The translations under genes were made by a program, and so were the position numbers. A DNA stretch of 32,582 nt from a virus: positions 1 through 32,582 of IMG/VR virus record IMGVR_UViG_3300042356_000664, one strand, 5' to 3'. Positions within the stretch are counted from its first letter, which is position 1; every line of letters starts with the position of its first letter. Positions 1 through 32,582 of this stretch are shown here, in pieces. The notes beneath the pieces are model-generated. The model made no database searches. It had not been told where the DNA came from and saw nothing but the letters and a program-made list of their open reading frames with translations.

Positions 1-114
1 AACATTCGCATACACATTCTTGACAGGCTGCCAAGTACCAGAAACATTTGCGTAAGGGCGATCTAAACTAGCTAACTCCTGCCAACCTGATCCGTCTTTA
101 ACATAAGTAGCCAT
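1..114 (-). CDS. Tail-associated protein, N-terminal 38 residues only
   Basis: The reading frame starts with an ATG at 114, two bases after the TAA of the upstream fibre gene, and runs off the left edge of the window. The visible residues begin MATYVKDGSGWQELASLDRP and continue with a Gly-x-Trp-x-x-Val segment of the kind repeated in phage tail tip and fibre proteins. It is the next gene of the tail operon, and the 2-bp gap suggests translational coupling to the fibre gene. Function beyond a tail role cannot be read from the fragment. Confidence 0.7.
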   Translation of the reverse strand, partial: MATYVKDGSGWQELASLDRPYANVSGTWQPVKNVYANV

Positions 115-116
115 AA

Positions 117-887
117 TTAATACTTCAACCAGATATCTCCGGAACTCCCACCGCTGGGGGCAGAAGTCGAAATAGTAATAGTGTTATTAGAACTGTCACC
201 AGTAATAAAAACGCCTGCAACTTTTGACGGTGCGATAGCAGCCGAAGCGTTAATGTCTGCATCAACGATAGTCCCGTCAGCGATCTTCGCTGAAGTAACA
301 GAACTGTCAGCAATCGCAGCAGTATCAACAGCGTTGTCGGCCAACTCTGAAGAACCAACAGCATTAGCCGCAATCTTCGCAGCAGTAATAGCATCATCAG
401 CGATACCAGCAGTAGCGACCTGACCCCACTCAGGAGCAGTCGCACCACTATTCACCTTCAACACCTGAGCCGCAGTACCAATACCGACACGAGCGAACGT
501 AGAAGCACCATGAATAAGAATGTCACCCTGCGTCGTTAACGTCGAAGCAAGTTCGTTAGCCTCATCAGCATCAGTAGCAGTAAACACAGGATAAACAGTT
601 GATCCGGAAGCATGCAAGAACGCTGCCGTACCATCCATGCCACGATTAGCAGCAACAGAAGGAGTCGCATAAATATTGATCGTCGTATCAGTAGCACCAG
701 CACGAGTAACCAAAATCTTTTCTTCGTTAGAAGTACCAGGCTCAACCACCACAAAAAACGGTGGCGTACCGTAAGGCCAACCCGTATAAGCAGCAATAGT
801 AAACGTTGTCGCTCCCGATGCTGCGATACTTGTACCTGTGGTGGTACTTGCTGCACCACCCTTATATGATCTGCGTGTCTTTGCCAT
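117..887 (-). CDS. Tail fibre / stalk protein
   Basis: A 256-residue low-complexity fibre-type protein. Residues 1-110 form a Thr/Ala/Gly-rich N-terminal region. Residues about 115-215 contain stalk repeats of the type ITAAKIAANAV, SSELADNAVDTAAIADSSV and TSAKIADGTIVDADI, typical of trimeric phage fibre shafts. The C-terminus ends GGSSGDIWLKY, a short motif often seen at the end of such fibres. An AAGGA ribosome site lies 5 bases before the ATG at 887. It lies between a large beta-rich tail protein and another tail gene, so a role in the adsorption apparatus is likely. The exact partner or receptor cannot be told from sequence. Confidence 0.75.
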   Translation of the reverse strand: MAKTRRSYKGGAASTTTGTSIAASGATTFTIAAYTGWPYGTPPFFVVVEPGTSNEEKILVTRAGATDTTINIYATPSVAANRGMDGTAAFLHASGSTVYPVFTATDADEANELASTLTTQGDILIHGASTFARVGIGTAAQVLKVNSGATAPEWGQVATAGIADDAITAAKIAANAVGSSELADNAVDTAAIADSSVTSAKIADGTIVDADINASAAIAPSKVAGVFITGDSSNNTITISTSAPSGGSSGDIWLKY

Positions 888-895
888 GATAATCC

Positions 896-2740
896 TTATG
901 CTGTAAGTGAACGTAAAGTAACAACTGCTGTACCATCAAAAATCCAGTTTTTGAGATGAGAGTCAACTGGTATCCATTCGACGTTTTCAACAATAACTTT
1001 GAATGTTTCTTCGCCTTCCTGGTATGTAGTAATACGAGTATCGGCAATAAGATTGCGTAAGAACGCTAACTCATTGTTGACATCGTAATAATATTCTCTG
1101 TTTGCACGATTAAGTTTTTGGTGTAACAAAATGGGGACAGAGAACAGTTCTGATCGTTTAGGTGCAGGGAACGCACGAACTTGCCAACGAGTCAATGTCG
1201 GCCCAACAGTTGAGTCAGTAGCACTACGAGTAAAAGTAATTTTGAAAGCTGCTTCACCGAATGATGTGTCTGAACCGTCAAGAGTTTTCTCTGTCACACC
1301 AGGAGTATCAAAGGTTGCTAAAGATTCGTAGCCACCGTTGTCAAGGTTCAAAGCGAACGTGAGTGACCCTGTTAGCGGTAGGGTACGGAAGTCTACGAAG
1401 GTAGCGAACTTGGGGTCGGGGATTCCCCAACGCCATGAACCTGTTTCTATATATCCTGTTGACGCAAGATTGGTGGCATGTTCACGATACAACCCTTGCC
1501 CTGATACAGAGAACACACGGTATTCACCCCAGTTAACTACTGCGTTTACTGCACCTTGGACATCAGCCATAAGATCAGAAGCATAAGCAGGTTCGTTAAC
1601 ACTATTGAACTGCGATAAATCAATGCGCCCTAAACCTGTAGATGTCGCATCAAAGTTTGTCCACCCGTACCATACGAAACGACCGTCACCGACCGCACAT
1701 TTGACACTGCTTGTCGTTTCCAAAAGAGGCCCGACTATCAAATCTGCCTCACTGTCAGCAGTAGCCAAACGGATACCTTTATTTGTTCCGATACAAACAT
1801 TACCTAAATATCCGGTCAACGAAGAAAGAGTTTCACCTAACGGGAGTTCAGCAGCAACAACAGGAACGTTTAGTGTGCCATCGGCTTTAACAGTTATCTT
1901 GTAAACAATTGCGGTTAAACCTGCATTACCACCTACATAGATAGCGTTTTGTCCAGCACAAGAATCAACAAAATCAAATGATGTGTTGGGATGCTCATAG
2001 AACGGGGTATGTGATCCACCCGAACCGGTAGGTAAATGGATGTGATTGTCATGCAAAGCTATGATTCGGCTTTTCGCATACTTCAACGAGTTGTAGGTAT
2101 ATGCGGTTGAACCTGATGTCGGATAATATTGGGCGACAGAAGCCCCACCCGCAGTAGAAGAATAAATAGCGTTGTTGTTGTACGAAACAAAAACTTTTGT
2201 ACCGTCAGTTGTTAACGCTTCAATCGCTGCCGTTGGCGCACCAGTAGTGACGCTAGTCCAACTAGACAAGTTGGTCGTATATTTTAATGTGTTACCGTCA
2301 CCGACATACAAATAACTACCGACGACAACCATAGGTAAATTAGTGTTTGCAGAATCTAAAATTTCTGAAGTTGTCTTTAACATTGACAACTGGCCTTTAG
2401 TCCACGGATCAATATTCTTAGACGAATAAAACCTAGTGTCAACACCCTCAGCGGTATCGCCGTACTTTTGTGCAGAACCCTTATGCCACGAGACTTGTCC
2501 ACGCCGCCACAAACCTTGCGGGTTAATTGCACCCTCACCAGGAATATTGGAATCGTCAGCAGAGTCACGCAATCGTTGTTCAAATGCACGACCGAAACGA
2601 CCAGATTTCAAATCCAACATGTACGGTCGACCAGCGATAGCGACAGGGAAAATGTCTGGTACTAAACCTGAAATACCTGTACCTGTATAGAACGCAGGCC
2701 CACCCACATATGGGGTAGTAAATCTAGTTAGCGTAGCCAT
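896..2740 (-). CDS. Large beta-rich tail protein (nozzle/tubular-like candidate)
   Basis: This 614-residue protein is rich in beta-type and aromatic/Gly segments. The middle (about residues 150-420) has recurrent short blades such as GSYLYVGDGNTLKY, GTKVFVSYNNNAIYSS and AGQNAIYVGGNAGLTAIVY, which suggest a beta-propeller. The C-terminal 200 residues include TGSWRWGIPDP and a final EWIPVDSHLKNWIFDGTAVV segment. It follows the 293-aa protein by only 3 bases. The pair, adaptor-sized protein then large propeller-like protein, recalls the gatekeeper and nozzle genes of short-tailed phages. That parallel is inference from order and size, not from recognised homology. Start ATG at 2740 is preceded by a GGAAG site. 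Confidence 0.6.
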   Translation of the reverse strand: MATLTRFTTPYVGGPAFYTGTGISGLVPDIFPVAIAGRPYMLDLKSGRFGRAFEQRLRDSADDSNIPGEGAINPQGLWRRGQVSWHKGSAQKYGDTAEGVDTRFYSSKNIDPWTKGQLSMLKTTSEILDSANTNLPMVVVGSYLYVGDGNTLKYTTNLSSWTSVTTGAPTAAIEALTTDGTKVFVSYNNNAIYSSTAGGASVAQYYPTSGSTAYTYNSLKYAKSRIIALHDNHIHLPTGSGGSHTPFYEHPNTSFDFVDSCAGQNAIYVGGNAGLTAIVYKITVKADGTLNVPVVAAELPLGETLSSLTGYLGNVCIGTNKGIRLATADSEADLIVGPLLETTSSVKCAVGDGRFVWYGWTNFDATSTGLGRIDLSQFNSVNEPAYASDLMADVQGAVNAVVNWGEYRVFSVSGQGLYREHATNLASTGYIETGSWRWGIPDPKFATFVDFRTLPLTGSLTFALNLDNGGYESLATFDTPGVTEKTLDGSDTSFGEAAFKITFTRSATDSTVGPTLTRWQVRAFPAPKRSELFSVPILLHQKLNRANREYYYDVNNELAFLRNLIADTRITTYQEGEETFKVIVENVEWIPVDSHLKNWIFDGTAVVTLRSLTA

Positions 2741-2743
2741 CGG

Positions 2744-3625
2744 CTACTTCCTGAAACGCAGAGGATACTGGCGGGTAAGACGAGATGCTTCAGCAATAAT
2801 ACGATCTCGACGCAAACGCAACAAGTTGTTGATGCTATTTGTGACAGACCCAGCAGGTACTTCGTCAGCACGACGAGTGTCACCCTGAGATTCAGTGAAG
2901 TTACGTTTCACTTCACGACCAGCAACCATACGTATTTGGACACCCAACACGAGTAGGTCTTCTAACTCTGTGCCAACACCCGCTGTGTCAAGTACCGTTG
3001 CTTCAGTAGCGAGCGTACCGTAAGGAGCTTTGTAGATCACACGGACAGTACCGGAACGCACATAGGAGTCAAAAGCGAGAACAAACCCTGAAGCGAAGTC
3101 TGCGGTTGGCATGTCTCGTAGTAGTCGAACGTTACGCACTACAGGGTAGTCGTCGTTCAGGTAGCGGTATCGGACATCGTATAGGTCAATCATGCTGGTG
3201 ACACCCGTAAGGTTCACCATGCGATCCGATCCGTTGTACGACAGGTCTACTGTTTTGATTTGGAACAACCCGTTTAGCGGTGACGATAGATCAGACAGTT
3301 CAGCGTTCAATGCTGTCAACATTTGTCCACGAGGGAACCGAGGACTCACCGTAGCAATATCGCCTGCCGTATGAGCAGCAGCAACAGACCCGCCGTAACC
3401 TCGTTCAACAGTCACAGTTTTAGAAGTACTGTTTGCTTCCCAAACAAACATCATCTCTGAACCGATCTCAAAGACAGTGTTTTCACGAAGCGAACCCAAC
3501 GCATACGACATCGTGAGCGTGGTTGTGGAGGCATCACAAGAGACCGCAAGTTTGTTGCGTTCTTCTACGACACCTGCCAGCAGAAGCTGGTTGGCTCGAT
3601 CAAGGATCGTACCTGTTGTAGTCAC
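2744..3625 (-). CDS. Virion structural protein, possible head-tail adaptor
   Basis: This 293-residue protein has a beta-rich N-terminal half (residues 25-100, with FEIGSEMMFVWEANSTSKTV followed by ERGYGGS) and a C-terminal basic helical tail (LLRLRRDRIIAEASRLTRQY). It starts with GTG at 3625, overlapping the TGA of the 38-aa gene by four bases (GTGA). The position just before the propeller-like tail protein, and the mixed beta-plus-basic-helix build, fit an adaptor or tail-completion protein. I do not recognise the family, so the role is inferred from context. Confidence 0.55.
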   Translation of the reverse strand: MTTTGTILDRANQLLLAGVVEERNKLAVSCDASTTTLTMSYALGSLRENTVFEIGSEMMFVWEANSTSKTVTVERGYGGSVAAAHTAGDIATVSPRFPRGQMLTALNAELSDLSSPLNGLFQIKTVDLSYNGSDRMVNLTGVTSMIDLYDVRYRYLNDDYPVVRNVRLLRDMPTADFASGFVLAFDSYVRSGTVRVIYKAPYGTLATEATVLDTAGVGTELEDLLVLGVQIRMVAGREVKRNFTESQGDTRRADEVPAGSVTNSINNLLRLRRDRIIAEASRLTRQYPLRFRK

Positions 3626-3738
3626 TTCTTTTTAGCCTTCGGAACACAATTAGGGACAGGTTTACCTGACTTGCCTTTTTTCATACCAACCATCATGTAG
3701 TTATCCCAACAGGGTGTTGATTTCTTTTCGGCAGCCAT
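3622..3738 (-). CDS. Small conserved Lys-rich phage protein (38 aa)
   Basis: A 38-residue frame starting with ATG at 3738 and ending in a TGA that overlaps the GTG of the next gene. The sequence has CWDNYMMVGMKKGKSGKPVP followed by NCVPKAKKK. The W-D-x-Y-x-x-V-G-M-K-K ... V-P-N-C-V-P-K pattern recurs in tiny proteins of many aquatic phages; this is from memory of the pattern, not a search. Two cysteines and a basic tail suggest a small nucleic-acid- or metal-binding peptide, but no function is known to me. The GTGA coupling to the next gene supports that it is translated. Confidence 0.7.
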   Translation of the reverse strand: MAAEKKSTPCWDNYMMVGMKKGKSGKPVPNCVPKAKKK

Positions 3739-3761
3739 AGCCCCAAGTATACCCTATTCTG

Positions 3762-4880
3762 TCACACAAATTCGGTAACATTCCCCGACTCCACAAGAAC
3801 ATCAAAAGTAGACACCGGAACCCATTTCAGTTCCCCTTTCGGAATCCTGATCTTATGTGCCCCTATGTCAGCCTCAACCTTTTTTAATGCCCTGACACAC
3901 ACCAGGTTTTCGCCGGCAGGTTTCCACTTTTTTGTAGTCAACATGCCTGTAGGGGGATGGGCTGTCAACAGTTTGTCCACAGTGTTATCCCACGAAAACC
4001 CTAAAGTCCGTTTATGCCGAGCTTGCCGTTGAATGAAAGTAGGGCGACCCTTAGCGTAAGCATCTCGCATACTGTCAACCAGTTGGTCGTGGTTAGGGAC
4101 AAGCCAGTTGCCGATATCTTTGTACGTCTGCATGTGTGCTGTCTCAGGGGAAGCATCCAGGGCATAGTCGAACAGGTGGGAGAACATGAGGTGTCCTGTA
4201 GTAGCAGGGGCGATCACCCTGTTACCTAACGCCAACTGCTGTAACGGTATCAACCCGAACCCTTCGCCCCTGGAAGCAGACACGAAACAGTCAGCAGAAG
4301 CGTGTAAGTCTCGTTCTTCAGCAACCGACAAGTTATCCCTGACAATGGTCACATTAGGGCCGAGGTTGAACTCTTTAGGGTCATCAAACAGATAGGTGGG
4401 AAGTTTGACAATCAGTTCGCTGTCAGGCAAAGCAGCATCATGGAACGCCTGTACCACCTGCGGGATACCTTTGCGTAACCATCCTGAGCCACCGGTCATA
4501 AACCTGAACTTAGGGTTATCTTCTACTACTTGGGGTTTCCACACATCATGGTTGACACCTAACGGTACGACATGGACATCAGGGTGGATAGCGTCAAATA
4601 GTTCTTTGTTCCAGTCGCAGGGGACTAAGACTCGATCATATGCGGGGAGAAGGCGAGCGAAACGGGGAGGCAAAACATCTGTCTCCCACATAGTTAACAC
4701 TGCGGTTGACTGACCTTCCCACGACCCTTTAATCATGTCAGGAGTCATACCGTATACGACTGTTCCTGCGTTTTCAGTTTGGTCAATGCGATCTACAGCA
4801 ACATCCTGTATTTCTTGCATCATCCTGCCGTAGCCGACATGAGGGATGTTGACACCCTGGATGTCGTAAGGGTGTTTCAC
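3762..4880 (-). CDS. Glycosyltransferase, GT-B fold (GT4-like)
   Basis: A 372-residue protein with GT-B glycosyltransferase features. The N-terminal lobe has PHVGYGRMMQE (glycine-rich acceptor loop) and the LVPCDWNKELF and HVVPLGVNHDVW segments that precede the hinge. The C-terminal lobe has GSGWLRKGIPQVVQAF, LIVKLPTYLF and ADCFVSASRGEGFGLIPLQQ at residues 197-216. In the usual E-x7-E donor motif the first Glu is E206, but the second position is Q214. A further 70-residue C-terminal extension is rich in Val and Lys. The start at 4880 overlaps the TGA of the upstream gene (ATGA). Located in the tail-fibre operon, it may glycosylate virion proteins or modify host surface sugars; the sugar and target are unknown. 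Confidence 0.85.
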   Translation of the reverse strand: MKHPYDIQGVNIPHVGYGRMMQEIQDVAVDRIDQTENAGTVVYGMTPDMIKGSWEGQSTAVLTMWETDVLPPRFARLLPAYDRVLVPCDWNKELFDAIHPDVHVVPLGVNHDVWKPQVVEDNPKFRFMTGGSGWLRKGIPQVVQAFHDAALPDSELIVKLPTYLFDDPKEFNLGPNVTIVRDNLSVAEERDLHASADCFVSASRGEGFGLIPLQQLALGNRVIAPATTGHLMFSHLFDYALDASPETAHMQTYKDIGNWLVPNHDQLVDSMRDAYAKGRPTFIQRQARHKRTLGFSWDNTVDKLLTAHPPTGMLTTKKWKPAGENLVCVRALKKVEADIGAHKIRIPKGELKWVPVSTFDVLVESGNVTEFV

Positions 4881-5146
4881 ACGTGGCCTGATTCCACTTG
4901 GAACGCTGTCTCAGCCTTTTTCTCTACGTTGGCTGCACCATCAATTTTGTTGGGTTGTAGCCCGTCTGCCCGTAGGCGTTTGTAGGCGGCCATGTCTTTG
5001 TCCCATCGGGATTCTGTGGCGTTGATGCGGGCTGCGTCACTGCGACGGTTGGGGGTGCATGACGAGTCCATTGATACCGTTGAGATACGGCATGCGAAAC
5101 AGCCTTCGACATCAAGAGTGGGGTGGGTTTCTTGGTGTTTAATCAT
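4877..5146 (-). CDS. Small Cys-containing conserved actinophage protein
   Basis: An 89-residue protein beginning MIKHQETHPTLDVEGCFACR, with a C-x-x-C pair (C16, C19) and a helical C-terminal part (WDKDMAAYKRLRADGLQPNK). The H-P-T-x-D-V-x-G-C-F-x-C-x-I-S-T-V-S beginning and the R-L-R-x-D-G-L-Q-P-x-K-I-D-G end match a small protein I recall from many actinophage genomes, always without a known role. It ends in an ATGA overlap with the glycosyltransferase start, so the two are probably coupled. It may bind metal through the CxxC pair, but only two cysteines are close together. Confidence 0.65.
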   Translation of the reverse strand: MIKHQETHPTLDVEGCFACRISTVSMDSSCTPNRRSDAARINATESRWDKDMAAYKRLRADGLQPNKIDGAANVEKKAETAFQVESGHV

Positions 5147-5159
5147 AGTTTTATTATAG

Positions 5160-5447
5160 TCAGGTGATGTATGCGCTGTATCCTGCGGCGGTCAGGCTGG
5201 CAGCTTCAGCATCTGAAACTGTGTAGACATGTCCACCGAGGTAACTGATTTGGATTGTGTCAAAGTCAGCAGGATCGTTTTCGGTATATGAGTTGTCATC
5301 TAGTTTATAGACATTTCTGCCACGAGGCAACGACGCAAAATGGCGTAGCAGTCGAAACGCTACCCGCATGTTCTCTGTCGGTGGGGTGTCTAGATCAAAG
5401 TCGGTGAGGTTCAGATATGCGTCTGTGGGCGGGGTGAACGTAGGCAT
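5160..5447 (-). CDS. Small tail protein with GGH-Y C-terminal domain
   Basis: A 95-residue protein. The frame is open much further upstream, but the ATG at 5447 overlaps the TGA of the preceding gene by one base (TGATG) and the upstream part would merely be the shadow of that gene. The C-terminal half (SYLGGHVYTVSDAEAASLTA followed by AGY) matches the end of the upstream repeat protein (VYYGGHDYYVDQTEKDQLVA followed by AGY). Both also share an N-V-Y/F-x-L-x-x-x-x-Y-T-x-x-D-P segment just before it. The two genes are therefore paralogous in that domain. It is probably a fibre- or tip-associated protein. Confidence 0.7.
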   Translation of the reverse strand: MPTFTPPTDAYLNLTDFDLDTPPTENMRVAFRLLRHFASLPRGRNVYKLDDNSYTENDPADFDTIQISYLGGHVYTVSDAEAASLTAAGYSAYIT

Positions 5448-6262
5448 CAGGTGACAGTATACCCTGCTGCGACTAGCTGATCTTTTTCGGTTTGGTCTAC
5501 ATAGTAGTCGTGACCGCCGTAATACACTTTGTCTACGAGTGTGGGGTCTAACGGATCGGTGTTGGTGTATGCACCGGTGTTGAGTCGGAAGATGTTTCTT
5601 GCTCGATATCCCTGGTTGGCTTTGGCGAATAGTCGGTGTGCGGGTTCGGAGTTGCGGTAGTTGTCCCACGGGAATCTGTCTTCGACTGGTGTGCGGAAGA
5701 TGAGTGATTTAGTCCAGGTGGCGGTTTGTGTTCCTGCCCCTGATCCTGTGGCGGTACGGACTGGTACACGGATACGGGATGCGGTTTCTGTTCCTAATCC
5801 TGAGCCTGTTCCGTTTCTAGGTGCGATGTGTAAACCGACAGCGGTGTCGCTGGTTGTTGATCCTCCTGCACCGTAAGCGGTACGCAAATTCTTGTGGAGG
5901 ATACTGTTAAGCGATGTGCCTACACCTGACCCTGTTGCAGTTCGTGGTGCTATGTGTAGTCCGGTGGAGTCGAATCCTCCTACACCTGAGCCTGTAGCGG
6001 CACGTACTGGTACACGGATGCGAGTGGCTGACTCTGTGCCTGTTCCTGAACCTGTAGCGGTACGGACTGGGTTGATGTTCGAGTCGGCAGTTTCTGTTCC
6101 CGTACCTGAACCTGTAGCGATTCTTGCTCGTGTGCTGGCCGATGTAGCGGTTTCTGTGCCTGTACCTGAACCTGTGGCGGTTTGGGTGAATGTGACTACA
6201 CCGTTGTAGGTGAGGTTGCTGGCGTTGTAGAGGAATAGTGGGTCGTTATATAGGCGAGCCAT
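5447..6262 (-). CDS. Repeat-containing tail fibre protein with GGH-Y domain
   Basis: A 271-residue protein. An ATG at 6280 is in frame, but the ATG at 6262 forms a TAATG with the upstream stop and is preferred. Residues about 25-185 are seven or more imperfect repeats of the type TATGSGTGTETA, spaced by VPVR, HIAPR or STRARI segments. The remaining about 80 residues form a compact domain ending VYYGGHDYYVDQTEKDQLVA, shared with the next gene. Such Thr/Gly/Ser repeats suggest an extended fibrous shaft carrying a small C-terminal head. It is expected on the tail tip or fibre. The DNA repeats make it a candidate for repeat-number variation. Confidence 0.75.
   Translation of the reverse strand: MARLYNDPLFLYNASNLTYNGVVTFTQTATGSGTGTETATSASTRARIATGSGTGTETADSNINPVRTATGSGTGTESATRIRVPVRAATGSGVGGFDSTGLHIAPRTATGSGVGTSLNSILHKNLRTAYGAGGSTTSDTAVGLHIAPRNGTGSGLGTETASRIRVPVRTATGSGAGTQTATWTKSLIFRTPVEDRFPWDNYRNSEPAHRLFAKANQGYRARNIFRLNTGAYTNTDPLDPTLVDKVYYGGHDYYVDQTEKDQLVAAGYTVT
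5700..6185 (-). repeat. In-frame minisatellite-like repeats in the fibre gene
   Basis: On the plus strand, copies of a CCTGAACCTGTAGCGG-type segment recur from about 5735 to 6180 (for example near 5980, 6048, 6108 and 6168), often preceded by TCTGTGCCTGTT-like bases. They encode the repeated A-T-G-S-G-T-G-T-E-T-A motif. Spacing between copies is irregular (about 60 to 84 bases), always a whole number of codons. Confidence 0.7.
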
Positions 6263-6432
6263 TAGCTCTCCGGTGACCATTCTTCGGGGGTGTTACCTTC
6301 AGCGAGCCATGCTAAATATTCTTGCCAAACAAGGTTCTCGTCATACTGTGTTATTTGTGCGCCATCTTTAAGCATTACGATTGTAAACGGTTGACCATCT
6401 AAACCGATTGTTTGTTGAGTAAAGTATTTCAT
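6262..6432 (-). CDS. Small tail-associated protein (56 aa)
   Basis: A 56-residue protein starting MKYFTQQTIGLDGQPFTIVM. An ATG at 6456 is in frame, but ATG 6432 overlaps the TAA of the large fibre gene (TAATG), and this coupling decides the start. The C-terminus has VWQEYLAWLAEGNTPEEWSP; the Y-x-x-Y/W-L-A-W-x-A-E-G-N-x-P-x-x motif is common in small phage proteins adjacent to fibre genes, some annotated as fibre assembly factors. Its own stop forms a TAATG with the next gene. A chaperone-like or structural role at the fibre is plausible but unproven. Confidence 0.7.
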   Translation of the reverse strand: MKYFTQQTIGLDGQPFTIVMLKDGAQITQYDENLVWQEYLAWLAEGNTPEEWSPES

Positions 6433-7847
6433 TATAGTTCCGCCGATGCTATCCAATGACCATATATACCGCCACCTACATAAGAGCCACCAGCAAGGCT
6501 TAAATAGGGTGTAAAACTTGTTTCTGAAGCATAAGCAGTAGTCGGTGTACCGCTACCACCACCGCTAGTGTTAAAATAATCCCATCCCACCCCGCCAGTA
6601 CTATTTCGGTAGTAAGTAATTGTTGTTGGGGCAACTCGCATCGGCACTCGTAATTGGATAGTGCCAAGCATGATAGCAAACACATTGCTAGTCCCATAGA
6701 AAGAATAATGTCCTGTGTCAGTTACAGTTGCAGGAGCAGTATTAGTGGCATAACTTTTTTGGTAGTATCGTTGACACAACGCTAGTTCAGTTTGCATAGG
6801 TCGCTGCTCTAATGGTGTAGCAACACTACCTTCTTCCAACTGGACTCCAGTAATCTCAAAATATTCGTTAGCACCAGCAGTACCAGTAGGAGTGTAACCA
6901 AAAAGCGGACTTAATTCTTTTGAAGTTGTAGGTATAGTGCCCGTAATCGAATATCTTACCCACGATGAAGTCAATGTAAAAGTAGTTGAGAACGCTACAG
7001 CGGAACCTGTGTAACCTGACACAAAAAGATTTTGGTCTGTTCCTGTACCGTAATACAATGTTGCTTGAAACGCTCCCGCACCTGAAGGAAAGTTTGCGCC
7101 TTTACGAGCATAGAAAGAAAGAGTTGCAGTTTTCCCTGAAACTTTAATTGACTCCTGTGTTTCCATTGGTTGAGTAAAAAACATGAAGTTTGTTGCTGTT
7201 GCACCACTATTGCGTTGAACTCTTGCACAATATTGAACATTAGGTAAAACACTTGTATCTGATGTTGGCTGACGACTAATGGTTGCACCATTGTAAGATT
7301 GGTGATACCAGAGGTCAGCGGTATAACCCTGAGTGCTAATCGCTACTGATGTGCCTCGTTGCCAAACACCAAAATTGCCGTTAATAACTTTGTTACGGAA
7401 ACCCTGATATGGACTATGGTAATCCGTACCCTGAAGGAACTGTGTAGCCTCAACTGTACCGTTAACATCTAAAGTATATGCGGGACTAGCATTAGCAATA
7501 CCAACACGATTATTAGTTGAATCAACTTTTAGAGTATTAGTATCAACTGTCACATCACCAGTAACAGTCAATGACCCCAAAGCACCAACACTAGTAATAC
7601 CAGCATATGAACCACTCATACGACCAGCAGGAACAGTACCACTAGTAAGATTAGAAGCATTAATGTTAGTAATCTTATAATCCAACGATGAAGTCACCGC
7701 CGAACCATTAACACCAACCTTCGCCTCCAACGCCTCAATCGCATCATTAGCATCAGCATGCTGACCAGCATGATCCGGCGACGCAAGCGTATTACCCGAA
7801 GTCGGATTAGTTAAAGCATCAAGCCCAGTAGGAAACGAAGTAGCCAA
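6432..7847 (-). CDS. Tail fibre / receptor-binding protein
   Basis: A 471-residue fibre. Residues 1-45 (FPTGLDALTNPTSGNTLASP, DHAGQHADANDAIEALEAKV) are the usual start of phage fibres, with a short coiled coil. Residues about 85-130 form an LTVTGDVTV ... NRVGI ... LDVNG stalk. From about residue 148 a C-terminal receptor-binding region begins with GFRNKVINGNFGVWQRGTS, a jelly-roll type module found at the tips of many aquatic phage fibres. It runs through FEITGVQLEEGSVATPLEQR and ends in a Gly-rich segment. The start codon is TTG at 7847, six bases after the previous stop, as no ATG lies near. It is the best candidate in the window for host recognition. Confidence 0.8.
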   Translation of the reverse strand: MATSFPTGLDALTNPTSGNTLASPDHAGQHADANDAIEALEAKVGVNGSAVTSSLDYKITNINASNLTSGTVPAGRMSGSYAGITSVGALGSLTVTGDVTVDTNTLKVDSTNNRVGIANASPAYTLDVNGTVEATQFLQGTDYHSPYQGFRNKVINGNFGVWQRGTSVAISTQGYTADLWYHQSYNGATISRQPTSDTSVLPNVQYCARVQRNSGATATNFMFFTQPMETQESIKVSGKTATLSFYARKGANFPSGAGAFQATLYYGTGTDQNLFVSGYTGSAVAFSTTFTLTSSWVRYSITGTIPTTSKELSPLFGYTPTGTAGANEYFEITGVQLEEGSVATPLEQRPMQTELALCQRYYQKSYATNTAPATVTDTGHYSFYGTSNVFAIMLGTIQLRVPMRVAPTTITYYRNSTGGVGWDYFNTSGGGSGTPTTAYASETSFTPYLSLAGGSYVGGGIYGHWIASAEL

Positions 7848-7853
7848 CTACAA

Positions 7854-8216
7854 TCAGTCCAACGACAATGTAAGGCTAGTGATCTGGAACGTATCCCCAG
7901 CAGTCACAGCAGCAGACGAAGCCAAAGCACCACTCCACAAACAATTACCACTAGTCGAAGCATCCCACAACGACCAATGCGAATAAGTCTCAGTCGTAGA
8001 CACATTAGTCCACTCAACCGTCGCACTAGAAACCATCGAACCACCCGACGCAGCACTAAACGAAACCGACTTACGAGTCGCCTCAACCGCAGCATTAGAA
8101 GTCCCATCCTCACCAGGATCACCCAAATGCAACTTCAAATACGGCGTAGCCACAGCAAACGAAGTGTTACGCAACGTATTAAGAAACGCTAACTCACCAT
8201 AATTAGAAATACTCAT
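7854..8216 (-). CDS. Small virion/tail-fibre-type protein (LHxGDPGxxGT family)
   Basis: A 120-residue protein. An in-frame TTG precedes it, but the ATG at 8216 has an AGGAG site at a 6-base spacing and is preferred. The diagnostic part is YLKLHLGDPGEDGTSNAAVE, then VEWTNVSTTETYSHWSLWDA and CLWSGAL. This L-H-x-G-D-P-G-x-x-G-T ... H-W/G-L-x-D-A ... G-x-L pattern is shared by small structural proteins of actinophages and other phages (Gp80-like, from memory). It is the first gene after the capsid terminator and probably belongs to the tail-fibre complex. Confidence 0.75.
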   Translation of the reverse strand: MSISNYGELAFLNTLRNTSFAVATPYLKLHLGDPGEDGTSNAAVEATRKSVSFSAASGGSMVSSATVEWTNVSTTETYSHWSLWDASTSGNCLWSGALASSAAVTAGDTFQITSLTLSLD

Positions 8217-8228
8217 CAAACACTCCTA

Positions 8229-8276
8229 CAAAAAGAAAAACTGGGTGGCACGACACCATTGTATCGCACCACCCAG
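8229..8276 (-). terminator. Intrinsic terminator after the capsid gene
   Basis: On the minus strand, CTGGGTGG ... CCACCCAG (8241-8248 with 8269-8276) form an 8-bp stem. A short inner CGA/TCG helix is also possible. The stem is followed directly by a T-rich run (TTTTTCTTTTTGT, 8228-8240). It lies between the capsid stop and the ribosome site of the next gene, so it can lower expression of the tail genes relative to capsid. Confidence 0.85.
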
Positions 8277-8294
8277 CCTTCACACCGGACAAAC

Positions 8295-9248
8295 TCAGAG
8301 AGAGCTTGCAGACTCGATTCGGCGCAACGAAGCCTCACGGAAACGACCGTAGCCACCCAACCAGTACCAACCGATTGGCTGGAGACGGTTCAAGGTGTCA
8401 ACCACAGGGCCACGAACAACCTTCGGGACAGCACCGTTACCGTCAATTGACGAGTACGCCTTAGCCAAAGCCTGACGACCCATCACGTGAGTGCAGTAAA
8501 CTTCGATAGTTCCGGTTGAACCCGAACCGTCAGAAGCGTTCTGGAACACCTTTGCACGAGGAGTTTCGATGAAACGGACACCTTCAAAAGCACCGATTTC
8601 GGCGTTGTAGATGTTCGAGGTATCTTGGTACACGTGCGGGTCACGCCAAGCAGCAGCACCAGTTTCACGACGCAAGTCATAAGCAACATCGGGGTGGATG
8701 TAAGCCATGTACAAACCGTTGAAAGTAGGAACGTTAGCACCACGAAGCTGTGCGGTCACCTTACGGATGTCGTTAGCTTCGATGATGTCAGCGGCCTTAA
8801 CCGTGGTACGGCTCGTTGGGGTGCTTGATCCGCCACCACCGTAGATCACGTTTGATCCACCAGCGAGAACTTCACGAGCAACTTCGTCAATTGAAGCACC
8901 AGCGTTGTAACCAACGATGTTAGCAGCAGCCGAGTCAACGTCAAGGAAAGCAGTTCCACGCAACTTAGCGGTGGTGATAACGGCATTACCGTATTCGTTG
9001 AGGGTAACCGTAACCTGCGAATCGCTCAAAGCGGGAGCAGTAACGTCAGTGGTTTCCGACAAGGTGCTGGTAGCGGTAGCAAGATCGTTGAAGATCGTGA
9101 ACGTTACGCCAGTACCAGGCATAGCCTGTTGCGTCGGTTGGACATCCGCAGCCGCATCGAACAACAGTTCTGAACGGAGAGCGAAATAAGCCAGGCGATC
9201 AAACGCCACCTGGTCAACTGATAGGGAGGATGTTTCTGTATAAGCCAT
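8295..9248 (-). CDS. Major capsid protein, N4-gp56-like
   Basis: A 317-residue HK97-fold-type capsid protein. It begins MAYTETSSLSVDQVAFDRLA. It has the segments VTVTLNEYGNAVITTAKLRG (residues about 78-97), ADIIEANDIRKVTAQLRGAN, and the highly typical YIHPDVAYDLRRETGAAAWR with DPHVYQDTSNIYNAEIGAFE and GVRFIETPRAKV. These are hallmarks of the N4-gp56 family major capsid proteins. It follows the scaffold by 18 bases and is followed by a strong terminator, as expected for the most highly expressed gene of the module. The upstream sequence CCCCGAAAGGCAAATCTC has a GAAAGG site before the ATG. Confidence 0.93.
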   Translation of the reverse strand: MAYTETSSLSVDQVAFDRLAYFALRSELLFDAAADVQPTQQAMPGTGVTFTIFNDLATATSTLSETTDVTAPALSDSQVTVTLNEYGNAVITTAKLRGTAFLDVDSAAANIVGYNAGASIDEVAREVLAGGSNVIYGGGGSSTPTSRTTVKAADIIEANDIRKVTAQLRGANVPTFNGLYMAYIHPDVAYDLRRETGAAAWRDPHVYQDTSNIYNAEIGAFEGVRFIETPRAKVFQNASDGSGSTGTIEVYCTHVMGRQALAKAYSSIDGNGAVPKVVRGPVVDTLNRLQPIGWYWLGGYGRFREASLRRIESASSL

Positions 9249-9266
9249 GAGATTTGCCTTTCGGGG

Positions 9267-9704
9267 CTAGTTTTGTTGGAGAGACCTTACTTCTTCCAGC
9301 AACATCTCAATCTCAGCTTGGCTAGTAGCCTTACTGATCCGAGTCACCATGTCCACAGGGGCTTCACCAACAGTGTTACCGGAAGCGGCCTGATTGGTTC
9401 TGTCCCAACCTTTAGCTTCCTGCGCTACCTGTGCAGCCTTAGTATCTTGGATAAGTCTCGCTTCGATAGCAGCGGCTCTAATAGCATCAGGGGAAAGTTC
9501 ACCGTCATAAGCCTTCACGAAATACTTTGCCATCGGATCGGCAGAATCAACTCCTGCTCTTACGAAAGCTAGTTCACGTGCGGCGTTAGAGGCTTCGTCG
9601 GCCCTAGCCTTCAGTGCTGCGTTTTCCGATTCAAGCTGCTTCATGCGATCACGCAGAGGATTTCGGCCTGTTTCTTGTTCATCGAATTCGATGTCGCTGT
9701 CCAT
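9267..9704 (-). CDS. Capsid scaffolding protein
   Basis: A 145-residue charged, helical protein immediately upstream of the capsid gene. Residues 15-45 (LRDRMKQLESENAALKARAD) are coiled coil. The middle has ELAFVRAGVDSADPMAKYFV and KAYDGELSPDAIRAAA, a segment typical of actinophage scaffold proteins. It ends with an acidic helix (EIEMLLEEVRSLQ). Scaffold proteins line the procapsid interior and leave before or during packaging. An AAAGGAG site precedes the ATG at 9704, downstream of a candidate promoter. Confidence 0.85.
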   Translation of the reverse strand: MDSDIEFDEQETGRNPLRDRMKQLESENAALKARADEASNAARELAFVRAGVDSADPMAKYFVKAYDGELSPDAIRAAAIEARLIQDTKAAQVAQEAKGWDRTNQAASGNTVGEAPVDMVTRISKATSQAEIEMLLEEVRSLQQN

Positions 9705-9796
9705 ATGTACACTCCTTTGCCCAGAACCACCACGGAGGCATGGCGGTTCGCTGCTTACAACCCGTTAAGGTGTTCCTGCCTATTGGCATCGGATTA

Positions 9797-9824
9797 AGTG
9801 TAGCACATTATTTGTAGGATGCAA
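9797..9824 (-). promoter_or_regulatory. Candidate promoter for scaffold and capsid
   Basis: On the minus strand, TTGCAT (9819-9824) and TACACT (9797-9802) are separated by 16 bases, and TG-C directly precedes the -10 (extended -10). The leader to the scaffold gene is about 90 nt. It includes an imperfect hairpin, AACCACCA ... TGGCGGTT, at about 9725-9748. A promoter here would boost scaffold and capsid over upstream genes. Confidence 0.55.
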
Positions 9825-9828
9825 GTAC

Positions 9829-10662
9829 CTACGCTAAAGCGGTTTGTCCTTGACCTTGCCCAGCGAAACCTCCGCCACCCTGGAAGGCTGCGGTTCGTTC
9901 CGCTTGCTTCTTACGGAGGCGTTGAGCAGCAGCAGCGTCAGTAGCGAACACTGCCCCGATCTGTTCCTCTTGAGTCATACCGACACCTTGTTCGCCGGCA
10001 AGAGGGTTGAACAGTTCTTGTGCCTGACCGAGCGTAGCGAACCCTTGTCGAGCCTGCTCCACATTGATGCCAGCCTGTGCCAACTGCTCACCCTGCTGGG
10101 CTGTGATAGCCAATCCTGCCTGCCTGGTAGCTTCAGAAGCGATTTGGGCAGACTTAGCTTGCTCAACAAGCATAGGAGCAGCTTTCGTAGGGTCTAGGAA
10201 GTAGGCGGCCAGTTGACTGTCGTTCACACCGTATAACCGTTGCATCTCTTGGATGACCTGCGGGTCAGCGTTCTTGACTGCTTCGTATCCCTGATTGACA
10301 CGGGTGGCAAGTTCAGCAACCGAAATGTCGCCACCGATCATCGCAGTGAAATCGTCGTTGCTGTCATAGAAACCTGGGGGCATACCGGCAGAACGTAACT
10401 GTTGACGGTAAGCGTTCTCCAAATACAAGTATTCGTTCTCTGACAGAACGTTATATCCTGCTCTGCGTCGAGCCTCGTTGCCAGCGAACCTTGTCTTATA
10501 CTGCTCAGTTTCACGCATACGACCACGAATGATGTTCTCATCTAACACGTTCTCTTTGAACACAAGATCGTTCACGAACTGTGTGAGGCTACCTAAACCG
10601 TAGCGTTCTAAGTCTTGCCCAATGATGGCATATGCTGACTGTGGTGCGCCTGTATCGCTCAT
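9829..10662 (-). CDS. Helical virion-associated protein (277 aa)
   Basis: A 277-residue protein with no recognised domain. Residues 50-75 (MRETEQYKTRFAGNEARRRA) and 75-95 (NEYLYLENAYRQQLRSAGMP followed by PGFY) form amphipathic helices. Residues 155-250 are Ala/Gln-rich helical (APMLVEQAKSAQIASEATRQ), and the C-terminus is Gly-rich. The segment R-Y-x-x-R-F-x-G-N-x-x-R-R-x-x-G-x-x-x-L-S-x-x-E-Y is a pattern I associate with internal structural proteins of actinophages. It lies last in the block between portal and scaffold, one base after the preceding stop. A minor capsid or internal protein role is likely. Confidence 0.55.
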   Translation of the reverse strand: MSDTGAPQSAYAIIGQDLERYGLGSLTQFVNDLVFKENVLDENIIRGRMRETEQYKTRFAGNEARRRAGYNVLSENEYLYLENAYRQQLRSAGMPPGFYDSNDDFTAMIGGDISVAELATRVNQGYEAVKNADPQVIQEMQRLYGVNDSQLAAYFLDPTKAAPMLVEQAKSAQIASEATRQAGLAITAQQGEQLAQAGINVEQARQGFATLGQAQELFNPLAGEQGVGMTQEEQIGAVFATDAAAAQRLRKKQAERTAAFQGGGGFAGQGQGQTALA

Positions 10663-10663
10663 A

Positions 10664-11755
10664 TCATATCTTTCCGAAAAGGTTTGCTAAACCGGATGTG
10701 ACTTGGTATGCCCGTGAACGAGCCTCATTAGTGTACTCGTAACCCAATGACCGTTCTGAACGGAGATAAGTTCCCCACTCATTAGAATTCATAGGCCGCT
10801 GTTCACCCTTGTCGGTAGTGAACGTGATTGCTTTAGACCATTTCGGATCAGTGAAGTCAATGGTATCAGGGTTCATTTCTAATGTTCGAGCAGCCGCTTG
10901 CTTATACGGATCGGTGATTTGCCCAAATGTTAAACCTTGATCCAACTGTGTGGCGATACCAGGGAACAATGTTTTAGCAGTATTCAAAGCGTACTGTTGA
11001 AACGACTTTGTATTTTCTTGTCCACGAGCAACTTTGTCAACCCAAGTGTTGAATGTTTGATCGGATAACTGGATACCGTAATCGGCTGCGGTTTGTTTCA
11101 ATTGTTGACCCAAGAAACCTGTTCTTAAACCTGACATACCACCAGAAGTTTTTGATGCTTCTGCACCAATAGCGTTATTGAGAACTTGTGTATCCCACGA
11201 TCCACGCAAACTATCCTCAGCCATTTTTTTAATTGTCGCATCATCAAGACTGACACCAAGATTTAATGCTGTTTCACGAATAGTTGCTGAACGGTTGTCA
11301 ATTTGTTGCTGTGTTGTAGCAGGGTCAAGTGCTTTATTTGCATCCCATGTTCGTGTTGACGCAGAAGTAGTTTTATACCATGTCGTCTGTTGCAATTCAT
11401 AAGTAAATTTAGATTCAGACCATTTACCTTCAACAGCATTTTTTAACAGTTCTCTCAATTCTGTTGAGCCTTCGATTAACGAGTAATAGCCACCATATTG
11501 TTCTTTAGCGGCTGTCTCCCAATCAACTTCAGCACCAGGAATCGGTATCCCGTTTGCTGTCATCAATTTGCCTACATCTTCCCAATTGACACCAGACAAA
11601 TCTGGGGGGCCAGAAGGTTCAGGTTTCGGTTCAGGTTTCGGTTTATCCTTCTTTTTAGGAACAAACTTATCAAACTTGCCTACAGCACCAGGAGCATAAC
11701 CACCAATATCAATAGGGCCAACAGGAGGAGTGCCTTCAACTTTTTTAGTAGCCAT
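10664..11755 (-). CDS. Probable internal virion protein (363 aa)
   Basis: A 363-residue protein. A GTG at 11758 is in frame, but the ATG at 11755 overlaps the upstream TGA (TGATG). A Lys/Pro-rich linker (KKKDKPKPEPKPEPSGPPDL) spans about residues 34-55. It is followed by a helical region with LRELLKNAVEGKWSESKFTY and ELQQTTWYKTTSASTRTWDA. The x-L-L-x-x-A-V-x-G-x-W-x-x-x-x-F-x-x-x-L-x-x-T-x-W-Y pattern is found in actinophage internal structural or transglycosylase-linked proteins, as I recall. It ends YQVTSGLANLFGKI. The N-terminus (MATKKVEGTPP) resembles that of the upstream gene (MATRKIKDGTPP), suggesting related targeting or packaging tags. Confidence 0.55.
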   Translation of the reverse strand: MATKKVEGTPPVGPIDIGGYAPGAVGKFDKFVPKKKDKPKPEPKPEPSGPPDLSGVNWEDVGKLMTANGIPIPGAEVDWETAAKEQYGGYYSLIEGSTELRELLKNAVEGKWSESKFTYELQQTTWYKTTSASTRTWDANKALDPATTQQQIDNRSATIRETALNLGVSLDDATIKKMAEDSLRGSWDTQVLNNAIGAEASKTSGGMSGLRTGFLGQQLKQTAADYGIQLSDQTFNTWVDKVARGQENTKSFQQYALNTAKTLFPGIATQLDQGLTFGQITDPYKQAAARTLEMNPDTIDFTDPKWSKAITFTTDKGEQRPMNSNEWGTYLRSERSLGYEYTNEARSRAYQVTSGLANLFGKI

Positions 11756-12531
11756 CACAAACTTCCAATCGCATCAACGAACTTATTAATATAACCAAGA
11801 TACTCATATGCCTTAGCTTCAGTGGGCGCAGTTTGTTCAGCAAACTGTTGAGCAGCAACATCAGAACCAGCAACACGAGTAACAACACCAGAAGCCTTTT
11901 GTGCTTGCAACTCCTGAGCCTGATACGCCTTCACAAAACGGTCTACATCCTCATCATTTAACTCTCGACCAAGAGTTTCCTGAGACACCTTTTTAGCAAT
12001 AAGTTTTAGTTCTTCAGGGTTAGAAATAACATAACTAGGTGTGCTGCCACCACTACCACGTTTAATCGCAGGCCCACCAGCAATAAGAGTTGAAAGAGTG
12101 TTCTCTTTCTCCAAACCTAAATAGTTAGACGACTGCAACCATTGAGCAATACCGTTTAACTGAGAACTATAATCATCAACACCAGCCTTAGATAAAAACC
12201 CTGCTGAAACAAGTTGTTCCATTTTAGCGGCACGTTCTCTAGGGTTATATGATGCCCAAAGACGACCAGGTTCATTTTCAAGATCGTAATAGAAAGGCGA
12301 ACCTTGAACTAACTCAAGTTTACCTTTAGCGTTTACAAGACCTGGCCCGTTATAAACTTCCCATTTACCGTTCACAACCCTAAGTCGTTGACCAGGAGTA
12401 TAAGTAACAATTTCGCTAGCAGCTTCTTTGCCTTGTACATTACCTAAGTTCTCTATAGCACTCGTCGTACCAGCAGAACCAGGAGGAGTAGTAGTCGGCG
12501 GTGTGCCATCTTTGATTTTACGTGTAGCCAT
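11755..12531 (-). CDS. Probable internal virion protein (258 aa)
   Basis: A 258-residue protein with a Thr/Pro-rich N-terminus, a small beta segment (TPGQRLRVVNGKWEVYNGPG) and helical parts including LGRELNDEDVDRFVKAYQAQ. The last motif, L-G-R-x-L-N-D-x-x-x-x-x-F-V-x-x-x-x, occurs in actinophage structural proteins next to internal virion proteins. It sits between the 1568-aa protein and the 363-aa protein with TGATG coupling to the latter. Its role is inferred from position only. Confidence 0.5.
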   Translation of the reverse strand: MATRKIKDGTPPTTTPPGSAGTTSAIENLGNVQGKEAASEIVTYTPGQRLRVVNGKWEVYNGPGLVNAKGKLELVQGSPFYYDLENEPGRLWASYNPRERAAKMEQLVSAGFLSKAGVDDYSSQLNGIAQWLQSSNYLGLEKENTLSTLIAGGPAIKRGSGGSTPSYVISNPEELKLIAKKVSQETLGRELNDEDVDRFVKAYQAQELQAQKASGVVTRVAGSDVAAQQFAEQTAPTEAKAYEYLGYINKFVDAIGSL

Positions 12532-12537
12532 AATAAA

Positions 12538-15500
12538 TTACCTTTCTAAATCCACTTCAGAGAACAAAATACGATCCCACAATCGAGCAAACTCCGGATA
12601 CTGACCCACCAAACGTTCGCCTTCTTGACGCAAAATACCAGTCAAATCACTATTAGCCTCAGCACCCAAACCGACACCACGTTCAGCAGCGATCTCTAAA
12701 GCAAAATCACGAACATCTAAATACTGGCGGGCAGCAATAGCAATATTGTTGTCATCCATACGACTATCAAAAGCAGCTTCATACAGAACACTGATATCGG
12801 CAGGTGTTTTATTAGTGTTGATATCGGCACGTTCAAAACCAGGGTACTGCTCATATAAATCTTTACGGTAATCAGAAATGATTTGTTTTTCTTCTTTAGA
12901 TGGTTTAGGGCCAGCGTATCGCACAACTTCACGATATAAAGCGACACCGACAAGACGTTGAGATTCCTCAATAAGTTCGTCAGGTTCTAACATTTCACGC
13001 AAACCAAGTTCGATTTGTCGTGTGTAAACCTGATAATCAAACTCTGAACCTACAGGAGCGAAATACCCTGCGACTTCTTTATAGGTATCAAAGAACTTAC
13101 TGTTGTCACGTTCCCACGCAGCGAACTCTTTTGAAGCATCCAAACCGCCAACAGTTGACTTAGTTTTACCTGCCATATATAGGAAAGCGTCGTCACCGAA
13201 AGTTTCCATAAATTTGCGTACAGCAGTATCGTAATCTTCGTCTTGGAGTTGCCTAAAATATTTCGCTAACTCTGCACCGTGAATGTCAACTTTGGATAAA
13301 TCTAACTTTTCTTCACCCACAGTAATAGTTTGTTGACGTTTTTCTTCCAATAACGGAACTTCAACTTTTGGTACAGGTCGAGTCGGGCCGAGGAACTGAC
13401 CGAAGGCTCGCATACCTAAAAGATAGCGAGCTTTATCAATAGCGTCTTCTTCTAATTCTTTACCACCAGCAAGAGTCGTCAAATCATATTTGCCACTCAT
13501 TGCTAAAGCTTCCATAGCTTGCATTGTCATGTCACCAAAAAGACGATCATTGTCAGGATTAGCGACCCATGCTTCCATCGCTTTGTTGAACCATGATGGC
13601 ATAATTACCCAGTCAACTTCTGGTGCGCCATAAGGGATAACAAGTTTTCTTACCCAGTCGTAAGACGGTTTTTGTGGAAGAATTTTGTTTGCTGCGAATT
13701 GAACAAATGGGCTTACACCAGGGGTTAACTGTAAACCCATGTTCAAAGATTTTGCTGGGGCGACCATATTGACACCTAAATCTCCGACACCAGCATTAAC
13801 AGGGCCAGCAAGTTTAGATCCTGCAAACCCACCAGCGACTGCGCCACCCACTCCACCAACGATGAAACCCAATGCTGCTCCACCGGCGGTAAGGAACGGT
13901 GCAAAATCTTCTGATAGTGGATAGTTAAAAACATACTCCCCGCTTGTTGGGTCTTTGTAGAAGAACCCTCGACTGTCATTATCAGGGTCAGCGGTTGTAA
14001 GACTTTGTACAGTCTTAGTTGTTCGTTTGAAAGCTTCGGGGTCAGTGGATAATGTTTTAGCCCAATTCTTTGTTACTTCTGCCCACGCTGAACCGAACGG
14101 TGCGATGATTCGCATGATGTCAGCAAAGTTAGATTTTTCGGTTGCGTTATAAAACAGTTTTTTGGTTTCGTCTAATGCGTAACCTTTGGCGTAAGCATCA
14201 AGTTCTTCGCGCATAAGATTGCCTTTTGATGGCAACTTTCCTGAATCTTTGTCCAACAGTTTTTGTGCCAACTTTTTACTGCCAACATATTTCTCCAAAA
14301 ATTTGACATCGTATGTTACTTTGGCTGCTTTGGCTGCGTCTTGAACACTACGCAAAATTTCTGTTGCTTGACCAGGTGCAAGTTCATCAAGAAATTCGTC
14401 AATAACATTAAAGTATTGTTGTCTAAAAACAGGAGACCTATTCAAAAACAGTTCACGTTTCGGGTATAGAGAACCAAAAAAGATATCAACGGCTTTATCC
14501 ATCCCGTTAACAATTGGTGCAAGCCGACCTTGATAACCCTGTGCAGAAACAGTGACTTGTGCTTTATACCATTTAGTCAACTGAATGTTTGGGTCTTTGA
14601 CAATCGTATTTATCTCGCTCAAAAATTCGTCGCTGTAACCCTTGATTTCACCTGTTCGATGTTTGAACAAAGCGTCAATAATTTTTCCTTGTGAGTCAGT
14701 CCACGATCCATTAGCAACAACTTCTAACAATCGAGGATCATTACCGGTTGATTGAGCAAGACGACCAAAAGTAACACTTTCAATATATTCTGCTACTTCG
14801 TCTAAATTGATTCTGCCTGCTTTATCAATAAACGTTGCAGACCCACGGACAGGTGAGCCAGTAGAAGGATCAATAATTGTTCGGTTAGTCCAAATGTTTT
14901 GCATTGTGCGAATATATTTTTCGCCTTCAGGCGTTGTAGAAACCCAATCTAAAATTGTTTCTGTCAATGTTTTGCCAGGAGCAGCTTCACCTTTAGCAGC
15001 GATTCTCATAGCCTCATCGCCATGAAGCAAAGCCATCTCAGCAGCAACAGCCTTACCAAAAGCTTCAGGCCCGTTACCGATTTCGTAACGAGTCCACACA
15101 CCAGTTTTCTGTTCACGAGACAACACATTCGTTGGGGCGTTCATTTCACGAATAGAAAAACCAGCAGAATCAGCAAGTTCATGTTGACCTGCACGAATCA
15201 AATCTTCAGGATCACCCTTAAATGAAAAACCTAAAATGTCGCCTTGAAACTTTTTGAACATAGCGACTTGGATCAAATCTAACGGGTGGAATATTCCTGT
15301 TTGAATATTCGGTGCAAAAGATTGACGTAGCAAAGAGTCACTCATGTTACGCAAAACATATCCGCCAGTCATCAAAGTCATTGGCCGCCACAACTCGTTT
15401 TGCAATGATTCAATAACAGAAATAGGGAAACGCAATTTACCAAATCTATTTCCTCTTGTTACAGCATCTGCTGTGGTTAGCCACGCCAAAGGATTTTTTT

Positions 15501-17244
15501 GTGAAGCAATGCGTCGAACTCGGCGAGGGTCAGCCAAAAAGATTGCATGCTTCAACGCTTCAGACTGCACAATCGCAGTATTCAAAGGTTGATTAACGGT
15601 TATGACACGACCAGTATCAGACACAAAAGTAAACAAGCCACCAAAATCTGCGGAAGTACCAAGATCGTCAATAGCACCATACAAAGTGTCATCTACGATC
15701 TCCTTAAAACCTTTCCAGCCTTCATGAAGTTTGTTATTCAAAACATCATTGACACCCATTTTGGCGAAAGAAGCCCTAGAAATTTCTTCAATTTCTTTAA
15801 CAACATTACGAACAGAACCATCAGCCTCGTTCAACGCACGAGTCAACATGTTCACATATTTAACACGGTCACCTTCATCCATTTTGATGGCCCGCAAATA
15901 GTTCTTAACATTTTTAATAGATTGAGCAACTTCACGATCCGAACCACCAGCAACCACAACATGCTGACCTGGCAAGTTCGCTATAAGTCGAGCAACCTTA
16001 GATTCTTTCTGTGTACCAAAATACGGCAACTCACGCTTCACCGTATCCCACCGTGAAATGTTTACATCATCAATACTTCTAGGGCCGATACCACGAGTGA
16101 TGTCGCCCAAACCGAGCGTGTCATTCAACAATCTTTGGACACTAGCAACATCTTTAACATCTGTTACTTGCTGCCAAAATTTTGCGTTAGCAGTAGGGAA
16201 AATTTCCATTGCTTCATCAACAGAATCTATTTTCACTATCCGTTCAATAACACTACGACCAGAAGAAGATCGCAGAAAGTCAGTAACTTTTGATGGGATA
16301 ATCATTGCTGATTCTGCATTAGTTAAACCAGCCAAAGTACGCAAAGGCAAAACTGCCTCAGCACCAACCTTAGCCCCCTGCACTACAGCCTTCCCACCAG
16401 GGAAAGACGGGACAGCAAGAGCGACACCCATATCAATCAAACCTGAAAGAATGTTGTATTCAACAGAACCTGGTTGCGTAACAACATTGGCTAACACTCG
16501 ACCAGGGTTGGCCGCTTTGCCATCAATTGTTCCTCGTGCTTCACGAGCCGCTTCACCTTGAATCGCCATAATTTCTTGGCTAGGGAAAAAGCCTGTCCCG
16601 ATCAGATCAGGGTTTTGAGTCATCGCACCTAATAATGTTTGATCCCACAAAATTGCTGACGGTCTGCCTGTACCGGTTGTGAACTCAGGAACAGTTTGTG
16701 CGCCAGTACCTAAAATGTCACCGACACCGATAGCGGTAGTAGGGTTTAACGGAGGGCTTTTAGGGACAACAGTGGGTGTTAAGTCAACTGTTCCTGTTGA
16801 AGTTGCTTGACCAAATGCTTGCTGGACACCTGACATGATTGTTGTGCCTACATAGCCAGCAGCACCGCTAACTACATCAGGGACATAGTTCACGCCTGCT
16901 TGTCCCCAACGCAAAGCACCCTTAGCTTTATCAGAAACGTTGCGTTCAAACCAACTTTTCTTTTTCGGTGGTTTATAGTTACGCAACTTATCTTGAATAG
17001 ATTTTAATGTGACACTAGACAAAAAATCTTTAGCAGTTTTTTCATCCATGACACCTTCCGCATACGCTTTAGCGGTAGGGATCAAAACATTAAAATTTGC
17101 GTCAGGATAAGTTTTATAAAAATCTGTTATGTAATCAGATAATTGAGGAGTAACAGTTGAATTAGTAAGAATGACACGTTGATTAGCCGCATCATTCTCA
17201 TCATCGATTTGATCTTCTTCTGTTTTTGTGAAAGGGAAAGGCAT
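12538..17244 (-). CDS. Very large internal/ejection-type virion protein (1568 aa)
   Basis: The largest gene of the window. The N-terminus is acidic (EEDQIDDENDAANQR). A long helical body follows without any enzymatic motif I recognise. Around residues 1115-1160 it has a Gly/Ala-rich hydrophobic stretch (FLTAGGAALGFIVGGVGGAV, then AGGFAGSKLAGPVNAG) that resembles a membrane-inserting glycine-zipper segment. Just before it lies TTADPDNDSRGFFYKDPTSG. Size, membrane-active segment and lack of coiled-coil tape-measure repeats fit a protein carried in the capsid and ejected with DNA, as in short-tailed phages. It overlaps the upstream gene by one base (TAATG at 17244). A tape-measure role is the main alternative but no tail-tube genes are present. 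Confidence 0.6.
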   Translation of the reverse strand: MPFPFTKTEEDQIDDENDAANQRVILTNSTVTPQLSDYITDFYKTYPDANFNVLIPTAKAYAEGVMDEKTAKDFLSSVTLKSIQDKLRNYKPPKKKSWFERNVSDKAKGALRWGQAGVNYVPDVVSGAAGYVGTTIMSGVQQAFGQATSTGTVDLTPTVVPKSPPLNPTTAIGVGDILGTGAQTVPEFTTGTGRPSAILWDQTLLGAMTQNPDLIGTGFFPSQEIMAIQGEAAREARGTIDGKAANPGRVLANVVTQPGSVEYNILSGLIDMGVALAVPSFPGGKAVVQGAKVGAEAVLPLRTLAGLTNAESAMIIPSKVTDFLRSSSGRSVIERIVKIDSVDEAMEIFPTANAKFWQQVTDVKDVASVQRLLNDTLGLGDITRGIGPRSIDDVNISRWDTVKRELPYFGTQKESKVARLIANLPGQHVVVAGGSDREVAQSIKNVKNYLRAIKMDEGDRVKYVNMLTRALNEADGSVRNVVKEIEEISRASFAKMGVNDVLNNKLHEGWKGFKEIVDDTLYGAIDDLGTSADFGGLFTFVSDTGRVITVNQPLNTAIVQSEALKHAIFLADPRRVRRIASQKNPLAWLTTADAVTRGNRFGKLRFPISVIESLQNELWRPMTLMTGGYVLRNMSDSLLRQSFAPNIQTGIFHPLDLIQVAMFKKFQGDILGFSFKGDPEDLIRAGQHELADSAGFSIREMNAPTNVLSREQKTGVWTRYEIGNGPEAFGKAVAAEMALLHGDEAMRIAAKGEAAPGKTLTETILDWVSTTPEGEKYIRTMQNIWTNRTIIDPSTGSPVRGSATFIDKAGRINLDEVAEYIESVTFGRLAQSTGNDPRLLEVVANGSWTDSQGKIIDALFKHRTGEIKGYSDEFLSEINTIVKDPNIQLTKWYKAQVTVSAQGYQGRLAPIVNGMDKAVDIFFGSLYPKRELFLNRSPVFRQQYFNVIDEFLDELAPGQATEILRSVQDAAKAAKVTYDVKFLEKYVGSKKLAQKLLDKDSGKLPSKGNLMREELDAYAKGYALDETKKLFYNATEKSNFADIMRIIAPFGSAWAEVTKNWAKTLSTDPEAFKRTTKTVQSLTTADPDNDSRGFFYKDPTSGEYVFNYPLSEDFAPFLTAGGAALGFIVGGVGGAVAGGFAGSKLAGPVNAGVGDLGVNMVAPAKSLNMGLQLTPGVSPFVQFAANKILPQKPSYDWVRKLVIPYGAPEVDWVIMPSWFNKAMEAWVANPDNDRLFGDMTMQAMEALAMSGKYDLTTLAGGKELEEDAIDKARYLLGMRAFGQFLGPTRPVPKVEVPLLEEKRQQTITVGEEKLDLSKVDIHGAELAKYFRQLQDEDYDTAVRKFMETFGDDAFLYMAGKTKSTVGGLDASKEFAAWERDNSKFFDTYKEVAGYFAPVGSEFDYQVYTRQIELGLREMLEPDELIEESQRLVGVALYREVVRYAGPKPSKEEKQIISDYRKDLYEQYPGFERADINTNKTPADISVLYEAAFDSRMDDNNIAIAARQYLDVRDFALEIAAERGVGLGAEANSDLTGILRQEGERLVGQYPEFARLWDRILFSEVDLER

Positions 17245-17630
17245 TACATCTTCCCATTTGTGTATGCAGAAATAACTTCTAACAAACCATCAGAAGGGTA
17301 CATGCGATACAAGGCTTTCAAAGTTTCAAGATTGTCGTCAACAGGTATGAAACGTGGGCGTAAACCTGCTTGCATAGCATTAGGGCCAGCACCAATATCA
17401 GCACCAGCAGTAATCGGTTCATCAGGTCGTTCAGTAGGGCGGGTTAAAGACTGTGCGCCAGGAACAGGTCGAGCAACCTGCTGTGCCTGAACATCCGCCG
17501 GCGCAGAACCAGGCGACACTGCTTGCTGAGAAGAAGCCTGCTGTGTAGCCTGCCCATAAGTCTGTCCCGTAAACGCAACCTTTTTAGTTGCAGGGTTACG
17601 CAAATCTGAACGGTTCGGATAATCGACCAT
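17244..17630 (-). CDS. Conserved portal-adjacent protein (128 aa)
   Basis: A 128-residue protein directly after the portal gene. It begins MVDYPNRSDLRNPATKKVAF, followed by TGQTYGQATQQ, has a Gln/Pro/Ala-rich disordered middle, and then TRPTERPDEPITAGADIGAG. The V-D-Y-P-x-R-x-D-L-R-N-P start and T-R-P-T-E-R-P-x-E-P-x-T-A-G motif are conserved in actinophages at this same position, in my memory, with no assigned function. It is probably a small virion or assembly protein. It is coupled to the large protein by TAATG. Confidence 0.65.
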   Translation of the reverse strand: MVDYPNRSDLRNPATKKVAFTGQTYGQATQQASSQQAVSPGSAPADVQAQQVARPVPGAQSLTRPTERPDEPITAGADIGAGPNAMQAGLRPRFIPVDDNLETLKALYRMYPSDGLLEVISAYTNGKM

Positions 17631-19406
17631 TTAGCCCCCCAATTGAGCGAGTAATGATTGGATGTCAGGTTGACCCTGTGCGCCTTCGGGTGGAGCGACA
17701 GGTTGTTCAGCCCCCATACCTGGAGGAGCAAGACCTGGCATAGTTTCAGGTGCGCCCTGCGGTGCTTCAGCGGCCTGACGTTCCTTAGCAGCAGTATCAA
17801 CTTCGGCGACAGCGTCAAACAACGATTTGTTTTCCATAATAACTTTTTTGACAAGTGAAGCGAGATCGGCAGGCTGATACGGTGACTGCGGGCTAGCGGC
17901 CTGCTGCTGGATAGACGACAACAACGCTGCTTCGACACCTTCACCGATAATGCGATCATGTTCCATATCAGGATCACTGATAAGCGGATCGGCTTCACGA
18001 GCAGATTCCTTAGACATCAAACCAGTACCGACACGTTGACCCAAACCAATAATTAAATTATTGACATCAGAACCCGCTGCCGAATAAGCGACATAATGGA
18101 AATCTGTTTCCCAAATTTTGTTAGGCGTGTAATCAACTTTGCCTGTCCCCGCACGACCAGGAAGGAAAAACATTTTAGGAGTGTCACCCCAATACGCTTT
18201 CTCAATAGCAATAGCGATCTTGTCTTCTTCAAGAATAGAAGAAGCAAACACTTCCTGTGCTTCCTGAACACGGAAGTCAACAGTAGCCGACAACACGTTT
18301 TCTCCACGCCGGCCTGTACGAATGTTAGAACCTGATTCTCCACCGAACTCTGCGGGGATAGAACCTTCAAGTCGTTCCTGTCGTTCCAAACGATCAAGGG
18401 CAGTATCGGTTTTGTAGCCTGGGTTGACCTGCTGGATTTGGATGTCGCCACCCTTAACAACACCAAGCAAACCTGTCTTACCGTCAGCGACCTGCAAAAT
18501 TTCGGGGTTTTCACCTGGGCGAGCAACAAGGTACTCGTCAGGAAAAATGCCTCGTTCAATAGCGATCTCAGTAAGAGCTTGCAGTCTTGCCCGTGTATAG
18601 AACATTCCCATGAGACCGTCGAACTGTCCGTGTGGGCGATCAAGAGTGATTCGTTGCGGAACAACACACAACGGCATACCGGTGCGGTTCACGATGCGTT
18701 CTAGTTCAATAAAGTCTAAACCTGAGCGTTCGTATTGTGTAAGTTGCGGGTTGTCTTCTGCACCGATAACACCAAGTACAAGTTCGTTTTCATCAACGTA
18801 TTCAATGATGGTGAACATCGTGTCGTATTCAACTTTGCCTAAACGTAAACGGCCATCAACAAGACCTGCGTAGTTCATTACCAGCCACGAGTAGGGTTTG
18901 CGGTATGTGAAAATGCAATCATTTGGGACAGGGTTGTCAGGATCGTCTGACGGGCAAGGGAAAGTATCTAGCGGGTTACGGACATGCCAGCGTGGAGTCA
19001 ATGTTCTGAAGTCAGGCTTCAGAATGACTGGTGCTGATGCGTATGCGAGGAAGTGTCTGGCACGTCGACGCATCTTCATGTTCATACGGTTCTGATCCCA
19101 AATAGACAGCATCGCTTTTTTGCGTAGTGAAGCCATTTCTTTAGATCGTTCTGAACCTTCCCTGAACGGAGGGAAATATGGGGATGGCATCGTTGACGAC
19201 ACCCGCATAGACATCTGATCCAAACCCTGAACAAGCAAGTTAGCAACAGAAGATTTAGCGTTACGATCCAACTCATTAAGCGGAACAATAATGTCACCGT
19301 TAGCTAGTTCTCGTACCCTCTGCATCTGCTGATGTACAGGGCCGAGCGAACGACGACGATGGTTGTACAGTGCAACTATTTCTTCAATTGATCGCATAGT
19401 TACCAT
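17631..19406 (-). CDS. Portal protein
   Basis: A 591-residue portal. Residues 8-50 form the N-terminal helices (LYNHRRRSLGPVHQQMQRVR). VQGLDQMSMRVSSTMPSPYF at about 60-80, the clip-region RWHVRNPLDTFPCPSDDPDN and helices around LQALTEIAIERGIFPDEYLV follow. The C-terminal 80 residues are Pro/Gln/Ala-rich and probably disordered. The portal forms the dodecameric DNA gate at one capsid vertex. ATG 19406 overlaps the upstream stop by seven bases. A second in-frame ATG at 19397 has an AAGGTGA site at a 10-base spacing and is an alternative start. Confidence 0.87.
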   Translation of the reverse strand: MVTMRSIEEIVALYNHRRRSLGPVHQQMQRVRELANGDIIVPLNELDRNAKSSVANLLVQGLDQMSMRVSSTMPSPYFPPFREGSERSKEMASLRKKAMLSIWDQNRMNMKMRRRARHFLAYASAPVILKPDFRTLTPRWHVRNPLDTFPCPSDDPDNPVPNDCIFTYRKPYSWLVMNYAGLVDGRLRLGKVEYDTMFTIIEYVDENELVLGVIGAEDNPQLTQYERSGLDFIELERIVNRTGMPLCVVPQRITLDRPHGQFDGLMGMFYTRARLQALTEIAIERGIFPDEYLVARPGENPEILQVADGKTGLLGVVKGGDIQIQQVNPGYKTDTALDRLERQERLEGSIPAEFGGESGSNIRTGRRGENVLSATVDFRVQEAQEVFASSILEEDKIAIAIEKAYWGDTPKMFFLPGRAGTGKVDYTPNKIWETDFHYVAYSAAGSDVNNLIIGLGQRVGTGLMSKESAREADPLISDPDMEHDRIIGEGVEAALLSSIQQQAASPQSPYQPADLASLVKKVIMENKSLFDAVAEVDTAAKERQAAEAPQGAPETMPGLAPPGMGAEQPVAPPEGAQGQPDIQSLLAQLGG

Positions 19407-19675
19407 TTCACCTTGTTAGCCCAATAAGCAGCAGACATTTTACCTTTAGCAATATTCGAGGCATGACGAGCCTTAAACGATTCCCGTCGATTACGAGAAG
19501 CATCAGACTCGCCGGCTTTTGCTGGTGACCCTGACACACCTTGTTGACCGAACCTAATAAGTTTTACCGTACTACCTTCTTTGGCTAGTACGGCATGCGA
19601 CTTTTTTGGGTTTGACGGGGTGCGTTTAGGTTTGTTGTAGCCAGCAAACGTTTCGCCTCGATATTCAATTGGCAT
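19400..19675 (-). CDS. DUF6321-like small phage protein
   Basis: A 91-residue basic protein. Its second half, VKLIRFGQQGVSGSPAKAGE followed by SRNRRESFKARHASNIAKGK and MSAAYWANKVKW, is a highly recognisable conserved phage domain (DUF6321-type, from memory). Function is unknown; the strong positive charge suggests DNA or capsid interior binding. It lies between small basic genes and the portal, overlapping the portal start by seven bases. Confidence 0.8.
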   Translation of the reverse strand: MPIEYRGETFAGYNKPKRTPSNPKKSHAVLAKEGSTVKLIRFGQQGVSGSPAKAGESDASRNRRESFKARHASNIAKGKMSAAYWANKVKW

Positions 19676-19685
19676 GTGTTAGTTG

Positions 19686-19922
19686 TTACTTCATTTTCTT
19701 GTTTGGATTTGAAGCCGAACGACCACCGCCACCGGTGCGGTTGCCTTCACTCTTATGAGTTGCGCTTGGCTTACTGCGCAAACCTTGACGCATCAAAAGT
19801 TCTGCACGACCATTAACGATCTGTTCTGCTTTTGACTTCGTGACACCATACTTAACCAATACCGCAACTTCTTTGTCAAAACGGTCAGGGGTAGAACCGC
19901 CACGTGATTTTGCATCTTTCAT
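19686..19922 (-). CDS. Small basic protein (78 aa)
   Basis: A 78-residue protein: MKDAKSRGGSTPDRFDKEVA followed by VLVKYGVTKSKAEQIVNGRA, then a Gly/Arg/Lys-rich tail. The Y-G-V-x-x-x-x-A-E-x-I-V-x-G-R segment looks like a short helical DNA-binding unit, but that is a guess. An AAGGAG site lies before the ATG at 19922. Unknown function. Confidence 0.6.
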   Translation of the reverse strand: MKDAKSRGGSTPDRFDKEVAVLVKYGVTKSKAEQIVNGRAELLMRQGLRSKPSATHKSEGNRTGGGGRSASNPNKKMK

Positions 19923-19931
19923 GTTATCTCC

Positions 19932-20237
19932 TTATTTCATTTTCTTGGTTGCCATTTTAGCGGCAGCAGGCTTACGCTTATTGCGTTGCTCCTCCATACC
20001 GCCACCATAAGCAACAAACCGTTGAGTAGCGACCTTAGCTGCAGCAGCCATCAAAGTACGATTGTTGTACTTATCGGTCAAAGCCGATTCAGCAACAACA
20101 TCCTGAAACTGTTGAACAGCCTGTGTCGTTGAACGGACACCCTTAAACTCGCCCATAGCAGTACCAGGATAGCGACGCTTGATAGCGGCAACTGCTTGGT
20201 CAACAGGGGTAGATGAACTTACTTTTTTAGCGGCCAT
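19932..20237 (-). CDS. Small basic protein (101 aa)
   Basis: A 101-residue Lys/Ala-rich protein ending AAAKMATKKMK. The middle is helical (TTQAVQQFQDVVAESALTDK). It starts with ATG at 20237 in a TAATG overlap with the upstream 40-aa gene. I do not recognise it. The Lys/Ala tail resembles histone-like C-termini, as does that of its upstream neighbour. Confidence 0.6.
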   Translation of the reverse strand: MAAKKVSSSTPVDQAVAAIKRRYPGTAMGEFKGVRSTTQAVQQFQDVVAESALTDKYNNRTLMAAAAKVATQRFVAYGGGMEEQRNKRKPAAAKMATKKMK

Positions 20238-20359
20238 TATGCTTTCTTCTTTTTCATCGAAGTAGTCATCTTAGAACTAGAAGACTTCTTGGCTGCGGCT
20301 TTAGCGGCTTTCATGCCAGCAGCAGTGTAAGGAAACTTTTTATTACCGACTTGTGGCAC
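20237..20359 (-). CDS. Tiny Lys/Ala-rich protein (40 aa), GTG start
   Basis: The open frame extends to 20485, but the upstream part is the shadow of the terminase end. A GTG at 20359 has an AAAGGA site 6 bases upstream and gives VPQVGNKKFPYTAAGMKAAK followed by a Ser/Lys-rich tail. The V-G-x-K-K-F-P-Y-T-A-A-G-x-x-A-A motif is common in tiny phage proteins of this size encoded beside terminase or portal genes. Its stop forms TAATG with the next gene. Function unknown; possibly a small nucleic-acid-binding peptide. Confidence 0.7.
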   Translation of the reverse strand: MPQVGNKKFPYTAAGMKAAKAAAKKSSSSKMTTSMKKKKA

Positions 20360-20406
20360 AGGAAATCCTTTGCTAGTAGTTGCTCTAAATATACCACAGA
20401 AACTGT

Positions 20407-22401
20407 CTACAACCACGAAGGTCTCCATCTTTGTGCAGGCAGACGAGGCGCAGACAACCGTGGCGCATGAAGAAGTGTAAACCACAACGACATCGCAAGG
20501 TCAGTACCCTTCTTCTTATCCTTAGTCCAAGAACATAACTCCTCGATCAAAGCCAAAGTTTTCCAGTTACCCGACAAAGTGGGTAGACGTAGTGAACCCG
20601 ACCGGACAATTGGTGGAATCAAAGCTTCCAACCCCAAGTTTTCATCCAACTTGTTGCGAGAAGTCGTGTGAGGAATGATGTTTACCCCACGGGAAGCCTG
20701 CCAGCGACGCACAAAATCGTGTGCCAACAAGAAACGCTGGGCCGCATTAACCTCAACAATGATGTGAGTCACCGGATAACCCATTTCGTCGGCTCGACAC
20801 ACCCAATCTTCAAGAATACCGGTGTACTCACCCGTTGCCATCTGCCAACCCAACAGTTCTTCGGCAGTTAGTTTCACTCTTTCAATGTCAACGACATGGT
20901 ATAACCCCAGGTCAGGTTGCACAATTGTCCAAATGACACCCCAGAACTGTGAAGGTGACGGGTCAACAGAGATAATTGACACCCACGGAGCAGATAACCC
21001 ACGTTGAATATTCCCAGGTTGCCTGTCCCTGTCCAAACATCCAGGGTACTGCACCCCGTCAACACCCATACCACCAGTCAGCATGGTGCGTTCAACCAAC
21101 TGGTAGTCCAAATCGATATCTTCTTGCTGATATACAACCCTGAATTTGGATGGCTGGTTGTATTTGATAAACGATAAGTCTTTCCACGGTAGACGTACCG
21201 GATCAAGTAGCGGGCCGTTCGGCCACGGTAACGCTTTCTTAGAACGGGACTTGATTCCCGTATCTAATTCTTCGTAGTACGCCTTATAAATGATGTGGTG
21301 ATACTTCTGTTTCTTAACAGGGTCTTTTAACTGTTCTTCGACAGTGGCATCCTCACCCGACGCATCATCATCATCCTCGATATCGTCATATGTGATTTTA
21401 TTGAGGCAGTGAGCGTACAAGTCTCCTGGGCCGAGCCTCTGCCCGATTACAGCGACTAGTCCGCCTGGATCGCAACGAGCTTCAGCCATCGAATCCCACC
21501 GTTCCAGTAGGCGGTCACGAGAAGTGGACTCTTTAGCGTTTTCTGTAGACGCAACGTCATCAAACAAACAGAGGTCGGCACGATGTCCAATGAACTCTGA
21601 GTCGATACCGTAAGCCGAAACGGTCGGTTCTTTGTTTTCGAGCATGCCGATGTTGAGTTGTTCAACAATGAATTCTTCGGCTCGCCACAATGAACCGCTA
21701 GCGGTAGGTTTGAACCTGCCGTAATCGTGTGCCAAACATCCCTCAGCGTCAACCGCTAACCCTTTGCGTACCAGTTCAGGGTCAGCAATCAGACGGGTGG
21801 GGCGTTCTAAGGTTTCACGGATACGACGAGAATACATTTTGGCTAGCGTCTGCGAAATAGACCCGATCAGCACACGGATAGACCGGTTACGAACAATGCA
21901 CCACACAGCAACGTCATGGAACAGCGTAGATTTTCCTGCACCAGGGGGACAGTTCAAGACTAGGAATTCTTTTTCTTCAGATTCCAAATATTCCACAATG
22001 CGTAAAGCGGCTTCTACCTGCCACGGTGACGACACACGCCCCAAATACACTCGACGGAAATACTCAAAATCATCCCATCCATGCTTCGCCCGTTCCGATA
22101 ATCGGGCATACGGGATAACGGGAGGTAACTCTGCGGTCTGATCTATCGTCGCCCGCAACTCAGCAACTTTATCACCGTTACGGTGCGCTTTAACCCCCGA
22201 CACTTTGACTTCAAGGTTAGCTGCCTGCAACTCTGCCTGCATCTTACGACGCTTACTATCCCACTCTTGACCAGTGTTGTAATGAATACCCGCAATTTTG
22301 CAGGCTTCCTTGATAGTTATGCCGGCGGCACGAGCTTCCCAAAACCTGATCTTGTCTTCGGGAGTAATAAACTTGCGGCCACTATTTTTGTTACCAGTCA
22401 T
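20407..22401 (-). CDS. terL: Terminase large subunit with N-terminal HTH
   Basis: A 664-residue packaging motor. The ATPase domain has a Walker A CPPGAGKST at 151-159, a Walker B ADLCLFDDV at 275-283 and a coupling segment VAVIGQRL at 316-323. The nuclease domain has ISVDPSP (D480), HIIVEVN (E550) and KGTDLAMSLW (D634), the usual acidic triad of headful or site-specific terminases. Residues 10-50 form a helix-turn-helix (GITIKEACKIAGIHYNTGQE) resembling a small-terminase DNA-binding unit fused to the large subunit. No separate small terminase is seen in the window. An acidic insert at 339-352 (DDIEDDDDASGED) is notable. It drives ATP-dependent DNA packaging through the portal and opens the virion module. 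Confidence 0.94.
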   Translation of the reverse strand: MTGNKNSGRKFITPEDKIRFWEARAAGITIKEACKIAGIHYNTGQEWDSKRRKMQAELQAANLEVKVSGVKAHRNGDKVAELRATIDQTAELPPVIPYARLSERAKHGWDDFEYFRRVYLGRVSSPWQVEAALRIVEYLESEEKEFLVLNCPPGAGKSTLFHDVAVWCIVRNRSIRVLIGSISQTLAKMYSRRIRETLERPTRLIADPELVRKGLAVDAEGCLAHDYGRFKPTASGSLWRAEEFIVEQLNIGMLENKEPTVSAYGIDSEFIGHRADLCLFDDVASTENAKESTSRDRLLERWDSMAEARCDPGGLVAVIGQRLGPGDLYAHCLNKITYDDIEDDDDASGEDATVEEQLKDPVKKQKYHHIIYKAYYEELDTGIKSRSKKALPWPNGPLLDPVRLPWKDLSFIKYNQPSKFRVVYQQEDIDLDYQLVERTMLTGGMGVDGVQYPGCLDRDRQPGNIQRGLSAPWVSIISVDPSPSQFWGVIWTIVQPDLGLYHVVDIERVKLTAEELLGWQMATGEYTGILEDWVCRADEMGYPVTHIIVEVNAAQRFLLAHDFVRRWQASRGVNIIPHTTSRNKLDENLGLEALIPPIVRSGSLRLPTLSGNWKTLALIEELCSWTKDKKKGTDLAMSLWFTLLHAPRLSAPRLPAQRWRPSWL

Positions 22402-22427
22402 CGTCTACCGATCATATACCCAACGAG

Positions 22428-22465
22428 ACCCCTGCCCACTGAAAGGGGGTGAGATGGGCAGGGGT
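22428..22465. promoter_or_regulatory. 11-bp perfect inverted repeat in terminase leader
   Basis: ACCCCTGCCCA at 22428-22438 and TGGGCAGGGGT at 22455-22465 form a perfect 11-bp stem with a 16-nt loop containing a G-run. Neither side is followed by a T-run, so it is not a typical terminator. Lying 27 bases upstream of the terminase start, it may act as an operator or as a leader structure on the minus transcript. Confidence 0.6.
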
Positions 22466-22510
22466 TCGCTATGGGGGTCAACTCGGAGAGAGTACAAGTT
22501 GACAAGAAAT

Positions 22511-22516
22511 AGTATA
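22511..22516 (-). promoter_or_regulatory. Possible -10 element for the terminase operon
   Basis: On the minus strand TATACT at 22511-22516 is a good actinobacterial -10. No convincing -35 is present at 16-18 bases (the candidates are CACATT-like). The position, about 110 bases before the terminase start, is suitable. Weak evidence. Confidence 0.3.
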
Positions 22517-22538
22517 GCGCACCCAAAACAAAAATGTG

Positions 22539-22547
22539 TGATATGCT
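22539..22547 (+). promoter_or_regulatory. Possible extended -10 for the initiator operon
   Basis: TG-A-TATGCT reads as an extended -10 on the plus strand, 58 bases before the GTG of the initiator-like gene. No good -35 is seen. A TTGACA at 22499-22504 lies too far upstream to pair with it. Weak evidence. Confidence 0.3.
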
Positions 22548-22560
22548 CAAAACAGTAAAT

Positions 22561-22589
22561 GCCCCCGCACAGCGATAACTGTCGGGGGC
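22561..22589. promoter_or_regulatory. 11-bp bulged hairpin upstream of the initiator gene
   Basis: GCCCCCG (22561-22567) pairs with CGGGGGC (22583-22589). After one bulged C, ACAG (22569-22572) pairs with CTGT (22579-22582), leaving the loop CGATAA. It is a very stable structure ending 15 bases before the GTG start. It is not followed by a T-run, so a role in translation control or transcript processing of the initiator gene is more likely than termination. Confidence 0.65.
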
Positions 22590-22604
22590 CGGACAACCAA
22601 AGCG

Positions 22605-23411
22605 GTGATTGCCATTAGTAATGATATCAAATCTTCCTCCGCAGAAAGCGACAACTACTTCGCTATTTTGCCTGAGTGGATTCTTTACTCCCAAAAGAGT
22701 CCCGTAGCTATCTGCGTATACGCAGTCCTCAACAGATACGCCAACCAAAAAGGCACATGTTTTCCCAGCAGAAAAACGATAGCCGAAAAAATTGGGGTAT
22801 CAATCAGATCAGTTGACAAAGCTATCAAAGAACTTCAAGAATTAGGTGCAGTACACGTTGAGCATCGAACTGTAGGTGAAGGTGAACTGCTGCAATATCA
22901 AAGCAACATCTACCATCTGATAACCAAACAACCTAGTGCAGAAAACGACACTACCCTAGTGCAAAAAACGACACCACCCTGGTGCAAATTTGACGCTACC
23001 CCTAGTGCAGAAAACGACACTCTAATCAAAGCCAATATTAAACAGAGTCAATTAACCATAGAAATACAGGCAACAGAAAATTTCAACACCTTCTGGTCTA
23101 TCTACCCACGCAAAAAAGGAAAAGCAGAAGCCAAACTAGCTTTCAGCAAAGCACTCAAAAAAACGGATGCCGAAACCATCCTCTCAGGAGCAAAAAAATA
23201 TGCTCTCGAAAGACAAGACCAAGACATGCAATACACTGCATGGGCATCCACCTGGCTCAACCAAGAACGCTGGGAAGACGAACCCGACACCCAGTCGGCC
23301 AACCCCACAAAACCCACCCGCTTCCTCACCAAACGAGAACTAGACGACCAACGCACCAAAGAAGCGTTCGCAATCATCCACCAAACCAAACAGAAAGAAC
23401 TAGAACAATGA
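22605..23411 (+). CDS. Winged-helix replication initiator-like protein
   Basis: A 268-residue protein in three parts. Residues 18-105 form a winged helix: PEWILYSQKSPVAICVYAVL, then CFPSRKTIAEKIGVSIRSVD, then a recognition helix and a basic wing. Residues 108-140 are a poorly structured linker (PSAENDT, TLVQKTTP, WCKFDAT, PSAENDT). Residues 158-226 form a helical C-terminal domain (FNTFWSIYPRKKGKAEAKLA, YTAWASTWLNQERWED) typical of phage replication organisers and helicase-loader partners (O/DnaD-type). The linker is encoded by four 23-bp iterons, so the gene appears to carry its own origin. The start is GTG at 22605; no in-frame ATG lies near. It ends in an ATGA overlap with the next gene. 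A plain transcription regulator is the alternative. Confidence 0.75.
   Translation: MIAISNDIKSSSAESDNYFAILPEWILYSQKSPVAICVYAVLNRYANQKGTCFPSRKTIAEKIGVSIRSVDKAIKELQELGAVHVEHRTVGEGELLQYQSNIYHLITKQPSAENDTTLVQKTTPPWCKFDATPSAENDTLIKANIKQSQLTIEIQATENFNTFWSIYPRKKGKAEAKLAFSKALKKTDAETILSGAKKYALERQDQDMQYTAWASTWLNQERWEDEPDTQSANPTKPTRFLTKRELDDQRTKEAFAIIHQTKQKELEQ
22932..23021 (+). repeat. Four 23-bp iterons inside the initiator gene
   Basis: Copies start at 22932, 22955, 22978 and 23001, each exactly 23 bases apart. The shared sequence is CCTAGTGCA, one variable base, AAAACGACACTAC. Copies 1, 2 and 4 are nearly identical, while copy 3 (CCTGGTGCAAATTTGACGCT) is degenerate. As 23 is not a multiple of three, successive copies are read in different frames and encode different peptides. 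The DNA, not the protein, is therefore what is repeated. An A/T-rich stretch follows at 23022-23090. Confidence 0.9.
23022..23090. other. A/T-rich stretch beside the iterons
   Basis: About two thirds A/T, with CCAATATTAAAC and GTCAATTAACCATAG segments, inside the coding sequence directly after the fourth iteron. This is the expected placement of a DNA-unwinding element in an origin of the lambda O type. Confidence 0.5.
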
Positions 23412-23683
23412 CAAAAAGACTCGTAACATTCAGCTACAGAAAAAATGAGCCGGAACCCCATGCGTCACAAAGCATGTGGGACTACATCAACGAACAACTC
23501 CTATTCGCCAAAGAATTCGGAGACAAAAATGTTAGAAAAGCTATAGCCGTAGGAATAGCCCAACACTGCCAAGCAATGAACTGGGACTTAGAAGACCTAC
23601 TTATTCTGTTCACAGACCGAGCAACAGCACTACAGAAACCGCACGTTCTTAATGCCCGCCCACACAAAAGGTACGACCAATGA
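23408..23683 (+). CDS. Small hypothetical protein in the initiator operon (91 aa)
   Basis: A 91-residue protein starting MTKRLVTFSYRKNEPEPHAS, with a helical body (MWDYINEQLLFAKEFGDKNV, then ILFTDRATALQ). The frame is open further upstream, but ATG 23408 overlaps the preceding TGA (ATGA) and the remainder would lie over the initiator gene. It is coupled to the next gene by another ATGA. I do not recognise it. Its place between an initiator and a loader-like gene suggests a replication accessory role. Confidence 0.6.
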   Translation: MTKRLVTFSYRKNEPEPHASQSMWDYINEQLLFAKEFGDKNVRKAIAVGIAQHCQAMNWDLEDLLILFTDRATALQKPHVLNARPHKRYDQ

Positions 23684-24099
23684 ACAGAACAGAAATCATC
23701 GCCCTACTCGGCTACTGCAAAGGACTCGACGGAAGAATCGACAACGGAGAAATCACCACCGAAGCCTGGCACAACATACTCCCCGAAAAACTCACCCTCC
23801 AAACAGCAATCAACTACGCCCAAGACCACTACAGCCACAACACCACAACCATCATGCCCGCATACTTCATAGGCCGCCACCGCACAGACACCACCCCCAC
23901 CTACAAACCCACACCCATCGACAACCGACCCGACAACAAACCAATCTCCTTCCACGAATGGTACCGGCGAGTCCAAAACGGAAAAATATTTGACCCCGAA
24001 ACCGGAGAAAAAATCGGCCCAGAAAACGTGACACCCTCACTCTTTGCACTCCTAGATAAAGAAGAAGGCAGAGGAATCAGCACCATCAAAGTGCTATAA
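23680..24099 (+). CDS. Hypothetical replication-accessory protein (139 aa)
   Basis: A 139-residue protein. The N-terminal helical part, MNRTEIIALLGYCKGLDGRI followed by TTEAWHNILPEKLTLQTAIN and YAQDHY, resembles a short domain found in many actinophage proteins encoded beside initiators or helicase loaders (R-x-I-x-x-x-x-x-x-A-W-x-x-x-L ... A-x-x-A-V/I-x-x-H-Y). The C-terminal half is Pro/Thr-rich then charged. Third codon positions are almost always A or C, in sharp contrast to the plus-strand operon downstream. It overlaps the preceding gene by four bases (ATGA). It is the last gene before a 0.8-kb gap. Confidence 0.6.
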   Translation: MNRTEIIALLGYCKGLDGRIDNGEITTEAWHNILPEKLTLQTAINYAQDHYSHNTTTIMPAYFIGRHRTDTTPTYKPTPIDNRPDNKPISFHEWYRRVQNGKIFDPETGEKIGPENVTPSLFALLDKEEGRGISTIKVL

Positions 24100-24124
24100 T
24101 AACCTCACAACTGAATAACGAACA

Positions 24125-24204
24125 GGACTAGAGAGTCCACTAGACCCACCAGCAGCTGAACCTGGCCGAGGATGACACACCGAAAGGTGGGTAGACCCGC
24201 ATCC
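24125..24204 (+). ncRNA. Candidate structured RNA after the initiator operon
   Basis: GGACT-AGAG-AGTCC (24125-24138) is a compact hairpin. GGATG (24170-24174) pairs with CATCC (24200-24204) and encloses CACC-GAAA-GGTG (24178-24189, a GNRA-type tetraloop) and a small GG-TAGA-CC hairpin (24190-24197). This nested three-way junction lies in the non-coding gap on the strand transcribed by the upstream operon. No known RNA family is recognised. Confidence 0.4.
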
Positions 24205-24343
24205 AACGAGATGAGGGATCAGCGCACCAACGTACAAGGCAAAAGGTTGTCCACCCAATAACTGACCGGCTCCCAGAAACAAGCACACATGCGTTTCAAA
24301 TAGTGGGGGGAATAACCCTACAGACCAGTCAACCAACCATACA

Positions 24344-24382
24344 CATAAACATACACTCCACTGCATAAACATCCACCCCACT
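24344..24382. repeat. Tandem 20-bp direct repeat
   Basis: CATAAACATACACTCCACT (24344-24362) is repeated as CATAAACATCCACCCCACT (24364-24382), 17 of 19 positions identical at a 20-base period. Confidence 0.75.
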
Positions 24383-24445
24383 CACAGTGACAAAACACAC
24401 CAAACCACCACTCTCCGTGAGCAGTAAAAACCACACATCCGTATA

Positions 24446-24468
24446 ACAGGTAATATATATGTACCTGT
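24446..24468. promoter_or_regulatory. Operator-like dyad
   Basis: ACAGGTA and TACCTGT are perfect 7-base inverted half-sites separated by 9 A/T-rich bases, with centres 16 bases apart. This is the usual geometry of a dimeric repressor site. Confidence 0.5.
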
Positions 24469-24588
24469 GCGGGTAGCTCGGCAGACCCCCCGTTAGCGTT
24501 CCGTTGGTGGCGGTAGGGTGGCCGGCTTGAATGTTTCGGTAGGGCGGGTGGCTATCCGTTCCGAATGATCGACCTACCCGATACCCCC

Positions 24589-24706
24589 CCAACTAGACCA
24601 CGGTTCGACACTCACCCGATACGAGGGAGACAATGCCGGCGAGATCATCACGGCCTGACCGGTGGCGAGAGTGTGCGGGGTGAGAGTGTCGCGCCTACTT
24701 AGTTGG
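24589..24706. repeat. Long interrupted inverted repeat
   Basis: CCAACTA (24589-24595) pairs with TAGTTGG (24700-24706), and CGACACTCACCC (24606-24617) pairs with GGGTGAGAGTGTCG (24678-24691) apart from two extra bases. The arms would extrude a stem-loop of about 118 bases. The CTCACCC and GGGTGAG parts echo the distal hairpin of the leader elements downstream. Confidence 0.6.
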
Positions 24707-24741
24707 TGTCTGTGTGTCTGTGTGAGTGTGTGTGTGTCGGC

Positions 24742-24801
24742 TATTTTGTCATGACGTTATTCGGGGGGTATTGTTGGGGGGTAGTTATTTTGTCATGACG
24801 T
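24742..24801. promoter_or_regulatory. Two palindrome-centred sites 44 bp apart
   Basis: TATTTTGTCATGACGT occurs identically at 24742-24757 and 24786-24801. Each contains the 8-base palindrome GTCATGAC. The 44-base spacing is close to four helical turns, so both would face the same side of DNA. They lie 35-94 bases upstream of the candidate promoter and are probable regulator sites. Confidence 0.6.
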
Positions 24802-24835
24802 AATAGGGGTGTGTCGAATGTCACAAGATTAGGGG

Positions 24836-24865
24836 TTGACATTCTTTTAGGGTTGGGGGTAGTGT
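24836..24865 (+). promoter_or_regulatory. Candidate promoter of the small-gene operon
   Basis: TTGACA at 24836-24841 and TAGTGT at 24860-24865 with an 18-base spacer. TAGTGT fits the TANNNT form of actinobacterial -10 boxes. It lies just downstream of the two palindromic sites and 43 bases before the first gene. Confidence 0.5.
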
Positions 24866-24908
24866 TCATATTGTCACAACGACACAACGACAGAGAGAGA
24901 GCTGAGAG

Positions 24909-25088
24909 ATGTATCTATTGGCAAGTAGTTTTGATGAATATGTAAGTAAGCAAGGGGATATTTCCCGCAACGATTACGTAACGGTCATGGCATGGTTAAA
25001 TGATCTAAAAGCTACGGGACAGATATCCGATATCAAAGAATTGCAATACTTGACGGTGACGGATTTAGTCAAGCTTTTGTGTGACTAG
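24909..25088 (+). CDS. Small acidic hypothetical protein (59 aa)
   Basis: A 59-residue frame: MYLLASSFDEYVSKQGDISR then NDYVTVMAWLNDLKATGQIS and a helical end (YLTVTDLVKLLCD). A purine-rich site (GAGAGAGAGCTGAGAG) sits directly before the ATG, as for its neighbours. It is the first gene after the candidate promoter. No family is recognised. Base use (G/T-rich third positions) matches the downstream operon, which supports it as a real gene. Confidence 0.6.
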   Translation: MYLLASSFDEYVSKQGDISRNDYVTVMAWLNDLKATGQISDIKELQYLTVTDLVKLLCD

Positions 25089-25096
25089 TCGCCACG

Positions 25097-25161
25097 GCCT
25101 AGCCCGTTAGGGGTAGTCGGGTCATACCGGCACTAGGCACTACTCACCTATTCGGGGTGAG
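25097..25161 (+). ncRNA. Leader element 1 (tRNA-like three-way junction + hairpin)
   Basis: The closing helix is GCCTAG (25097-25102) with CTAGGC (25133-25138). Inside are hairpin CCC-GTTA-GGG (25103-25112) and hairpin GTCGG-GTCATA-CCGGC (25116-25131). ACTA follows the helix. A distal hairpin CTCACC-TATTCGG-GGTGAG (25143-25161) comes next, and then the purine-rich site before ATG 25180. One of five related elements (see 25373, 25970, 26803, 27537). Confidence 0.85.
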
Positions 25162-25179
25162 AGAATGAGAGATAGAGCG

Positions 25180-25365
25180 ATGAAGTGTTCAATTTGTGAA
25201 AGCCCGAATGTGGCGGTTATTGCCCATACGTTAGGTGATAACGGTATCGTCGATCATTTGTTATGCGCTAAGTGTGACGAATATTGCCGGCCTGATAGTT
25301 TCGTGGCTACCCCGCCGGCGTATGTTCGCCCCGACAGTAACGGGGCGTTTATTTCGTGGGATTAG
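25180..25365 (+). CDS. Small zinc-ribbon-like protein (61 aa)
   Basis: A 61-residue protein beginning MKCSICESPNVAVIAHTLGD. Cysteines form two pairs (CSIC at 3-6 and CAKC at 32-35, plus a third Cys nearby), as in a zinc ribbon. An in-frame ATG at 25165 lies within the purine-rich start-associated sequence, so ATG 25180 is preferred by comparison with sister genes. Preceded by leader element 1. Zinc ribbons of this size act as transcription modulators or host-protein binders in phages, but no specific role can be given. Confidence 0.65.
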   Translation: MKCSICESPNVAVIAHTLGDNGIVDHLLCAKCDEYCRPDSFVATPPAYVRPDSNGAFISWD

Positions 25366-25372
25366 TGTCAAG

Positions 25373-25436
25373 GCCTAGCCCGTAAGGGGTAGCCCGTCAT
25401 AGGGCGACTAGGCACTACTCGCCCAACCGTGGCGGG
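25373..25436 (+). ncRNA. Leader element 2
   Basis: Closing helix GCCTAG (25373-25378) with CTAGGC (25408-25413). Inner hairpins are CCC-GTAA-GGG (25379-25388) and GCCC-GTCATA-GGGC (25392-25405). ACTA follows. The distal hairpin CTCGCC-CAACCGT-GGCGGG (25418-25436) has compensatory changes relative to element 1. A GA-repeat purine tract then leads to ATG 25467. Confidence 0.85.
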
Positions 25437-25466
25437 TTCAATAGAGAGAGAGAGAGAGTTAGAGCT

Positions 25467-25829
25467 ATGAGAGCAAACTACGACCCCATAAATGGAGACT
25501 ATTCGTTAGGTGATTATTCCCTATCGCACGAGGCCACAGAACTAGTGCTATACGCACAGAACGATTACCGGAACTATAAGGCCTATATCGTGCCTATGTT
25601 GAAAGCGTGCCAAAAGCACTACGACAAGGGTCAAGGTGACTATGAGAGAGTCATAGCAGGGTTCACTAGAGTATTCTTGCCTATCGCCCGAAACTATGTT
25701 CTAGAACATTGCGGAATGACTGACAGTGTGCGGGGGATATTCCCGCCATCTGTCCGCCGTGAGTGTGGGCGACATATGGCGGAATATTTCCTAGCCGAAT
25801 ATCACGCTAACGGGGGCGGTTGGTCATGA
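25467..25829 (+). CDS. Conserved actinophage/plasmid-type protein (120 aa)
   Basis: A 120-residue mainly helical protein. The core, ATELVLYAQNDYRNYKAYIV followed by KHYDKGQGDYERVIAGFTRV, matches a domain common in actinobacterial phages and plasmids (T-x-E-L-x-L-Y-x-x-N-D ... Y-D-x-x-x-A) of unknown function. It is preceded by leader element 2 and a long GA-rich tract that supplies the ribosome site. It ends in an ATGA overlap with the next small gene. Confidence 0.7.
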   Translation: MRANYDPINGDYSLGDYSLSHEATELVLYAQNDYRNYKAYIVPMLKACQKHYDKGQGDYERVIAGFTRVFLPIARNYVLEHCGMTDSVRGIFPPSVRRECGRHMAEYFLAEYHANGGGWS

Positions 25830-25957
25830 GAGACCCCGAATGTAGTTTAGGGTTCGTTCATTGTGAACGGGTCACGGCATGGCCTGCGGGGTGGCAGATA
25901 GTAGCCGTTCTGGCGGGGGTAGTTGTTGCGGGTTGGTTGGTCTATCGTTCTCGATAG
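25826..25957 (+). CDS. Small single-span membrane protein (43 aa)
   Basis: A 43-residue frame starting at an ATGA overlap with the previous stop. The N-terminal part is MRDPECSLGFVHCERVTAWP. A hydrophobic segment WQIVAVLAGVVVAGWLVY follows, ending in a short basic tail (RSR). A Cys/His-containing head with one membrane span is predicted. Coupling supports it as a real gene. No family is recognised; small membrane proteins in early operons often target host processes. Confidence 0.6.
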   Translation: MRDPECSLGFVHCERVTAWPAGWQIVAVLAGVVVAGWLVYRSR

Positions 25958-25969
25958 CGTTCAATCCTG

Positions 25970-26037
25970 CCCTAGCCGTTTAGCGGTAGACCCGTCATAG
26001 GGTAACTAGGGACTATCGGGCGCAATCCTGCCCCGAT
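25970..26037 (+). ncRNA. Leader element 3 (variant closing helix)
   Basis: The closing helix is CCCTAG (25970-25975) with CTAGGG (26006-26011), a compensated change from GCCTAG/CTAGGC. Inner hairpins are CCG-TTTAG-CGG (25976-25986) and ACCC-GTCATA-GGGT (25990-26003). ACTA follows, then a distal hairpin ATCGGG ... CCCGAT (26015-26020 with 26032-26037) with an 11-nt loop. AGAGAATGGGAATAT leads to ATG 26058. Two CAATCCTGC repeat copies lie at its edges. Confidence 0.85.
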
Positions 26038-26057
26038 TATTTAGAGAATGGGAATAT

Positions 26058-26228
26058 ATGAGTGACGTTAGAAAAGTAACTAGCCAACTAATCGATCTAG
26101 TCGATGATGGCCTACTTACGTGGGAACAAATAGCTATGGAATGTTTATCGTATATGTCCGAATGTCAGGTGGCAGATATGGCATATTGTGGCTATTTGAT
26201 CAATGATGAGAGTGAGAGTGCCGAATGA
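26058..26228 (+). CDS. Small CLSYMS-motif protein (56 aa)
   Basis: A 56-residue acidic protein: MSDVRKVTSQLIDLVDDGLL, then TWEQIAMECLSYMSECQVAD. The L-x-W-E-x-I-x-x-x-C-L-S-Y-M segment recurs at the C-terminus of the gene at 26488. It is also a motif I recall from many small actinophage proteins. It is likely a helical pair that binds a partner protein. It is coupled to the next gene by ATGA and preceded by leader element 3. Confidence 0.65.
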   Translation: MSDVRKVTSQLIDLVDDGLLTWEQIAMECLSYMSECQVADMAYCGYLINDESESAE

Positions 26229-26491
26229 ATTACATTAGCCACGATATAGCCGTATGCGAAACATGTTATGTTTCCTATCATTACGGGGTTGACGGTATCG
26301 AATACCCGTTAGACACTACGACAGAACTAGCCCCGTTGGAACTCATACCGGCGGATTACGATATAACCGATATCTCATATTCGCCATTAGATGACGGGCA
26401 TAAAGTGTTTTCTAAATCCCCGTGTGACGGGTGCGGGTCATTGTTGGCAGGTAGCCGTTGGGCGTTAGTAGTTAGTGAGATCACGGTATGA
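26225..26491 (+). CDS. Cys-rich conserved actinophage protein (88 aa)
   Basis: An 88-residue protein with a CETC pair near residues 11-14 and a second group in FSKSPCDGCGSLLAGSRWAL. The S-P-C-D-G-C-G-S-x-L-A-G-x-R motif is strongly conserved in actinophage small proteins of unknown function, and the two pairs probably bind one zinc. It overlaps both neighbours by ATGA and is therefore in a tight three-gene unit (26058-26787). Confidence 0.7.
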   Translation: MNYISHDIAVCETCYVSYHYGVDGIEYPLDTTTELAPLELIPADYDITDISYSPLDDGHKVFSKSPCDGCGSLLAGSRWALVVSEITV

Positions 26492-26787
26492 ACGGGCGTA
26501 GGTATGTCGAATATTCTGACGGGGTGACTATGACGGTAGGCCACGAAACTATCGAGGTGGCCTATGTAACCGATAGCGGTTACCGTGTCCGTCAACGGTA
26601 TAGCGGGTATACCCGCCGACAGTGTGTAGCTATGTTTCGTGAATACTTGCGAACACTTGAGAAATGCCAACCAATCGACCAAACCGATAACGGCGTTCTA
26701 GATTGGGAAACTATTGTTAGAGCGTGTCTATCGTATATGCCAAAAAATAACGGGGCAGATATTGACACGGGTTCAACCCTGCCGTAG
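26488..26787 (+). CDS. Small protein with GYTRR and CLSYM motifs (99 aa)
   Basis: A 99-residue protein. The N-terminal part is a beta-rich unit followed by YSGYTRRQCVAMFREYLRTL. The Y-x-G-Y-T-R-R-x-x-x-A-x-F-R-x-Y motif is common to small actinophage proteins. The C-terminal part, NGVLDWETIVRACLSYMPKN, is the same type of helical motif as in the 56-aa gene two positions upstream. The protein thus looks like a fusion of two small phage modules. Function unknown. Confidence 0.65.
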   Translation: MNGRRYVEYSDGVTMTVGHETIEVAYVTDSGYRVRQRYSGYTRRQCVAMFREYLRTLEKCQPIDQTDNGVLDWETIVRACLSYMPKNNGADIDTGSTLP

Positions 26788-26802
26788 TTTTAGAGTTAGT
26801 TA

Positions 26803-26869
26803 GCCGTGGCCTATCGGGGGTACTTGCGGGTTCGATACCCGCCACGGCACTCTCACCAATTCCGGTGAG
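26803..26869 (+). ncRNA. Leader element 4 (canonical T arm, acceptor-like helix)
   Basis: The closing helix is GCCGTG (26803-26808) with CACGGC (26843-26848). A perfect T arm, GCGGG-TTCGATA-CCCGC (26826-26842), stacks on it without a gap. The other arm is reduced to CC-TATC-GG (26810-26817). ACTC follows the helix, then a distal hairpin CTCACC-AATTCC-GGTGAG (26852-26869). AATAGAGAATGGGATATAG precedes ATG 26895. All closing base pairs differ from elements 1 and 2 yet remain paired. Confidence 0.88.
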
Positions 26870-26894
26870 TAAATAGAGAATGGGATATAGCACT

Positions 26895-27527
26895 ATGACG
26901 GCAATAGATAATGTTCAAGGGTTCACTAGTAACCCTGACGGGGTAGGTAATAACTATCTCGCTAAGGTATTGGTGGCTAGCGGTAAGTTGGCTAGTCCTG
27001 ATATTTCACGTGGCACTATTTCTAGTGTCAAGGTTCAAGCGTTCGGGGATACCGTCACGTTCACGGGGTGCGATAGCTACCGGCTTATTGAGGTAACCGT
27101 GGATATGCCTAATGCCGGCGAATGGTTAGCCTTGCCGAACGGTAAAGAATTGGCTAAGGCTAGTTCTTTTGTTAAGGGTCAGGGTACGGCTACGTTTATT
27201 CTGGCCGATAATCAACTAGTTATTTCTAGCGGTAAGGGTAGCGTGAACGTTCAAGGGTTGAATGTTGATATCTACGGTATCTATCCGAATGTCGATCAAC
27301 TATTCGATTATGGAATTGACGGTAGCGGGTGGCCTGAGAGCACCGTGAACTATAACGGCGACCTATTGGGTGAGACACTTAGCCTTATCGCCGATATTGT
27401 CGATCATGGCGGTAAGGGTGCTACGGGTGGCCATGTCACTATTGAACGGTTAGTGCCACGTGCCATTATTACGGCAGAACGTGACGGTATCAAGGTACGG
27501 GCTACTCTCATGCCGTTGCGCAAGTAA
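26895..27527 (+). CDS. Short beta-clamp (DnaN)-like protein
   Basis: A 210-residue protein. An in-frame ATG at 26880 falls inside the start-associated purine sequence, so ATG 26895 is preferred. Features like those of bacterial sliding clamps are TFTGCDSYRLIEVTVDMP (residues 55-72; DnaN has T-D-S-x-R-L), YPNVDQLF (130-137; DnaN has F/Y-P-x-x-x-x-L) and the end VRATLMPLRK (201-210; DnaN ends x-x-P-M/V-R-L). The length is about 60 percent of a three-domain clamp, so it would have two domains, the size of trimeric clamps such as T4 gp45. It may be a processivity factor for the phage polymerase or a decoy for the host clamp. The similarity is motif-level only. Confidence 0.6.
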   Translation: MTAIDNVQGFTSNPDGVGNNYLAKVLVASGKLASPDISRGTISSVKVQAFGDTVTFTGCDSYRLIEVTVDMPNAGEWLALPNGKELAKASSFVKGQGTATFILADNQLVISSGKGSVNVQGLNVDIYGIYPNVDQLFDYGIDGSGWPESTVNYNGDLLGETLSLIADIVDHGGKGATGGHVTIERLVPRAIITAERDGIKVRATLMPLRK

Positions 27528-27536
27528 TCCGGTTAC

Positions 27537-27602
27537 GCCTAGCCCGTTGGGGGTTCTCTAGGTTCGATACCTAGCTAGGCACTACCGCTAATTCTGGCGG
27601 TA
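27537..27602 (+). ncRNA. Leader element 5 (canonical T arm)
   Basis: Closing helix GCCTAG (27537-27542) with CTAGGC (27575-27580). Hairpin CCC-GTTG-GGG (27543-27552). T arm CTAGG-TTCGATA-CCTAG (27558-27574) stacks directly on the closing helix. ACTA follows, then a distal hairpin TACCGC-TAATTCTG-GCGGTA (27583-27602, sharing the T of ACTA). GAATGGGAGATAGTT leads to ATG 27623. Confidence 0.88.
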
Positions 27603-27622
27603 ATAATGAATGGGAGATAGTT

Positions 27623-28045
27623 ATGAGATATTTAGTTCATAGGGGTACGGGTACTATTTTGGGGGTCAATGATGATCTAGTCATTGTTGATATCGACGAT
27701 AGTAATTTAGATATCGACGAGGCCGATATTCTTGAATTGGCAGATAAAGCTATTTCTAACTATAAGGCCGTTATCGGCACACTGTATGAATTGCCGTTAA
27801 TTCTTACTGATGAGGCTATTTCTAGCGAATTGAATGATTACGCTTATAATTGGTCAGAGTTCGAGATAGTTGAGGCAGACAATGACCCTTATGTTTACTG
27901 TCTCAATAATCCTGATACGTGGCCGTTAATCCGTGACGCTATTATCGAGGATAACGCTTTATGGAATGAGTACGCCGATACCTGGTCTAACGCTATTCAT
28001 ACGGTAGCTACCGATCATCGTTACCGTAATGAGGTGGCAGAATGA
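27623..28045 (+). CDS. Acidic hypothetical protein (140 aa)
   Basis: A 140-residue, strongly acidic protein (pI clearly low; Asp/Glu throughout). It begins MRYLVHRGTGTILGVNDDLV and has LDIDEADILELADKAISNYK in the middle. The N-terminal R-Y-x-V-H-x-x-T-G-T-I-L/I-x-x-x-D-x-x-x-x-V-D motif is reminiscent of small actinophage proteins, but no function is known. It is preceded by leader element 5 and overlaps the next gene by ATGA. An acidic, DNA-mimic-like character is possible. Confidence 0.6.
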   Translation: MRYLVHRGTGTILGVNDDLVIVDIDDSNLDIDEADILELADKAISNYKAVIGTLYELPLILTDEAISSELNDYAYNWSEFEIVEADNDPYVYCLNNPDTWPLIRDAIIEDNALWNEYADTWSNAIHTVATDHRYRNEVAE

Positions 28046-28287
28046 TTATCGAAATAAATAACCATAAAATTGGTGAGTACGATATCGACTATTCGGTCAC
28101 GTTCTGTTGCGAACATATGACTATTGTCGTAGGCGTTTACGTTCCGTCTACTAATGAGAACCCTGATGATGATGATGAGAATAGAGCTATTGAATTAGCC
28201 GACAGAATTATTCAGGACTATTACGGGTTCTCACCTATGTCGTTCTGCCACGAAACTATTGTCGATATTTGTGGGGTAGTCCGATGA
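28042..28287 (+). CDS. Acidic hypothetical protein (81 aa)
   Basis: An 81-residue protein starting MIIEINNHKIGEYDIDYSVT, with an acidic run (NENPDDDDENRAIELADRII) and four Cys, two of them adjacent (CC at 22-23). The second half is a helix plus FSPMSFCHETIVDICGVVR. ATGA overlaps link it to both neighbours. Not recognised. Confidence 0.6.
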   Translation: MIIEINNHKIGEYDIDYSVTFCCEHMTIVVGVYVPSTNENPDDDDENRAIELADRIIQDYYGFSPMSFCHETIVDICGVVR

Positions 28288-28511
28288 TATTTGCCGAACA
28301 TTTAGGTACAGCATGCCCCGTATGCGATGACATAATGACCGAACACTCTAACTATCGACCCGTATGGTCTGATGATTATGACAATATCGTATGCCAACAC
28401 TGTCTAGACACTACCCGTTGCCACGTTTGCCACGTCACGGGGGTAGGGGTTGAGAACAATATTTGTGATGAATGTTTTACCAATATGCCGATAGGAGTGT
28501 GGGTATCGTGA
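28284..28511 (+). CDS. Zinc-finger protein with four CxxC pairs (75 aa)
   Basis: A 75-residue protein. An upstream TTG is in frame, but ATG 28284 overlaps the previous stop (ATGA). Cysteine pairs CPVC, CQHC, CHVC and CDEC are spread along the chain, enough for two zinc ions in a treble-clef or rubredoxin-like arrangement. Such two-zinc mini-proteins bind proteins or nucleic acid. It is coupled to the next gene by GTGA. Confidence 0.7.
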   Translation: MIFAEHLGTACPVCDDIMTEHSNYRPVWSDDYDNIVCQHCLDTTRCHVCHVTGVGVENNICDECFTNMPIGVWVS

Positions 28512-29125
28512 GTAATTTTATTCAATGCCCTGTCGGTATCGACGCTAATGACCCGCATACTTTTATAGCGGGTCAGGGGCGTTTAGCGTTCTACGACATT
28601 ATGGGTCTATCCGGTCACTACCGTGAAATATGTCAAGAATGTAGCCACCCTATGAATGAACCCGTAGTAGACGGGGGACTAGAACTAGCCCCTGATCTAG
28701 CTATCTATTCGGTATGGGTTGGGGGTGGCGAGATCAACGATCACGCTCTAACGCCCCGTCAGGCTATCGACCTATCATATGAATGGATAGGTCAGGGTTA
28801 CGATGATGTGGCTATCGACCTATTTTATGGCGGTAGCGGTACGTTAGAACTACCGCCAGAATATAAGGTGGCTATCTTGAATTGGGCGACTAGTCAAGCT
28901 AACGCTCTCACTATGGCCGAATATGGGGGTGACTATTGGAATGTATGGGCTAGCCCGTGTCTCAAATACCGTTTAGATATCAACATTAGTAGCCACCGTG
29001 ACCCTGATGGCGATATTGCCCGTATATGCGCATACCAAACGTACACTGACACTGATGGATATGAGAATACCCGTCATGGTGGGTACGCCTATATTGGTAC
29101 TGTCGATATCTCTCATATGCGATAA
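28508..29125 (+). CDS. Hypothetical protein (205 aa), GTG start
   Basis: The frame is open from 28472, but GTG 28508 overlaps the upstream TGA (GTGA) and is preferred. The protein begins MSNFIQCPVGIDANDPHTFI and has a CQECSHPM cluster near residues 40-47. The middle is VWVGGGEINDHALTPRQAID then LSYEWIGQGYDDVAIDLFY, and the C-terminus is aromatic-rich. It is the largest protein of this sub-operon except the clamp-like one. I do not recognise it. Confidence 0.6.
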   Translation: MSNFIQCPVGIDANDPHTFIAGQGRLAFYDIMGLSGHYREICQECSHPMNEPVVDGGLELAPDLAIYSVWVGGGEINDHALTPRQAIDLSYEWIGQGYDDVAIDLFYGGSGTLELPPEYKVAILNWATSQANALTMAEYGGDYWNVWASPCLKYRLDINISSHRDPDGDIARICAYQTYTDTDGYENTRHGGYAYIGTVDISHMR

Positions 29126-29133
29126 CCCCCAAT

Positions 29134-29421
29134 ATGAGAGAACGCCTACATCGTTGGGCGATCTGTCGGCCTATTCTTGGCATATTTGTCAAGGGTAGGC
29201 CGATAGTTTTACGCCCACCTAACTATCACGTAGTACGGCACACTAGGTTCAATATTTATTGGCGTGACCCGTACAATTTACGAACTAATGCCACCGGCCA
29301 TTTATCCGAATGGGGCAAACTAGGTCACGCTTGGCGGTTCAGTACGGTAGAACTAGCCACGGGGGTACTATCTGAGATGAATGAGAACGGCATAATCGAG
29401 AGCTATCCGTATGATGACTAA
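29134..29421 (+). CDS. Hypothetical basic protein (95 aa)
   Basis: A 95-residue protein: MRERLHRWAICRPILGIFVK followed by a basic, aromatic middle (YHVVRHTRFNIYWRDPYN) and an acidic C-terminus (VLSEMNENGIIESYPYDD). It begins eight bases after the previous stop, without a leader element. It is the last gene before the convergent terminator. No family is recognised. Confidence 0.55.
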   Translation: MRERLHRWAICRPILGIFVKGRPIVLRPPNYHVVRHTRFNIYWRDPYNLRTNATGHLSEWGKLGHAWRFSTVELATGVLSEMNENGIIESYPYDD

Positions 29422-29448
29422 CTAGTTACCGTTATACGTACTGTCGGC

Positions 29449-29480
29449 AATAGGTCACGGGCTAACCCCCGTGGCCTATT
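29449..29480. terminator. Strong stem-loop at the convergent operon junction
   Basis: AATAGGTCACGGG (29449-29461) and CCCGTGGCCTATT (29468-29480) form a 13-bp stem with one T-G wobble and a CTAACC loop. Plus-strand sequence after it is moderately T-rich (TGCTATTTGG). It lies between the end of the plus operon (29421) and the end of the minus operon (29595), so it may terminate in both directions. Confidence 0.7.
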
Positions 29481-29553
29481 TGCTATTTGGGGGTAGGTCG
29501 AATGTAGCCCCAATTCCGGTGGCATACCCCTGCCCCGCCCGCACTGTATCGGG

Positions 29554-29595
29554 AGTTGCGCTCAATCCTGCCCCAACAGTTGCGCTCAATCCTGC
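29554..29595. repeat. Tandem copies of an 18-bp repeat, period 24
   Basis: AGTTGCGCTCAATCCTGC occurs at 29554-29571 and identically at 29578-29595, separated by CCCAAC. A 16-base version (GTTGCGCTCAATCCTG) lies at 29767-29782 inside the WhiB-like gene. Shorter relatives are at 25956-25970 (AGCGTTCAATCCTGC) and 26020-26034 (GCGCAATCCTGCCCC). Confidence 0.85.
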
Positions 29596-29924
29596 TAACG
29601 ACTATACCGTGGGTCACGTTCGATAGGTTTACGTTGCGCTGAACGAAGGATTACACGTTGCGATGGGAGTACCCCGCCATATACGCCGGCGTTGTCTTGG
29701 TCTTGGGGGAATGATAGTGCGTAATCGAGGCATTGTAGCCGTACTGGACACCCTGGTGTTCCTGTGGTTGCGCTCAATCCTGTCTTTGGATCAACGATTT
29801 CGGTGAGTGTGCCGTTGCAGAAGGTTACGGCTTGACGTTGGGTGTGTATGTCGCCGTTCTCGGCAAAGAATAGGCGTGTGTCTGTACCTTTGCATAGTGC
29901 TTGTTGTAACCATTCTTCGTTCAT
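29595..29924 (-). CDS. WhiB-like protein with an extended Cys spacer
   Basis: A 109-residue WhiB-like iron-sulphur protein. The start ATG 29924 overlaps the upstream TGA (ATGA). Four cysteines are present: C11 (ALCKGTD), C36 (TFCNGTL), C59 and C65 (PGCPVRLQCLDYAL), plus the turn GVYGG at 80-84 and a basic C-terminus (RSAQRKPIERDPRYSR). In canonical WhiB proteins the middle two cysteines are separated by two residues. Here C36 and C59 are separated by 22, and the added part (residues 37-58) contains the codons of the repeat at 29767-29782. Such proteins regulate transcription with the primary sigma factor through a 4Fe-4S cluster. Whether this one still binds a cluster is open. Confidence 0.8.
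   Translation of the reverse strand: MNEEWLQQALCKGTDTRLFFAENGDIHTQRQAVTFCNGTLTEIVDPKTGLSATTGTPGCPVRLQCLDYALSFPQDQDNAGVYGGVLPSQRVILRSAQRKPIERDPRYSR
29767..29782. repeat. Intragenic copy of the GCGCTCAATCCTG repeat
   Basis: GTTGCGCTCAATCCTG matches the tandem repeats at 29554-29595. It encodes part of the segment TGLSATTG within the extended cysteine spacer of the WhiB-like protein. Confidence 0.8.
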
Positions 29925-30187
29925 AGTTCTATGGGCATAACAATTATTGGGGTTCGTTTGCCGACCCATGCACCGAGGCAGTTGTAGTCTATGTATTCGA
30001 CTGCTTCGTCGTAGTCCATTTGGTCACGCTCAATGAGGGTGTCTATCATTTTTTGGTATGAGTAGATGGCTATTTCTGGTTCGTTGATTCGTTGTGAGTA
30101 GCCGAGGAACGCTTCGTCGAATCCATCCATGAGTAGGACTCTCATGCTGTTGTCTTTGAAGTATTGGTCGATCTGTTCTCGGTTCAT
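29921..30187 (-). CDS. Conserved actinophage small protein (88 aa)
   Basis: An 88-residue protein. An ATG at 30202 is in frame, but it lies before the ribosome site AGGAAA of ATG 30187, which also overlaps the upstream TGA (ATGA). The core, DEAFLGYSQRINEPEIAIYS, then MDYDEAVEYIDYNCLGAWVG and KRTPIIV, is a well-conserved actinophage domain (x-E-A-x-V-E-Y-x-x-x-N-x-x-G-A-W-V-G-x-x-T-P) of unknown role. It is coupled to the WhiB-like gene downstream. Confidence 0.8.
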   Translation of the reverse strand: MNREQIDQYFKDNSMRVLLMDGFDEAFLGYSQRINEPEIAIYSYQKMIDTLIERDQMDYDEAVEYIDYNCLGAWVGKRTPIIVMPIEL

Positions 30188-30261
30188 TTTCCTGCCCTCC
30201 AAAGAGCTACTAGTAAAGCGAAACTATGAATGATGATAAGTGCTGTCAAGAATATGTCCAT
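30184..30261 (-). CDS. 25-residue membrane peptide
   Basis: A 25-residue frame between the two adjacent genes. The ATG at 30261 overlaps the TGA of the WhiB gene upstream (TGATG), and its TGA overlaps the ATG of the next gene (ATGA). It encodes MDIFLTALIIIHSFALLVAL followed by WRAGK, a single hydrophobic helix with a basic C-terminal end. Coupling on both sides is the main evidence. It might be a holin-like or regulatory peptide, but nothing specific shows this. Confidence 0.6.
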   Translation of the reverse strand: MDIFLTALIIIHSFALLVALWRAGK

Positions 30262-30533
30262 CAGAATAGTTCTTCCTCTACAACTTTGACATTCATTTCT
30301 TTGAGAAGTATCCGGCGTTTCTTTTGTGTGAGACCACCCCAAACACCCTGTAACCGTGAATGTTGAGCAAGTTTTAGGCTGTACTCTCGGCACTGTTCTA
30401 TTACCGGACATGTAGCGCACGTAGCTAATGCTTTTTGGCGTAGTTCGTAATCTAATTTTTCACCGAAGAACATGTCGGTCATGCCTTTGCATGCTGCATC
30501 AGCGAACCATGAAGGTGTTTTTTCTGCGATCAT
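30261..30533 (-). CDS. WhiB-family transcription regulator
   Basis: A 90-residue canonical WhiB. It has SWFADAACKGM (C15), CATCPVIEQC (C39, C42, C48 in the C-x2-C-x5-C arrangement), the turn GVWGG at 63-67 and a basic tail (KKRRILLKEMNVK). These bind a 4Fe-4S cluster and the sigma factor region 4 in actinobacteria. Phage copies typically redirect host transcription or block superinfection. It starts at ATG 30533 after an AGAGAGAGACAAAT stretch and lies downstream of a lysis-type gene. WhiB proteins are confined to Actinobacteria and their phages, so it also marks the host phylum. Confidence 0.93.
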   Translation of the reverse strand: MIAEKTPSWFADAACKGMTDMFFGEKLDYELRQKALATCATCPVIEQCREYSLKLAQHSRLQGVWGGLTQKKRRILLKEMNVKVVEEELF

Positions 30534-30552
30534 ATTTGTCTCTCTCTGTTTG

Positions 30553-31038
30553 TTATTCAGTTTTAAGGTATGCCCAGGGTCGCCACCCTGACGAGTTCTG
30601 TAATGCTACAGCGAATGTGAGGTTGTGTCTAGCAATCTTCATCATGTCACGGTCAATGCCCATTTGTAAAGCCCAGATTTTATGAACGTTCCACTGGATT
30701 TGAGCTAGCCCGACCGAACCATTTGCGTCTAACCCATCAATGCACCGGCTTTCGACCCACAAGACTCGTGACCACGTAGGCCAGTCGTTGATGTCGCCAC
30801 CAACTTCTAGCAGTAACGGTAACCATTCGGCGCAACGGGGGTACATGATGCCCATAGTTTCAACTATCGGGTTGATCGTTGTCGTCGTTGTAGGAGGCAC
30901 TGTAGTTGTAGTGGTCGTAACGGCAACAGTTGTTTCAACGGGGGCAATAGAGACCGTTACAGGGGGCAATGCGGGCTGCGGAATCACACTTGCTGTACCG
31001 CATCCAACCAATAGCAATAAAGGTAGTAAACGTTTCAT
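30553..31038 (-). CDS. Lipoprotein with lytic-transglycosylase-like domain
   Basis: A 161-residue protein from ATG 31038 (the frame is open further upstream, but this ATG follows a GAGAGAGAAAA site and begins a signal peptide). MKRLLPLLLLVGCGTAS is a lipoprotein signal with lipobox LVGC (C13). A Thr/Pro-rich linker follows (TTTTTTVPPTTTTT). The domain from residue 65 has WSRVLWVESRCIDG with E96 as the probable catalytic Glu, and SVGLAQIQW, matching the E-S ... G-L-x-Q-I motif of SLT/goose-lysozyme folds. It would cleave peptidoglycan from the outer face of the host membrane or aid lysis. The domain is short (about 95 residues), so activity is not certain. Confidence 0.8.
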   Translation of the reverse strand: MKRLLPLLLLVGCGTASVIPQPALPPVTVSIAPVETTVAVTTTTTTVPPTTTTTINPIVETMGIMYPRCAEWLPLLLEVGGDINDWPTWSRVLWVESRCIDGLDANGSVGLAQIQWNVHKIWALQMGIDRDMMKIARHNLTFAVALQNSSGWRPWAYLKTE

Positions 31039-31052
31039 ATGTTTTCTCTCTC

Positions 31053-31388
31053 TCAGTAGCCAGCTTGCTTCAGCAAGTCGACCATCTTTTCTAAAGTCAT
31101 AACACAATATTGTTGTGCAGGATCACCAACTCCCATACGTTTAGCGATCAACACACCGAAGTCAGCGTGAGCGTTAGTCGTTTCGACCGCTGTCTCACGC
31201 AACCATTCGGACAACTTTAATGTCTTATGATTTTTACATTCCCAAACGATACCTGGTGTACCGGTGATATCCCCCTCGTCGAACTGGCCTGTTAAAGCTT
31301 TGCGTTCGGCGTGGGGGAAACCGTGTTCTTGTAAATATCGGGTGACCAGCGTTTCAAATGCTGTCCCTTTTTGTTTCTGCTTGCTCAT
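31053..31388 (-). CDS. PD-(D/E)XK nuclease, Holliday-junction-resolvase-like
   Basis: A 111-residue nuclease starting MSKQKQKGTAFETLVTRYLQ at ATG 31388, with a GGAG site 7 bases upstream; in-frame upstream codons overlap the zinc-ribbon gene. The core residues are E12, D40 (in DEGDITG) and E50-C-K52 (in IVWECKN), in the order of Hjc/RecU-type resolvases. The following EWLRETAVETTNAHADFGVL fits the helix and strand after the active site. It neighbours the annealing protein and SSB, so it likely processes recombination intermediates. A general endonuclease role is an alternative. Confidence 0.8.
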   Translation of the reverse strand: MSKQKQKGTAFETLVTRYLQEHGFPHAERKALTGQFDEGDITGTPGIVWECKNHKTLKLSEWLRETAVETTNAHADFGVLIAKRMGVGDPAQQYCVMTLEKMVDLLKQAGY

Positions 31389-31536
31389 TGACGGACTCCA
31401 ATGGTATTCGCTGCAACCGTTTACTTTTACAAGTGTGCATTGGCACACCGTTCAACGGTACATGTGTTACTAATGTTGTCCTGCATAAGGGACACCACCA
31501 GTTTACCTTATGTCCATCAGAAAGGCGGTTCGTCAT
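31354..31536 (-). CDS. Small zinc-ribbon protein overlapping SSB and nuclease genes
   Basis: A 60-residue frame, MTNRLSDGHKVNWWCPLCRT followed by TLVTHVPLNGVPMHTCKSKR. It has a CPLC pair and a third Cys with two His residues, as in a zinc ribbon; the W-W/M-C-P-x-C-x-x-x-x-x-T-H/Y-V pattern occurs in small actinophage proteins. Starts at 31536, 31539 or 31542 are possible, all overlapping the SSB gene by about 20 bases, and the end overlaps the nuclease by 35. No good ribosome site is seen, so this call is less secure than its neighbours. Confidence 0.5.
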   Translation of the reverse strand: MTNRLSDGHKVNWWCPLCRTTLVTHVPLNGVPMHTCKSKRLQRIPLESVNEQAETKRDSI

Positions 31537-31900
31537 CATCAATTACATCTGCATGCAGGGCTTTTGCGGCACGAGCAATAGGGTCACTAGCACCCCAACG
31601 TAACGATACAGCTACTTCGTCAGCGAGAACTTCGACACGCTTCGCTTTCGTTCCGTCTTTCTTTTCGTAACCTTCGATCTGTAAGCGACCAAGTACGACG
31701 ACTCGCAAACCTTTCGCTACTTTGTCGGCAACAATTTCTGCTTGTTCACCGAACACTACGATGTCATGCCAAGTTGTTTTCTTGTTGTCGTCTTTGCCGT
31801 ATGTATCAGCGACACTGAATTTGAGGATCGCTAAATTAGCCGGCGTGTATTTGAGTTCGGGGTCTCGCCCGATGTTTCCTGCGACGGTGATGTTGTTCAT
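31517..31900 (-). CDS. ssb: Single-stranded DNA-binding protein
   Basis: A 127-residue SSB. The OB fold spans residues 1-105, with MNNITVAGNIGRDPELKYTP, WHDIVVFGEQAEIVADKVAK and GLRVVVLGRLQIEGYEKKDG. The C-terminal peptide is acidic and ends DVIDDDEPPF, the usual partner-binding tip. It protects ssDNA and recruits replication and recombination enzymes. It overlaps the upstream annealing-protein gene by ATGA, so the two are made together. Confidence 0.95.
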   Translation of the reverse strand: MNNITVAGNIGRDPELKYTPANLAILKFSVADTYGKDDNKKTTWHDIVVFGEQAEIVADKVAKGLRVVVLGRLQIEGYEKKDGTKAKRVEVLADEVAVSLRWGASDPIARAAKALHADVIDDDEPPF

Positions 31901-32541
31901 TTGTTTTGGCTCATTTCTTTGAAGGCGGCACGAAGTTTGTTCATGTCGTCGTTGGTTACATTAGATAGGTCTACGCCAGCAGTGTCGGCTACTTTGTCGT
32001 GGTCAAGGTTTGCGTCAGCGCATGCTTTAATGAACTTGCCGATGATCTCAGGGTCTACAGGGATCGTTGATGTTACTGCGATGTCTGCTACTGGTTTTGG
32101 TGCGGGCTTGCGAATAGTCGTACTTTTTTGTGGGGTTGGTGCGTGACCGCCCAGGTCTTCCCATTCGTTCTTAGTCCACAACGATAGGCTGATACCGAAT
32201 CGCATTGCAGCGTTGCGTAAGAAGTCACCGACAAGTTCTTTGTCTAGTTCTTGTTTGTCTGCACGAACGCTACCGACACCGAGCATGGGCTTGTCGTGGA
32301 CATATAGGAATCCCCACATGGTTGCCATACCGTTTTCGACATGGATTGCTGGCCTGCCGTTGACCCAACCGCATGGTTCCCACCACCACAGTGGATCAAT
32401 CTCGATGAGGATACGGGTGATGTCTGCGTGACCAACAAAATCTAGTTGGGTTCCACCTTTAGGGAGCTTGCCAACAATCTTCGGGTCTGGCACAGCGTAC
32501 TTGGTGAGTACGTCTGCTAACAGTTTCTTTTTGTCTTCCAT
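31897..32541 (-). CDS. Single-strand annealing protein, Rad52/Sak-like
   Basis: A 214-residue protein. The core (residues 1-125) has GGTQLDFVGHADITRILIEI followed by DPLWWWEPCGWVNGRP. It continues with ATMWGFLYVHDKPMLGVGSV and DKELVGDFLRNAAMRFGISL followed by SLW. This L-D-x-V-G-H-x-x-x-T-x-x-L ... D-P-x-W-x-W-E-P ... R-N-A-A-M-R-F-G pattern is that of actinophage annealing proteins of the Rad52/Sak group. Residues 130-152 form a Lys/Pro linker, and 155-214 a small helical domain. Neighbouring SSB and nuclease genes complete a recombination module. ATG 32541 forms TAATG with the preceding stop. Confidence 0.8.
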   Translation of the reverse strand: MEDKKKLLADVLTKYAVPDPKIVGKLPKGGTQLDFVGHADITRILIEIDPLWWWEPCGWVNGRPAIHVENGMATMWGFLYVHDKPMLGVGSVRADKQELDKELVGDFLRNAAMRFGISLSLWTKNEWEDLGGHAPTPQKSTTIRKPAPKPVADIAVTSTIPVDPEIIGKFIKACADANLDHDKVADTAGVDLSNVTNDDMNKLRAAFKEMSQNK

Positions 32542-32582
32542 TATTTCTCTCCTTTGAATCGCATGACTCTGTATTGGCTTGT
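32541..32582 (-). CDS. C-terminal end of an upstream gene (partial)
   Basis: The final 13 residues (TSQYRVMRFKGEK) and TAA of a gene that enters from the right edge. Its TAA overlaps the ATG of the annealing gene (TAATG), and an AAAGGAGAG ribosome site lies inside its end. Too little is visible for a function. Confidence 0.6.
   Translation of the reverse strand, partial: TSQYRVMRFKGEK

Follow-up and report, generated by a model that had tools for sequence, protein, structure and literature searches.

The organization of the locus

The window analysed here is the whole of a 32.6-kb viral contig (32,582 nucleotides; IMG/VR record IMGVR_UViG_3300042356_000664). Two of its open reading frames match WhiB and its capsid and terminase proteins have distant kin in Streptomyces phages, features that together make an actinobacterial host likely for this phage. 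Several of the environmental phages discussed below probably infect actinobacteria, the WhiB evidence being that of the window; all contigs are metagenomic, and the hosts named are putative. The right part of the window carries an operon punctuated by five tRNA-like RNA elements and followed by a single terminator-like hairpin (Table 1). Its genes are small, of early type and mostly of unknown function.

An initial sequence-only reading of this DNA described the five copies, and all are present; the fold it proposed is the minimum-energy structure of each of the five cores when folded alone. With the distal hairpin included, z-scores range from -3.1 to -3.6 in four copies and reach -0.75 in the copy at 25970, and for the copy at 25373 an alternative fold is lower in energy (-31.9 vs about -25.9 kcal/mol). 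The same reading held that larger gaps between operon genes carry an element and overlapping genes do not, and indeed each gap of 91-107 nt holds one and the ATGA overlaps none. The distances to the start codons that it gave hinge on the start chosen, which for the second gene may be 25165 or 25180.

Table 1. Features of the operon region, in coordinates of the window
Feature	Position	Strand	Description
Operon of small genes	24909..29421	+	Rightward; punctuated by elements; overlapping (ATGA) genes without element
tRNA-like element 1	25097..25165	+	Core 25097-25138, ACTA, distal hairpin; class I, loop GTCATA
tRNA-like element 2	25373..25436	+	Core 25373-25413, ACTA, distal hairpin; class I, loop GTCATA
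tRNA-like element 3	25970..26036	+	Core 25970-26011, ACTA, distal hairpin; class I, loop GTCATA
tRNA-like element 4	26803..26872	+	Core 26803-26848, ACTC, distal hairpin; class II, classical T-arm GCGGG-TTCGATA-CCCGC
Sliding-clamp-like gene	26880..27527	+	PHROG DNA polymerase processivity factor; between elements 4 and 5
tRNA-like element 5	27537..27603	+	Core 27537-27580, ACTA, distal hairpin; class II, T-arm CTAGG-TTCGATA-CCTAG
Terminator-like hairpin	29449-29480		Single; after the operon

A structured RNA family in environmental phages

Pattern scans and a structural descriptor recovered 147 elements with 84 distinct cores from 67 viral contigs, a count that takes in near-identical contigs. 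At least seven copies occur in L004, which bears a relative of the window's clamp gene at 86% identity. The descriptor found 133 elements in real DNA and 3 once that DNA had been dinucleotide-shuffled, a disparity that, together with the massive covariation seen in the relatives, excludes chance. The model used for finding (R1) was seeded from alignment A2, a few rows of which have shortened distal loops. Alignment A4 and the covariation tests are built on unmodified sequences aligned to R1, an alignment that leans toward the structure, and among the 79 distinct copies aligned, pairing holds in 98.6% of cells and both sides of a pair have changed in 432 instances, compared to a mean of 134 in shuffled alignments and at most 65 when the structure is slid. 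Under a tree-aware null, purpose-written in the manner of R-scape, 14 of the 20 pairs covary significantly, two others being invariant and so uninformative for covariation. The covarying helices of the sequence-only reading are thereby borne out, and a pseudoknot is rejected in that no significant column pair lies outside the helices.

By our tally, G-U pairs number about 42, compared to 21 cells for all other non-Watson-Crick pairs combined, and the orientation of the elements follows that of the genes in 68 of 68 loci. Taken together, these observations indicate that selection acts on the RNA. A feature of the DNA itself, such as a repeat serving recombination or gene shuffling, an internal promoter or terminator, or the remains of a tRNA gene, would be in keeping with repeated, palindromic and intergenic sequences found in unrelated phages, but it is scarcely credible in light of the G-U excess, the constant orientation, the avoidance of a common T-stem described below and the silence of ARAGORN, which reports no tRNA and no tmRNA, whether gene or remnant, in the window and 26 loci. 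Promoter-like matches in the operon occur at the level of chance. Terminator matches number 5 where 3.1 are expected, and the only one to fall on an element is the distal hairpin of the copy at 25970, the other four copies having none.

The presence of the family in at least two unrelated phage groups is supported by its distribution, the second group being the 75-97-kb phages L041, L171, L173 and L175, which are distinct from the group of the window and whose SNF2 helicase is nearest to those of Arthrobacter phages. Two pattern scans of bacterial genomes from 84,980 species returned no match, and blastn of cultured phages with four element queries and one hammerhead returned nothing credible, short blastn queries being insensitive to structure. 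The pattern GCCGT..ACGGCACTA proved too loose, mostly returning unrelated contigs.

Architecture and tRNA-like features

Each element is a compact three-way junction with a core of about 40-50 nt. From 5' to 3', it consists of a 6-bp acceptor-like helix, an immediate D-like hairpin of minimal length (3-4 bp), a short joiner, a T-like hairpin and the second acceptor strand, followed by an RCNR linker, a distal hairpin, a ribosome site and a start codon (in the window, the linker is ACTA or ACTC and the start is ATG). The anticodon arm, and with it the cloverleaf of a tRNA, is absent from every copy. Conserved unpaired bases are concentrated in three places, namely the junction, the T-loop and the RC portion of the linker.

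Three classes are distinguished by the T-like hairpin. Class I has the 6-nt loop GTC[A/G]TA, and class II, which includes most of the copies in L004, has classical tRNA T-arms of the form GG-TTCRANN-CC. Class III, the commonest overall and dominant in the 75-97-kb phages, combines a 4-bp T-stem, a 6-nt TTC[A/G]AT loop and a single bulged nucleotide ahead of the acceptor, a geometry that does not amount to a perfect 12-bp acceptor/T minihelix. The TTCRANN loop closed by G53-C61 is thus a property of class II only (e.g. 26803, 27537 and L004), the 6-nt loops of classes I and III conforming to [T/G]TCR.. with a closing pair that is not fixed. A [T/G]TCR T-loop is found in 77 of the 78 slot hits judged to be real, the other 12 of the 90 hits appearing spurious. 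One copy in L010, as read by eye, combines a 7-bp acceptor with a 5-bp T-arm and has a D-arm whose loop contains GG; it is in effect a tRNA minus its anticodon arm.

The C of the R-C-N-R linker is invariant save in misregistered or spurious hits. Position 75 is never C (0/111 elements) and CCA is never encoded, where base frequencies at the third linker base are biased by a small bonus in the descriptor and by search patterns that favoured ACTA, a bias that would not by itself exclude C among the other element types. The base preceding the acceptor (position -1) is never U (0/111), and C, otherwise by far the commonest base there, accompanies G73 in 0 of 8 elements and A73 in 72 of 103 (P=1.4e-4). 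Position -1 therefore never pairs with position 73, and the end of the acceptor helix is fixed exactly.

Copies within a single locus are consistently different. None of 140 within-locus pairs have identical cores, and none of 55 class III pairs share a T-stem, where 10.4 would be expected if stems were dealt randomly (P below 1/5000); acceptor stems are shared within a locus more often than expected, and D-stems are neutral. These values argue against recent amplification. The view of the sequence-only reading that the element is mobile or amplified as a unit is accordingly not supported. Because the T-stem occupies the centre of the element, differing stems break up long repeats, and this may prevent recombination or cross-folding between the copies.

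An intercistronic slot exchanged with hammerhead ribozymes

A stop codon lies upstream of 114 of 115 elements at a median of 7 nt, and a start codon lies downstream of 114 of 115 at a median of 46 nt from the core, about 20-25 nt past the distal hairpin. The earlier description of a tRNA-like cis-RNA separating the genes of an operon is upheld in both its fold and its placement.

Searches of Rfam 15 returned no match in the window at gathering level, tRNA included, and at E<=10 only weak, unrelated hits and no element match in the window operon and loci L033 and L008, although Rfam searching at 64 kb per run missed hammerheads found by a descriptor and its silence on other ribozymes is thus weak evidence. 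The claim that the element is not a described family therefore holds for Rfam 15. A weak Hammerhead_II match in L008 corresponds to a real type II hammerhead (L008:2275-2324) located between genes of an element-bearing operon; it sits beside the elements, and the element itself is not a hammerhead. A hammerhead descriptor finds nothing in the window, and the hammerheads that do have the CUGANGA, GAAA and UH core with three stems occupy neighbouring slots in related phages. Descriptor matches occur in seven of the element loci searched and are absent from 1.6 Mb of shuffled sequence. Two type I hammerhead matches in L152 are unrelated.

Across the 62 loci of the hammerhead scan, often with 2-5 hammerheads each, most hammerheads overlap or abut a stop codon and the next start lies about 20-26 nt on. 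Set beside the slot of the elements, the start after a hammerhead is 24 nt away. Both devices are found in 15 loci, on the same strand, in nearby gaps and within one operon. In three families of homologous downstream genes, a hammerhead precedes the gene in one phage and a tRNA-like element precedes it in another, as exemplified by the MI[D/E]E..NF.ADIL gene (70% identity over the first 60 residues, L028 vs L034) and the MTRK gene (39% identity, L011 vs L032). Clustered phage hammerheads have been shown to cut in vitro and in E. coli, and were proposed to process long transcripts to operon- or gene-length mRNAs (Perreault et al. 2011; PMC3088659), although this maturation of mRNA in vivo is itself a proposal. 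The exchange with hammerheads favours RNA cleavage over translation initiation as the function, and the simplest reading by analogy suggests that the element does the job proposed for hammerheads, the cutting of messages between genes.

Since hammerheads cut themselves, their exchange fits a self-cutting element equally well. The three-way junction, RCNR linker and distal hairpin may in that case constitute the catalytic core of a new ribozyme class that makes a protein-free cut between genes, and the shared slot, the exchange ahead of homologous genes and the grouping of conserved unpaired bases at the junction, T-loop and RC linker are all consistent with this. The lack of a pseudoknot or any other tertiary covariation, the variation of junction lengths and loops between classes beyond what is usual for catalytic cores, and the resemblance of class II T-arms to those of ordinary tRNAs nonetheless make such a ribozyme quite improbable.

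An uncut element could alternatively act as a rigid insulator or stabilizer that blocks ribosome read-through, gene coupling or exonucleases, allowing each gene to be translated and its message to decay separately. The position between stop and start, the absence of elements from overlapping genes, the suitability of a hairpin near the ribosome site for a 5'-UTR role and the folding of four of the five window copies better than shuffled sequences would all accommodate this role. It is still unlikely, in that the known property of the hammerheads with which the element is exchanged is cutting, and in that a plain hairpin would suffice, which leaves the conserved T-loop, the RC linker and the non-pairing of positions -1 and 73 unexplained.

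Mimicry of tRNA in leaders is also known from translational operators. A regulatory RNA, either an operator or a riboswitch-like device, might be bound by a host or phage protein, such as a tRNA-binding one, to co-regulate these small, early-type and mostly uncharacterized genes. Almost all separate genes of the operon, however, have an element in front of them, with no restriction to a functional subset, and the element is exchanged with a ribozyme, such that a regulatory role of this kind is very doubtful.

Relation to known RNA systems

The placement of the elements between genes, their possession of an acceptor helix and a T-arm with T-loop and the dispensability of an anticodon arm recall tRNA punctuation, the release of tRNAs from polycistronic transcripts seen, for example, in animal mitochondria. 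The tRNA-like domain of tmRNA, too, has no anticodon arm, and tRNA enzymes carry out its maturation. Unlike these RNAs, the elements bear neither an anticodon nor an encoded CCA and their D-hairpin has just 3-4 bp, so that they are neither mature tRNA nor tmRNA; a tRNA-like domain joined to a tag reading frame, the hallmark of tmRNA, is absent from elements of this length, and ARAGORN identifies none.

The type II hammerheads of phages and prophages (RF02276; PMC3088659) resemble the elements in occurring several to an operon, on the same strand and in the stop-to-start slot, in being followed by a hairpin and ribosome site, and in their presence in the same operons ahead of homologous genes, whereas the elements have neither the CUGANGA, GAAA and UH core nor the hammerhead layout of stems. 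The theta ribozymes of gut phages are likewise small phage RNA devices tied to RNA-end formation and to tRNAs, but are HDV-like self-cutters that trim real tRNAs, with another fold and in another context (PMC10879173).

The start-associated sequence (SAS) of cluster K mycobacteriophages, a conserved 13-bp repeat at ribosome sites, was offered in the sequence-only reading as the nearest analogy. Like the elements, SAS and ESAS are repeats upstream of starts in the non-structural half of actinophage genomes and ESAS contains an inverted repeat, but the latter is a simple 17-bp inverted repeat and the elements are three-way junctions that keep their structure while varying in sequence (PMC3203893). 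A search of the window for the SAS GGGATAGGAGCCC gave 3 matches at 3 mismatches, compared to 4.8 by chance, with none near the elements, and with the folds also unlike, the analogy fails.

A proposed model for intercistronic mRNA processing

The explanation favoured here, held with about as much belief as doubt, is that the element is an intercistronic RNA-processing signal, a tRNA mimic cut by the host's tRNA-maturation enzymes. It would represent a tRNA pared down to what these enzymes read, namely an acceptor helix set on a T-arm, to which a small D-hairpin is added and from which the anticodon arm is missing. From the acceptor/T-arm fold, the missing CCA and the otherwise stripped structure, we infer host tRNase Z and/or RNase P as the cutter; the exactly fixed helix end is a further, indirect sign of such a substrate. 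Substrates of tRNase Z require that no CCA be encoded, and CCA is also missing from many actinobacterial tRNA genes.

Cleavage at the end of the acceptor helix would give the upstream mRNA a stably folded 3' terminus; the mRNA downstream would open with 2-4 unpaired bases ahead of the distal hairpin, a structure of the kind that classically stabilizes 5' ends. One long early transcript could in this way be resolved into single-gene or short-block mRNAs. The hammerhead counterpart in related phages would cut itself in the same slot, such that the downstream mRNA starts with the stem I hairpin, and with either device the upstream product would have a structured 3' end and the downstream product a 5' end capped by a hairpin. 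On balance, it is probable that several phage lineages maintain interchangeable RNA-cutting cassettes between their genes, comprised of hammerheads and of a new tRNA-like family that exploits the tRNA-maturation enzymes of the host or else self-cleaves, with each copy bearing its own T-stem.

The RNA family itself is new with respect to Rfam 15 and the open-access literature, while its proposed job has known analogues in hammerheads and tRNA punctuation. If true, these findings would define a new structured RNA family with strong statistical support, and a rare orphan RNA for whose job there is a clue, namely the known ribozyme found in its place in the same slot. Cutting of the elements by tRNA enzymes would mean that these phages produce single-gene mRNAs in bacteria by tRNA punctuation, best known as a mitochondrial strategy; self-cutting would make the elements a new ribozyme class. 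Either way, the question of why phages keep hammerheads between their genes would become directly testable.

Boundaries of the operon

The strong terminator-like hairpin that directly follows the last gene of the rightward small-gene operon is consistent with a single long operon transcript. At the opposite end, 5' of the first operon gene, lie two copies of a TATTTTGTCATGACGT-like word, spaced approximately 44 nt apart, which may be operators for the promoter that drives the operon. The repeat AGTTGCGCTCAATCCTGC occurs in several copies 3' of the operon and once more within it, and similar words are found in L004 (a clamp-gene relative of the window), L181 and the distal hairpin of element 3, one of the tRNA-like elements. 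Two ORFs of this region match WhiB, a transcription factor found in actinobacteria and their phages.

Ribozymes and hairpins in other loci

The type II hammerheads listed below, which share operons with tRNA-like elements, were sub-threshold in or missed by Rfam, that of L008 scoring 22.5 bits, under the threshold. Type II hammerheads are also arrayed in viral contigs (L184, L189, L198, L200, L218 and some 20 others), with 2-5 per locus and a single ribozyme in each intergenic gap, the majority overlapping or adjoining the preceding gene's stop codon; the tRNA-like element was not seen in most of these loci. Two type I hammerhead-like sequences, approximately 230 nt apart, lie in L152, a contig retrieved through an unrelated pattern. 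Among the 75-97-kb phages and their relatives, some long gaps contain two very strong hairpins in place of the tRNA-like element, as exemplified in L041 by CCTCACAGCACAT..ATGTGTTGTGAGG.

Features of the window operon and of compared loci
Feature	Location	Strand
TATTTTGTCATGACGT-like words	window 24734-24797	
AGTTGCGCTCAATCCTGC, further copy	window 25953-25970	
Terminator-like hairpin	window 29449-29480	
AGTTGCGCTCAATCCTGC copies	window 29554-29571, 29578-29595, 29766-29783	
WhiB-matching ORF	window 29595-29969	-
WhiB-matching ORF	window 30261-30533	-
Type II hammerhead	L008:2275-2324	
Type II hammerhead	L009:1944-1993	
Type II hammerheads	L028, L029, L032, L034, L048	
Type I hammerhead-like	L152:861-918, 1090-1145	
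Hairpin-pair gaps	L041:4094-4208, 6997-7122	-
Hairpin-pair gap	L174:3187-3306
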